Positions 1-64,000 of a DNA stretch of 64,000 bases are shown piece after piece. The notes beneath the pieces were generated by a model, which was given only the letters and a program-made list of their open reading frames with translations, was not told the origin of the DNA and did no database searches. Position 1 is the first letter of the stretch. Every line of letters begins with the position of its first letter. Source of the stretch: Pleodorina starrii (lineage: Eukaryota > Chlorophyta > Chlorophyceae > Chlamydomonadales > Volvocaceae); contig BRXU01000026.1 of assembly GCA_030267565.1 (NCBI GenBank), positions 1,364,001 to 1,428,000 on the forward strand. The letters run 5' to 3'. A program made the translations under genes and the position numbers.

Positions 1-644
1 CGATGCTTCAATAAGTTCAAGGTCTGCTCGCAGAGTTGCCTCAGGTATCAGGTAATCATGTGACACAAGCTACGGAAAGTATCAGACTCATCGACGAGGT
101 CCAGCTGTTCGCCGAGTACCGATCAACCCAGGGCTGGATCAACCTTGTGGGCAGTCTCTTCCACGCCGGAATTTTGTCAAGGGACCGATTTCAGAAGCAA
201 ATGTTTAATACAGTCTCAATAACTGGCGCCAATGGCCGTTAACAGCTGTGTAGCTATGCGTTTTCCGTCCCTCATGTAATCCCCCCAATGCCCTTAAGCA
301 ACGCAGTTCAGCACGGAGTGCACGGACATGGAGCTAGCGGCCTTGGAGTGGACTTGGAGCTAGCGGCCGGGAGTAGCTGTGCTGGCGGGGGCCGGCTGGG
401 GGGAGCTAGTGGCCAGGAGCAAGACCCAGCCTCCCAAGGAAGTAATAATAGCGGTTACAGCGGGCTTCAGACCCAAAACGGGAGAGCCAGCTGGCCAGCT
501 GGCCGTGCACTGCAGCGAACACACCAGGACAGAGGAAAGACCAACCAGCCCAGACAGCACGAGCCAGCCCAGACAGGAAGGAGCAAACCCAGGGAAAAAG
601 CGCTTAGGCGAGCGACCATGGGGCGCGTAAGTGCGGCCTGTGCA
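1..644. other. unassigned sequence left of TRIM 1
   Basis: Two overlapping open frames occur here, but neither has a recognisable motif, and composition favours spurious frames in GC-rich DNA. I see no convincing gene. The left edge is the window boundary, so a gene continuing from outside cannot be excluded. Confidence 0.4.
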
Positions 645-746
645 TGTAACGCCGAGGTCATAGGTGCCGTACAGTCGGCTAGCATAAAGTCTAAGAAAGG
701 CGTCGCACAGCATCTCGAGTAGCCTTTGCTCCGCCCAAGCATGACA
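645..746 (+). repeat. TRIM 1 left LTR
   Basis: 102-bp terminal repeat starting TGTAACGCC and ending ATGACA. It differs from the right copy at only a few positions (for example AAGTCTAAG versus AAGCCTAAG), which implies a fairly recent insertion. Confidence 0.85.
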
Positions 747-1022
747 TTGGTATCGAGATCAGTACTGTCGTACAGACTCTCAAAGATCGTCAGTTCGATC
801 CCTGGTAGTCGCGGAAAGGCTTCCACTCCAGAAAACCTTGCAAATGAAGGCTAGAGGCATGTGTGCTCCGGCATGACCTGACTTGGGAAGTTGTCGACCC
901 CAATGCCGAAGACCTGGCTAAGACCCCAGGCATGTAAAGGTGGTGAAAGGCGGAGTGGACTGTGCACAGACACTGCGAGGACGCAGTGAGGACCGAGGAC
1001 GTTCCCTTCAGAGGGGGGGGAA

Positions 1023-1124
1023 TGTAACGCCGAGGTCATAGGTGCCGTACAGTCGGCTAGCATAAAGCCTAAGAAAGGCGTCGCACAGCATCTCGAGTAG
1101 CCTTTGCTCCGCCCAATCATGACA
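1023..1124 (+). repeat. TRIM 1 right LTR
   Basis: 102-bp copy of the left terminal repeat. It is preceded directly by a G-rich polypurine tract and followed by the second copy of the GTGCA target duplication. Confidence 0.85.
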
Positions 1125-1129
1125 GTGCA

Positions 1130-2336
1130 GGCCTGTCAGCCCTCACCTATCTCTATCTCTACCCGTCTGGCCCAGTCCGGCCTGCTGTTGCCCTGTGTAT
1201 GGACTGGGCTGCATCGGGCTGAACTACCCGTCCGGCCCGGGCCGGCCTGAACTAGCCAAACCCAATCCCCAGCTAGGGGACTTCGTGGAAAGGGATCTTG
1301 CCGCCGGAAAACTTTAGATTCTTTCAGTCATGTAATCGGTGGTTTTCACTACCATCGTACTGGGCACTTGGTATTTTTGGGTTGCCGTCTCCTCCAGTAA
1401 TATGCGGTTTACATACCGTAAAGGCTCTCCGTGGACTCTCCGTAAAATGCAGTTTTGGGGTTGCTGTGGCGACGGCCTTCACCGCGCTCACCCGAGCCGC
1501 CGCCTTTGCCAGCGTGGCGCCCTTGCTGGCCCTCCCCGCTGCACCCTCTGTGTGACATTGGCCCAACCCTGCTACACCCGCTTTGTGACCTTCGCCAGCT
1601 GCAGCATCTTCTTTCGCCAAGTGGAAGTATGCACGCCACGCCTCCCTGCCACCCGGCGCAACACGGCATGGTGAGGCATGCCCTCACCGTGCTCAGACCG
1701 CAACCGTGCTGCCCAACCCCAAAGCCCCCTGCTACACCCGCTTTGTGACCTCCGCCCCACATGGCCAATCCTACAGGGCGGGGGCCCCCTGGGCGCTTCG
1801 CGCTGGGGCCCCGCCCAAAAACCACTGCACTCACATACGCACGCCACGCACTTCACCTTACACCACCACACGCGCCTCGCTCCAGACGTTCTCTGGGATA
1901 ACTTCATTCCGAACACACGCTTTCATTCCGTCGTACCACCTACTGCACACTCCGGTGGCCGCTCGTGAAGGCAACGGTGGCGTCACGCAACAACTCTGCG
2001 GCGATTGTTTAGCTGCCTTTGCTGCGGAACCCTTCCATGAGCAAGTCGTATTGTGAGGTCGGTACTGCATTCTTTGACCCATGTGACAGCGAGTGACCGC
2101 TGAGCTGATGGGAGCTGAGAGGTGTGTTGTCGGTGGTGGGTGTCGTTTATACGAGTGTAACTCGGTGGTGGGTGTCGTTTATACGAGTATAACGACAAGT
2201 GAAAGGATATGGCCGGTACGCAACCAAAGTGTAGTGTGCCGCCAGCCATCCAACGAACAACGAACGCTACAACGAACTATAAACAGCTACGTAGAGCCCG
2301 TCGGCGATCGACAATACTAGTATGCCCATTTACAAA
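1130..2336. other. non-coding stretch with local repeats
   Basis: No gene is supported. The phrase CTGCTACACCCGCTTTGTGA is repeated at about 1568 and 1730. A GC hairpin at about 1758-1821 (arms GGGCGGGG / CCCCGCCC around GCGCTTCGCGC) recurs in inverted orientation at 29190-29252. A short duplication GGTGGTGGGTGTCGTTTATA lies at about 2130-2190. Overlapping frames on both strands are Pro/Arg/Ala-rich and look spurious. Confidence 0.5.
1758..1821 (+). repeat. GC hairpin repeat, copy 1
   Basis: About 62 bp from ACATGG through CAATCCTACAGG to CCCGCCCAAAAA. It can fold into a near-perfect hairpin. The second copy, on the other strand at 29190-29252, matches over its whole length with only small differences in the C/G runs. 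Confidence 0.75.
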
Positions 2337-2426
2337 CGATCGAACATAAAAGAAGTAGTTAAATAATAAAAGTGTATTGGAATAACAGCTAATGCTGGGG
2401 CGGCCCCGGATCGTGGCTCAGGACAT

Positions 2427-2476
2427 TGTCACGACACACTGCGTAACTGGCAGAACGCGTGCTGCCCTGAGCAACT
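2427..2476 (-). repeat. split direct repeat B2 (left terminus)
   Basis: 50-bp terminal repeat, identical over its length to B1. Its first 17 bases are the inverted complement of the opposite end of the element. Confidence 0.85.
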
Positions 2477-2942
2477 ATGGTATGGTGCGCCGGGGACAGA
2501 GGTGCCCGACGCGATTGCAATGGCGCGGCGATGAAAGGAGATGTCGGAGTGGTTGATCAGATCAGCTTATCGTAGCAGCAGCGAGCGAGCGAGCGAGCGA
2601 GCGTTCAGTAACACAGCATTTGGTGTTACAAGTCACAGCAGCGGGTGCGACACCCGTGAGGCCGGTCCTTGCGACCTGACGATGTAGAACCGGCTCGTCG
2701 TCAGGGAGCTAGTTGTGAATACAAGCGCGACAGCTAGATATAACCAACCGTCTGCAATGAATGCGGCAAGTATTTCAACAAGCTGCTGCGATGATCGCGA
2801 GCAGCTCCTAAATATCCCACAAAGTACGATAGCTCCAGAACCACATAACTAACCTCGCGAAATCCTAACCAACCGCCAAGTTCTTCTGCTTCTTAGTAAC
2901 TACCAATGGCTTCGGACAAACGGTGTCAAAGACGCAGTGTGT
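2477..2942 (-). repeat. split direct repeat A2
   Basis: 466-bp internal copy of A1. It abuts the terminal 50-bp repeat B2 on its left and the palindromic B1-A2 junction block on its right. Confidence 0.85.
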
Positions 2943-3015
2943 GACAGCTGTCACGTGACAGCTGTCACGTGACAGCTGTGTGACAGCTGTCACGTGACAG
3001 CTGTCACGACACACT
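2937..3015. repeat. palindrome block at the B1-A2 junction
   Basis: Four or five overlapping copies of the 14-bp palindrome GTGACAGCTGTCAC are bounded by GCAGTGTGT on one side and its complement ACACACTGC on the other. It lies exactly where the B1-A2 junction of a split-direct-repeat element should be. It looks like an expanded form of the single palindrome found in the 54.6-55.4 kb repeats. Confidence 0.8.
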
Positions 3016-3051
3016 GCGTAACTGGCAGAACGCGTGCTGCCCTGAGCAACT
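3002..3051 (-). repeat. split direct repeat B1
   Basis: 50-bp copy of the terminal segment B2 (2427-2476), beginning TGTCACGACACACTGCG on the plus strand. It is followed on the gag side by a run of eight C. Confidence 0.85.
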
Positions 3052-3375
3052 CCCCCCCCAGCTGGAAGCCCCAAGCATTCGTCTGGGGGCTGAAGCTGCC
3101 AGTCACGCCAAACCGCCGCAAGCGTAAGAGGCACACAAAAAGCTACGCAAAACGCTAAGAGTCACACGTGCACGAAGTCTTCTATCGCAAGTGGTCCGCA
3201 ACAAGTCTGTACGGGGCGTCCGTACACCAAGCTGGCACACGCAAATCGTTTGTTCACCAGAGCCAAGGGTTGCCCCCCCCTGATCAATGTCCCACTCGCC
3301 AAACAAGCCGATCAGAGAGACTCAGCCTACAAATCACCCTCCCATCCTCTCTAACACAAATCGTCCACCACCCAG

Positions 3376-4449
3376 TCACTGCTTCGTAGCGCCGCCCATC
3401 GTCACCAGGACGTGTGGGGGCTGCTGCCGGCAGCCAGTCGTCTCGCCAACCACGCGGTTCACCAGCGTCGTGGCGAAGTCCTCCCACGCCTCCTCACCGC
3501 GCGTCACCAGGGCGCGCTGAGCCTGCTGCCGGCCGCCCGCCGCCTTGATCTTCTCCCAGACCGCGAACAGCTCCCGGCTGCGCGGCTTCCAGTCGGGTCG
3601 CGCCTGCGCCGGGTTGCCCACCCAGCAGGACCGCCGATGGTCCTGCGGGTCGGTGGACTTGCTGTCACAGCCCTTGCAGTACGGCGGCGGCGGGCGGTTG
3701 TGGTTGCCTCCAGCGCGCGTGCTGGTGGTCATTAGAAAGGTCTCAGTGTCCAGAAGGTTGTCCGCCTGGTAACTGTCGTACACATTGTAGGCATACTGCG
3801 CCACCGCCTCCAGGTCGACGGGTGCGGGGAGCCCATCAGCGTGGCCCTTGACCTTGTCGTGCAGGCTCGAGGGCAAGGCGTTGATGAATATCGACAGCAT
3901 CTGGCGCTCCGGAAAATAAGCCTTCATGACCGCAGCGTCGCACGCAAACCGGGCGTAAAACGTTAGCGGATCCTCCTCAGCCGGCTTCCCGCCAATCCAT
4001 CCCATCTTCATCTTCTGGAAGGCGATACGCTCGTGTGGGGCGGGCTCCGCGTACTTCGCCTCCAATAATTCCCAGAACTTCTTCAGCATAGCTTCACCCG
4101 CGAGCCCCGCCAACTTCGGCTCACCCTCCTTCTCAAACCAGAGCGCCGCGCCCCCGGCCAGGCTCGCCTTGGCCAGGTTGCACTCGGCTTCGGGCGGAAC
4201 CTTGCCGTCCTTCAACTGAAAGCTCTTCAAAGCAACAAAGCGCTTATGCCCTATCTTGAAATCTGCCAAAGCCTTGGCGCCACCACCCATAAAAATGGGC
4301 ATGCCACTCATCGAAAGCTCCGCGGCCATTTCGCTATCAGAATCACTTACGACGGAACCGGACTCAGGGCCCGAATCAGCACCAGCAGCAGCGTCAGCAC
4401 CAGCAGCAGCGTCCAAAGCAGAATCAGCACTCTCAGCGTCACTATTCAC
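3376..4449 (-). CDS. Gag-like capsid/nucleocapsid protein
   Basis: About 357 codons are open. The N-terminal third is acidic and Ala/Ser/Asp-rich. A helical capsid-like region follows (about residues 60-235), including KFWELLEAKYAEPAPHERI and DPLTFYARF, as in retrotransposon Gag proteins. A Cys-His knuckle CKGCDSKSTDPQDHRRSC (CX2CX9HX3C, about residues 258-275) resembles a nucleocapsid zinc finger but has unusual spacing. The codon at 4449 is GTG. The frame stays open further upstream into repeat A1 without an ATG, and the first internal Met (MAAEL) is at 4329, so the start is unresolved. It would package element RNA supplied with enzymes in trans. Family assignment is inference; coding status is well supported. 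Confidence 0.72.
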   Translation of the reverse strand: MNSDAESADSALDAAAGADAAAGADSGPESGSVVSDSDSEMAAELSMSGMPIFMGGGAKALADFKIGHKRFVALKSFQLKDGKVPPEAECNLAKASLAGGAALWFEKEGEPKLAGLAGEAMLKKFWELLEAKYAEPAPHERIAFQKMKMGWIGGKPAEEDPLTFYARFACDAAVMKAYFPERQMLSIFINALPSSLHDKVKGHADGLPAPVDLEAVAQYAYNVYDSYQADNLLDTETFLMTTSTRAGGNHNRPPPPYCKGCDSKSTDPQDHRRSCWVGNPAQARPDWKPRSRELFAVWEKIKAAGGRQQAQRALVTRGEEAWEDFATTLVNRVVGETTGCRQQPPHVLVTMGGATKQ

Positions 4450-4553
4450 CTCAGACGTCTGTTCAGACTCCGAAGAAGCAGCCGATGGCCCAAGGCCAGC
4501 AAGTCGGCGCGAGCGGCGAACCTCCTCCGATGTCTCCTCCAGCTTGTTGAAAT

Positions 4554-5019
4554 ATGGTATGGTGCGCCGGGGACAGAGGTGCCCGACGCGATTGCAATGG
4601 CGCGGCGATGAAAGGAGATGTCGGAGTGGTTGATCAGATCAGCTTATCGTAGCAGCAGCGAGCGAGCGAGCGAGCGAGCGTTCAGTAACACAGCATTTGG
4701 TGTTACAAGTCACAGCAGCGGGTGCGCCACCCGTGAGGCCGGTCCTTGCGACCTGACGATGTAGAACCGGCTCGTCGTCAGGGAGCTAGTTGTGAATACA
4801 AGCGCGACAGCTAGATATAACCAACCGTCTGCAATGAATGCGGCAAGTATTTCAACAAGCTGCTGCGATGATCGCGAGCAGCTCCTAAATATCCCACAAA
4901 GTACGATAGCTCCAGAACCACATAACTAACCTCGCGAAATCCTAACCAACCGCCAAGTTCTTCTGCTTCTTAGTAACTACCAATGGCTTCGGACAAACGG
5001 TGTCAAAGACGCAGTGTGT
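4554..5019 (-). repeat. split direct repeat A1
   Basis: 466-bp repeat at the upstream end (minus strand) of the gag-only element. It is the same length as A2. I saw a single clear difference (GGGTGCGCCACCC here versus GGGTGCGACACCC in A2), which implies a recent insertion. It contains a short (GAGC)n run. Confidence 0.85.
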
Positions 5020-5850
5020 CGTGACAACATGTCCCGACTCGGTACATGTCTCGAGCCATGAATCGTGGCTCCCGCTCCCGCAGTGCGTGTACCGCTTCGT
5101 GGCGGGTAGCCAGACCGATATAATAATAAATAAGTATATAAATAAATAATCAACCTGAAAAGGAATCGTGGCTCTCGGTCCCGCGGCATCCCACTTCGTG
5201 GCGGGTAGCCAGAGCCAACGAAAAATAAAAAAGAAAGAAATAATCACCTGAATTTGAATATCAGCTTATGCTGGGGCGGCCCCGGATCGTGGCTCAGGAC
5301 ATGTCCCGACTCGGTACATGTCTCGAGCCATGAATCGTGGCTCTCGGTCCCGCGGCATCCCACTTCGTGGCGGGTAGCCAGAGCGACCGAAAAATAAATA
5401 AATATATAAACAATCAACCTGAATTGGAATAACAGCTTATGCTGTGGCGGCCACGGATCGTGGCTCGGGACATGTCCCGACTCGGTACATGTCCCGAGCC
5501 ACGAATCGTGGCTCTCGGTCCCGCGGCGTACCGCCTCGTGGCGGGTAGCCAGACCGATTGAAAATTTAATTGTTTTTTAAACAATCCATTTGCATTGGGA
5601 TATTGGGTCGGAGCATGGGACACGGTCCCACGGTGCGCCCCTCAATGGCGAGTCGCCAAAACGATCCAACATTACAAAGTTATAAAAGAATCAACTAGAA
5701 TTTAAAGAACAGCTTATGCTGGGGCGGCCCCGGATCGTGGCTCAGGACATGTACCGACTCGGTACATGTCCTGAGCCAGAGGGGTCTGTCATTGTTCGGT
5801 ACATGTCCCGAGCCACGATCCGGGGCCGCTGCCTTACTGAGCCGTGGGAC

Positions 5851-8800
5851 GACAGAAATTATATTATACTATTTAAATAATGCTGGTTGTCAAGCCGCGC
5901 CGGTATATATTTAATATATACCAGCGGGTACTTGATCGCGATGTTGTGCACGCACGCACCGACGTGTTGTCTTATCTGAAGTTGAAGTTCGCGATGATCT
6001 GGACGATGGTGGGTGGCTGGCGTGGCTGTTGTGCCTGCTGGCGCGCTGCGGCTGGGGCCTGGGGCGCCTCCCCATCGCAACGCCGGGGGGGCCCTCGTCT
6101 CGCGCGCCTTGTTACCTCTGCAGGGCAGTGGGCGGTGGGCGGCGGCGGCGGCCGGGCACTTGCTGTTGTGCTGTCGTGTCGTGTCGTGTCGTGTCATGCA
6201 CTCTTTTTGCGACACGGCCCGTCCAGCCGCGTCGGTCCAGTCATGCGCGGCTCCGCGGTCCTTCTCCGGCTGTGGATTTTTAGGGATTTGAAAATTTTGA
6301 GGGATTTGAGGGACGTGATTGACATCCGCGCGCGTTGTTGTGAGTGTGAGCGGCGCGAGCGGTGTGAGCAGCAGCGGCAGCGGCCAGCAGCAGCAGCAGC
6401 AGCCAGCAGACACGAGCACCGGCGGCCGGAGACGCAGCCCCACAACGAATTCGGCCTCAACTCTGGCGGGATGTCAACGGCAGTAGACATCCCCCCGAAA
6501 ACTGATCCATCTCGTCGTTGCATGCTGTAACCATACATCCGTGCGTCCAGGCCGCCCCCCCGCCCGTCCTTCTTGCATCCCCTTGGAGGAGGACTGAGAG
6601 CACGCACGGCCCGCTGGCCCGCCCGCTGGCTGTAACCCCTCCACGGGGCCGGGGTCCATTGTATTTTGTATAACAACAGCCACAGCACGACCACTGCTTG
6701 GCGACAAGTCGGCCGCCGTTGGCAGCCTTAGTGCGTGCATCGCGCCTGGCCCGGCGTGTCCCGGCGTGTCCCGATCAGCACCACCACCACGACCCACCGT
6801 CGGGCAGCCTCCGTCGCGCGGCTCCAAACCCCCACCTTCCCCCATCGGGGAATGGAATGAGGGGGCAGAAAGGGGCCCAGAGCCCAGAGCAGCGCCCCTG
6901 TCACTCCAGTCTCCGTCCGTTCCTGCCGCGGTCGCCACACAGGCAACTTCTACGTAAACTTTCTAACTTTGTCAAACGCAAGGAACCTTCCGGGCAACCT
7001 TGACGCAGCGCGAATGAACACGCATTCACCAGGGCGCAAGCAACCCACACCGTCTGCTTCAAACCAAGAGCAGCCTTTTGATGAATTAGTAATTAGTGCC
7101 CCCAGCTCACTCTCATTCACACACTCGTGCACGCCAGCCAGCCATACATCCATCCAACCAGTCAACGCCCCCAAAACGCGCAGATGAGCATCACGATGCA
7201 TCTGATGACTGCTGTGGGAGTCGGGTGCTCGTCAACGTTAGTTGGCGGAGCTGTCCTATCCACCCTAAGTCCCAGCTCAAGTCCCAGCCGCCGCCGCCGC
7301 CCAAGAGGCTCCCCCCCAAGCCCTGCCCAGCCCGCGGGCAAACATCCGCGTGTGTGTGCCAGAGGGGATCCTGAATGTCGGACTGTGCGTGCGGGGGGGC
7401 AGCCCACAGGCCCAGGCCCCCTGGCAAGCATGCAATCCCCCTGGAGGCGCGGCTGGAACCGGAAATAAACGAAGCAACACTACCGTAATAAAGGCAACCA
7501 ACCGCAGTACCACACACGACACACCCCTTTTTCCCGTATGTGTATAAACCCCCTCTCGCATCCATCCAGTCCAGTCCCTTCCAGTCACAGTGCAAATAAG
7601 TTACTTTGGGTGCGTCCAATCAGGCTGTCACTCTGCCACGTCCCACCCCCGCGTGTTGTGTCCCACCCCCGCCCAATGTGTTGTGCGTCAACCCGACTGT
7701 GCGTCAACCCGACTCGCCCATTGGCGCCAGTCTCCAACGTTATTGAGCCTCTGTATGTGGCGGCCCTGCACTGGCAGGCCGGCCTGGGTAGTATGTGTGT
7801 GCGTGTATTTGGCGAGTGCGCCCTGTTTGTAGTATGCACGGATGTGTGCCGCCGGGCTTGCGCCCGGCCCCAGCCCTCTCCTCGCTCTGTCTGCCTCTCG
7901 CGCTCAATCTCCTCTCACTCCCCCTCCGCCCAGCCACCCACTCCACAGTCCACACACACACACACACACACACGCACAAACGCCAAAAAGCACCTTCGTT
8001 TTCGGTTACATCGTCTTCCACATCCAAACGCGGGAATTCCATTCCCCGACATCCCCAGCGCCACGGCGTGCCCTGCGGCTCCGGGGGACCTCCCTCCGGT
8101 CAGGTTCAATCTATTGCCTGATTAGGCTGCAACTAAGGTTTATCCACCCGTGTCTCGTGAAGCGCGAATGAAATAAAGCGCAGCGCCCCGAACCCTCTCC
8201 GGTTGCTCCTCAGCAGCCTCTGTCCTCCACCTCCCCTCTCGGTCGGTCATCTGGCTGGCGGCCGGGTTACGACAGCCACGTCCTCAACTTCGACGCCATA
8301 CCGGTAGTCGCAAGCACACCTCCCTCGCCACCGCCCTGTCAAAGCCATCGCACGCCACCTCGCTCGCTCGCTCGCTCCTGCATGCCAAAAGCCCTTCCCT
8401 CCTCCCAACGGCAAAATCATGCATCGCGACATCGGGCACAGCCCCGCCGCCGCCAGGCCCAGGCGTCGCACGCCACTCCACTCCACTCGGGTCGCTCGTG
8501 ACACAATCGGTGTCTACATAATTCCCCAGTCTCTCTTTCTCTCCATCTCCCTTTCTCCCCGTCTCCCTTTCTCTCCATCTCCCCTTCTCCTCGTCTGCAA
8601 GCAGCGGCAAAGGGGCACCGAACCGCGGACGGACGGGACGCGGTGCGGTGCAGTGCGCGCTGCAGCTCCACAGCTCGCTCTCTTCTCCACCACACCAACC
8701 AACCGACCAACCAACCAACCAACCAACCCAGGAGCCGCGGCGCGCACATGTCGTATTGACGGTACGGCACTTGTACTGCATGACGACACCGCACGCGACG

Positions 8801-9424
8801 CGCGTGGGCGTCACATGTGTGTGTTTGTGCGTGTGCGCATGCGTTCATACGCGTTCATACGGGGGGAGCATTAAAATAGAATCATCAGAAAGCACACGGT
8901 GGCGCGCACACGATTGCGCCGCCAAAAAATTTAACCCCACGAAAAGAGAGGGCTTAGGCGAAAATTATAAAGATTCGGTGTAAACGTGCATTTGTGCGGG
9001 TCCGGCACCAACGCGCGGACCCCGCTGCCGCTCCCTCTCAACGCACGCACGCGCGCGAACGCGTGCCCACCCACCTACACACCACTCAAAACTCAACACC
9101 CGAACCCTCAACAACAACAGCAACACAGACCTCCCGCACACCCCCACACACCGTTCCTTCGCCCTTTCAACAGCAACTCAGAGCTGCCGCAACCCTTCCG
9201 TGACAATCAGCACGCCCTTCCGTGGCCTTCGAAACCCCAAAAGCCGCAACCCCAACAGCCGAAACCCGTCCGGCCCCACAGGGCGGCAAGCTCTACGGGG
9301 CCGTCCGTCAACAAGCGCATCGCCGCCGGCCGCAATCGTCGCAACTCGAACCCCCGCCAGCCCACAGCAAGAAATGGTAAGGCGAGCCCGGGGCTTCCGC
9401 TAGTCCACCGGGGCGGCAACCGCA
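5851..9424. other. intergenic or 3'-flanking DNA of gene A
   Basis: No gene is recognised in these 3.6 kb. It holds a (CGTGT)n run near 6175, CAG repeats near 6380, an (AC)n run near 7950, an (ACCA)n run near 8700 and pyrimidine-rich stretches at 8520-8600. Open frames of 100-200 codons occur on both strands, but they are Pro/Arg/Ala-rich, overlap each other and show no domain. The part next to 9424 probably contains the 3' untranslated region of gene A. I could not place a polyadenylation signal with confidence. Confidence 0.45.
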
Positions 9425-10969
9425 TCAGCCCGTAATCGGTCCGCCGCCGCTTCCGCCGCCGCCGCCGCCACGCCTTCCGCTGCCGAAGCCGCCAAAGCCG
9501 CCGCCGCTGAAGCCGCCGCCGCCGCCGCCACCGGCGGCGGCGGCGGCGGCGGTAGAGGTGCCTCCGCCGTCGGTGTTTCCGGCGGAGGGGCTGCACACCT
9601 GGGGCCTTTGGCCCTCGGCGCCGCGGCCGTGGACTTTGCGACCGCCGCCGCCGCCGCCGCCGCCGCCGCCTCGCACCAGGGGCGCCAGGAACTCACCCAT
9701 GCCCAGTATCTCCGCGAGTGCGACGCTGCTGCACGTGCTGGCGTTGGCTGCCTCCAACATATCCAACCCGGGAACGTTGACGGCGTTGGCGCCGCTGTGC
9801 GACTCACCGCCCAAGGCCACGCCGCCGCCGCCGCCGCCGCCAGCGGCGGCGGCAGCGGCGGCGGCGGCGCCGCCGCCGCTGCTGGCGTTGGAGTCGAGCT
9901 GCCGCATGGCTTTGAACCGCCGCTCACTCACGCGCAGTCGACGCGGGGGGCCCGGCAGCCCAGCCGCGGGCCCCGTCTCCGCCCCGCCGGCGCCGCCGCC
10001 ACTGCGGCCGTCGCTGCTCTCCCCGGCGTCGCCGCCAGGAGAGGCGGTGTCCAGTCCCCGGCTGTCGTAAGTCGTACCAACGGTCGACATCATCAGATCG
10101 CCCGCGTGGCGGCTCGACCAATGGAGGTCCGTTGAGGTGGTGCCGCGGAGGGTGTCTAGGGTTGCAGCAGCGCGGCCGATGCCGCCAACGCCGCCGTCGG
10201 CATCTCCACCGCTGCCGCCGCCGCAATCCGCATTGCCACCGCTGCCGCCGCCGCCGCCATCTGCATCGCCGCCGCCGATGCTGCCGCCGGCGGTCGCGGC
10301 AGCGTCGGACGAGCCGCCGCAGCCGCCGTCGTCCTCGGCGATGGAGGAAATGACATCCGGCCCAGCTAGGCCGCCACAGCCGGAGCCCAGAGCGCCGCCG
10401 CCATGAACCCGCCCCGCGCGCCCGCACTGCCCGTTCCCCCCGCGCCTATCCGGCAACAGTGTCCAAGCGAGGCCGAGGACTGGATGCGGCGCTAAGGGCA
10501 TCGCGACCGGGCGCAGAACGCCACGGCCCGCAGCCGCGGCGGTGGCAGCCGCCAGGCCCAGGGGGGATGGAGAGGTGGCGCGAGGGCTGGTGGTGGTGGG
10601 AACGCCGATGCCGCGCGGAGCACTCGTGCTCCACTGCCGGGCATTTGGTGGGAGGACACCGGTGCCGACGGTCGGCGGCGTCGCACCGGGTCTGGCCGGC
10701 CAACGGTTTGGCACCAGCGCCTGCATGGGCCCGGTCGGCGCCATGGTCACGGGTTCGATTCCCGTCGGGGGCGATCGTGGCGCCGGCATTCCCGGCTCGT
10801 TCCGCTGCCACTGCATGGCCTGTTGCTGTGGCTGAGGCCGACGAGGCAAATCAGCCGTGGGTGAAGCGCCAGCGCCAGCGCCAGCGGCAGTGGTAGGTGT
10901 GGGGGCTGGCGGCGGCCGTGGCGGCGGCTGGGTCCAAAGATACGTGCGCATAAGGCCCTTGCCCTTGAC
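9425..10969 (-). CDS. gene A terminal exon: last catalytic strand plus 500-residue tail
   Basis: Starts [12 protein letters not shown], the final cyclase strands with the triphosphate-binding Lys. It then runs through about 500 residues of Pro, Ala, Gly and Gln-rich sequence to a stop at 9425. Gene B stops only 26 residues after the same acceptor, so the tail is dispensable for catalysis and is probably regulatory, or disordered filler. Confidence 0.8.
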   Translation of the reverse strand, partial: VKGKGLMRTYLWTQPPPRPPPAPTPTTAAGAGAGASPTADLPRRPQPQQQAMQWQRNEPGMPAPRSPPTGIEPVTMAPTGPMQALVPNRWPARPGATPPTVGTGVLPPNARQWSTSAPRGIGVPTTTSPRATSPSPLGLAAATAAAAGRGVLRPVAMPLAPHPVLGLAWTLLPDRRGGNGQCGRAGRVHGGGALGSGCGGLAGPDVISSIAEDDGGCGGSSDAAATAGGSIGGGDADGGGGGSGGNADCGGGSGGDADGGVGGIGRAAATLDTLRGTTSTDLHWSSRHAGDLMMSTVGTTYDSRGLDTASPGGDAGESSDGRSGGGAGGAETGPAAGLPGPPRRLRVSERRFKAMRQLDSNASSGGGAAAAAAAAAGGGGGGGVALGGESHSGANAVNVPGLDMLEAANASTCSSVALAEILGMGEFLAPLVRGGGGGGGGGGRKVHGRGAEGQRPQVCSPSAGNTDGGGTSTAAAAAAGGGGGGGFSGGGFGGFGSGRRGGGGGGSGGGPITG

Positions 10970-13900
10970 CTGCGCAGCAAACCAGGGGGGGCCCCGGCAG
11001 ACGATGCGCTGGTTAGGGTATTTTTTCGGCCGACAAGGCCATGAGGGGGCTGGGGCTGAAACGACCGAAGCGCGAAATGAGGCAAAGGGGCGGTCGGGGA
11101 GATGACGCAGCAACCGAAATGCGCTGTGGGGGAGTGTGTGTGGAAGATGGAGGGCGTTGGGCTGTATGGAGCGCTAATAAGGAGAGACCAGGCGAGCGGG
11201 GGATGGCACGCTACGGCCCACGTGTCGTGGCTCGTAGGCCATTGCGACGCGCGCATTGTTGTGCTCCAATGGTCGTTTTGACCCACGGGTCGGGACGACC
11301 CCGACCCCAGGGGTCGCTACGACCCGCAGGTCATTTTGACCCATGGGTCATCCTGACCCGCGGGCCATTTTGACCCATGGGTCATCCTGACCCGCGGGCC
11401 ATTTTGACCCATGGGTCATCCTGTCCCGCGGGCCAAGTTGACCCATGGGTCATCCTTACCCGCGGGCCAAATTGACCCATGAGTCATCCTGACCCGCGGG
11501 CCATTTTGACCCATGGGTCATCCTGACCCGCGGGCCATTTTGACCCATGGGTCATCCTGACCCGCGGGCCATTTTGACCCATGGGTCATCCTGACCCGCG
11601 GGCCATTTTGACCCATGGGTCATCCTGTCCCGCGAGCCAAAGTGACCCATGGGTCATCCTTACCCGCGGGCCAAATTGACCCATGGGTCATCCTGACCCG
11701 CGGGCCAAATTGACCCATGGGTCATCCTGTCCCGCGGGCCAAATTGACCCATGGGTCATCCTGTCCCGCGGGCCAAATTGACCCGTGGGTCATCCTGACC
11801 CGCGGGCCAAATTGACCCATGGGTCATCCTGACCCACGGGCCAAATTGACCCACGGGTCATCCTGACCCGCGGGCCAAATTGACCCATGGGTCATCCTGA
11901 CCCACGGGGCCATGTTGACCCATGGGTCATCCTGACCCACGGGGCCATGTTGACCCATGGGTCATCCTGATCCCCGGGTCGTTCGACGCACGAGTTCTCC
12001 CATCTCGCCCCTGCGGTCTGTCATGTTCCCAAATAAAAGTAATCACAGAGTAGCCACGGCCGTGGCTGCCATGCATAGCACGCACACGAGGTTGCATGGT
12101 TCCCCACTCCATGGCATATACAGGCAAGGCTTGGCTCGTTGGCTGTGAGCAGCCAGCAATGTCACAAGTCATTGCCGTCTCCCACCCCCACCGCCGCCCT
12201 CCCCTCCCCTCCCCTCCCCACCACCTCGCGCACCTCGACGCCGCCGGTGGACTCCCAGCCCTCCACTGCCGCCGGGTCCCTCTGCCGCAGCAACTGGAAG
12301 CAGTCCTCGCTGATGTGGATGGAGCCCGCCACGCCCGAGCTCTCCATGCGGCTAGCTGCGGGGGATCGAAGGCAAGGTAGCAAGCGGGTTTTACAACGAG
12401 GGGCCCTGAGCTACCGGTAAGGGCCTCTGGGTTTTGCACAGACACGGTAGGCCGGGGGAAAAGACGTCGCCACAAGGCTGCCACGCCGGGGGTGGTGTAG
12501 GGTGTGGTATGCATGTATGGAGGGCTTGTTGGGGCCCGCCCGGGCTACAGACAGCGGGATGGGAGGTGGTGCAGGAGCGTGGGCGCGTTGCAGGAGCGCT
12601 CAAATTTGGGGAAGTCGGGAGAGGAGACGCGTGCCAGCGAGGGAGCACACCACACTTCACCCACAGCCCCGCCCAACTCAATTTCTTTTCCACCTCGCCT
12701 GACCCGCGCCCTTAGCCTTCTTCTGCCCCCGCCCCCCGCCGCTTCTCACCCGTGTTGACGGTCTCCCCGAAGAGGCAGAAGCGCGGCATGCGGGTGCCCA
12801 CCACGCCGCTGACCACGGGGCCGCTGTGGATGCCCACTCGCACCCGCACGGGCTGGCCGGTGGTGGGCAGGGCCACGGAGGAGGCGGCCACGAGCATGGC
12901 CTGGTTCACGGGGTGAGGAGAACGGAGTAACGAGTGATGTCCGGAATCGGGCTCAGGCAGCTGGAACTGGTGATTCCATCTATCTTGCCACAGCCCTTCC
13001 ATCCCACACTACTCCCGATCCTGCTCCCAGCCGCACCTTCGCAAACCCCACCACGTTGGCCGCCTGGTCCGGGTCCACCTGGCCTCCCCCTTGCACCGCC
13101 GCCATGCCGTCCTCGTCCTTCCGGATGAGCCCCCCGGCGACCATGTAGCAGTCGCCGATGGTCTCCACCTACGAGGCAGCGAGTAGGGAGGGAAAGGGAG
13201 GGAAAGGGGAGGAAAGAGGAGGAAAGGAGGGTTCCTTAGGGTTCCTTTTTGGTTGGTTGGCGGGAGTGAGCGAGGGGCGGGAGTTGCCGCCCGAAGGTAG
13301 GGGCGGGGCGGGCATTGCAGAACCATCTAGACACGCACCCCACCATGCTTCACTGTTGGCCCGCCCAAGCACCAGCAGTACGTAAACCAACGAACAAACG
13401 AATAAACCAACCAAACCAACCAACAACCCACCCACCCACCTTGTAGACGCGGTAGTGGTCCAACATAGAGTCGAAGCGCGTGAAGAGTGTGTTGAGGAAG
13501 GACATGACCACATCCGGAGGCAGCATCTTGCACACCGGAGTAAAGCCTGTATGGTAATGGAAGGCACACACACACACATGGAGCGAGGGGGACGAGGGCA
13601 CGAGGGGTGAAGCCTGTAAATAGAGTAAAGCATGCATGCGTGGTGGTGTGACCGATAAGACAGGCGACCAACTGTACCAGCACCTGTACAAAATACACGT
13701 GTACATCGGCTGCTGCTGCGTAACCGTTACGTACCTTGGATGTCAGCAAACAGAACCGTCACCTGCGTGCCGATGGATGGATGGATTGGATGAGTCCCAG
13801 TGAGGCAGGTCGCAGTCGTCAGATAGATTGGGGGACGGAAGGAAACGAAGGAATGCGCCATTAGCTAGATCGATAGTTTGGATGGCAAGTCTTCTATCTA

Positions 13901-14622
13901 TCTGTGCCAGGCGACCAACGGCGGCCCCTGATATAGGGGGCCACACACAGCGCACGATAAGAGGCTCGACCCGCCCTGCCCTACGCAGCTGTATGTATGC
14001 AGGCCCCCGCCGGAGGCTCCACCCCCCGCCCATGCATTACATCCTTGGTTCACACATACATCCTGTTCGACTGTTGACACATACACACACAGACGGGTGG
14101 ATGGATGGATGCACGCATGTGCATACGTATCCACGCAACTCGCACACGCACCCATACCATACCATCGATACCGGCGAGCAATGCAAGTTATGCAACAAGT
14201 AACGAAGCCAGCAGTCGTCCCAGTAGTCCCACGCACGCACCTGTGAGTGCCAGATTGCCAGGCGGTTGCAGTCCCGAATTTGTGGCCGCCAACGTGCGGT
14301 GGTGGCAGCGGCAGCGGCGGCAGTAGCAGCAGCAGCAGCAGCCTCTGCTTCCAACAGGCCACTGCTGGCCCTGTCCCTGCCCAGCTCCTGCTGCGACTCT
14401 TCAGCAGGGTCCTCGTCTTCAGGCTGGTCGGTCATCAACGACTCCGGCGCAGCCCACATGCCTGCCTCCTCCATGATGTACTGCAGCACTGTACGTACAT
14501 GCATGTGGGGTCGGTACGGTAATTACGTAAGGACGACGGACGGACGGACGGGCAACCGGGTGGAGGTTCAACGGGAGGGAGGCCGGCCGCATGTAAGGCG
14601 ATTGAAACGAACAGCAGATACC

Positions 14623-14658
<36 letters not shown>

Positions 14659-17600
14659 TTAATACGCCCGACAGAGCCGAGGCGTGGGTTATGGGAGCAG
14701 GAGGGGTGGGGTGTCGGGTTGCCCCGATCCCAGGCCTCTCCCGCTACCGCGCAGATACCGTACTTTTTGCTTGCAGCAAAGTACGCCCATACATCATATC
14801 AGCGCATTCCCGATCTGTTTATTTCTCGATCATACAAGCGCACGGCATACCTACCAATCAACAGATCACCAGGGCACAGCGTGACCAGACGACTCGGTCC
14901 CAGAGCAGGCCCACAAATCAATGAAAATATGTTTACACGCATATTCAGGGACTGCCGCCCTTTGTAGTTCCTAATAACTAAAACGGCGGGTGCCATCGAT
15001 ATGCCGGAGCGGTACACCACACAAATACTAATCCTTGTTCAGTTGGAGCGAGGCCCACTTCCCCTCCCGAATCCGTGTCCCCTTCCTTCCTTCCTTCCTT
15101 CCTTCCTTCCTTCCTTCCTTCCTTCCTTCCTTCCTTCCTTCCTTACATACCGTGTCGCGGGAAGATCTGCTCCAGCAGACGGTGCTCCGTCTCCGAAACC
15201 TGCGCCACGTGCCTCTCCGCGACCACCTTGGCGGTCACATCGCGCTGCATCACCACCACCCCACGTTGGCCGCTGACAGGGTCCACCAGCCCCACCGCCA
15301 CCACCTCGTGCCAGCACTCGGCACCGCTGGCATCAGCAGCAGCAGTGTCTGCAGCAGCAGCAGCATTGGCGGTCTCATCCCTTTCCACCGCACCAGCCGC
15401 AGCTGCAGCTGTGCCGGCAGTGGCAGCGGCACCAGCTGCCACTGCTGCCCCTGTTCCTGCTGCAGTGATCTCCCTGCTGGGGGCCGCAAATGGCTTCTGC
15501 TGGGAGCAGAAGTGGCCGCCGATCCCCTGATCTAGTCCTCCTGTACCGCCGCCCCTGCCGCCCTGGTGGCTACAGCTACCATAATTGTGAGGCTGCCGCT
15601 GTTGCTGCTGCTGCTCGTAGAGGCGAACGCTGGCTCTAACTCCCTCCCTGCTGGAAACATCGGTGCCGGCCCCAGCAGCGTGCATCCCGCCGCCAGTGGC
15701 TTGCAGCGCCACTTCCACCTCCATGTCATCAGCCATTTCTGCTGACATCATCATCACCGACCCCGACACATTCGCTTCCTGGAACGCAGCAGCGGGCCCA
15801 GCGGCGGCGGCGGCGGTGAGAGCGGCAGCAGCCGTAGCACAGGAGGTGGTGGACGAGTGCTCTGCTGTCGCCAAGCGATGGAGGGCGGCGGCTGCAGCAC
15901 CGGCGCTGTGGATTGAGGAGGCACACGCAGACGCGCCGCGCGGATGGGGCATCTTGGATTTTGCCGCCTCGGCCGCCACCAGCATAGAGTGCAGATCAGT
16001 TCCACCGCCACGGCCATCAACCCGCCGGGTGTGGCGGCAGACACCATCCCCTTGCCTGGCGTCCATCTCCTCATCCCACCCTCCATCAGCCACTGTGTCT
16101 CGCGCCGCCCACAAGCCGCTCTTGTCGACCCCACTTGCAACCGGTGAGAAGCTTGCACCCGAGCGCACGGGACCCGGCTGGCTGAAGGATGCCTGCGAGA
16201 GCGCCGAGGCCATCACTGCTGCTCCGGAACCACCACCACCACCACCCCCGATGACGTAAGGCTGCGCCGTGCGCGTGCGTCGGCCTGACCTGGCGCGTGC
16301 TGCCGCTGCTGCTGCTGCACTTCCACTTCCCCCGCCGCCTGCTGCTGATGCCGCACTCATAGCCCGAGAAGACGAGGACCTCTTTGGGAGTAAAGGTGCG
16401 GTGCGCAGCGATGCAGCAAACGCCACGACCCGGGACGGTGGCGCGGTGGTGGCGGTGGCGGACCTGACACCTCCGCCTCCACCTCCGCCTCCGCCAAGCC
16501 CACGTGGGGGTGAGGAGGCCAGGAGCGCCACGCTGGCGGCGGCGTCGGGTCGGTTGTGGTCAGGCGTGGAGTTATTGGAGGCGAGCGCGGTCGCAAGGTT
16601 GGACTCAAAGCTTTGTCTGGTGGAGTAGCGGGAGGCATCAGAAGAACCCGATTGGTAGGCCAGCAGGAGGGGCGCCCTCGCTGCCAGCACCGCCGGCGGC
16701 AGCGGCGGTGCGCCACTCCCCCAAGTGAACTGGCTGCCGCTTGAGAAGTTGCCACCACCTCCACCACTGACCACATTATTGCCGCCGTGCCTGCCGGTTC
16801 CGCTGCCACCAGCGGCCATGATCCGCGCCTGCAAGTCACTGGGCAGCGGCAGGAGCTTGTCCGTCGTCATGTCGCTCTTCATCAGACCCGAGGGCGACTC
16901 TATCGGGCCGCCCGCCCTGGGCGCTGAGGCTGGCGAGCCCGGGAGCGCCGTGTATCCCTCCGGGCCTTGCGGCGGTCCACCGCCGTGTGGTGGTGGTGGC
17001 GGATGCCAGTAGCCGGCCTTGGTAGTGGAGGATGACTGCGGCAGGACGACACAGCTGCTTGCAGGGTCCAATGTAGAAGCGCAGCAGCAGCCGCTGGAGT
17101 ATGGGCTGCTCTGCCACGCAGCAGCCACAGCAGAGCCAACACCAGCACCAGCACCGGCACCAGCACCACCACCACCGGCACCACCACCAGCACAGCCAAC
17201 AGGCTGCGGCTGCGATCTTGAGGCCGTCCCAGCAGCCTCCGGGCCCGTATCCTGAGCCGGTGCCGCCCCAGCAGCAGCCTGCTGCTTCATCCTGTAGGCG
17301 GCGGCCTCTGCAGCAGCAGTTGATGACTGCGGAGGCCCGCAGCAGCCGATGGCGGCGGCGGATGTCTGTGTCGATGCCGTTAGGCCCGAGGGGCTCGCGG
17401 CTGTGGGCATGGTGGTGGTGGTGGTGGTGCTGACACAGGCGCCGTTGCTGCCCCCGCTCGAGACAGCTGCAGCAGTGCCGTCGAAAGCAACCTGCATATG
17501 CATCCATAAGTTCATCCGGCGGGCGGAGGCAGGGGAGCGCCTGTATGTCGTACATCAGCGGGTACTGCAGGTACTGCAAAAGATATGAAGAGCCCCAGAA

Positions 17601-20600
17601 AGAACATGTGAGGAGAGGTGAATGAATTCACGTCATACAGTGTGGCTGCTTGGTGGGTGCGGTGTTGTCGAAAGTTCCTTTCGCCGGCTGGGAATGAAGT
17701 AAGAGGCCCCCGAGACAATTTAGCCAAACCAGGGCCCACAAACCGAAACCCTCTAACCAAACCCACCTGCCAGGTACTGGTGCTCATTGTGTGAACAGAC
17801 GCCCACCGCCTCGGCGTTGCCTGGTGAGAACGCCAACGGGGCCGGGAGCCTGAACGCGAGACGCCGGCCTCCGCGGGCATCGCTCCTGTTGCTGTCGCAG
17901 CTGCTGCTGCTGCTGCTGCTGCCGTTCCAGCACTCCAGTTGCGAGACCAGAGTGGCTGCCGCGCCGCGTCCATTCCACCGGTGGCCGCCTCCAGTAGTTC
18001 CCCTTTTGCCGCCCGTGCCACCTCCTCCTCGCCCCCAGCAGATCCACCACCCGCTGCCACGCCCGCCACCACCACCGCCGCTGCTGCTGCTGCTGCTGCC
18101 GGTCCCTGCACTGCGTCGTCGGCACCGCCGCGGTTCGGCGACGCGCCTGCTGCAGCTGCATCGCGGAACGACGTGCACGACAGCTGCACAGATACACGGC
18201 CGCCGTCGGCCATGGTCAACGGACCGCCGCCGGCGGTGAAGCCAAGACTGGTGCTGGCGCCGCTGCGCGGGCGCTGCCGCCGTACCCCGGCGCTGAATGA
18301 GCGAAAGAGCCCCATCGGCGAACCCCAAGCGTGGGTGCGCTGCTGCTGATGCTGCTGCTGAATGCAGGATGAGGCGCGAACAGCCTCTACAGACACACGC
18401 GTGCCGCCAACATCCGGCGGCGGGGAGCGGGCGTCGCCTCCGCCACCGTCATACCCAACCCTGCTGGCGCTGCTGCTGCTGCCGCGACCAGCGCCACCGG
18501 CGGGGTTGTCTGCTGACGGCGCGTGTTGCTGCGCTGCGCCGGCACCAACCTGGTGGTGGTTGCCGGAGCGGCTCCCTGCCGCCGCCACACTCCTCTCCAC
18601 CGCCGCAGCAGTCGCCTGCTGTTGCTGGGGTGCAGCAGCAGCGGAGAAGCCCCAAGCCGCGGCGACTCGCGCGGTGAAGCTGCCACCGGGCTGCTTCTGG
18701 CTGCTTGCTGGTAGGGCCTCCGCCCTCACCCCGGCTCCACCAGCAGCACCAGCCAGGCGAGGACCGGCCGCCGCCGCCGCGGTGGTGTGGGCACCCGCAG
18801 TGCCACGGCTGCCGCCGCCATCGCCACCACCGCCACGACGGCCGCCACCCAGAAGCAACGAGGATGGAGAGGTTTTCGACCTCCGTGGCGTGCTCTGGTG
18901 ACGACTCGGGGTCGACGACACGCCCGCTCTCCCCGCCGTTGGCGCTCTGCCGGCAGCAGCTGCGGGTGCAGCAGAGGGCGCTGCTGGGGGACGATGCTGG
19001 GGGACGATGCCGCCACCGCCGCCGCCAGAGCCCTGCACGCATTTACAGGCGGGCAGGAACGCAGGATACATTCTGTTACAGGTGCAGGGTCAAGGGAGGA
19101 ACAATCAGGGAACTCAAGCCAGACGTACAGTAAGCGCCTGCAGATAACCAGGTCGACCAGCAGGGGGGCATCCAGCCAAGCGCCCACCTATCCCCTTATC
19201 CGTCCCTCCTCGCCCCCACTCGACCCCCAGCCCCGTAACCTTCCCGCCCCCATCGTACGGCACCTGATCTGTTGGGTTGGGTTCCTCGGAGGTTCCGGAG
19301 CAGGAGCTGCTGCTTGGAGCGTCCGGGTTCAGGGTCCGGGGCACACGGACCATGCCTGATTGCGGGGCCAACGAAGGTCGAGGGCCCATCCAGGGGCGAG
19401 CGCGACGTTGGATTGCGTTGGTTGGATTGGGCTCAGGTACAAGTGGTTTCGGAGCCTTAGGGTGCAGCGCTCCACACACAGTGATCCGGGTCCGAGCCCC
19501 TCACCCATGTGGGTTCAAACCCTAATTCCCCGGATGTCATCCTCAAGGATCGCCACACACCAGGTCACCAGCCCGCGGCCCACCTAGCTGCCCATACGGC
19601 CCGGCCAGCCAGTATGTAGGCCACCCCCCGTCCTCCGCAGGCACACACTCACATACACATACACATACACACACACTCGCCCACCTTGCCATGTGCCACC
19701 CTCAGCCGCCGTCACCCCCCAAAGCTCCTCCAGCTTGCTCCTCTCATAAGCAAACAATGCGAGGAGCGCGCTGTGGCTGCTGCTGCTGCTGCCCGCCCCC
19801 GGCGGTTCCGTGGCCGCTGCTGTCCCGAAGCGACCCACGGGTCTGCCGGCAGGCACCACCGCCGACAAGGCAGAGCGCGGGTCCTGGAGCCGCCACAACG
19901 CCTCCTCCTCCTCCTCCTCCTCGTCGTCGTCGTTGGTCGTCCGTCCGCCGTCCACCGCCATCTTACCTTTGGCGCTGCCTCCCAGGGACATCAGCCTGCT
20001 GAGGAGGCCCTTGGAGGTCCCGGCCCGGCGGGGCGTCCCCGACTTGCCGCTGGCGCCTGCACTGCGCGGCCGAGCCGCGCCGTGGCCTGTGGACCCTGCT
20101 CTTGCCGCGGCCGCCGTCGAAGCGGGCGCTGTTGCGGGCCTCGAGCCCCAGGTGTTCGACTGACGCACGGCCAACCGCGGGCCAAAGTAATCGAGGCTGG
20201 CGGCATTCTGAAAGGAAGGAGGGTAAAAAGAAGATACCGCAGCGGAGACGGAGACGGCGTTAGCGAACGGACCCGGGGGCAATATTTACCGAACCAAGAC
20301 GAGAGGCACAGCGACCGCGTCGCCGCCAAACCAACCCCGAAGTGCGTCGGTATGGTGGCAGGCGCGCGACAGGGGCAGCGGGTGGACGTACAGGCGCCGT
20401 ACGCTCGCGGGACGAGCACGCAGATGCTGGTGCAAGGTAGGTCGAGTGCAGCCCCCTGAGATGCCACACATGTGCTGCCGCTGACAATCAATGAAACGTG
20501 GGTTAAGCGCTGTTCGGGGGACAGCCTATGTTGCGACCAACCTGGAACTGGGACCTCAGTGGTGGCTTAATGACACTCAGTGACCTCAGTGGCTTATTAA

Positions 20601-22229
20601 TGACACTAAGTGACCTCAGTTGATTGGCCTCACCACGATTCTTCCTCTCATCAAAGATGCGGGGCGTGTGTGTATCCCAGATCCAACCGTCCCACTCAAG
20701 CTAGGCCCGCGCGCAGCAGCACCCTGCCCTGCCCTGACCTGACCCGTCGCGTCGAACGCGGCCCCCGGCTTCCTCCGTCCCGTCCCAAACAAACAACCCA
20801 TCAGCCAGCCCCCAGCCCCCCCTGCTGTGTAGCTACACACCTGGAAAATGACGAAGCCCTCCCGATCGAATATGGTGACGCAGACGGGAAGCGCCGACAG
20901 CACCAGACAGCTGCGACGCCACCAGCTGCTGCTGCTGGCAGCGCCAGGGAGGCCGCTGCCAGCGGGCCCGGCGGCACTGCTGCTGCTCAAGGCGGCGTCG
21001 GTGCGGCTGCTGCTGCCCATCCCCGTCCTCCCGACACCGCTGGGCCGGCTCACGAAGCCAGCAGCAGGAGCTGCGGTAGTAGCAGGAGCAGGGGCAGCGG
21101 CCGCGGCGGCGGCGGCGGCGGCGGCGGCCTGCTGCTGGAGTGCGGACATGATCCTATCAGCGTCCATTGCCGCGCCGATGCTGATGGGGGCACTCAGGCC
21201 CACAGCTCCGCTGGTGTGGTGCGAGTGCTGCTGCGGTTGCATGTTGTCGTTGTGCGGCTCTGCTGCCTGCTGCTGCTGCTGCAGCTTTGAGGGGGCGCAG
21301 GTCGCCATGCCAGCACGGGCAGCGGCGGTCGCACTGGCGGCAGCAGCAGGGCCTGCAGCAGCAGTGAAGTCGTCGCTTGCATCCGCAGCAGTTGCTGTTG
21401 TTGTTGTTGTTGTTGTTGTTGTTCTAGTTGCGGTGACGGCGGCGGCGGGGGAGACGGCATCAGAGGTGGGGCGGTCGAGGGCCGTGTTGGATGCATCCAT
21501 GTCGCGCGGGGTGGGTGTGACGGGGGGGTCAGGCAGGGCGGCCTGCTGCACACCGACCATCCCTGGCTGCTCGCCGGCTGCGGCTCCTGGGGGCAGGAGG
21601 TGGAACTGCAGGAGCACTGCAGCCAAGGGGCGGCTGGGTCGCCGGAACCCTTCGCTGTGGAAATCCGGCTGACCCAGATCGTGGCTTTGGTGCTCGGCCT
21701 GGGTTGGCAGGGTGCTGCCCCTGCCCGTCTTCACGGGTCGGCTCCGGGACCATGGGAAAGGGCAGCAGGCAGACAGGGCGGGCCCGTCGCCCGACTCCGG
21801 GCCGCTGTACGGTTCCACTACGCACGCCGTTGCGGTCACCCCAAGTGAGGCTGTGGGCGCGCCAGCGGGCTGCAGTGCGGCCACGCTCAACAGGCGACAG
21901 GTGCTGTGCGCAACGGCGACGCCCTCGCCTGTCCTCAGAATTTGAAATTGCGCACAAATGAAGTTGCGGAAAGTAGCATCGAATGAGTAAAGTGCAGCCA
22001 TGCCCGCTTGGACGCCCGCGCGGAAGTGTTGGACTGCGGCGAAATTCGCCCACACGGTGAAAAACTGTGGACCGCCATCGTCCCAGGCACCATTGCGTAT
22101 GTTGAAGCTTCCATTTTGCTTCGAAGCGTCATTACGGCTACTCTGTGCGACGACGATAACGGGCGCGCTGCTGCTGCCATGGAGACGTTCCAGCAGGACG
22201 ATAGAGGTGGGCAGCGCAAAAGCAGTCAT
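9425..22229 (-). CDS. PAS-domain guanylyl cyclase A (12 exons)
   Basis: Predicted to convert GTP to cGMP. Exons (high to low): 22229-20841, 20207-19685, 19355-19264, 19032-17767, 17491-15151, 14488-14241, 13762-13735, 13546-13440, 13168-13037, 12900-12750, 12355-12234, 10969-9425. All introns are GT-AG and phases close to 2647 aa. Exons 1-3 form a PAS domain ([27 protein letters not shown], ...[12 protein letters not shown]) split by low-complexity inserts. Exon 5 ends in a PAC-like strand and helix ([20 protein letters not shown] ... LLEQIFPRH). Exons 7-12 form the class III catalytic domain: metal Asp in LFADIQG, Glu and second Asp in VETIGD, Cys in RFCLFGE, Asn and Arg in NT-ASRMES, Lys in VKGKG. 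Glu and Cys select guanine. Start: an in-frame stop lies just upstream of ATG 22229, but an extra 5' exon is possible. The acceptor at 17492 is weak. Confidence 0.85.
11280..11990. repeat. 34-bp minisatellite in the last intron of gene A
   Basis: About 20 tandem copies of a 34-bp unit, built from TGACCCATGGGTCA (a perfect palindrome) and a GACCCGCGGGCCA motif. Point variants such as ACCCACGGG and GTCCCGCGG are scattered among copies. It fills more than half of the 1264-bp intron 10970-12233. Confidence 0.92.
12234..14488 (-). CDS. gene A exons 6-11: cyclase coupling helix and catalytic core
   Basis: Six exons: 14488-14241 ([10 protein letters not shown] ... LAIWHSQ), 13762-13735 (28 nt, VTVLFADIQ), 13546-13440, 13168-13037 ([13 protein letters not shown]), 12900-12750 ([31 protein letters not shown]) and 12355-12234 ([11 protein letters not shown]). 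Every residue needed by class III cyclases can be read: two metal-binding Asp, the guanine-selecting Glu and Cys, and the Asn/Arg transition-state pair. The usual FGDTVN reads FGETVN here, but FGDTVN in gene B. That Asp is not a metal ligand, so activity should survive. Confidence 0.9.
14626..14750 (-). mobile_element. SINE-like insertion with Dualen-type 3' end, in gene A intron
   Basis: On the minus strand it reads GGGATCGGGGCAACCCG ... CCCATAACCCACGCCTCGGC ... GGGCGTATT and ends in an (ATT)n tail. The 12-bp sequence GCAGATACCGTA flanks it at 14614-14625 and 14751-14762, a perfect target duplication. The body matches the last 130 bp of the large retrotransposon at 42067-42199. It has no coding capacity and lies in intron 14489-15150. 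Confidence 0.85.
15080..15144. repeat. (TTCC)n microsatellite next to a splice donor
   Basis: About 16 copies of CCTT, only a few bases inside the intron after the donor at 15150. Gene B has a shorter imperfect version (GGAAGAAGGAAGG) at the homologous donor, so the repeat predates the gene duplication. Confidence 0.9.
15151..19032 (-). CDS. gene A exons 4-5: low-complexity linker and PAC/signalling helix
   Basis: Exon 4 (19032-17767, 422 codons) is Ala/Gly/Gln-rich and ends [11 protein letters not shown], matching ALSTSTWQ at the end of the equivalent exon in gene B. Exon 5 (17491-15151) is largely low complexity but has islands shared with gene [15 protein letters not shown] and [14 protein letters not shown] through [20 protein letters not shown]. 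The latter is the end of a PAS/PAC fold followed by the helix that couples sensor to cyclase. The terminal donor is followed directly by a (TTCC)n run. Confidence 0.78.
19264..20207 (-). CDS. gene A exons 2-3: rest of the split PAS domain
   Basis: Exon 2 (20207-19685) starts NAASLDYFG and reaches [18 protein letters not shown] and GGTWQ. Exon 3 (19355-19264) continues [16 protein letters not shown]. Gene B has the same order ([42 protein letters not shown]). An insert of more than 100 residues with a run of eleven acidic residues ([10 protein letters not shown]) separates the PAS strands. Both exon boundaries have standard GT-AG ends. Confidence 0.8.
20841..22229 (-). CDS. gene A exon 1: N-terminus and first half of PAS
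   Basis: Encodes 463 residues. MTAFALPT near the start matches DAAFALPT of gene B, so the conserved N-terminal block is real. It is followed by Thr-, Gln- and Ala-rich filler, then [22 protein letters not shown], the first strands of a PAS domain, cut by the donor at 20840. In gene B the corresponding boundary lies eighteen or so residues earlier (LALS|ALPG), so the intron position has shifted between the paralogues. Confidence 0.8.
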
Positions 22230-23422
22230 GGCGCAAGAAGAATGATTCGCGCCTCATTGAAGCCTTAAGAGGCCGCGCTGGTGTAGGCGGCAGCAACGGT
22301 CGCCATTCACGTTGCTGCCTTAACAACACACAAAATGAGCCATTTCAATGTTATATTAATTTCCCTCAAGTAGGCTACAATAACGCGTTGTTGTATTTTT
22401 ATCAATGCACATAGCGACAGCGCTCGAGTAAAAAGAGCTCGGACCACGCTTCTCAAGCGTTTCTGATACGTAAAGAATTGACACACACCAGTTCACATTC
22501 CAGGCACAGCTGCCGGCACCTGTTCTTGCGCAGGGTTACTCAGTTAGCAGAAGCGCCAAGACTTGGACGAGTGTCGTATAGCTCAAAACGTTAAGGACAG
22601 GACAAGACACGTACTATTGCTTCATGAGATTGTTCGCAAATAACCAGTATGTTCGCGCCCATCCGCAACCCAATGCGGTGCAACCTGTGTCTGGTGGTCA
22701 CTTTTACCGACTGAATGTTGGGTTTCGACGTGGAAAGAGCTCCATAAAGATTTAGCTGACATGATATGTGAAATACGATGGCAGAAGCTCACTTATGCAG
22801 GCGGCGGGGGATTTCTGAGGGTTCCGTCCGCCGTACTCTTTCCTTGGCCCGTGACATAGGGCACATAGCCACATCTTTCCTCCATGCACAGGGCTGCTTT
22901 CGCCATCTTTTATTCCCCATGGGTATTATAAGTATATGGCCGGGCGCTTCGACGTCAAGCAGGCGGGCCACCGTGTGCTGCTAGGTAGGACACCACATAC
23001 ACCGCCGCTACCGGCTGCTGTCTATGGCTGGTGGGTATAACTCATGCTTTCCACCCACCGGGTGCCGGCGCTTTCTTCTGCCTCATACATACACGCACGA
23101 CTAATTCGGGCGCCGAGCTGAACCCGTGAAATCCCCGCTGCAACTAGCTGCCCAGCCCCTTGGACCAACGCAAGCATGCACAAATACACTGTGATACGTA
23201 CTACATACGTACGGTAGCTGCGTGACTGGTCCAGGACTTAGCCATGCAGGCCCCTACCAACGGATTGGCCTGTTAAGTCTTGACCGGTGCTGACCCGCCT
23301 TCTGCTGTGCAGCTGTGCTGCGTTAGTTGCCGCTGCCGCGGTGGAAGCTGCTGTGGGTACGTACGTAGGAAGCCGTACATGACCTACCTCAGTTGTCAGG
23401 TCCGCACGTACGATGGATAGAT
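22230..23422. other. upstream region of gene A
   Basis: About 1.2 kb immediately 5' of gene A on its minus strand. It is less GC-rich than the surroundings. No open frame with a recognisable domain is present. The promoter and 5' untranslated region of gene A, and possibly an unrecognised first exon, should lie here. No TATA element could be assigned with confidence. Confidence 0.45.
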
Positions 23423-23433
23423 GGACCAACTAA

Positions 23434-23544
23434 ATAATAATAATAATAATGATACGCCCGGCCGGTAGCCGAGGCGTGGGTTATGGGAGCAGAGGGGGTG
23501 GGGTGACGGGTTTCCCCGGTCCCAGCCCCCCCCCCCCCCCGCAA
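23434..23544 (-). mobile_element. SINE-like insertion with Dualen-type 3' end
   Basis: On the minus strand: CCTTGCGG, a long G run, CTGGGACCGGGGAAACCCGT, CCCATAACCCACGCCTCGGC, GGGCGTATC and (ATT)n. The 11-bp target duplication GGACCAACTAA occurs at 23423-23433 and 23545-23555. It matches 42076-42199 of the large retrotransposon almost base for base. It is either a very short 5'-truncated copy or a SINE that borrows the retrotransposon tail. Confidence 0.87.
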
Positions 23545-23672
23545 GGACCAACTAACACGATGGCTCGCACGCGCGCTCGGCCGAGACTCACGCCACCTCT
23601 GCCGCCGCTGGCTAGCTCGCTCCATGCTGCCATCACATGCATGTCTGTCTGCTCTGCGCTCATGCATGCACG

Positions 23673-24352
23673 TGTAACGTCTGGGAGATACCCGGAAATG
23701 TCAACTAGTGCCTTTGCCATACGTTACAAATGGTATCGAGACTCGGACCCTAGAAACCCGCTCTAGGCGGGGAATCACAGTGAAAGCTGTGGTCGTGGGT
23801 TCGATCCTGACAGACGTCAGCAAAGGTCCTCGCTCTAAATCTGAAGCTTGAGGCAGGCGTGGTGCCCCTGACCTGACGCAATGTCGTCTCTAGACGGTTG
23901 CTGCGGATGATTGGCGGTGGGTGAGGGGCTATAACCGGTCCCGGGACGGTCCCTCCAAAGGGGGGGGAGTGTAACGTCTGGGATATACCCGGAAATGTCA
24001 AAGTGTAACGTCTGGGAGATACCCGGAAATGTCAACTAGTGCCTTTGCCATACGTTACAAATGGTATCGAGACTCGGACCCTAGAAACCTGCTATAGGCG
24101 GGGAACCACTGCGAAAGCTATGGTCGTGGGTTCGATCCCGACAGACGTCAGCAAAGGTCCACGCTCTAAATCTGAAGCTTGAGGCAGGCGTGGTGGCCCT
24201 GACCTGACGCAATGTCGTCTCTAGACGGTTGCTGCGGATGATTGGCGGTGGGTGAGGGGCTATAACCGGTCCCGGGACGGTCCCTCCAAAGGGGGGGGAG
24301 TGTAACGTCTGGGAGATACCCGGACATTTCCGGGTATCTCCCAGACGTTACA
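23673..24352 (+). mobile_element. TRIM 2: tandem double miniature LTR element
   Basis: Three LTR-like segments begin TGTAACGTCTGGGA: 23673-23728, about 23970-24003 (shortened) and 24004-24059. A fourth start at 24301-24352 closes the element. Two interiors of about 240 bp are about 95 per cent alike; each begins with TGGTATCGAGAC (primer-binding-like) and ends in a polypurine tract AAAGGGGGGGGAG. The 5-bp target duplication GCACG flanks the whole (23668-23672 and 24353-24357). It shares its primer-site sequence with TRIM 1 but not its LTR. It has no coding capacity. A tandem LTR-body-LTR-body-LTR form can arise by recombination between LTRs. Confidence 0.85.
24301..24352. repeat. palindromic right terminus of TRIM 2
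   Basis: TGTAACGTCTGGGAGATACC reads outward and its exact complement ends at 24352, with a spacer of a few bases. This is a 52-bp near-perfect inverted repeat replacing the normal right LTR. Confidence 0.9.
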
Positions 24353-24357
24353 GCACG

Positions 24358-27039
24358 CAACGTAACACTGCTGCCATGCCTTTAATAAACGCCAGCTGAC
24401 GGTACGGCATGTATGTGCGTGCGTGTGCCGCAGCAAGCCATCCATTAAAGCAGCCATCGCAGTCACGAAAGCAAGTAAGCCTCCTCGCTCGCGCGGCTCG
24501 GCTCGACCGTGCCACGTACCGCCGTACAGTGCCGCCGACACGTGCCTCCTTTTGAACCGCGCGGCTGTGACTGGTTTACAGCTTTACACACACGCACATA
24601 CATACATACACAACCCTATCTCGTGATCATGCATACCGCGCCGACGGAGCCCGTACATACATACAACGCACGTACGATATATAGATGCATGCGTGCGCAT
24701 CGAGAGATGGACGAATTCGCTTGCTCGCATCGCTTGCAAAAGCTCGCCGCCGCACACGCACAAACGCACTGACTTGTCGTGCGCTTGCTTGCGGCAATTA
24801 AGAATATGAATAATAAAGAAGGAAGCCATACATCCCTCGCTGCCCCACTCGATCGATCGCAGATTGCAGCGAGTATCAGATCCAACACACGGGCGGAGCC
24901 CTGCGGAGCAAACCTAGTAGCAGTTCATCCGAGCTAGCACACACATACAATGCAATACCCCCTAATAAATTCCGCGCATGAAATGTTAGCGCGAGACATA
25001 AATGCTATGCATACAGTAGCTAGTAGTACGCAGCAGATAGGTACGGTAAGAAGCTAGGGTGAATTACTGGAAAATGAACACACGCTTGCTTGGAGCAGGG
25101 AACCTACTGGCCACCCTACATCGGCGTGTAGCAGCTGGATGGTTGGCCGTTGATCGTACCAACCACCAACAAGCAACGAACCGCCTAGCTAATAAGTGTA
25201 ACCGCCTACTCATACGTACACCGGCGGCCTCCGTGAACGAGCCCTGCCTTCCGCCTTCGACAGCGAAATACTCTTCGCACGCAAAGCCGTACACAAGTAA
25301 ATATACGAACGAATATCTGAAAGTGAAAGCGACGTTAGTTCTCGATCGTCGCAATACCGAACTAACTGCTGGGAGCGACGGAGCCCGCCGCCCGCACACA
25401 CACGCACACACACACACACACACGCCAAGTAGTGATGAGTTACTACATACCAAACATCGCCCCATAAATCGAACCCTTCACTCCTCACTCCAACACCTGC
25501 CATCCACAGCCTCGCCTCTTGCCGGCGTGCTTTTCGTTAACGCTCTGCACAGACATCAGCACCTCACTCAACCCAGCCATATGGTTTTGTCGCTCGATGT
25601 ACGTAACGCTTCTCCGTCTGCCCACGCACAGGCAAACCCCAAGCTTTACGCATACACAGATGTCACGTGTTCCTTAAACAGCTAGCAGCTGACACGCACC
25701 AGCCATGCATACTACTACACCAGCCTCGCTTGCTGTGTGTTCCGCTGCCGGCCAGACCACAAAAATGAATGGAGGCCTGCCTACCTGCTGCCTCCCTCTG
25801 CTTGATTTCCAGTCAGAGACATACATGGACAAAAAAGGCGTCACAGCCGAGCAAGCAATTTTCGAATGCATATACGTGCGTACGTAGGGCTTGCATTCGC
25901 AGAGGCGCTATCAAATAAAAAAGCCGGCGGTAACGAAGAGCTAGCTAGCTAGCTAGTACACGTGCGTGCTGCTTTACCAAGCAGCACACGTGCGTGCTGC
26001 TTTACCAAGCAGCACACGTGCGTGCTGCTTTACCAAGCAGCACACGTGCGTGCTGCTTTACCAAGCACGCGGCTGGAAACATAGATAGATAGCCACCAGC
26101 GCTGCATGCTGGCTGGTATAATCAAAGGCCACCTACCGCTGGTCGGTGAGCAAGCCACCGGGCCCCACCCAACTCATAAATCCAGCCTCCCAATTTCGGG
26201 CCATCCAGCCATCCAGCCATCCGGCTCCGGCTCCAGCAGCAGGTACGTAGTCATATCCCATACAAACGTAGTGCGCCTTACCTCGTCCGCCGTATATACT
26301 TACCCCCGCCCAAATAACAGCACGCACGTATGCGTGCGTGCACCAGCAACTGCCGATCGACGGAAGTTACCAACCAGCAGGCCATCCACGCACCGGCGTG
26401 TATGTAGGTAGATGTAGACGTGCATGCCGGCTTCGTTCATCGATCGCACGCGCGCCGCGCCACCGTATGACGGCGCATCCCAATCAAGCGACACTTCCGA
26501 CAACTAACGACTGCAACCTAGCCATCCAGTAAGAACCGTGATGATTACGGAATGGAGCTGCACGCAAGACTGTACATCTGGGCTGCGTGGGTCATCGCAG
26601 TCAATCAAGGGTAGATGGGTGTCCCAGCAGCTTACTTGCCACGCGCAAACCCATCGCTGCTGCTGATGAGAAGTACAAAGCAAGGAGTAATACGGCCCAG
26701 CTAGCAGCCCGCATTCTGCTGCTACCTGTATGTCGTCGGCATTCGCATAGCTGACTGCGACGGGGGGTAAAAAGAAGATACCGCAGCGACGGGGGATGCC
26801 ACGGGGGAGGCCACGCACGCACTCGGACAGCACTGCTAGATAGTATCAGATAGTGGATGGTGTCCGTCGAAGGCAACGGTCGTGTGCAGCACGGCAGTTG
26901 TGGCATGCACGCACGCATACGTGCATATATACATGCATGCAGGCGGTCGGCGCGGCGGCGGTACATGCGATAGCGGGAGCAGCTGCAACGCCGGCGTACG
27001 TGCGGGGTCATCACACAGGGACACGGGCGCTGGCGCGCG
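24358..27039. other. intergenic region between genes A and B
   Basis: No supported gene. It contains (ACAT)n and (AC)n runs, a 28-bp tandem repeat at about 25955-26070, an AGCT run near 25940, and a 24-bp motif at about 26765 shared with a splice-acceptor region of gene A. The part just left of 27040 should hold the 3' untranslated region of gene B. An open frame of about 200 codons at 25059-25685 has no recognisable domain and reads through simple repeats; I do not call it. Confidence 0.45.
25955..26070. repeat. 28-bp tandem repeat, about four copies
   Basis: The unit ACACGTGCGTGCTGCTTTAC plus CAAGCAGC repeats four times with essentially no divergence. Each unit can fold on itself through GCAGCACAC / GTGCGTGCTGC. 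Confidence 0.9.
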
Positions 27040-30000
27040 TCAGTTGCTGGATGGCGGCGGCCGTGGCGGCGGCGGCGGCGGCGTCCACAGGTGTGTGCGC
27101 ATAAGGCCCTTGCCCTTGACCTGCGGGCGCGGGGAACGAACAGCGAGCGAGGGAGGCAAGAAGGTTAGTTCGTGGTCGACAGCGCTAGCTGAGGTCGGAT
27201 GGGAACAACGTGCGTGCAGCAGCTGTGGCCCGCATGTATGCATGTGGCCCGCCGCTTGATTGGGACTGCTTCGCAAATGCGTGCGCTCATACATCGGCTT
27301 TGCTGCTTGCTTGCGTGCATGCTTGCCAAAATGCGCGTTCCGAGCTTCATCCCGTCGTCGCTTACATATCCAACATCCAACTATGCGTGTATCCAAGCCT
27401 GCCCTCGCTCCCACACACCCACACACCCACACGCACACACACCCTCCCTCCCTACCTGGATACCTCCCGTGCACTGCCAGCCGGGGTGGTGCTTTAGCAG
27501 TTGGTGGCACTCTTCCGATGCGTGGATGGCGCCGGGCGTGCTGGTGCTCTCCATGCGACTCGCTGAGGTGGTGGGGCGGGCGGGGTACGTACCGCGGCGG
27601 GGGCGGGGTTGCTTGATCATAATGGCTCAACCCGCAGCGATGGGACGCAAAGGATGGAGGCGTTGGGGCCGGCGCGGGTGGCAACACGTGTGGGACGGAG
27701 GGTAATCGATCTTTATATTTGACACGTCGGTCAGCGCATGTGACCGAGCGAGCGAGCGAGCGAGCGAGCGAGCGAGCGAGGCGGCCCATTCTATCCAAAG
27801 TACGATACGTACGGCCGTTGGCGCGCGCCAAGATCTGTACGATAATTTACCAAAGTGACGATGTGCTGTGCGTGCGGCAGCAGCAGCATGCAGTTACAGC
27901 AGCTAATAATAGGAAGGCTGGACAACAGGCAGGGCTCCATCCGTTCCGACTGAATAATGGGGAAAGGGAGCAAGCAAGGAGGAGCACGCACGCACTAGCG
28001 CGAGATCCCAACGGAACTAATAACGCCCATGGATGACCGACGTGCTGCGTGCGACGGAGCGAAGCAAGGGCTAACTCGTGCGGGGTCGGTGACCTGCCTG
28101 CCTGCCTGTGCGTGTATGCCAAAGCCCTCGCTCAGCCCAAACACACCGGCACGTCCAGGATACGTAGTCCATCAGTCCAGCCTTCATACCAGCCATCGGC
28201 CCAAAAGGAGGAACCTAGCTACCAACCACTCACAAGTTCCCTCCCGCTCTTCACACCCCTAATATTGTAAGCCGGCGGCGGGTCACAAAGCTAGAACTGC
28301 GTTACCCCGACCCTGCTGCCCAGCTAGCTAGCTACCGACGATTACGCTTGATGAGGCAGCGCCGCCGCCGCATGGGAACCCCGCTGCCCTGCCTGCCAAA
28401 CGAAGGCCTGCGTGTACATGCTTGCTTGCTTACTTGTGTTGACGGTGTCTCCAAAGAGGCAGAAGCGCGGCATGCGGGTGCCCACCACGCCGCTGACCAC
28501 GGGGCCGCTGTGGATGCCCACCCGCACCCGCACGGCCTGGCCGGTGGTGGGCAGTCGGATGCGCGAGACAGCGCTCAGCGCGGCCTGGGCGAGAGCGAGA
28601 GAGGGAGAGAGAGGGCAGGGAAGGTGGGCGACGTCGGGTAGATAGTAGTAGCGAGTGTGCTGTGGGTTCCGATGAGGGGATGATGAGCGCACTTCACAGA
28701 GGACGACGTAGCAGCAGTGGTGCCCAGTGGCGGCCAGCAGTAGTGCCCAGCAAAGGACGTATGTAGCAGCGTCCAAGTCCCAGTAAATCAAGTAGCAGTG
28801 TCGGTAATCTCACGCTCCCGTCGTGATCGGGGGCAACGAGCGCCCATCTATCTCGCCAACCCGCCGGCCCTCTCTCTATATATAGCCAATAACTTCCGTC
28901 GTGGGGCCGGCCGGAGGGTTTGAACCCGGACATTCGGGCGCTGCGGACATCCCTTGACTTCTGTGTAGCTGCCTGTGCATACCTAATTCGACTGCGTCAG
29001 GATTCGAACCTGCGCTCCTGAAATTATGCCATGTACTCCACAACACACTTGGCTGCGGCAGGGTTCGTACCTGCGCCCTTTCGGATAGGAGAGCTAGATG
29101 ACCTTAATCCTACCTTAGTCCTACGCCCTAGACCACTCGGCCACGCAACCACCTGACAAACGCTTATAATATTTACCATATAAACCGATCTTTTTTGGGC
29201 GGGGCCCCAGCGCGAAGCGCCCAGGGGGGCCCCGCCCTGTAGGATTGCCCATGTCCGTGCGTGTGTGGGACGTGGGATCATCTATCTGGGAAGTAATTGG
29301 ACAAGTGTAGACTTTCGGCCAACGGAAAGGCTGCAGAAGTAAAAGATTACATTCTTTATTGCACGGTAAATTTATTATTGGAACCCAACATCGCATGAGT
29401 ACAAACCAGTTTGGCAGTCTCCATGGACCGCGGCCGAGGTCAAACCAACACCTCTCGGCCTATAATTAATTCCAGAAGATGCATCGTTCCTCAAAGTGGA
29501 TTTCTGACACGGCGGCGTGAAATGAATTTTCGTTTCGGCGACCAACTAAGTTTGCATTGCGAACATTCTTCCCGCGACCACACCACAGCAGCTCTGCTAG
29601 CCGGTCCGACCGACTTGACGCACACTTATATTACAAAGGTCGCAAGGGACAAACCATGAGGGGCAAACTGCTGGTTGTTGGACGCCAAGCCGCAAATTGC
29701 ACGCACGATGCGGCGGTCTTCTGCTGCGGGCCGCCCAACATACAAGTCAAGTTGGCAACCTAGGGGACTGCTACATTCCCTGTCCTAATGTTAAAGTTGT
29801 CAAGCCTCCTCTATGGCTAATACCTCGGTAGTGAAGCCTGTGTACTTCTGTCGGCGGCAACTGCACGTCGTCGCAACCCTCGCAAACAGTTCCGCTGTCC
29901 TTCTATTGGCAAGTCAGCATGCGTGATGTGTAAATGTCTACTGTCAAGTAACTTCAGCCAATGCGCTGGCCGGAAGAGTTGCACAGTGCCGAGACGGCGC

Positions 30001-31399
30001 GCGATGCTAAACATGGGTCGGATTGCTGAAGCCGCAGGCATTTCAGATATAAAGCTCTGGCTGTCTATCAGCAGGAATGTCGACACTCTCACACTTCACG
30101 CCCTCGCCGCTCGCTTTGGAAATGCCGTATTTCGGTCGATGCGCACATGCGCTCATGCACCCGGCGGGATGACACGCTTCGCGCGGCGCCGGCAGGCCTT
30201 GCTAACGACTCGGCTAGCAGGCATTTCGGGAAAAAGCTCTGGCTGTCTATCAGCAGGAATGTCGACACTCTCACACTTCACGCCCTCGCCGCCCTAGCAC
30301 TCAACTCCACCCGTACGGATTTAGTGGGGCCCCGCCCTTTTTCCGGCTTCAAGGAAGCCGACACCAACCCCTTGTTGTCTTACCTTTGTCCAACGTCCAT
30401 CGGCCACGCACGAGCACAACCTTACGCTTGCAGCTTACCTTGGCGAATGAAAACACTTTCTCCGCGTGGTCTGGATCCACCTGGCCGCCCCCCTGCACCG
30501 CCGCCATGCCGTCCTCGTCCTCCCGGATGAGCCCCCCGGCCACGACATAGCAGTCGCCAATGGTCTCCACCTGTAGACACGGATAGATGGAGTGATGGGT
30601 CGGCTGCTGTGGTGTGTTGCTTGGGGACGGGCGGGAGCAGTAAGGATTTGACACTTTCGGCAATCTATCGTTCCGAGGGGATATCAATGAAGGCGCAATA
30701 GTTGGTGTCCTAAGTGCATGTAAGAGAGGGCCATGATCGTATGCAGTGTTTCGCCACACATACAGCATCGCAGTGGTGAATTCGCGGCGGACCTTGAAGA
30801 CGCTGTACTGGTCTAGCAGAGCGTCAAATGCCGTGAAGATCTGGTGCAACAGCTTCATCGCCACCTGCGGCGGGTAGTTGTCGTACACCTGCTTGAAATC
30901 TGCGCGAACGAAGAGCGAGCGCGGCGGCAGGCGTGGGTTACATGCATGGCATTGATTGGACGTCAAGCCAACCAACCGATTTGATTGGGCGCCAGCTGGG
31001 CGGCGGCTGGGCATCGATGTGTATTACAGGGCCCCCGCCGGCGGGCGGGCAGAGCGTGCGATGGGCGGCGGAGGTCGGTGCGCTGGAGGCCGATGCACGG
31101 ACATGCACTTACGACAGGCCTTTATCCGGAGAAGAGTCGGACCGTCACAGGCCCGCATCAAACACACACACCGTGCGCGCGCTGGCACGTTCCCGCCCCC
31201 TGATCGCAGGGGACTATTATATATGGAATGAAGGAACATCCTGCCGTTCAACAATCCACACATACGGTACCGCGCGCCCCGCCTGCTGCCTCCCTCCCTC
31301 CTATTCGCTTTACTTCTTGGGATGTATGCCTGGACGGGACGCCCAACCGCGTTGGCGGCCTACGTACGTACCTGGGATGTCCGCGAAAAGCAGGGTCAC
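27040..31399 (-). CDS. gene B exons 8-13: catalytic core
   Basis: Exon lengths 28, 107, 132, 151, 107 and 81 nt correspond to 28, 107, 132, 151, 122 and 1545 nt in gene A. All catalytic residues are present, with VETIGD and RFCLFGD giving the guanylyl-cyclase signature. TSRMES replaces ASRMES. The last exon encodes [14 protein letters not shown] and a Pro stretch, then stops at 27040. Introns here are unequal to those of gene A: 28585-30438 is 1.85 kb against 136 bp, and it carries tRNA-like sequences. Confidence 0.88.
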
Positions 31400-34300
31400 C
31401 TGAGCAGCAGCAGCAGAGAAATATCAACCAACGTAGGTGCGTGGATGGGCATCAGGGTGGTTTGTGTATGTCGAGCCCAAGAATCCGAGTAACGCCGTAG
31501 TGTCCCAACCAACATGCATGCATGTATGGCAGCCCCACGGCATCGGCGGCTGAGTTACGCTACTATCCTTTCTCTGTTTCTCTCCGTCCCTACGTCCCTT
31601 CCTAGGCGGGAACAAATCCCCAATCAATGCAAATGCAAGCAAGGGCCAAGCAAGCAGGGCCTTGCTCCATCCGTCGGCGGCGGCGGCAGCAGCGGGCTAC
31701 GTCAAACCTGCTGCACATCGCTTTCATTCTTAATGCAGGCAGGCAGGCACGCACGCACGCACGCACGCCACCATTTTTGTATCACGCCCACTTGTGGTGG
31801 TATGTACTGATACAGCAACCATAATATTTAGCATGCCTGCATTAGGGGACGCGGCGAAAAAACCGCGACTGGAGCGCGCAACGCAGAAAGGAGGAACCGC
31901 AGGTAACACCGAAGGTCTCCTGAAATGTTTTGCGCGTGCGGACAACGCCACGGGCTGCCCGTCGAGCGATGCCAAAGTAGCAGTGCCGACTGCGCGGGAA
32001 CGAGACCCCCGCCGGTTTATCAGGCCTGTATTGCTGAGGGCTAGCTTTGTACGTGGACCAACAGTTCCAAGGGCAACAGACGCAAGTATTCCAGTTGGTC
32101 AATGCACAAACGACCTCCCCCAACGGACGCGAAGACTCCCTGTGGGCTACCAGGGATTTTATTCGATCTTGCTAATGATGCTTCTCGCAAGTTTCTACAC
32201 GTCATACGCAGACCCGAGCCTCAACGCCGATGGAAAGCTAAGCGTGATGGCCCTCAACTTTCAAGGTCTGCAACCGCAGCGAGCCCACTCGTTCAATGGT
32301 TCTTCACCTAAATCACAGCGTGTTGCGTTTTCAGACAGCAACGCGGACACGCCACTGAACCGGAGATGTCCCGAAGCTGCATATTCGCCAGCCGCTCCAG
32401 ATTTGCAAATGTCCTGGATAGAATTGCTCAATCAGCAAGACCATAAGAACACAACGACGCCTACACGATATATTCTGGGCGCCCGTAACGACAAGTATGC
32501 CGACCACATGAGCGTGACGCAACGGAGCGCGGCTCAATACTCCTCAGGGAAGGTAAATGGTCAGCTCGAAGATAGACTGGATCAACATGAGCCTCTACAA
32601 ATAATTACTACATCAGGAACACTATGGTCGAGGTCGCGTGCATGGAGACAAGCTCAGAAACTAAAAACGCGGCACACAATAGGACTGGCTACAACCAGAC
32701 TGATAAGCGTAAACAGAAATAGCGCGCACACGGATAGACCCGGGTTGAGCCCTGTCGGAAAGGGCATCGCGGACCTCCCGACAGTTGGACGACCTGGCGC
32801 GTACAACCCACATTTGGCAACTGCGGCCAAATGGCGGACGAGACTGATTGCCAGGGGGATACCGTGCATGTTCCGATACGCCATCGTAGTCGCTCTGTTG
32901 GCTATCAGTCTTGCGCACGGCCACATGTTACAGCCCTTGCAGCCTGACATAAACCACACGATAGCAACCCGCCCCAGCCGAGCGCGATTTGAACCACGAT
33001 GCGGCGGCCCCGAGGATGGGGCGACGAACCAAGCCGCCACCGGCCTAAACACAGACACTATTGACGCACCACGGCGCCCGTCAGACGTCCCATGGCCACC
33101 ACCCGAACAACCGCCCGGACAGGATAACCCCACATACCACGAGCGGCAACAGGCACAAATGTGCATGGTGCACGCCATAAACAACTTGCTCGGGGGGCCT
33201 TACATCGACCCAACACACGTCATAACCTACTGCCGCACAATGACTAGACACCTGCAAACCCAGGGCCCTGCCGCGGCGGCCGCCATTTGGAACGCCGCAC
33301 ACAATTCCATCACCGGCCACTTTTCCACTATCGTCCTTAATCACTACTTACGCTACAATGTCGGGATTCGCGACGCCCATGGCCACACACAGAGTGACAC
33401 ACACATCGCATCCGTGAGCACTGAGATCCACCTGCGCAGAGGAGACCTGCTCGCCACCCTCTGGGAAACACTCCCACCACACGCTCGAAACTGGGGTTTT
33501 ATAGTACATCTCGAAGGACACGCCGTGGCCGTACGGAGGCAACGTACACACTGGTTCATTATCGACTCGCAGGCCCGGCTCCCCAAAAGGCTTGAAACCG
33601 AATGGCCTCTCGGACAGGGGGTAGTCTACTGCCTGCAATATCGGCGCAATAACGTCCCATGCCAAACGCACGTTGCCCTCCGAGACGTCGCACCACCAGA
33701 GCACTGGGAGCCCGCCACCGTGAGGCCGAACACACATAACGACACCAACACCCCCCAGGGCCCTGTCCCCACCGGAGCAGCCGACCCGCCCCACCCGGCG
33801 GTCGGAACACGAGCAGAAGGCGAGGAGAACAGGCACTACGCAGCCGACACCAACCCCACACCGATGGAGATCGACGAGGCAGGCCACACGGGAACCGAAG
33901 GCCGTACACAAACCCCCTCAACGGAGCTCGAACCCCCCCCGCCCCCAACCCGTGCACCCGAGGCTAGAACCGCTCCCGAGCTAAGCGCCACCCAAACCGA
34001 AGACAACCCCGCAACCACGCCCGCCGAGCCAAGTCCAATGGAGATCGACACTGTGGAACCGGAGACGGGCGCGGAGCAGCAGCTGCCGGACGCCCACCCC
34101 ACCGAACTCCATCTGCGCAACACGCAGCCAGGCCCCCAGGGGGCCCAACCAGCAAACGCGGGCACCACCGCAGAGCGCCGCTCCAACGCGGAAAGGGCGG
34201 CAATCCGCAACCCCGCCCCACAAGCAGCGGCACCTGCAAGCAGAGGTCGGAAACGGAACAGGCACCAAACGGGAACGACGCCTGCAACCCACACCATCGA

Positions 34301-37300
34301 ATACCACCTCCGTCGCATGCAAGGGCTCCCTATCCGTCAAGGCAGGGACCAACGGGCTGTCGAAATGCCGGACACAGCAGAGGCAACTCAGAGACCCGCC
34401 CGCACCCTTCCCAACCCAGCCCCCGAGCCAACACGCACACCGACACGCGGTACGATGCGCCCGCCCCCCGAGCCACCCACCCCTCGTACACAACAACGCA
34501 AGCGTCGCGCAGATAACCCCCCCACATCGCAACCACGCCCAAAACCGAAACCCGGACCCCAGCAACAGCACATGACGAAGTACGTGCACTCCAAGAAACC
34601 ACGAAAGGAGGCCCCCGCCGCACCTGCTGAAGCCCCCCGGGTGGCTACGACCGTGCTGCCCGTACCCACGACAGGAGATCCACAGCCCGGCCACCTCAAG
34701 ATCCTTACGATGAACACCCGCGGCCTGCAGGGGCACCGCGAGGGCATAAAACACCTGTTAGACGAACACAAACCGGACGTAGTGGTACTGACGGAAACCA
34801 AAATGAGTGCCCACCACCGGCGAGCCATCGCCGGGGTGAAGCGCACTCTGCAACCCTACCAGACATACATGAGTAACCACCCGCACGACAGTAACCCCAC
34901 TACACGGCAGGCAGGAGTGATGATTGGCGTGGCAGACCGCTTCAGTCGCCAGGGCAGCGCAACAGCAGAACCTGTGCCCTCAGAGCTCAGCGGGTACATA
35001 GTACACGTGCGTATCGCGCCCCCGGGCAGTACGGCTCTGCACGTCATAGGGGTATACTGCCCGGCCGACCCCGCCGCCAGGCAGAAGATATACGACTATG
35101 GGCGGGCGGCTGCGACGCAAGCCAACGCTAAGGGCGAACACCTAGTGATGGCGGGCGACTGGAATGCAACACTCAAACTGAGCGATCGGTCGACAGGCAC
35201 CTGTAACGCGACGGACCGAGCGCACCGACGCTTCTCGATCGAGACAGACCTAAAACCGGTAGACACGGTGCGCCGCGAGTACACATACACACAAACACAG
35301 CAGGGATACGATACCCACCACAGCCGCATCGACGATGTCCTCCTCGCCGCTCAGACCAGCGCCGCTGCAGCAATGGAAGGAAAGGCGTACGAACAAGTAT
35401 ATGAGTTTGGGGGAAACTTTGACCACAAACCGCTCTGCACCTTCCTGCCCCTAGCAGGCATCCGGCTCCTACCCGCCCCCGCTGCCCAACCACCCCCAGA
35501 TCACACTCCAGGCTCCTGGAGCCGGATCCAACTACCCGTACAAAAAGAGAGCAAAACCAAAGCACGCATGGAGATGGAGGCGACGCTCACAGATGCAATC
35601 GCGCACCTGCTTGATGGACTTCGACCCGCTCACGAGGTCATATCGGCCGCATCCACACAACTGGAGCGTGCGGCGTGCAAAGAGGAAGCCAGGCAGATCC
35701 TCGCCCACCTGCGCGACCACGAAGCCGTCCAAACAACGAACGTCGCCTCCCTAAGTCACGAGCTCGGATCACTACTGATGCGTTGCCTCGGGATCCTTGA
35801 AAGCCACTGCCAACACAAGCCCCCCCGCACGGGGCGCCTGCACGCACGAAGAGGCACGGGCAAGCGCATATCTCGTCTGTACGATGAACACAAGGCGCTG
35901 AAATGCGAACTCACCCGCATACTACGCGCGCCACGACCGGATACCCCACCCCACCCGGCACCCGACGTCCCGCGCCCGGAAAACGCTGACGCAGCGACCC
36001 CACAACCCCCACCCCGACCCACCCAGCTGATCGCCCCTGAAAACCCCAACCCACCTGAAATTACGGCCGCCCGAGCGCGCGATGACCCGGAGCTCCGAGA
36101 AACACCAGAGACCAGCGCCCTGCGGGCCGCGATTAGAGAGAAGGGAGAGGATATTCGGAAACTGACTACGGAAACCCGTAAACTACACGCGAGCAAAGCA
36201 AGAAAACAGTTCCAGCGCCTCCTAGCCAGGAAACCGAAGCAAGCACACAAACAAATTCTCGAGCCCGACGATCAGCCGCGCGGCATCACGGCCATCCGCC
36301 ACCCCGCCGATGGACACCTGTGCACAACTTCCGAAGGTATCCTCGACGCACTCCATGCACACTTTGCGTCCCTAGCCCGGCCCATCTCCGGACCCCGCAC
36401 TGGCAAATACCTCCCGAGCGAAGCCCCCCGAAACTATCCCTGGGAGACGCCGGGGGCGCCGGACCCTCTAAAACGGGGATTAGCCCGATGGGACAGCGCA
36501 CCCCCGTCCCTCCTCCCGGGCATCATAGACCCATGCAACTTTCGCGCATGCCTAGACCATCTCGCTCGCAACAAAGCCCCCGGGCCAGATGGCATACCCA
36601 ACGAGCTGCTGCAGACACTCCCCACCGACCTCCAAACCGCAATTCACCACCTGATTACCACCATGTGGGTTAAGGCCGAAATCCCCCCGCACTGGACACA
36701 ATCAGACACGGTCCTCATCCCCAAGAAGGGAGACCCACTCCTTATTAAAAACAAACGCCCCATCGCCCTGGCAAACACGCTTTACAAACTCTACACCAGT
36801 CACATTACATTAAATATCGTCACTTTTAGTGAGCAAGCACACATCTTCACGGAAGCCCAGGAAGGGTACCTCAGACAGCGCAACACGGAACGACAGATCC
36901 AAAATGTACTACACGCCATCGAGGACGCCGGCCTAACCAGTCGAGACCTCTACTTACTATATATCGATTTCACGTCGGCATTTAACACCATAGATCATGA
37001 TAAATTGCTTATGATCATGTACGATCTAGGATATCCCGAGGACCTAATCGAGGTGGTCGCGAACCTGTACTCGCGCGCCACCACATGCATACGAACCGAA
37101 CATGGCTGCACCGCGGAGATCGCAATCGAACGCGGCACAATCCAGGGCGACACGCTATCACCTGTACTGCTTATCATATACATGGAGCCACTCCTCAGAT
37201 GGTTACATAGCGGAGGCCGAGGATACCGCTACGGCTGCCTCCAAGCGGACGAAAACGACCGACACCACTTCAGCTCGGGAGCCTTCGCGGACGACCTAGT

Positions 37301-40300
37301 GGTCCTCACGAATACTGTGTCAGACATGCGCACACAGTGCACAAAAATCGAGCGCTACGCGCGCTGGGGAGCACTCAAGGTCAATGTAGGCAAGTGCCAA
37401 CTGCAAGGCATTCTGCACGGCCGCGCGCGTTCAGACACTGATCTGAGTCGAGGCCCCGGTACGCAAAAGTACAAGGCCATCCTAGAACGCCTCCTGAAAG
37501 ACCAAATTCGGATCGACGACGTACCCATCCCGTACGAACCCCCAACCGGATCGTATAAGTACCTCGGCGTACACATCACCCCTACCCTGGACTGGACGAC
37601 ACAAGTGGCCTACACGCGAGCCGAAATAGACCGACGGGGGCAAAGCATACAAAACTCCCTCGCAACTCCAGATCAACGCATAAACATGATTAAAACCCTC
37701 ATTCACCCCTTTGTGGCGTACAGCCTGCCTACCATGGCGTACACCCCGCACGACATCGCCAGCCTCGACGCCCAAATCGCTGGCATTGCCAAACGCAGCT
37801 ACGGACTCAAGATGGGCTTCCCCACCCGCGCCATCCTCGGCCCAATCTCCCGACTAGGTCTGGGGGTTGGCACCCTACGTACCCTCTATGCGGTCAGAGC
37901 GGCGAAGACGCTTGTCCTGTCCCTCAACGACAGGGGACGCCTTGGGGCAGTAACTCGAGCCCTCCTGCACCTGCAGAGCCGATACATGGGCACAATACCA
38001 GCACACACATTCAAACGCGAATGCCGTCACTATACCACGCTTAAACAACTTGCTCTCGTGCATGACGCCGGTATCGAACTCACGGACAGAGGCAGCACCT
38101 ACGAGCCGGCAGCGGGCAGCCTCATTCACCTGATCGGGGCGCACAACACGACGGCTGAGCCCAAGGATCTCGCGCTCCTCTTCCGATGCATACAGCCCCT
38201 GCTGGAACTTGGCCTGGACCTCAGGGCCCTGAAAGACAAAAACACGGGAGCGCACCTCATCACCACCGATCAGCTGCAACGCATCGGCGGCAGGAAAGTG
38301 GGCCCCCGCCATCGGATTGCCCTAAACCAGCTCAGCCTCGCCCTGAACGCTGACCCCAGTGTGCGCGCCCGGGCACCGCGCCACCGTGGTGTAGCACCCC
38401 TGCCCCCCGAACTACGACTCCTCACGGATGACCCACATCTGACTGATATTGCGAAGGAAGCGACAAGACCCACCCCCATCCCCCACGGAACCCTAAGGAA
38501 GTACGTCCTGGCCAAGCCCCGCGACCCGGCCGACACCGTGCCGGCCGCCCCAGCTGGAACCCCTCCCCCCCGCCCAGGCGCAACAACCCCTCGTGTGGAG
38601 ACGGGAACCCAAAATGCAGCAGCGCCGTCCGGCACCGCAACAGCCCCCGAGTCACGACGCCCGGCCGCCCGGCCAGCCGCCAGGCGCCACCAGCCACAGC
38701 GGAAGGCCGACAGTGAGCTGCTCAAAGCATACCTTCTTCGACAGAACCTGAAACCAGTCGACGGTATCACAGATGCCGAGGCCATTGGGTGGGACCCCCG
38801 GCAAACCCCACTTACCCTTCAGCACTGCGAACGAATCCTGCGCCACCCGCTCCACCGGGGCCTCACGTCCAAAGTGGGCTCCGCCGAACGGCTACTCCGC
38901 ATGCTCCATGGGGAGACGGCGTGGCCTGCGGGGACACCAGTCCAATATGGCCTAAGCATCACACAGCTTCTCTTCGGGGACCAAGAGAGGGTGGCCTGTA
39001 TCAAAGCGGAAATCCGCAAACGGGTCGCCGTCAGCACTCCGAAACCCAAGCGACAACGCACAACCGACTCGGCTACCCGAAACACACACCGAACATACTA
39101 CCTGGTTGAATGGGAACGTACTGTCATCACTAAAGGGGCAATAGCACTGTACACCGAAAATGGCTACCACCCCAAGGCGGTGCACCGGTACGAATCCCCC
39201 ACCGACCCCACCCACCCCGAAACGATAGTCGAGGTGGAATGGGCTCCCACCGAAGATGAGGAGTCGCGACTGGCCTCGCAAGACAACTGGACAGAGCTGC
39301 GGAATGCATTCCGGCATCGGCGCGCCATGGAGGCCGAACAGGACCCCGGTCGAATGGAAAATGCACGCGACCGCCACCTGACGGAATGGCAACAGCAAGG
39401 CAGATGGGAGACTGAATGCCTCAACGTGACCCGAGGCCAACGTCTCCTAAGGCAGTATGTTGAAATCAACGTGCAACCGGGTAACCCGGACCGGGACATC
39501 CACCCGCCCGGGCGATACACGGTCCAAATTGGCAATCGTAACGGCACACACAGACATGTACCATGGGACGGCAGTGGGGACATACCCGATGGACTGCAAG
39601 CCATTGGGATGGCATTCGTGTACGATCCCCAAGGGCGCTGCGTCGGCCAGGTGTCGGCCAGCCGCCTCCGCAGCCTGTGGCTCCGGTACAGCGACGCCCA
39701 ACAGAAACGCCCGGAAGAGCACGCACAGATCGCGGCCGCGGGTGGCTTCGCGGAGGATGTCGCACGCCTCCTCCTGCGGTATCGGGACGGAGGGGGCACC
39801 AAAGCACACCCCATTCGAGAGGCCCATGAGCGGAGGATATCTGAACGGCTGATGAAACGCCTCATGACCGCGCTGGGCGCCGCAACAGAGCGCTTTGCAT
39901 CCCCCCTCAACGTAGCAGACAGCACCGCCATCTACTACTCGCGGTACCCAGAAGATCAGCTCTTCGGAGCCAACCACGACGCGTATTCGCAACCGTGCAC
40001 GGGCGTATCCGTCGCGCACCCTGAACCTAAGCCGGACGAGGGGCATCATGCACTGCGATGGGCGCTAGGCTGGGCCGACGCGACACGGAGCACAGATAAC
40101 CCCACCGCTACCCTACTCCTGCTGCCCACGTCCCAAACGGCGCCCTACACCCGCTACCTCACCCACCCGCTGGTCACTATGATCGGTACAATAGACGCAT
40201 TCTCAGGAACGGGGGACCTCTACAGCGAAGTGAGTTTAGACGCTCCAAAACCCTACCCAAACGGACTCACCCTACTCCTGGTTAGCAATGAATCCGGCCG

Positions 40301-43300
40301 CGCGTACGGTACCAGCCTCCGCAGAGCGCTTGCTATGACGGCAGCCCGCCACGTCGCCACTGGCCCCGCCCTCCCTTGGACACCCCCCCAATGGGTGCGC
40401 AAGCGGGTGCGCAGTATGACCGAGAAGCCACCCGCCGCGGCGGTGCCCTCCCGGACGTGCGACAACATCCCCACGGAAGAGGGACGCGCCACGTTCCTGG
40501 CATTTTCTGCCAAATATGCGCTGCGATACAACGCCCAAGACGCCATATACACAGACGGGTCAGTGCAAAAGATTAAAGATGGCGAAGAGGAAAGACATCT
40601 CCTGGGAGCCGCGGCGGTTGACGCACTTACCAACACAACGCTCCACATAGATGTGAATGCAGGACACCAGGGCTGCCAAACTATCACACGGTGCGAACTG
40701 AGTGCCATCCATCAGGGTCTCCAGATGCGCAGAGGCACGCTGCACGACGAAGCTCACCTAACTATCTGGACGGATTCTGCCGCGTCTCTACATCTCATTA
40801 AAAAGATGATAAACAATCCACATAAGCTTCAGCTTAGTAAGCATAAGGCGCTGCTTGAGCAAATCGTATTAATACTTAAACGACGAGCGGCCTGTAACCT
40901 GACGACTTCTTTGCTTAAAGTGAAAGCCCACACTGGGGTAACGTACAACGAGAAAGCGGACAAAGCAGCCGTACAAGCCGCGCGGGGACTCTCCAAGCTA
41001 GACCCCGAAGCGCTGAGCGCAACCGAAACCTCAGACAATAATCCACGAAGCCAACACTGGTGGCTGCGGAAAATGGCTGGGCCTGAGAAGAACGCTGGGC
41101 ACTATGCTAACGACCTTAACCGCGGTATCGAGTCCTTGGTCAACCCGGAGACTCACTCGGGATACACGAACGAAACAGATTACATTAAATACGTCGCCAA
41201 CACCCTGCCTGACCTTGACATAAGCACCAGCACTCGAACTTTACAGCGCAAGGCGGGTCGACACAAGCATGTCAAACGATGCTTCGACTACCTGTATGGC
41301 CAGCTATGGAGCGCCAAGCTGGCGAGCCGATTTAAGAAACCATTGGCACCTGGATGCCCCGCGTCGTTAGGACACTGCCCCCTGTGCAACCATCTCGACT
41401 CCGGGGCGCACATCCTCGGAGGATGCCTTGACCCCCGAATGCGAGCCCTGTACATACAGCGGCACAACAGGGCGGTCCAAACAATTACCAGTACGCTAGC
41501 CCGGGGGTCCCATGGAGGATGCTACATTATAATGGACGCCGGCCCCGCGGACACCCGACCAGACTACGTGGCTGGCACACGCCTGCCCAAATGGCTGCTC
41601 CCGGAAATTGCGGATGAGGAACGCCTTAAGATGCGGCCCGATATACTCCTTATACCCGGCATCCCCCTCCACGAAGCGCGAGCGCCAGGGTACATGGGAC
41701 CCCCAGACCCCAGTCAACACACAGTACACATCATTGAGGTCGGCTACACCGCTGACACAAACCACACACAGAAACAGCACGACAAGGCCGTACAACATGC
41801 AGAACTGGCCAAACTCCTCACGGAAGCCGGATGGAAGGTCCGCTACACAACACAGGAAGCCATCAGCCTCGGCTTCGCGGGTACCATAAGAAAGGACCTA
41901 CGCCCTCTACTCCACACCCTAGGCACGGGCAGCAAGGAAGCCCGAGCCTGCTGCAACGACCTCCACGACCATGCAGTTAGAACACTTAACACTATTGTTG
42001 TAACCCGCAGGCAAATGGAACGTAACCCCCACGCGGAACCGCAACCGGCAGGCACATAACCAACGACAAACCAGTCTGAAGTTCCTTGCGGTGGTGGGGG
42101 GGGACTGGGACCGGGGAAACCCGTCACCCCACCCCCTCTGCTCCCATAACCCACGCCTCGGCTACCGGCCGGGCGTATCATTATTATTATTATTTATTAT
42201 TAGCATGCCTGCATCCTTGCATCGCACTCACCATGGTATGCAGAGTCGCCAGATGGGTGCAATCCCGCACGTACGGCCGCCATGTCTCGTCCAATACTTC
42301 GCCGGTACCTGCCTCCATTGTTGGCGTCTGCTCGGTCATGTATTGGAGGACTGCGTTGTGGCCAAGGACACCAGACACGTATGAGGGGATGGGGCGGGTT
42401 ATGACGGAGTGCCATGCTGGCTTGGGATCCTATCTTGGCTGTGGGATCGTTCCATCCTCATGAGTGTGAGCAGTTAGACACCACTCCCCGCCTGCCTTGC
42501 CCGTGCGTCCTTTGATGTGTCCCTATGCCACCCCACCGACTCCTTGCAAGCAACCTTCTCCGCTCCCTCCACATACACGGACCGTCCCCGCCCGAACCCG
42601 TGCCCCACTTCCTTCCTTCCTTCTTCCTTCTTCCTTACCGTGTCTCGGGAAGATCTGCTCCAGCAGCCGGTGCTCCGTCTCCGAAACCTGCGCCACGTGC
42701 CTCTCCGCGACCACCTTTGCGGTCACATCGCGCTGCATCACCACCACCCGGTGTTGGCCGTTGACAGGGTCCACCAGCCCCACCGCCACCACCTCGTGCC
42801 AGCACTCTTCATCAGACGCGTCTCTACAACTGCCGGCGGCACCGACAGCGGCGGCTGCTGCGGCGGCAGGGGCTGCTGGCACCACCGCCGGCTCCTGTGT
42901 TGTCGCCGCCGTCGGAACACCACCCGTGCTCGGCGGGCTCCTGTCCGGTGCGGCCGCGGCCGCAGTAGCAGTGGCGGCGGCCACTGCCGCCACGCCGACG
43001 ACCAGCCGCCCGGGCGCGGCTGCTGAAGACATGCCCCCGGCTGCACCTCCCCTGCTGGGCGCAGCATCTCCCTGCATGGAGGCCGAATCGGTGTTTCGAT
43101 TGATCAAGGGGAGGGCAACAAGACAGGGGCCGTGCGATCTGAAATTGAGTACGCTGCTGGCGTGCATTGCCCCGCCGCTGGTTGCTGGCGTGCATTAGAG
43201 CTGGGTCAACCTTTTCCCAGGCCGCCGAGCCGCCAGCCTGCCCTTGTATTCCTGCCGCGGGGCCACGCGCTTGGCAACCGGGGGAGAGGGCTCATCCTCA

Positions 43301-43948
43301 CGCACGGCCGTAGAGCCCGGATGGGACGCGCAGAACAGACCGTTGCCATTAGCTCGCTCGCTCTCCGCCCATCAATCCACCGACACGCACCGCCCCTTAC
43401 TTGCTCCCCTCCTCCCTCCCCGCCTTCCATTTGCACCCGGTGCGTATGCCACATACAACTCAGCACCGCCGCCGCCCTCTCCCAGCTGCCTACGTACCCT
43501 CCACGGATTGCTGCCAGAAGGAGCAGAAGCCCGAACTGCTCCACCGCCACCGTATCGGCTTGTGCCGGCGTCGGAGTCAGAACCAGAGCCCTCCTGCACC
43601 ACGGGAAGATCGGCACCGCCACCGCCGCCGCCACCGCCGCCACCACCGCCGCTGCCGCCGCCAACGGCGCTGGTTCGATCCCCGCCCTCGTCAAACAGGG
43701 CATTGACGGAGGCCACTTGCGAGGATGGCGGGGCCCGCCCGCCGCTGGCGCCAGTGCTAGTAGTAGCGCTCATGTTTGGTCTGCGGCTCGGCGTGTCATC
43801 AGCCTCCGGCGGGTCTGCGACCCAAGGAGGCCAGCAGCTGCCCGTGATCTCATCTAAGGTCCCCAGAAGCTCCAGCGCCCGGACAGTAGTGGCGGCCGCG
43901 CCAGCTCTGCTGCTGCCCATGCCGCCACCAAAAGCGCCACCACCACCA

Positions 43949-43979
<31 letters not shown>

Positions 43980-46900
43980 CGGCGGTGTTGGAGCGGCTGA
44001 AAGAGCCTCCGAGGATGCTGCCATGGCTGCTCGATGGCGGCGTCAACAAATGCTGGTGAGCACTGCTTGTCGGTTGGCGCTGCAGAAGCATGGCAGTGAT
44101 GGCGGCAGACACGTTGTTGGTGCTGCGGTTGCCGCTGCTGTCGCAGGCGCCACCAAGGGCAATGGAGCCTGCAGCAGCAGCGCGGTCGTCGTCTCTGCTG
44201 GCGGCGGGGTTGTTGCCGCCGCCGGGCTGTAGCAAGGGCGAGGCGGCGGCGGCTTGTCGTACTGCTGTGCGGTACGACAAGCTGCAGGACGACTTGGTCT
44301 TGCGCACGTTTTTATTACCGGCGGTGTGTGGCGCAGAGTTGCGCATTGCGGCGGCACAGCAGGCATCGGGGCCGCCGGGGGGTTGGGCGGCGGCCAGCCA
44401 CTGTCCCTGAGGAGACGGAGGTAGGGAAGGGGTTTGCGGGAGCGGGGGTGGATAAGATGCCAGAGGATGGACATGCATGTGAGCATGATTAGTATGTCTT
44501 GGGTACGTAGCTAGCATTCGACTAGCCATGCATAATCTACATCTGCACGTTCACTTTTGAAGGTATCCATGATTTACGTGGACATGTGGCAGTGGGTAGA
44601 TAGGACGCGGATGCTGGCAGGCAAGCAGACAGCAGGCAAGCAGACCACATCACTAATCTCAGCGAGATCGATCGAGGGTGCCCCGCCCAATGAGTGAGGC
44701 CGCTGCCATACATGCTGCTGCAAGGCGGGGGAGCGAGGGTTGGTTGGTTTTGGGTCCCCCACCGAAAACCAGACGCGCAACCTACCGTACCTTTTTCTTT
44801 TTACCTCCCACACACCTTTAGGATAGCCCCCTACCTACCACGCACGAAACATCTACCGCAGCAAAACAATGGTCCCACGCAAGGCGTGCGTGTGTGCACC
44901 CTCCACCTACTTCGCTGCCGCCACCGTTACAGGCTACAGCGGAGGATTGCCTGGAGAAGCTGGCACTCCTATATGCGCCCGAGATGCGCCTGTCATCAGC
45001 TCCCCCTGCGGCGATCAAACTTGCTGCTGCGGACCCCCGATGCTGCTGCTGCGGCGGCTGCGGTGGCGACAGCAGCAGCCCCGCGGCCGCTGCCGCGGCC
45101 GTCGGTGCTCCTCGCAGGCTTGCGGCAAAGGTAAGCACCCGGGAGGAGTGGCGCCTGGAGCCGCCGCCACCACTTATAGGCGGCGCCACGACTACTGATG
45201 ACGATGACGGCAGTGCGCCGCCGCCGCCGGTGGTGATGAGGGAGGGGGGCATCTTCTGGGAGACTGCTGCTGGCAGCTGGGCGATGGCGCCGCCACCGGG
45301 CCCCTGCTGCTGCCGCTGCTGCTGCTGGGTGCGATCGTTATCGCCAGCTGTGCTTCCACCGTCTTCACGAAAGTACGGCAGCGCCATGTGGAGTTTCTTG
45401 GCCCCTGCTGCCGCCGCCGCCGTCGGGCAGCAGATGCCTGCTGGAGCGGGGAGGCTGCTGCTGTTGCATGCGGGGCGCGAGGTGCCTGGGATGCAGACAC
45501 TGTGGGCCCTGGGCGCAAGAAACGTCGAGACGAGCGTAGCGGTGGACGCGGATGTACCGGCTGCTGGACTCTGTTGGTGGCGGCTGCCTCTGCTGGATTG
45601 GCTGAGCAGCAGGGAGCGGACCTTCCTGGGTAGCCAGCGCTCCTAGATAGGGAAGTGTAGCGGTAGGTGGCAATCAAGCAAAGTGGGGCGGCGCGCGGGG
45701 GGCACGCGAGAGGTAGGGGTCGGTTATTAGGGTTTTGGGGATGGATTCGTTAGCTAGGCGCTGACGGACGGACGGACGGACGGTGGCTGGAGTGCGTTAG
45801 TGGCTGGAGTAGGTGTGAAAAGAGAAACATCAGCCAGACAGAGACAGTCCGTTTTCTGTGAGGATGTCGGCAAAGTGGAACCCTACCTCCCCCATGCGTG
45901 TTTCAATGTGCCTTTCCTTGCTTTAACGAAGCTTTTGGGGTGTAAGACCCGTATGCGGTGCTTTTGGCCGCCGGTCCAGCAGGATCCAATAATCCCCCTG
46001 GCATGCTTGTAATTGCTTGAGGTGTTAGTTGGTTGGCTGTGCCGCCGCGCGCATTACACTTTTGGTCACGTGGTGAAGTTGGGGTAGGTACGACAACAGC
46101 CCCGTTTAGAAGACTCCTCATCAGCCTTCGTTCCAATCATCAATGCCTGCTGCCTGACGGAACAAGATCCTCCCATCCCAAATAAAGGCACCTTTGTATC
46201 TACCTGTGCTCCGCCACGGCTGCCCCCGTGCCTGCTGCCAGGCTTTTGCCTCGCATCGTCCTGCAGCAACCCCGGGTCAAATGCAGCCGCCATCACCGCA
46301 TCGACGCCGGCGAGGTGGCCCAGGTTGGGCTCAGCTTGTCCCAGACCCAGCAACGTGGCACGCGACATTATGGGGAGCACCCCAGCTCCTGGCGCCGTGG
46401 TAAGCTCGGCGGTCTCGTTGATTGAAAAGACAGAGTTGTTTGTGGCGAGGAGGAGGCTGCCGTTTTCCTGCGTATTCTCGTTTACGCAATTGGAGGCCCG
46501 CAGGATGGAGCTGCTGGCGGACTTGGCGGGCGGGCCGTGGCGCCGAAAGGCCACCTGCACAGCAGGAGTAGCGGCGGTGCGGGCGGGGTTCGGGAACGGG
46601 GCGGATGCGGGACTGCAAAGCAAGGTCGGGAGCGGAGCGGACCCAAACAAAGGGATAAACCTGTATGTTGTGGGGGGTGATGGTGCAGATGGTGATGGTG
46701 TTGGTTGCACACACACACAACCACACAAACGCAGACACGCACACGCACGCACGCACGCACCTGCCAGGTAGAGGTGCTCAGCGCATCAAAGGTCACGCTG
46801 CTGTGCACCGACGTCATCGTTTTGAGGCCTGCTGCTGGTCTGGGGATTGCCGCCCCCGACGATTGAGCGACGACACGGTGCGGCGGCATCTGCGGCGACG

Positions 46901-47495
46901 GCTGCAGCGACACCGGCGGCGGGGCGGCCCGCGGCTTTGATGATGGTGATGCACCACCTCGCTCTTCAAATGCAGCGCCATCCGAGTGCTGCTGCTGTTG
47001 ACCGCCATCAGCACCCTCACCGCCTCCACCAGCAGTGCTTGCTGTAGCAAGCACTACTGTGGCAGCGGCAGCAGCAGCGGCGGCGGCGTCGATTCGCCTC
47101 TCTGTGGCCACCCTGGTGGTCAGTTCGCACACACGGACCGTCTGGCAGTAGTTCTCCTCCTCGTCGGTGCCACCAGCAGTAGTGCTATGCTTTAGTTTCC
47201 CCCTAGTAGCCGCTGGGGGACCATCAACTCGACGACGACTGCCGCTGCAGCTGGGGGCGTTGTCGCACGCCGCCGCCTCAGCGGCGGCGGTGCCCGTGGC
47301 GGCGGCATGGCGACTTTGGTGGGGGTCGACCGCCGAGGTCGTGTGCAGCAGCAGCTGCCGGCTGTCAGCAGGTTGGCCTTCCCTGTTGTTCTGGCTGGCG
47401 AGACCACTGTCGCCGGCGGCATCACCGGAGGTGACCGTGATAACACTGGCGACGCTGCTGCCACTGAAGGCACGGGTGGTGATGACAGTAGTGGC

Positions 47496-47528
<33 letters not shown>

Positions 47529-50282
47529 GCTGCTGGTGTTGCCTATGGAGGTGGCGGCGAGCACCGCGCCACTACTGAGGCTGTCCAGCTGGATCCGCAC
47601 GTGGGACAGCAGGCCGCTGCTGGTCCGCAGGAAGCCGCTGATGGCGCGCGACATGCGTCCGCTGGTTTTGGCCAATAATGGCTGCGGTGGCCGTGCCGCG
47701 GCCGCTGCGTCCAAGGTCTCACCTGGTGGCCTGGTGGTGGTCGTGTCACCACCGGGCGGCTCGCCGGGTGGCTCCACGCCTGCTGTAAGTCCCCGGTGCA
47801 GCGGCAGTGGCCGAGCTGCTGGCGGCGGCGGCGTTAGGGTTAGTCCACCGATGCAGCACCATCCACTGCCGCCACCACTGGCAGCAGCAGCGGCAGCGTC
47901 CACCGCCCCCGCCGGTGGCGGTGTGCCCGGCATTATTATCACCGGCTCGGAGGACACCGTGGCTGCTGCCAGCGCCGCCGCCGCTGCCCTCGGACGACTG
48001 CGCTCCACTCCCCAATAATGGCAGCAGGTCAGCATCACGCCATCGGCACTGCCGCAGTCGCTGCGCATGCTGCCCGCGGCAACCGCCTTGGCTGTGGTCG
48101 CGTCGGTCAGATCTGCTGCATTCGGCGGGACAGCCGCCGCCGGCGCCATGCCGCCGGCAGTTCTTGCACGGGCGGGTGCGCCCCATGCCAGCTCCCCAGC
48201 GGAGGCCGAGGCGGGCCCTTGTGGCGTTGCTCTCTTGATGACTCGAATGACGCCTGCCAACGAAGCCAAGGGGGGAGAGCGCCGCGGGGCGCGCGGAGGT
48301 AGGAAATGCGGTAGGCTTAGCTTGTGGGGTGGTGTAGGCGGGGCACGCAGACTGGACGCTCACTTCTTCCACGCACACGTACTGCGCATCGGCCAGGTGT
48401 CCCCGCCGCCCACCCCTACCTGCCTCCTCCCCCGCCGCCCCCGCCCGCCGCCCCCCCCCCGCCCCTCACGCACGCACGCACGCACCTTGCCCAGGCTTTT
48501 GGACGGCCGAAGGCGTAAGGAATGAATTTGGCGGAAGGAACGAGATAGTACAGACCGAAGTGAAACCAATCCTTTCTTTCCAGGTCCCAAAACCCGATTG
48601 ATTCCTTTTAAGGAATCTATTCTTTAAATGAAAAACACTGACCTTGCCACATGCCCCCCGCCACGACGACGTCCGCCAATAAGTCCTCCAGCTTTCCGGG
48701 CTCCAAGGCAAACAGCTCCCCAAGAAACTGAATCCTGTGGCGCTGCAGCAGCTGCTGCAACTGCAGCTGCCCTGCTGCTGCCTGCTGTTGCAGCTGCTCC
48801 TGCTGATGCTGATGCGGATGCAGCACATCCCAGCCCGCGCCTGCACCAGGCAAACCGTTCCCTGCTGCCACCACATGAACGCTCCTGCTGCCAGTCGAAG
48901 TCCAAAAGGCTCCGTCGCCTGTCTTGGGGGGCTGCGGCGGCGAGGGTGGCGCTGCCTCCGCGACCGCCGCCGCCGTGGCAGCAGCAGCAGCAACAGCAGC
49001 AGCTGCAGCCGCTGCAACCCGGTCGCCGTACAGGGTCAAGCTGGTTGGGTTCTGAAACAGCGCGATGCCGCTGCTTGCAGCCAGCACCGTGACGGCGCCG
49101 GGCAGGGCCTGCGTGGCGGAAAGCGCGCGAGTGATGTACAAAGGGAGCAAAGGGGATGGAGGCATGGGGCTGCTGGATGGCCATGCGTTACGGAGGACAG
49201 ATGGACAGGACACGGCGCGCGCCTCGATCGTGCGGCGGGACAGGAATGCAACACTTGACTGCGTGCACAAACCGTGCTTCCCCGCCCGCCCGGCCTCGCA
49301 GGCCTAGCTATCCGTCAGTGCCGGAAGCAGGCCGTGCCGTTACACGGCCCGCGCGCACACACGACTTGTTCCGTCCTGCCGAGGACTGCGTTAGTTTTCA
49401 TTCACCCTAAGACCGCCATGCCCGTGTGTGGATATTGCAGCACAGGATGGGAAGGCGTGTGCCAATATGTGTCCATCGCTCCGATCTCACCGACAGGGCC
49501 AGGCGGCCGAGCCACGGGTCGCCGAGGAACAAGCCCTCGAGGTCTGCAGCGTCGCTTGCGGTGCTGCTGCTGCTGCTGCCTAGGGGCCCAGCGGCGGCGG
49601 TGGAGGATGGCAGTCCAGCAGCGGTCGAGGGAAGGGCCTTGGGACGCAGGACCGGAGGCACCAAACGACCAAACGCTGCCTTGGGCTTGATGGCAGTGGC
49701 CAGCGGCAAAGCCTCACGGCACAGCAAAATTAGCGCGGGGATGCTGCCGAGGGCGGCTGATCGATCTGGGCGGTGGCCGTCGATAACGGTGTACGCCTCG
49801 GACCTCCGTTTTTGTGCGCCGGGCCGGCGGCGAATCGCGCCGCGCAGCCAGGGAAGGCAAGCGAAGGGAGCCGCCAAGGCCGTGTTTGTCCCGGTTGAGG
49901 TCTTGAGATCTTCTCGATTGCAGGCCTCCAAGAAGCACGGCTGGGCCGTGCCTCGCAGCTGGAAGCCCCTGTCGCCGGCCTGCTGCCGGACCGCGACCAC
50001 GGCCGTGAGTTCGACAGCATCCGTGTCGCCCCTGGACGCGAGGTTAAAAAGCATGTAAAATAGCTCTGTATTGAGTCCGTGGTCCTGAATAACGCAGACG
50101 TCGCGAGCTGCGGCGCCACAGAGGACATTACTGGCCGCGCCATTAAGCCAGGCCACCCGCGCGGTTGGGGCAGATGACGTAGGCAGTGTCTCTGGCGATA
50201 GAGTGACAGCTAGAGTGGGTAGTGCAAAGGCTGCATCGCCCCAATAGCGGTCTAACAGCACTGCATTCGTGAGGAGCGCCAT
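27040..50282 (-). CDS. PAS-domain guanylyl cyclase B (13 exons), carrying a 10-kb retrotransposon in an intron
   Basis: Paralogue of gene A, predicted to make cGMP. Exons (high to low): 50325 or 50282-49491, 49108-48643, 48253-46761, 45642-44839, 44406-43498, 43071-42639, 42350-42232, 31399-31372, 30899-30793, 30570-30439, 28584-28434, 27562-27456, 27120-27040. Phases close; from ATG 50282 it gives about 1873 aa. The PAS domain ([20 protein letters not shown] ... [14 protein letters not shown]) is followed by linkers and [14 protein letters not shown] ... LLEQIFPRH. The cyclase core is [49 protein letters not shown]. The protein ends 26 residues into the last exon. Intron 31400-42231 holds the Dualen element. 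The frame is open to an acceptor at 50326, so an upstream exon is possible. The donors at 44838 and 30792 are less standard. Confidence 0.83.
27745..27781. repeat. (GAGC)n microsatellite
   Basis: About nine copies of GAGC, within the gene B intron 27563-28433. No other feature was seen in that 871-bp intron. Confidence 0.85.
28992..29036 (-). repeat. tRNA-like 3' half next to the tRNA-Leu-like gene
   Basis: The minus strand contains GCGCAGGTTCGAATCCTGAC, a complete T arm with the standard TTCGAAT loop, followed by GCAGTC. It lies about 20 bp downstream of the tRNA-like gene and lacks a recognisable 5' half. It looks like a fragment of a second tRNA or of a tRNA-derived repeat. Confidence 0.5.
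29050..29150 (-). tRNA. tRNA-Leu(AAG)-like gene with anticodon-loop intron, possibly a pseudogene
   Basis: The minus strand reads GGTTGCGTGGCCGAGTGG ... and ends CGCAGCC plus discriminator A. The acceptor stem pairs 7/7 (one G-T), the D arm has GCCGAGTGGTCTAGGGC, and the anticodon stem is TAGGA/TCCTA with AAG in the loop. About 20 extra bases after the anticodon fit an intron. The variable arm is the long type-II form (TCCGAAAGGG). The T arm is GCAGG-TACGAAC-CCTGC; T54-A55 replaces the near-universal TT. The gene lies inside gene B intron 28585-30438, on the same strand. The altered T loop makes a pseudogene or a tRNA-derived repeat possible. Confidence 0.7.
29190..29252 (-). repeat. GC hairpin repeat, copy 2
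   Basis: Inverted copy of 1758-1821. On the minus strand it lies just 5' of the tRNA-Leu-like gene, separated by about 40 bp of A/T-rich sequence. Confidence 0.75.
30037..30293. repeat. pair of about 73-bp direct repeats in a gene B intron
   Basis: 30037-30110 and 30221-30293 share GCATTTC followed by AAAGCTCTGGCTGTCTATCA and GTCGACACTCTCACACTTCA. They differ at a few bases. The 110-bp spacer has no coding sequence. Ends do not have TG...CA, so this is not a typical TRIM. Confidence 0.75.
32175..42059 (+). CDS. Dualen polyprotein: Josephin-like protease, APE, RT, RNase H, RLE
   Basis: Order by nucleotide position: hydrophobic stretch (about 32175); second hydrophobic signal-like segment [20 protein letters not shown] (32868); Josephin-like protease with Cys at 33162 ([14 protein letters not shown]), His at 33519 (LEGHAVAV) and Asp at 33564 (FIIDSQ); Pro-rich spacer; APE endonuclease (about 34696-35460: [39 protein letters not shown]); reverse transcriptase (about 36539-37430: [40 protein letters not shown]); about 1000 uncharacterised codons; RNase H (about 40549-40985: [30 protein letters not shown]); CX2CX6HX4C knuckle plus restriction-like endonuclease (41380 on: [31 protein letters not shown]). 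The frame is open from the element's 5' end; ATG 32175 is the first in-frame Met inside the element, 32868 an alternative. Confidence 0.88.
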   Translation: MMLLASFYTSYADPSLNADGKLSVMALNFQGLQPQRAHSFNGSSPKSQRVAFSDSNADTPLNRRCPEAAYSPAAPDLQMSWIELLNQQDHKNTTTPTRYILGARNDKYADHMSVTQRSAAQYSSGKVNGQLEDRLDQHEPLQIITTSGTLWSRSRAWRQAQKLKTRHTIGLATTRLISVNRNSAHTDRPGLSPVGKGIADLPTVGRPGAYNPHLATAAKWRTRLIARGIPCMFRYAIVVALLAISLAHGHMLQPLQPDINHTIATRPSRARFEPRCGGPEDGATNQAATGLNTDTIDAPRRPSDVPWPPPEQPPGQDNPTYHERQQAQMCMVHAINNLLGGPYIDPTHVITYCRTMTRHLQTQGPAAAAAIWNAAHNSITGHFSTIVLNHYLRYNVGIRDAHGHTQSDTHIASVSTEIHLRRGDLLATLWETLPPHARNWGFIVHLEGHAVAVRRQRTHWFIIDSQARLPKRLETEWPLGQGVVYCLQYRRNNVPCQTHVALRDVAPPEHWEPATVRPNTHNDTNTPQGPVPTGAADPPHPAVGTRAEGEENRHYAADTNPTPMEIDEAGHTGTEGRTQTPSTELEPPPPPTRAPEARTAPELSATQTEDNPATTPAEPSPMEIDTVEPETGAEQQLPDAHPTELHLRNTQPGPQGAQPANAGTTAERRSNAERAAIRNPAPQAAAPASRGRKRNRHQTGTTPATHTIEYHLRRMQGLPIRQGRDQRAVEMPDTAEATQRPARTLPNPAPEPTRTPTRGTMRPPPEPPTPRTQQRKRRADNPPTSQPRPKPKPGPQQQHMTKYVHSKKPRKEAPAAPAEAPRVATTVLPVPTTGDPQPGHLKILTMNTRGLQGHREGIKHLLDEHKPDVVVLTETKMSAHHRRAIAGVKRTLQPYQTYMSNHPHDSNPTTRQAGVMIGVADRFSRQGSATAEPVPSELSGYIVHVRIAPPGSTALHVIGVYCPADPAARQKIYDYGRAAATQANAKGEHLVMAGDWNATLKLSDRSTGTCNATDRAHRRFSIETDLKPVDTVRREYTYTQTQQGYDTHHSRIDDVLLAAQTSAAAAMEGKAYEQVYEFGGNFDHKPLCTFLPLAGIRLLPAPAAQPPPDHTPGSWSRIQLPVQKESKTKARMEMEATLTDAIAHLLDGLRPAHEVISAASTQLERAACKEEARQILAHLRDHEAVQTTNVASLSHELGSLLMRCLGILESHCQHKPPRTGRLHARRGTGKRISRLYDEHKALKCELTRILRAPRPDTPPHPAPDVPRPENADAATPQPPPRPTQLIAPENPNPPEITAARARDDPELRETPETSALRAAIREKGEDIRKLTTETRKLHASKARKQFQRLLARKPKQAHKQILEPDDQPRGITAIRHPADGHLCTTSEGILDALHAHFASLARPISGPRTGKYLPSEAPRNYPWETPGAPDPLKRGLARWDSAPPSLLPGIIDPCNFRACLDHLARNKAPGPDGIPNELLQTLPTDLQTAIHHLITTMWVKAEIPPHWTQSDTVLIPKKGDPLLIKNKRPIALANTLYKLYTSHITLNIVTFSEQAHIFTEAQEGYLRQRNTERQIQNVLHAIEDAGLTSRDLYLLYIDFTSAFNTIDHDKLLMIMYDLGYPEDLIEVVANLYSRATTCIRTEHGCTAEIAIERGTIQGDTLSPVLLIIYMEPLLRWLHSGGRGYRYGCLQADENDRHHFSSGAFADDLVVLTNTVSDMRTQCTKIERYARWGALKVNVGKCQLQGILHGRARSDTDLSRGPGTQKYKAILERLLKDQIRIDDVPIPYEPPTGSYKYLGVHITPTLDWTTQVAYTRAEIDRRGQSIQNSLATPDQRINMIKTLIHPFVAYSLPTMAYTPHDIASLDAQIAGIAKRSYGLKMGFPTRAILGPISRLGLGVGTLRTLYAVRAAKTLVLSLNDRGRLGAVTRALLHLQSRYMGTIPAHTFKRECRHYTTLKQLALVHDAGIELTDRGSTYEPAAGSLIHLIGAHNTTAEPKDLALLFRCIQPLLELGLDLRALKDKNTGAHLITTDQLQRIGGRKVGPRHRIALNQLSLALNADPSVRARAPRHRGVAPLPPELRLLTDDPHLTDIAKEATRPTPIPHGTLRKYVLAKPRDPADTVPAAPAGTPPPRPGATTPRVETGTQNAAAPSGTATAPESRRPAARPAARRHQPQRKADSELLKAYLLRQNLKPVDGITDAEAIGWDPRQTPLTLQHCERILRHPLHRGLTSKVGSAERLLRMLHGETAWPAGTPVQYGLSITQLLFGDQERVACIKAEIRKRVAVSTPKPKRQRTTDSATRNTHRTYYLVEWERTVITKGAIALYTENGYHPKAVHRYESPTDPTHPETIVEVEWAPTEDEESRLASQDNWTELRNAFRHRRAMEAEQDPGRMENARDRHLTEWQQQGRWETECLNVTRGQRLLRQYVEINVQPGNPDRDIHPPGRYTVQIGNRNGTHRHVPWDGSGDIPDGLQAIGMAFVYDPQGRCVGQVSASRLRSLWLRYSDAQQKRPEEHAQIAAAGGFAEDVARLLLRYRDGGGTKAHPIREAHERRISERLMKRLMTALGAATERFASPLNVADSTAIYYSRYPEDQLFGANHDAYSQPCTGVSVAHPEPKPDEGHHALRWALGWADATRSTDNPTATLLLLPTSQTAPYTRYLTHPLVTMIGTIDAFSGTGDLYSEVSLDAPKPYPNGLTLLLVSNESGRAYGTSLRRALAMTAARHVATGPALPWTPPQWVRKRVRSMTEKPPAAAVPSRTCDNIPTEEGRATFLAFSAKYALRYNAQDAIYTDGSVQKIKDGEEERHLLGAAAVDALTNTTLHIDVNAGHQGCQTITRCELSAIHQGLQMRRGTLHDEAHLTIWTDSAASLHLIKKMINNPHKLQLSKHKALLEQIVLILKRRAACNLTTSLLKVKAHTGVTYNEKADKAAVQAARGLSKLDPEALSATETSDNNPRSQHWWLRKMAGPEKNAGHYANDLNRGIESLVNPETHSGYTNETDYIKYVANTLPDLDISTSTRTLQRKAGRHKHVKRCFDYLYGQLWSAKLASRFKKPLAPGCPASLGHCPLCNHLDSGAHILGGCLDPRMRALYIQRHNRAVQTITSTLARGSHGGCYIIMDAGPADTRPDYVAGTRLPKWLLPEIADEERLKMRPDILLIPGIPLHEARAPGYMGPPDPSQHTVHIIEVGYTADTNHTQKQHDKAVQHAELAKLLTEAGWKVRYTTQEAISLGFAGTIRKDLRPLLHTLGTGSKEARACCNDLHDHAVRTLNTIVVTRRQMERNPHAEPQPAGT
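42060..42199 (+). other. Dualen 3' untranslated region and (ATT)n tail
   Basis: Contains CCTTGCGGTGGTGGGG, GGGACCGGGGAAACCCGTCA, CTCCCATAACCCACGCCTCG and GGGCGTATC, then ATT repeats. The last about 125 bp recur as three separate short insertions elsewhere in the window, so this segment is probably what the element's reverse transcriptase recognises. Confidence 0.85.
42639..50282 (-). CDS. gene B exons 1-6: N-terminus, PAS and linker
   Basis: Exon 1 contains [20 protein letters not shown] and [15 protein letters not shown], the second being weakly PAS-like, and ends RLALS. Exon 2 (49108-48643) has the main PAS strands, uninterrupted by the intron found in gene A. Exon 3 (48253-46761) is low complexity, with [20 protein letters not shown] and the end ALSTSTWQ. 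Exon 4 has [14 protein letters not shown], shared with gene A. Exon 5 is Gly-rich. Exon 6 ends [20 protein letters not shown] ... [10 protein letters not shown]. Boundaries of exons 4-6 rest on phase and GT-AG sites rather than on similarity. Confidence 0.75.
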
Positions 50283-50325
50283 GACGTTTTCCGCTGCTGC
50301 AGGAGTCAAGTAGTTCACTGAACAT

Positions 50326-52155
50326 CTGTCAAACAATCATTAGATGATGCCACTGTAAAAACGTTCGCATCAAGTGAAAACGCCCGTAAAGTTATTATTA
50401 TTCATGCCATTACAGTACGAGCATGAGCCAAGCCCATCCAATGTGGATTAATTTCAAAGTACAATTCATGCGGGCTTACGATTGAGTAAGCCGGGTTAGT
50501 TAGGCGTAAGGCCTTCGGGGCCGGCAGTTGGACAGATGCTCGGCCCGCGGTCCGTGTCCTCAGGACCGCATAAGTAGCGCGTGGTAGTTTAGATCCTTAT
50601 CTTGTTTTTGTTGTTCAGCACGCGCTCCCGCCCGCCCTCCCTGGGCGTCGCCCGCGTTATAGTTCTCGCTCGTGGTTTCTCTCTTTCGGTTCGTGAGGCC
50701 TGCTCCTGCGAAGCAAGGCCTCTTCTAGCACAGCATTCTGTAACAGAAATGGCAATGGCAATGTGTCGGAGCAAGAACTAACAGGAGCTCATACCAGGAC
50801 TATACAATACGTATGGTAGAAACTGGCCTCGTCATTATACCATATTTACGAGCTTGTCGTGACATGTTCTTCACGTGCCTTCTTCGGTACGCATCAAATG
50901 CTCGAGGAAACGTAGAGCTGCTCGTTTTAATAAATGTAACTTGAAGAGCAGCCGCATTATGGTCACCGGATTGTGCTTCCATTCTTGCCGCGCCGTGTCG
51001 TTGATCTGGGCAGCCCTGTTTCAGCCCGAACCTATACTTTCTTTCGATATTATGACAAGAGTTTTCTTTACGTCTAGCTTTATGCACGATTTTTACCCCA
51101 CCAAGGGCAGGCAGCTCGCACCCCGCCCGTAACATGGAAAATGTAAACGCCATACATGTCGCGCAATCGTAGCACACAGGCAAATCCATAGGAATTGCAG
51201 CTAAATTGAACCCTCTCATGTAGGCAAGCCGTCACCCGGTCGCCACATTCGTTTCTGCTGGTGGGCAGAGCGGATACTGGAACAGCCGGAACCTGCCGGA
51301 ACCCAGGAACCCGGACCTCCCGGACCCGGCTCTGTCCCGGATTCTACAGGACCGCAATCGTCAAACCCTCTATCTGTTCAAATGTTTTCCGAGTCGAGAT
51401 CAAATTTCGTTGCGTGCTATACCGTCGCGCTCATTACCGTTTGTAGGTGAGGCTGAAGGAAACGATGATGGAATATTTATGTGCTTATGCGCACGGAACG
51501 TGAAACGAACGACCAAATGATTAACGATCAGCCGACTACGATCAGCCGACTGCTCACTACAAAACGAACCCTGCTGCATGCCGGCCCCCGTGCGTGGCTG
51601 GCTTGACTGGTAACCGTCACAGGCGCATTGCCCCGCTCGGTACGGGCACATGCACGCATGGATGGCCTGGCAGTCAGGAAGGTAGGCAGGCAGGAACGAA
51701 GGTAAGCACGCACTACAACGCATCTTGGGTAGAAAACACAACATGAGACGGGCTTGTTACAGTGCAACTCGCATCAGGCTCTCGCCTCGGCCGGCCCTGC
51801 CTTCCGTCCGTCCCCCAACAATAATGTAGCTAGTGCTTTCATCTCGATGCTGGGAAGACCCCATCTCAGGATGTCACCCACCCCCGACAGCATGTGGATC
51901 TAGGGGTTTACCCGGACGGTGCGGTGGCGGATGTATCCTTCTGCTGCTGGGCCTGGCCGGTGAGAGCCCAGCAGCACCCGAAGCAGTACGGTATATATGT
52001 AGATAGCTGCTGGTGCAGTTATTACATACCCCAGGTAGAATATAGGTAGTAGGGCGACCTCAGGAGCTGCACCCGGGGGGTGGGCTTACAGGGGTCGCCA
52101 CTTGCAACCTATCTACCACGGCATGTTGCTTGTGCATGGCAGTTAGATAACTAAC
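50326..52155. other. upstream region of gene B
   Basis: About 1.8 kb 5' of gene B, noticeably richer in A/T than the gene. It should contain the promoter of gene B and any missing first exon. No protein domain, RNA gene or convincing repeat was recognised. Short frames on either strand are under 140 codons and unremarkable. Confidence 0.45.
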
Positions 52156-52159
52156 CCCC

Positions 52160-52290
52160 GCCGCGCGGTGGCGGGGGAGGACTGGGACCTACCGGGGAAA
52201 CCCGTCACGCAACCCACCTCCTCTGCGTGCTCCCTTAACCCACGCCTCGGCCTCCGGTCGGGCGTATTATTGTTATTATCATTATCAATT
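52160..52290 (+). mobile_element. SINE-like insertion with Dualen-type 3' end
   Basis: Plus strand: GCGCGGTGGCGGGGGAGGAC, TACCGGGGAAACCCGTCACG, CCTTAACCCACGCCTCGGCC and GGGCGTATTATTGTTATTAT. It diverges more from the retrotransposon 3' end than the copies at 14.6 and 23.4 kb. Flanks share CTAACCCCCG / TTAACCCCGC, an imperfect candidate target duplication. It has no coding capacity. Confidence 0.72.
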
Positions 52291-52299
52291 AACCCCGCA

Positions 52300-53330
52300 G
52301 GTCTGCAGTCGCCAACCCTTGACCTCACAGAACTTGCCAGACCAGAGTTTTAGGCAGGCAGCAGTGTCCGGGTGCGTGCGTGGGGGGCACGTTCGTTGGG
52401 CACGATAGGGTAGGTTGCGGGAAGCGGGGCGCCTGGACCCCACACCCTCCAGGCAGGGCCAGCTTGGCAGATTGCTGGATGGTGCATACCATACGTGATA
52501 CACGGTCGCCCTCGCCGCCCACCCCGTGTGCGTAACGAACAGTGTCCTGACACCACATACAGCCACTCCCAGCTGCCATATTTACAGATCCGCCCGGAAC
52601 CCCACACTCATCCTTGCTTGCAAGTGGTGTATATGCAGCTGTGCAGCCATCACCTGATCAGGCAACTGCCTCCGGACACCAAATAAATACGCCCATCGCC
52701 TGCATTGATACGATTCATGTCGGCGGTCGACTTGGCGCCCAGCAGGGCCCGCCAGTTGTCCTGGCGGCGGGTTTCGGCGGTATCTATCAGGATACGCTCC
52801 GAGGGGTAGGTCAGGGATGCAGGGCAAGTGGGGGAAGTAGTGATGCGATTAATGTGCGTGGACCGGGGAGGACGGCTGGGCGACCAGGCTGGCCGGGCGC
52901 AACTGGGCGGTTAGTTGCCGACACCGACCAAGCCCGCCCGCCGTGGACCGACAAGCTCGGAGAGGACTGGACTGGGCCGTCCTACGGTGTGCACACTCCC
53001 TGCCCGCAACACTTTATTTCGTTCCCGGCCCGCAACTCCACATACATACATATATAGCTGTGAAGCTGTCCCATGCATCCAACCCCTTTACAACACCGCC
53101 CTCTTACTTCTTCGCTGTGGCCGACAGAGGTGCCTGTTCGTACTGGTGTCCGTACTGGTGTCCGCATGCACATACAGCGACCCTGGTCCCAATCCGAAAT
53201 CCGACATGCATACACTGCCCTGATTCCGAACCGCTGGCCTATCTATGAGCCCCCCCTCCCCCCAGCACACACACTCCACGCACCCGGCCCCTCACCCAAA
53301 GCTCACAACGCACTTGTCATACCTGTGCGC
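52300..53330. other. non-coding stretch
   Basis: No gene recognised. Short frames overlap on both strands. A local duplication GTACTGGTGTCC lies near 53140-53160. The segment next to 53330 is likely the 3' flank of the hypothetical gene to its right. Confidence 0.4.
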
Positions 53331-53905
53331 TCAGTCCTTGCCAGCGGATTCGGGAAGGCAAGCAAGAAGCTCGTCGACATTCTCAAGGATGGAGCACTGC
53401 CACGGGAACTTGTCTCGCAGCAGTCGAATCGCACCGGAGCCCTTCAGCCGCGCCGCCCACGCCTTCAAGGCAGCGTCCGTCGTGTCATGAACGTTGCCTA
53501 CGTACACCGAGGTTGAGTTATTTTGCACCCAGGCTTACATACAGCAAAGGCTGAAACAGCAAGCGTCAAGTCACCGTTTCGCAGCAGCTTGTAATTGTCG
53601 TCCGCGAAGTATGCGAAGTCCTCGGGGCTTCCGGTGTTGGTGACACCGGCCATACGAGCAAACACGGCTTTGTTCTGTTCACTCTTCTCCATGAAAGACT
53701 GGGATCCGTGCTTCTTCTTGGCGTCCGGCTCCTGGGGCTTGCCGGAAGCCACTCGGTCCATGAAGGCCGAGGCGAAGGAAACCAGGTGCGGTTCTAACAT
53801 CATACACCGAAACTCCTGATTCTCTGTTTCCCTCTCGGTGAGCATCGATTCGTTCTGGATGTGAAGCTTGTCGTCCTTTTGTATGGGATCCTCCAGTTTA
53901 ACCAT
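53331..53905 (-). CDS. hypothetical protein, two exons
   Basis: I do not recognise the family. Exon 1 (53905-53539) starts at a true ATG in good context (AAATAAATGG, with an in-frame stop just before it) and reads MVKLEDPIQKDDKLHIQNES ... DFAYFADDNYKLLRNGDLTL. Its balanced, low-Ala composition is unlike the spurious GC-rich frames nearby. Exon 2 (53497-53331) reads NVHDTTDAALKAWAARLKGS ... ENVDELLACLPESAGKD. The joining intron has GT-AG ends and restores phase to give 177 aa, but would be only 41 nt, which is very short for this group. Alternatives are termination in exon 1's frame shortly after the donor, or unsequenced upstream exons. The protein is likely soluble: no signal peptide or membrane span is visible. 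Confidence 0.5.
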
Positions 53906-54384
53906 TTATTTTCGCCTCGTATCTGCCGTCCAGTTTATGCCTGACGCATACTGTAGGCGAGCGCAGTGCCCAATACCAGGCTACTTTTGCTTGAGCGGAG
54001 ACGCAGATTTGGAAGTTTGCGTGGCTGAGTAAGGCTGTCGTGAAAAGCCAACAGACTCCAGGGCGGGCTCACGCACTTACTTTGAGCGCAAACCGGTGCG
54101 CGCGGCCCCGCAATCATTGCACGTGGTGTACGCAAACAAAGCAGTCCAGCTGCACGCAGCAGCACGCCGGTGATGAGTTGCAGAGATAGAACCTCCAACT
54201 AATAACTAACAGCTCACATTGCCACAGGCGCCTTCCCGCGCTATATATGTCATGCATGGGCACCAGTTATAGCGAGCTGCTGCGTGGCAGCAGCTAGCAA
54301 CGGCTCCGTGCGTGGATCCCGCCGCTGAAGGCGACCATACATACATACGGTACATACTGGCATCGTCTGGTCTGGATTGACGCA
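53906..54384. other. short intergenic stretch
   Basis: Probably contains the promoter of the hypothetical gene on the minus strand. It has (CATA)n near 54340. Nothing else is recognised. Confidence 0.4.
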
Positions 54385-55725
54385 GCCGGCTACGATAGAA
54401 AGGCCCGGTCAGGCCTGCCCATCAAGCTCGAGTCACCTTTACCAATCTGCAGTACGAATGCAGGTTTCTTTGGCCGCTAGATTCAGTCATATATGGGGGG
54501 AGTTGCGGGAACCCCGTCTAGCGGTACGCGGCGTGGGTTCGAATCACACGGCCGGCCACTGGTGAGGTGTTCCCCACGAAAAACCCAGTTCGGAGTTTCT
54601 GGTGTGGGGGGGTTGGGCGCGGAGCTCTACCCGATGTGCCAGAGACGCAGTGTGTCGTGACAGCTGTCACGACACACAGCGGAATTGACACAGCGTGTCG
54701 AAAGCCTGGATTGTACGGTCTACACCAGGAAACCCCTCCTCGGTCAAGGATGGGGGAACGCCGCGGAATCTACTCCGGAAGACGGGATCTGAGTGCCGTC
54801 ACTCCGGCGATCACTGCCTGAGCGGGAGCTGAGTGCCGCTCATGATCCAAGTACGGCAGGATCCCTAAGCCCGGCTACGATAGAAAGGCCCGGTCAGGCC
54901 TGCCCAACAAGCTCGAGTCACCTTTACCAGTCTGCAGTACGAATGCAGGTATCTTTGGCCGCTAGATTCAGTCATATGTGGGGGGGTTGGGCGCGGAGCT
55001 CTACCCGATGTGCCAGAAACGCAGTGTGTCGTGACAGCTGTCACGACACACAGCGGAATTGACACAGCGTGTCAAAAGCCTGGATTGTACGATCTACACC
55101 AGGAAACCCCTCCTCGGTCAAGGATGGGGGAATGCCGCGGAATCTACTCCGGAAGACGGGATCTGAGTGCCGTCACTCCGGCGATCACTGCCTGAGCGGG
55201 AGCTGAGTGCCGCTCATGATCCAAGTACGGCAGGATCCCTAAGCCCGGCTACGATAGAAAGGCCCGGTCAGGCCTGCCCAACAAGCTCGAGTCACCTTTA
55301 CCAGTCTGCAGTACGAATGCAGGTATCTTTGGCCGCTAGATTCAGTCATATGTGGGGGGGTTGGGCGCGGAGCTCTACCCGATGTGCCAGAAACGCAGTG
55401 TGTCGTGACAGCTGTCACGACACACAGCGGAATTGACACAGCGTGTCAAAAGCCTGGATTGTACGATCTACACCAGGAAACCCCTCCTCGGTCAAGGATG
55501 GGGGAATGCCGCGGAATCTACTCCGGAAGACGGGATCTGAGTGCCGTCACTCCGGCGATCACTGCCTGAGCGGGAGCTGAGTGCCGCTCATGATCCAAGT
55601 ACGGCAGGATCCCTAAGCCCGGCTACGATAGAAAGGCCCGGTCAGGCCTGCCCAACAAGCTCGAGTCACCTTTACCAGTCTGCAGTACGAATGCAGGTAT
55701 CTTTGGCCGCTAGATTCAGTCACGC
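54385..55725. repeat. 374-bp tandem repeat array with an internal palindrome
   Basis: Copies start (CCGGCTACGATAGAAAGGCC) near 54388, 54873, 55247 and 55621. The second and third are essentially identical 374-bp units. The first is about 110 bp longer, with an extra segment containing GCGTGGGTTCGAATCACACG. The last is cut after about 100 bp. Each full unit contains GTGTGTCGTGACAGC followed by its inverted complement, matching the B1-A2 junction motif of the element at 2427-5026. The open frames inside simply repeat with the unit and are not genes. Confidence 0.92.
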
Positions 55726-55729
55726 ATGA

Positions 55730-58700
55730 CACGCACACTTGAGCCAAGCCGGCACGAGCCGACGGGGCAGCAGCCGATGGGTACGTAAGCCACCTACCGT
55801 GCAATCAACTGGTGCCGCACGCAGTCGTCATCAGCAGTTACATTGGAGGCGTAGTAGCTGTTAGAGGGCCCAGTCGGGTGTACATGTTGGCAGCAGCAGT
55901 ACATTACACGCGCGCGCCAGTCACCACTGGTCATCACGCTCAGGCAATCAACACACAGGGATTGCTCTGCGGTTCATTTTGAACACAGCAGGTACGTACG
56001 TACTGCATAGTAACTTATTTCTAATTTGGGGAAAGCAACGAAAGTTGTTCGTTGCCAGTGTCAGAACACGGGACATAACTGGCCGCCAACAAAAGGGCGG
56101 TGTACAGAAACTCGCACACCCGCGCAGGCCCTGCTGCGTGGCCCTGCGAAGTACAGTAAACGAACGCGCGAAAGACGGCTACACACACAAGTATGGATGG
56201 ACGCAAGCGCATGAGTATACAGCACCGCGTGCCCCTCCGCCCCGCCCCGCCTTGCATTCCCACCTGCCTGCCAGTCCTTCACCCCACAAATGAACATGTG
56301 TTACTATCGCATTGATTACTTGGGAACTCTCGTCGCGTGGGAGTCAAGCGCTCCTCCCCGCCCCCGGCCCCACAACGCCAAGACACACCACCAACCATCT
56401 CGCGCAGTTGACCGGACCAGCTGGCGGGACCGCCACCTTGGCGCCATACATGGCGCTACGTTCCGGCTGCGTCACCACAGCTACCGGTGCAGCCACAGCC
56501 GCCGCCATCTGCGCAACCGCCACCGCTACCACCACCGCCACCGCCGCCGCACCACCGCGGCCGGTCGCGTCAGGGAGGCGCATTCACGACAGGCGCCTGA
56601 GTGCAACAATGCCATCCACCACCCACTCACTACATACAACTGCGGACGCTACTATTTCGCTTGACACATTTCGGTAATGCGTATGTTTGGCTCTACTATC
56701 ATTAGACAGGCTTGGCGTTACTATCAGCATCAAGCAAGTTTGGAGCAACTGTTGGGCCGCGTCGGCTCGTCTGCCGGCGCATTGTGCCTTCCCGTGATGG
56801 CCGCATAAGGGTACATTGCGGCAACGACGGCGGCCGGACAGCAGCTGCTGGCGGAACGGAAGGAACCGGTACAGCATACGTACAACAGCAACAGCAGCGG
56901 AAACAGGAGGTGGAACGTACGTTGGCCGCAGCACACACGGGAGAGGGGAGGGGAGGGCGCAGCGAGCGGTGGCACGCCGAAGCAGCCGCGCTCACCAGCA
57001 AAATAACCCTTCGCAAAGACAGGAACGCATAATACATCGGTAGCAGCAGAAGCCGCAGCAACAGCCCGCAGGACGAGCGACACCAACAGCAGCAGCAGCA
57101 CGCAGACGCTGCAGCACGCAGACGCAGCAGCACGCAGCGACAACGCGCGCAGCAGCGGCAAGCAGTAGTCGTGACACGCACGCACACAACACGCAGCTTG
57201 GCCCGACCGGCCTGCAAGATGTCGTACATACGGCGGTGGGTACAAAGCGAAGTGATCGATCGAAGTGAGCGTGAAGGCAGGTATTGGCTAGGGGATCGAT
57301 TCACGCGTGTGATGGCCCCGGAGCCGGCGTCGTATTGCACTGCTAGCTGCTGGTTTCCCCGTTCATCACCCGTTCATCCGTTCACCTGAACACTCGTAGA
57401 AGCACGTAGAGGGTTCGGCGCTTACCACCGATCCAGCGCCGTGCAAATCTAGGTAGGTCCATCAACTGAACATGCCCTCAACTGAACATGGCATCAACTG
57501 AACATGCCCTCAACTCGCTCCACAACCCAGCAGCCTAGCTAGCCTTAATCTCAGGCTGCATGCCCGGGGCGTCCACCATTTCATCACCCCGCTGACGTCT
57601 CATCAAGGGCCGGCGCGGGGGATTGGCACCACATACAGCAGCATTGTAGCATCGTACACCACCACGCTCGCTCGCCGGGCCTGTGTTGTCAAGTGGTGTC
57701 ACATCATGTATCCTTGCCATCCGTATTGCTATTGGTATAGCCTTGCCATCCGTATTGCTATTGGTATAGCATCTCATCTCATCATGTAACACGGCTTGGT
57801 CTCCAGCCAACTACCTGCATCTCTCGCTGCACTATGTTGCCGACCTGCCTCCCGCCGGCGGGTCTGATGACAACTTGCGTCCTGATGGCCGCAAGCAAGT
57901 TGGCAACCACCGCCGCCACCTCAAACCATAAATAAACCGATAACCGCACTGCAGCGCACCGTTGTACGTTGTACCGCATGCAACGGCCTTTACTTTCCAG
58001 GCAACATCCGTACAGACCACGGTATGTAGGTCCCCCGCCCCCATAAGCCATAACATATGCGACACGCACACACACATGCAGATACATAGCAGCAGCCCAA
58101 GCGCAGCCACAAGCACGCACGCACGCGTGACATTCTTCCTGCGTTCCATGACACACAGCCATAGCCGTAACGACCTACCAACCAGCAGAAGTTGGCTTGT
58201 TGAGGCGCGCCCCAGGTCTATCCGGTGTAGAGGCGGCGCTTCCCGTCCCGCCCTCCGGGCCCAAAACTGTGCGGGTGAAGGCCCATACATCACGCACCCG
58301 ACCAGCGCCGGCACATACACGGGCGGCCCGCAAGCAAGCGCAGCCGCAAGGACGTAAATCAATCCAGGTGTCTATCCGGTATCTATCCGCGGCCCGCAAG
58401 CGCAGCCGCCGCATACATGGTGCGCGCGTAGGCATCCAGGCCCAGCAGATTCACCAGCCGCAATCGAGCGAAACCCTAACGAGCAAGCCGCAGGGCGGTC
58501 TGCAAGTAAAGCCAGCCGGCGCAAGGTGGGAAACTACCCTACCCAGCGAGTTCTGTGCGTGCGTGCCCGGGGCAGCCCCGCAGCGCCCAGGTGTTTACGT
58601 CCAGGGGGTTTCTTCTCCACATCCAGTTCCAAGGGCGCACGCATCCGCGCGGCGTTTTCAGACCGGCTGCGTGATGCTGCTCATCACCGGCCCCGCCTCG

Positions 58701-61700
58701 CCTCGCCCAATCCTTCATCCAACTCAACCCTTCCATGTTCCATCCCTCGCTCACCTGCTGCCTCCAATTCATTATTAGCAGCAGCCCCGGAATTGCTTTG
58801 CGCTTCCCGTTCGCAGCCATTGCAGTTTGGCCTTTGCCGCGCTTGCTGCATACCGGTAGATAGCGCTTCTCACCCCGCGGCGCTGCTGCACAGCCCAGCA
58901 GCCCCACCTCCCGCCCTTGGCAGCAGCAGCAGCCACCCAGCCAGAAACCCCCAGGGACGACGACATCTCCGCACGGCGCACCCCCTGGATCGCGCGCATA
59001 CATGCACGCACGGAGGTCGCGCGCGCGGCACGCGCCACCGATAGATGCAACCGATGCAACCGACATCGGGCATCAATGATGCCGAGACCCGCGTCCGAAA
59101 TGGTGGACAGCTGGTCCGGCTCGCGCACGCCTCCATTCCAGCAGCGGCCCAGAGCACTCGCCCTCGCGCGGCCTTGCGTGTCGCGCCGCAAGGGGCCCCC
59201 CTGCAGCCTTTGTCAACTTACTTGCTCGCTCGCTCGCGCCTTATTGCCAACACCCTATTGCCAACACATTATTTAGCTAGCCAAAACCTCCACGCACCAG
59301 CCAGCCCCAAGCAAGCCACCTGAGCGGCGCGGCGCGGCGCGGCAAGCGCGCGTGGGGGCGTCATACAGCCGACCAGCCAGACAGACAGACAGACAGACAG
59401 AAGCACACAACACAGCGAGGCCGCAAACCCGAATCCGGCACGTACAGACAGCGCGAGACTTGTGGGCGGGCTTCTTGATTGCATGTCAAGCGAGACGCCC
59501 GCAGCAAGCAGAACGCGGCAAAACGCGTGATGAGCGCGAAGGCCACAGAGGAGTAATGCTGCGCTCCCGCGGATGGCTGGGGCACCCACGGGTGCTTGCG
59601 GAGCAGCGGGTGACGGGTGGCGGGCGCGCTGCTTTGATGCCGCGCGGCGCAACGCCAATAATAACTCGCAACACGCAAATGCGCGCACAATTCGAACGCA
59701 TGCAAGTGATGCAACGCGCGCACGGACTCTAATTGAAGAGACTTGGAAAATTGAACCCCCCCCAAATGCATTCCCAGCCCTGTCGCTCATACAAGGGCGA
59801 CGCACGGGTGGCGTGTGGACGGAGGAAATCCTACGTAGAAACTTATGCAATGCGGATAGATCGAGCCCTCTTCTTCGTCGTCTGCTTTCTTCAACCTCCC
59901 CCCAATGCCACTCGCACACCCGCCCAAGTCCTCAACCCAATTCCCTTCAACTCCTCAACTCGCACACCCGCCCAATCATCGGCGGAGCCGCCCCCAATCC
60001 CTCCCCAAATCCCCAAATACCGTATCTCCCAAATACCGTATTCGAGCCGTCATCATTGCGGAGGTCGACATGAATATCATCGACGAAAATAAGGGGTGGG
60101 CCTGGATGAATAAAAAATGACCCCTGCCGCCCCGCGCGCACCTACCCCTGCAACCCGGCCGCTCTTCGTCTATCAGTGCCTCTGTGTCCATTCTTAGACT
60201 GGTGATGGCGGATAACGGCAGTGGGCGCGGTGGCGCCCAGATGCGGCGTGCCTCGCCCGGCCCCCTCCCGCGCACCTCACCTCACCTCACCCCGCCTAGT
60301 CGCCACAAAGACTCGCCCCGCCCTGCCTCGCCTCGCCTCGCCTCGCCTCGCCTCGCCTCGCCTCGCCTCGCCTCGCCTCGCCTCGCCTCGCCTCGCCTCG
60401 CCTCGCCTCGCCTCGCCTCGCCTCGCCTCGCCTCGCCTCGCCTCGCCTCGCCTCGCCTCGCCCCGCCTCGCCTCGCACGGCTTGGGACCGCAGCGCTGCT
60501 TGGGGCAGCCGACGCCCCTCCCTCCTTCCCCCGCCGCGGTACCCCACCATCTTTATTGCCTCCCCCCGCACCTCTGCCCCTCAGCTAGCCCTTTTATCGT
60601 TTCCATGGGGCCGCGCATAGGGCCCTTATTCCACAGGCCCATACGCCCGCCAGAGCGCTCCCTTCCGATCCAGCCCAGCACCAGCCACCGCGCCAACCAG
60701 CGCCAACCACTGACAACCGCACAGAGGCTGACGGGCCTCGGCGGGGCAGCCAGCACAGGCCTCGGCGGGCGTGCCCACAAAATGGCAGGCAGGCAGGCAG
60801 GCCGCATGAGCTACACGAGCCAGCCTCTGCGCCTCCCTCTTATGCATCTAGGTTTCGGAGCCAGGGCTGGGCTGTCCATAGGAAGGAGCAGGTGCGAGCC
60901 CCGCCCCGCGCCCCGCAACAACTGTCTTCGTTGATCTTCCGCAGTGTGGTGCGTGTGTGGTGGTGGTACACGCGTAACATGAATAGCCGGGTGGGATGAC
61001 ATGAGGTAGACCAACCCGGGGACGAGCGCGAAACGAGTGCACGCACGGGGCTGATGAGCCGTGCTAAGGGCGGAGAGCCATGCCAGCATTCGACGGAGAT
61101 GCCCATCTGCCTAGGATTATAACATACACATGCAGAGGTGCGACTTGTGGCGGCTGTGTGTGGCTGGGTGTCGTTACCCGCCAAAGAGGCCCATCGGGGC
61201 GTCAAGCCGAATCGATGCCGTACTTGTCGCGCGCGGGAACAGCCAGCGGGAACACCAACTAACCACCAACCAACCAACCACCAACTGACCACCAACCAAG
61301 GGCCCATCGGATGGTTACCCTCGCGGCACGGCGATCGACCGCCTCGCTGGTCTTAAGAGACGCCTCGACACAGAACCCCCGCCCCCGCCAGGCTCGCTCT
61401 CGGCCCTTCCGGAGGCTCTGGCCCCAACTGGTTTGTGGTACACTAAGCGGCTCTGGCCCCAATTTCATTCGATCTGATTGCCGGGCCCCGCAGCAGATTC
61501 CCAGATTCCTCCTCCTTTCCTTGCGTTCCTCATCGTGTGGGTTGTGCGCGTTGAATCCAATGAAGGGCCACAGCAAAGCGCAAACCTCGCACGGACATTT
61601 CACAGATGCAGATGCGCGCGCAAAACAAACACCTAAACACGCAACAGCACGCACACACACACGCACGCGCGCGCAACGCAGCGCAGCACATACCGCGGAG

Positions 61701-61842
61701 CGGCGGGTGGCGCGACGGCGCATGACGCGCACAAGCGCAGCACAGCATGCGCCCTTCCATCCGCCCCGCCACCGTCGCCCCTCCGCTGTCTGCGCCCCGG
61801 CCGTCAGAGAGCACCTCCCAGGCTGCGGCGGCGGCGCAGAGG
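55730..61842. other. intergenic region 3' of gene C
   Basis: Six kilobases without a recognised gene. Contents seen: CAG-rich stretch at 57060-57150; CATCAACTGAACATG repeated three times near 57460-57520; a 29-bp tandem duplication CTTGCCATCCGTATTGCTAT near 57712-57770; (CAGA)n near 59390; (GGCGC)n near 59320; the CCTCG array near 60320-60470; (ACCA)n near 61265. Open frames of 100-240 codons are Arg/Ala/Pro-rich and run through repeats. The right part should hold the 3' untranslated region of gene C. Confidence 0.45.
60320..60475. repeat. (CCTCG)n pentanucleotide array
   Basis: About 30 copies of CCTCG with almost no variation. Because five is not a multiple of three, all three frames stay open and give artificial RLASP-type repeats. 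Confidence 0.95.
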
Positions 61843-63903
61843 TCACTGCTCCTGCCGCTGGTCCTCCCTGCCGAGCCGGCGCCCCGCCACAGCCACCGCC
61901 TCAGCAACCTCCGCCGCCGCCGCTGCTGTTACCGTACCCTTGCAATGCTCACCGGCGTCATCCTCACCACCGCCGCCGCCGCCGCCGCCAGGTCCACTCA
62001 GCTGCGACCCCGCCGCCGTGGATGAGGGGCCGACAGAGGACTTGAGGTGCGCCGAGGTGGAGACGGTCGACGGCTGCGGCGACAGCACCACCGGGACGCG
62101 AGAGTCCAATCCGGCCACGTAGCTCGTCTCCCGCGTCAGCGTCGATGGGGAGCCCCTGCTGCTGCCGCCGCCAGCCCCGTTCCAGCCCGTACCGCAGCTG
62201 CTGCCGGTGCTATACATCGCGGCACCGAGGGCAGCGGCGGCGCCGGCGGCTGCGGCAGCGACGCCGCCGCCGGCGCCGTCAGCGTCGCCTGCGGCGGCGC
62301 CGGCGGCGCTGGCGCCGGCGGAGGCCCGCGCCGCCGCGACCATTGCCGCTATCGCTTGCTTGTGCAGCTGGGCGCGGCTTGCCGCGCTTGGGGAGTTGGT
62401 CGCAGCGGATAGGTAGGCGCCGCTGTGATGTGGGCTGGCGCACCCGCCCGAGGCGTCGGCGGCGCTTGCGCCGACGCCGCCTCCCGGCGGACGCAGTCCC
62501 ATGCCGCGTTCAAGGGACTGCGGGCGCCGTGCCTTCGCCAGCAACGAATCTGTGCAGCAGTGGTGGGGGTGGGGTTGGAGGCCGGCGGGGTGCGGCACGC
62601 GCTGGCCGCCGCCGCTGGCGTCGCCGCCGGCGGCACTGACGGCGGCGGCGGCGGCGGCGCTGCGGTGCGTGGCTGCGGTGCGAAGTTCGTCGACCGACCC
62701 ACGGGTCAGTGTGGGGACGAAAAGCAGGTGGCCCAGCTCCGCGCCGGCGCCAAGGGACTCGATCAACTGGGCGGTATCTTCGCTCGGGGCGGCGCTGGCA
62801 GCGGCACTGGCGTAGGCCCCGGCGAGCCAGCCGGCGGACAGCGCCAAACCCTGCTCGCCGGCGGAAACCTCGACGGCGCCGACGGTGGCGCTGGCGACCC
62901 CGGACCCGGCGCCGTCGCTGCCGTTCACGCCGGCGCCGCTGATGCTGGCGATGGCGATGGCGGCGGCGGCCCCCGCGGCTGCGGTGGTCGCACTCCAGTC
63001 GATCAGAGAGAACGACGGCGACGCCACCACGGCCGTCGCCGCCGCCGCTGCCGCATCGCTGCCGGTGAGCCCAACCAGGCGGTCTGAGGCTGAGGAGGAG
63101 ATTGGCCCAGGGCACGACAGCGCGGCGCCGGCTGGCGCGTCCGCTCCGGAACCTGGATCCAAGTCGGCTCCCGCACCGGGATCTGGATCCGGGAGGAGGG
63201 CCAACAGGCTTGCGGATCCGAAGGGCGGCAGATTCAGATTCCCGTGCAGCGGTGAGGTCTCACGTGTGCGTGGCGCAGCCGGCGGTGTCACTGTCACGGC
63301 GGCAGGTCCAGCCAAATCCGCCGATGATGCCGTGTGGCGGCTGGGACCCGCTCTCCCGATGGCGATCGCCTCTGCCGCCGACCTGAATCCGGCTGCTGCT
63401 GCTGCTGTTGCTGCTGCCTCTGCTGCTGCTGCAGCCAGCACACCCTGCGGGGCTGCCGGGCCAGCTGCCATGCTTCCATAAACCAGCAGGGCATCGCCTC
63501 CTGCATCAGCAGCCCCCGTTTCCGCCTTCGCGGCTGTGGGAGCAGCGGCGGGTGCGGCGGTTGGGAATGGCAGTGGCAACTGCAGCGGCGGCGGGGGTGA
63601 TTTGCGTGGCCCCCGGATGCCCCAGGTCGGCTGCTGCGGCTGCAATGGTGGTGGAGGTGGTGGTGGAGGTGGTGGTGGTGGTGGCGGCGGCTGCGGCCGT
63701 GCTGGTGGTGAAGGCGATGCCGGCGGCTGCAGTAGTGCACCCCTGCTGTTGGCTGTGGCGCTGCTGGTAGAGGCTGCGGCGGTGGCTGCTGCTGCTGCGG
63801 CGGCGGCGGCAGAGCTCTCCGAGCTTGCTGCTGGCGGCGGCCGTGGCGGCGGCGGCGGCGGCGGCGTCCACAGGTGTGTGCGCATAAGGCCCTTGCCCTT
63901 GAC
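61843..63903 (-). CDS. PAS-guanylyl cyclase C, terminal exon (partial gene)
   Basis: The acceptor (TGCGCAG-type, AG at 63904-63905) is followed by [20 protein letters not shown], the last cyclase strands with the triphosphate-binding Lys. The first about 60 bases are nearly identical to the last exon of gene B. The frame continues for 686 residues rich in Ala, Pro, Gly and Ser, with less repetitive islands such as SLGAGAELGHLLFVPTLTRG and SSVDELRT-like segments, and stops at 61843. The catalytic core, PAS domain and start lie beyond the right end of the window. The coding assignment of the long tail rests on the open frame and on the similar tail in gene A. Confidence 0.8.
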   Translation of the reverse strand, partial: VKGKGLMRTHLWTPPPPPPPRPPPAASSESSAAAAAAAAATAAASTSSATANSRGALLQPPASPSPPARPQPPPPPPPPPPPPPPPLQPQQPTWGIRGPRKSPPPPLQLPLPFPTAAPAAAPTAAKAETGAADAGGDALLVYGSMAAGPAAPQGVLAAAAAEAAATAAAAAGFRSAAEAIAIGRAGPSRHTASSADLAGPAAVTVTPPAAPRTRETSPLHGNLNLPPFGSASLLALLPDPDPGAGADLDPGSGADAPAGAALSCPGPISSSASDRLVGLTGSDAAAAAATAVVASPSFSLIDWSATTAAAGAAAAIAIASISGAGVNGSDGAGSGVASATVGAVEVSAGEQGLALSAGWLAGAYASAAASAAPSEDTAQLIESLGAGAELGHLLFVPTLTRGSVDELRTAATHRSAAAAAAVSAAGGDASGGGQRVPHPAGLQPHPHHCCTDSLLAKARRPQSLERGMGLRPPGGGVGASAADASGGCASPHHSGAYLSAATNSPSAASRAQLHKQAIAAMVAAARASAGASAAGAAAGDADGAGGGVAAAAAGAAAALGAAMYSTGSSCGTGWNGAGGGSSRGSPSTLTRETSYVAGLDSRVPVVLSPQPSTVSTSAHLKSSVGPSSTAAGSQLSGPGGGGGGGGEDDAGEHCKGTVTAAAAAEVAEAVAVAGRRLGREDQRQEQ

Positions 63904-64000
63904 CTGCGTGTGGGGAACAGGGTTTGACAAGGTTGGCAAGGGCGGGCTGGTGAGCAAGGAGCACCCAGCCGGACGCCGGTAGTAAGCTGCGGCGGCGCTG

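Follow-up and report, generated by a model that had tools for sequence, protein, structure and literature searches.

A Josephin-type cysteine protease in the polyprotein of a Dualen-like retrotransposon from Pleodorina starrii, with a candidate ubiquitin-tail-like Gly-Gly processing site

The closest described systems to the element analysed here are the Dualen/RandI retrotransposons of Chlamydomonas, reported by Kojima and Fujiwara in 2005, among which Dualen is said to encode a cysteine protease. Proteases of the deubiquitinase or deSUMOylase type are also carried by mobile elements of other classes or clades, namely the DNA transposons Ginger1, Mutator and Helitron with OTU or Ulp1, and the NeSL/Utopia retrotransposons with Ulp1; Josephin goes unmentioned in the passages that treat these elements (PMC2836005, PMC4640811). 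Some Ginger1 members bear OTU and others Ulp1, and the relevant passage discusses why mobile elements carry deubiquitinase-like proteases as a possibility (PMC2836005). The coronavirus protease PLpro cuts its polyprotein at LXGG, a sequence identical to the ubiquitin tail according to the passage on this enzyme (PMC7464072), and 2A sites are recorded in other non-LTR retrotransposons in the corresponding part of PMC4981915.

The element of Pleodorina starrii has in common with Dualen/RandI an AP-like endonuclease, a reverse transcriptase, an RNase H and a probable restriction-like endonuclease in one frame and, like the OTU- and Ulp1-bearing transposons, is a mobile element with a protease of the deubiquitinase or deSUMOylase type. 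Like PLpro, this ubiquitin-type protease sits in a polyprotein with ubiquitin-tail-like sites, which are present here as a sequence pattern only; PLpro differs in being USP-like rather than a Josephin and in belonging to an RNA virus, and the likeness is one of working, with no kinship claimed. The protease exchange, tandem Josephins and alternation between Gly-Gly and 2A presented below are not mentioned in the passages on Dualen/RandI, and a literature search that left most subscription papers outside returned no description of a retrotransposon Josephin, of protease exchange or of a Gly-Gly site.

The stretch of P. starrii DNA analysed (the window, 64,000 nucleotides of contig BRXU01000026.1) contains a complete insertion, delimited by edges common with other copies and by the edge sequence itself:

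31829..31841, no strand: target-site duplication, 5′ copy, TAGCATGCCTGCA, 13-14 bp, from the sequence at the edge
31842..42200, + strand: full-length non-LTR retrotransposon insertion, ~10.36 kb
42201..42213, no strand: target-site duplication, 3′ copy, from the sequence at the edge
31794..42059, + strand: open frame of 3421 codons

Comparison of copies within the organism's own genome (136 Mb, 95 contigs) placed the 5′ edge at 31842, common to copies on C15, C30 and C6, and the 3′ edge near 42194-42202, common to many copies. The element ends in an (ATT)n tail, as judged from the edge sequence, and (ATT)n 3′ repeats are also listed for green-algal RandI in the relevant part of PMC3747384. Inside the element no Met precedes residue 128 (32175), so that the annotated start of the frame falls in host DNA, the GTG at 31794 and the ATG at 31833 both lying in the flank, outside the element. 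Over 701 bases around the Josephin region, two other copies are 100% identical to the window's element; with the same query, a further five align at 92-100% over 500 bases or more, and of the 40 matches scored in this genome, 30 stand at 74-76%. A Pfam Josephin search across this genome returned 53 matches; frames longer than 1000 codons hold 42 of these. Given these identical or near-identical copies and the 53 matches, the element looks recently active, and several families carry its domain. On the − strand, the frames flanking the element (28342-31014 and 42523-43167) read by eye like a PAS and nucleotide-cyclase gene, in an intron of which the element seems to sit antisense.

The following features were located in the polyprotein:

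32844..32906, + strand: hydrophobic, possibly membrane-spanning segment, residues 351-371 (Kyte-Doolittle scan)
33003..33008, + strand: candidate self-cleavage site Gly404-Gly405, 42 residues before Josephin
33129..33713, + strand: Josephin domain, residues 446-640, with Gln452, Cys457, Asn463, His576 and Asp591
34692..35357, + strand: AP-endonuclease-like (EEP) domain, residues 967-1188 (PF03372, 46.6 bits; limits from the profile)
36522..37967, + strand: reverse transcriptase, residues 1577-2058, FADD at 1831 (PF00078, 90.6 bits)
38994..40070, + strand: PCIF1-like region, residues 2401-2759 (PF12237, 26.4 bits, below the cut-off of 31.1)
40536..40982, + strand: RNase H, residues 2915-3063 (PF00075, 44.6 bits)
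41154..41987, + strand: probable zinc knuckle and restriction-like endonuclease (... IIEVGY), motifs identified by eye

The AP-like endonuclease, reverse transcriptase and RNase H all score above their Pfam cut-offs in one frame, an association characteristic of Dualen/RandI. The initial annotation had proposed, partly from the sequence itself, that a retrotransposon polyprotein carries a Josephin-type cysteine protease here, with Dualen as its comparison, and this identification was borne out both by Pfam and by a predicted fold closest to Josephins. The catalytic words on which it relied, including HWFIIDSQ, are present in the frame starting at 31794, with the codons of Cys457, His576 and Asp591 at 33162, 33519 and 33564, and the anticipated spacing of about 115 residues agrees with the distances observed from Cys to His (119) and from Cys to Asp (134). 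The interval then given, 33120-33660, covers the catalytic residues, and the modelled domain extends to about 33713. Gln452, at −5 from Cys457, occupies what we take to be the oxyanion-hole position.

Residues 430-649 alone match the Josephin family PF02099 with an E-value of 5.4e-12 and 46.2 bits, and the whole 3421-codon protein scores 36.9 bits (curated cut-off 26 in both cases). A single-sequence PDB search with the domain returned ataxin-3 chains (E 5e-4), and a 34-row profile reached Josephin-2 (E 3e-14), ataxin-3 (1e-10) and the bacterial PaJOS (2e-10), both catalytic stretches lining up with their counterparts in the first two of these; 28 of the 34 rows, the window included, match PF02099. 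The fold comparison suggested with the annotation was run and gave a papain-type, Josephin-like prediction, whose closest structural matches are Josephins at 16-22% identity, among them the ubiquitin complexes 3o65 and 6pgv. The domain has in common with the Josephins of ataxin-3 and JOSD2 (PF02099) the profile, the fold and the Gln-Cys-His-Asn/Asp residues, and the GNF stretch of the element profile aligns with GNY of Josephin-2, the window itself reading GHF. It differs from Josephin deubiquitinases by this low identity, by its location in a retrotransposon polyprotein and by the Asp at the third catalytic position, which is an Asn in ataxin-3. The element would encode a Josephin-fold cysteine protease, predicted to be active, at the head of its enzymatic polyprotein.

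Other identities were considered and set aside. An OTU fold found no support, PF02338 matching neither the isolated domain nor the full protein at E up to 1. The only other Pfam match to the domain, PF15644 (papain-fold toxin, glutamine deamidase), falls short of its cut-off with an E-value of 0.0009, and a chance match to Josephin was rejected at E 5e-12. NCBIfam gave nothing further on the Josephin domain. What appears to be the ataxin-3-like Josephin gene of the host itself (L020, G000:C20:1059176-1061086, − strand) is split over exons; its first exon scores 57.9 bits with Pfam and just 26 bits with the element profile, on which ground a recent capture of this host gene was rejected. A profile search for cellular Josephin kin retrieved only one further element fragment, P0122, which reads CGGP upstream, and a DNA scan of viral contigs with the reverse transcriptase gave no matches.

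Conservation was examined in 121 proteins, the window's own and the 120 reverse-transcriptase relatives listed of 219 found. Iterative profiles detected Josephin in 64 of the 121, representing 88 domain copies; 24 of the 64 carry more than one copy, 19 of them from Haematococcus. Such tandem Josephins are seen for example in P0077, P0083 and P0094, from Haematococcus lacustris and metagenomes. Where aligned, the catalytic Cys is kept in 80/80 copies and the His in 87/87, and the third position is acidic or Asn in 86/86 (82 Asp, 2 Asn and 2 Glu). Gln is present in 69 of 79 aligned copies, and the other ten, each coming first in a tandem, have E, R, V or K at this position and still possess Cys, His and Asp; the second Josephin copy of P0060 shows a gap at the aligned Asp. 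Invariance in the 34-row alignment, whose mean column identity is 22%, is limited to Cys, one Asn and His.

Selection was estimated by the Nei-Gojobori method, with dS near 1 against the own-genome families. Between the window's element and four other-family copies covering 199 residues (72-75% amino-acid identity), the Josephin domain showed a dN/dS of 0.15, and 0.19 against a fifth, partial copy. In the same families, values were 0.14-0.18 for the endonuclease (0.11 over 70 residues of the partial copy), 0.15-0.16 for the PCIF1-like region and 0.04-0.05 for the reverse transcriptase, against 0.32-0.48 for the linker after Josephin, one further linker comparison being dS-saturated and left out. 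Against a copy about 97% identical, with few changes, dN/dS was 0.35 in Josephin, 0.44 in the endonuclease, 0.50 in the linker and 0.81 in the N-terminal part. The Josephin domain is under purifying selection and is maintained much like the endonuclease. A pseudogene was rejected on the uninterrupted frame, the two other copies identical over 701 bases and the dN/dS of 0.15.

The position occupied by Josephin can hold other proteases. An endonuclease starting at residue 300 or beyond, which leaves room for a visible protease, is found in 82 of the 121 proteins listed, and in these, the window included, iterative profiles identified 63 Josephin, 6 OTU-like and 7 C48/Ulp1-like slots, with no protease found in 6. 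OTU and C48 families are known for the deconjugation of ubiquitin or SUMO. Pfam cut-offs are exceeded for OTU in P0014 and P0012 and for C48 in P0076, P0044 and P0008. The OTU match of P0010 is below cut-off, as is that of a second domain in P0008, a protein with hints of both families. The assignment of P0042, P0065, P0050, P0056 and P0119, for which no OTU or C48 Pfam match was obtained at E up to 0.05, and of P0046 and P0019, for which neither appears in the precomputed Pfam list, is based on iterative profiles and motifs. We take D-G-x-C, HW and Q-x-D-x-x-x-CG to be the OTU-like and C48-like motifs: the six OTU-like rows all keep D-G-x-C, the six aligned C48-like rows keep HW, and five of the latter keep Q-x-D-x-x-x-CG, the sixth with an insertion. 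Searches of the host's own genome gave 4 OTU and 6 C48 matches, in frames of at most 608 codons.

A reverse transcriptase tree was built with 58 of the 82 proteins, 24 Haematococcus near-copies being dropped. At the fewest, 11 changes of protease type are needed on this tree (10 when rows without protease are left out), with which the loss of one protease from a two-protease ancestor is as compatible as replacement. Counting only the well-supported branches, the Josephin label still has to change 6 times. Elements with different proteases are paired at a support of 100/99 in several cases: P0021 (Josephin) with P0046 (OTU), P0018 (Josephin) with P0012 and P0014 (OTU), and P0030/P0032 (Josephin) with P0019 (C48). 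Clustering of the C48 label is at chance level (135 of 500 shuffles as low).

Gly-Gly is the ending of ubiquitin and the dipeptide (GG) behind which ubiquitin-type proteases cut, and it was therefore searched for in the elements. The window's GG is kept in 10 of 11 own-genome rows, two of which represent one place, and hence in 9 of 10 places, window included, the exception being L021, a short frame; the nearest metagenome relative, P0002, reads AGP at this position. In the window's element the residue that follows is a proline, usually a poor P1′ residue for deubiquitinases. From 41 Josephin proteins (23 Haematococcus near-copies dropped), 34 had enough upstream residues; in these 34, which include the window's own protein and on which the test was framed after a first count, GG occurs 3-82 residues before Josephin in 24 proteins, the window's among them, against a shuffled mean of 9.0, and 0 of 2000 shuffles reached as high. 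With four near-copies removed, the count was 20 of 30 against 8.4 expected, again with 0 of 2000 shuffles as high.

None of six control places was significant for GG. The closest was the segment 83-162 residues upstream of Josephin (11/34 against 8.5 expected, 360 of 2000 shuffles as high); the others were the segment 163-242 residues upstream (8/30 against 7.5) and the places before the endonuclease (5/39 against 4.0), before the reverse transcriptase (4/41 against 8.6), after it (6/41 against 5.7) and before RNase H (4/38 against 4.6). GG with Pro within two residues was seen in 13 of the 34 upstream segments and in 0-2 segments at each control place. In 20 of 21 listed cases, the first G stands 16-42 residues ahead of Josephin; across the 21, the residue before GG is most often Arg (7/21) and the second residue after it most often Pro (7/21); P0016 carries RLRGG twice upstream of its Josephin. 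Among the C48 relatives, GG was found in 4 of 6 upstream segments (78 of 5000 shuffles as high).

The 2A motif E-x-NPGP is present in 25 of the 121 proteins listed, always upstream of the protease, at 1-14 residues before Josephin in 18 of them and, in the other seven, roughly 100-150 residues ahead of an OTU-like (5) or C48-like (2) domain. In the 34 segments, 24 have GG only, 5 have 2A only, 5 have neither and none has both (Fisher p 0.0009), the 2A rows not being independent, as Haematococcus accounts for 3 of these 5 and for 16 of the 25 2A proteins overall. The nearest relative P0002 is one of the five with neither, and P0050 has both 2A and GG upstream of a C48 domain. A hydrophobic segment lies within 400 residues before the site in 24 of 34 proteins with at least 149 residues there. 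Inspection by eye showed no ubiquitin-like domain before the Gly-Gly, and a 2A relic in the window's family was discarded, no 2A motif occurring in the 11 frames scanned.

The enrichment of GG before the protease only, together with its alternation with 2A, favours self-cleavage at a ubiquitin-tail-like site, and we infer that the protease recognises this Gly-Gly. Self-processing at such a site, possibly accompanied by deubiquitination, is the reading to which we give an even chance. Family, catalytic residues, predicted fold, purifying selection, slot exchange and site enrichment are results of computation; catalysis, cleavage at Gly405 and any action on ubiquitin are inferred. The protease would first act on the nascent chain, severing it after Gly405, some 40 residues ahead of the Josephin domain, which would free the enzymes from an N-terminal part often endowed with hydrophobic segments; where a 2A ribosome-skipping site lies immediately upstream, the Gly-Gly cut would no longer be needed. 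The same specificity could strip ubiquitin, or a ubiquitin-like protein, from element or host proteins, so that deubiquitination of either is possible. Gly-Gly specificity combined with deconjugation would explain both the swaps between Josephin, OTU-like and Ulp1/C48-like domains in the slot and the persistence of the protease where 2A took over release; this persistence beside 2A and the exchange for other ubiquitin/Ubl-type proteases suggest a second role as a deconjugase. More tentatively, and at somewhat less than even chances, we propose for the clade as a whole that these algal non-LTR elements free their N-terminal protein either by 2A or by a self-cut Gly-Gly, with a protease swapped among Josephin, OTU and Ulp1 and probably deubiquitinating too. 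If so, this would to our knowledge be the first Josephin to act in polyprotein processing.

The initial annotation had suggested that the element removes ubiquitin from its own proteins or from host chromatin rather than just processing a polyprotein. Removal of ubiquitin retains a place in the preferred reading; its opposition to processing is not supported as worded, the GG enrichment and the alternation with 2A pointing to self-processing or to both functions. A pure deubiquitinase, processing no polyprotein and stripping ubiquitin either off the element's protein, which it would shield from proteasomal degradation, or off chromatin or repair factors of the host, would suit the Josephin folds found as closest matches, including the ubiquitin complexes 3o65 and 6pgv, the slot common with OTU-like and C48-like families, presented as deconjugases of ubiquitin/SUMO in the passages of PMC2836005, and the retention of the protease where 2A already releases the upstream part; it leaves the GG enrichment before the protease and the absence of GG beside 2A unexplained, and we consider it rather unlikely. 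An endopeptidase that keeps the Josephin fold, has no dealings left with ubiquitin and may cut the polyprotein at several places appears less probable still: repeated replacement by other ubiquitin/Ubl-type protease families would be unexpected for such an enzyme, and of the seven places tested a single one shows Gly-Gly enrichment, those ahead of the endonuclease, the reverse transcriptase and RNase H showing none, even if the 16-22% identity to cellular Josephins in structural alignments and the long, fast-evolving linker (dN/dS 0.32-0.48) are in its favour.

The presence of PaJOS and BpJOS, clippases by PDB title, among the seven best structural matches evokes a ubiquitin clippase, or an eraser of another ubiquitin-like protein, like these bacterial enzymes. 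Their Z is tied with that of eukaryotic Josephins and the ranking gives them no preference; we consider this activity very improbable. Hardly credible, finally, is a non-catalytic relic carried along by the element, since the catalytic residues are nearly invariant across very divergent elements and the dN/dS of Josephin is as low as that of the endonuclease; the Gln lost in ten first tandem copies and the aligned Asp missing from the second copy of P0060 are what would speak for it. The question of why mobile elements carry deubiquitinase-like proteases becomes directly testable here, on one domain with one candidate site, a natural replacement by 2A, and sister elements bearing Josephin, OTU or Ulp1. 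Cleavage at the Gly-Gly would mean that retrotransposons have come upon the ubiquitin-mimicking way of processing that coronaviruses use; without it, the slot exchange would still speak for a lasting dependence of the clade on contact with the ubiquitin system.

Regarding the remainder of the polyprotein, a profile of the C-terminal zinc-knuckle/endonuclease region picked up 109 of the 121 proteins listed; the region had no library profile match, and a PDB sequence search returned three chance-level rows only. The PCIF1-like region, between the reverse transcriptase and RNase H, was found by profile in 114 of the 121 and, unlike in the window's element, exceeds the PF12237 cut-off in several relatives; a PDB sequence search with it gave no matches. 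PCIF1 represents a cap m6Am methyltransferase family with NPPF as catalytic motif. In the elements, RFASPLN and FGA..DA are often conserved, and an NPPF-like motif occurs in 1 of 113 PCIF1-like stretches, others reading for instance NPEY or HPEP. Upstream of the endonuclease, the stretch QQQHMTKY[VA]H (34560-34589, residues 923-932), kept in the own-genome families L015-L018, resembles a PCNA-binding box. PHD-finger matches appear in the precomputed Pfam lists of P0021, P0023, P0026, P0029, P0070 and P0078, and below cut-off in P0076 and P0119, a possible chromatin-reading module in some relatives.
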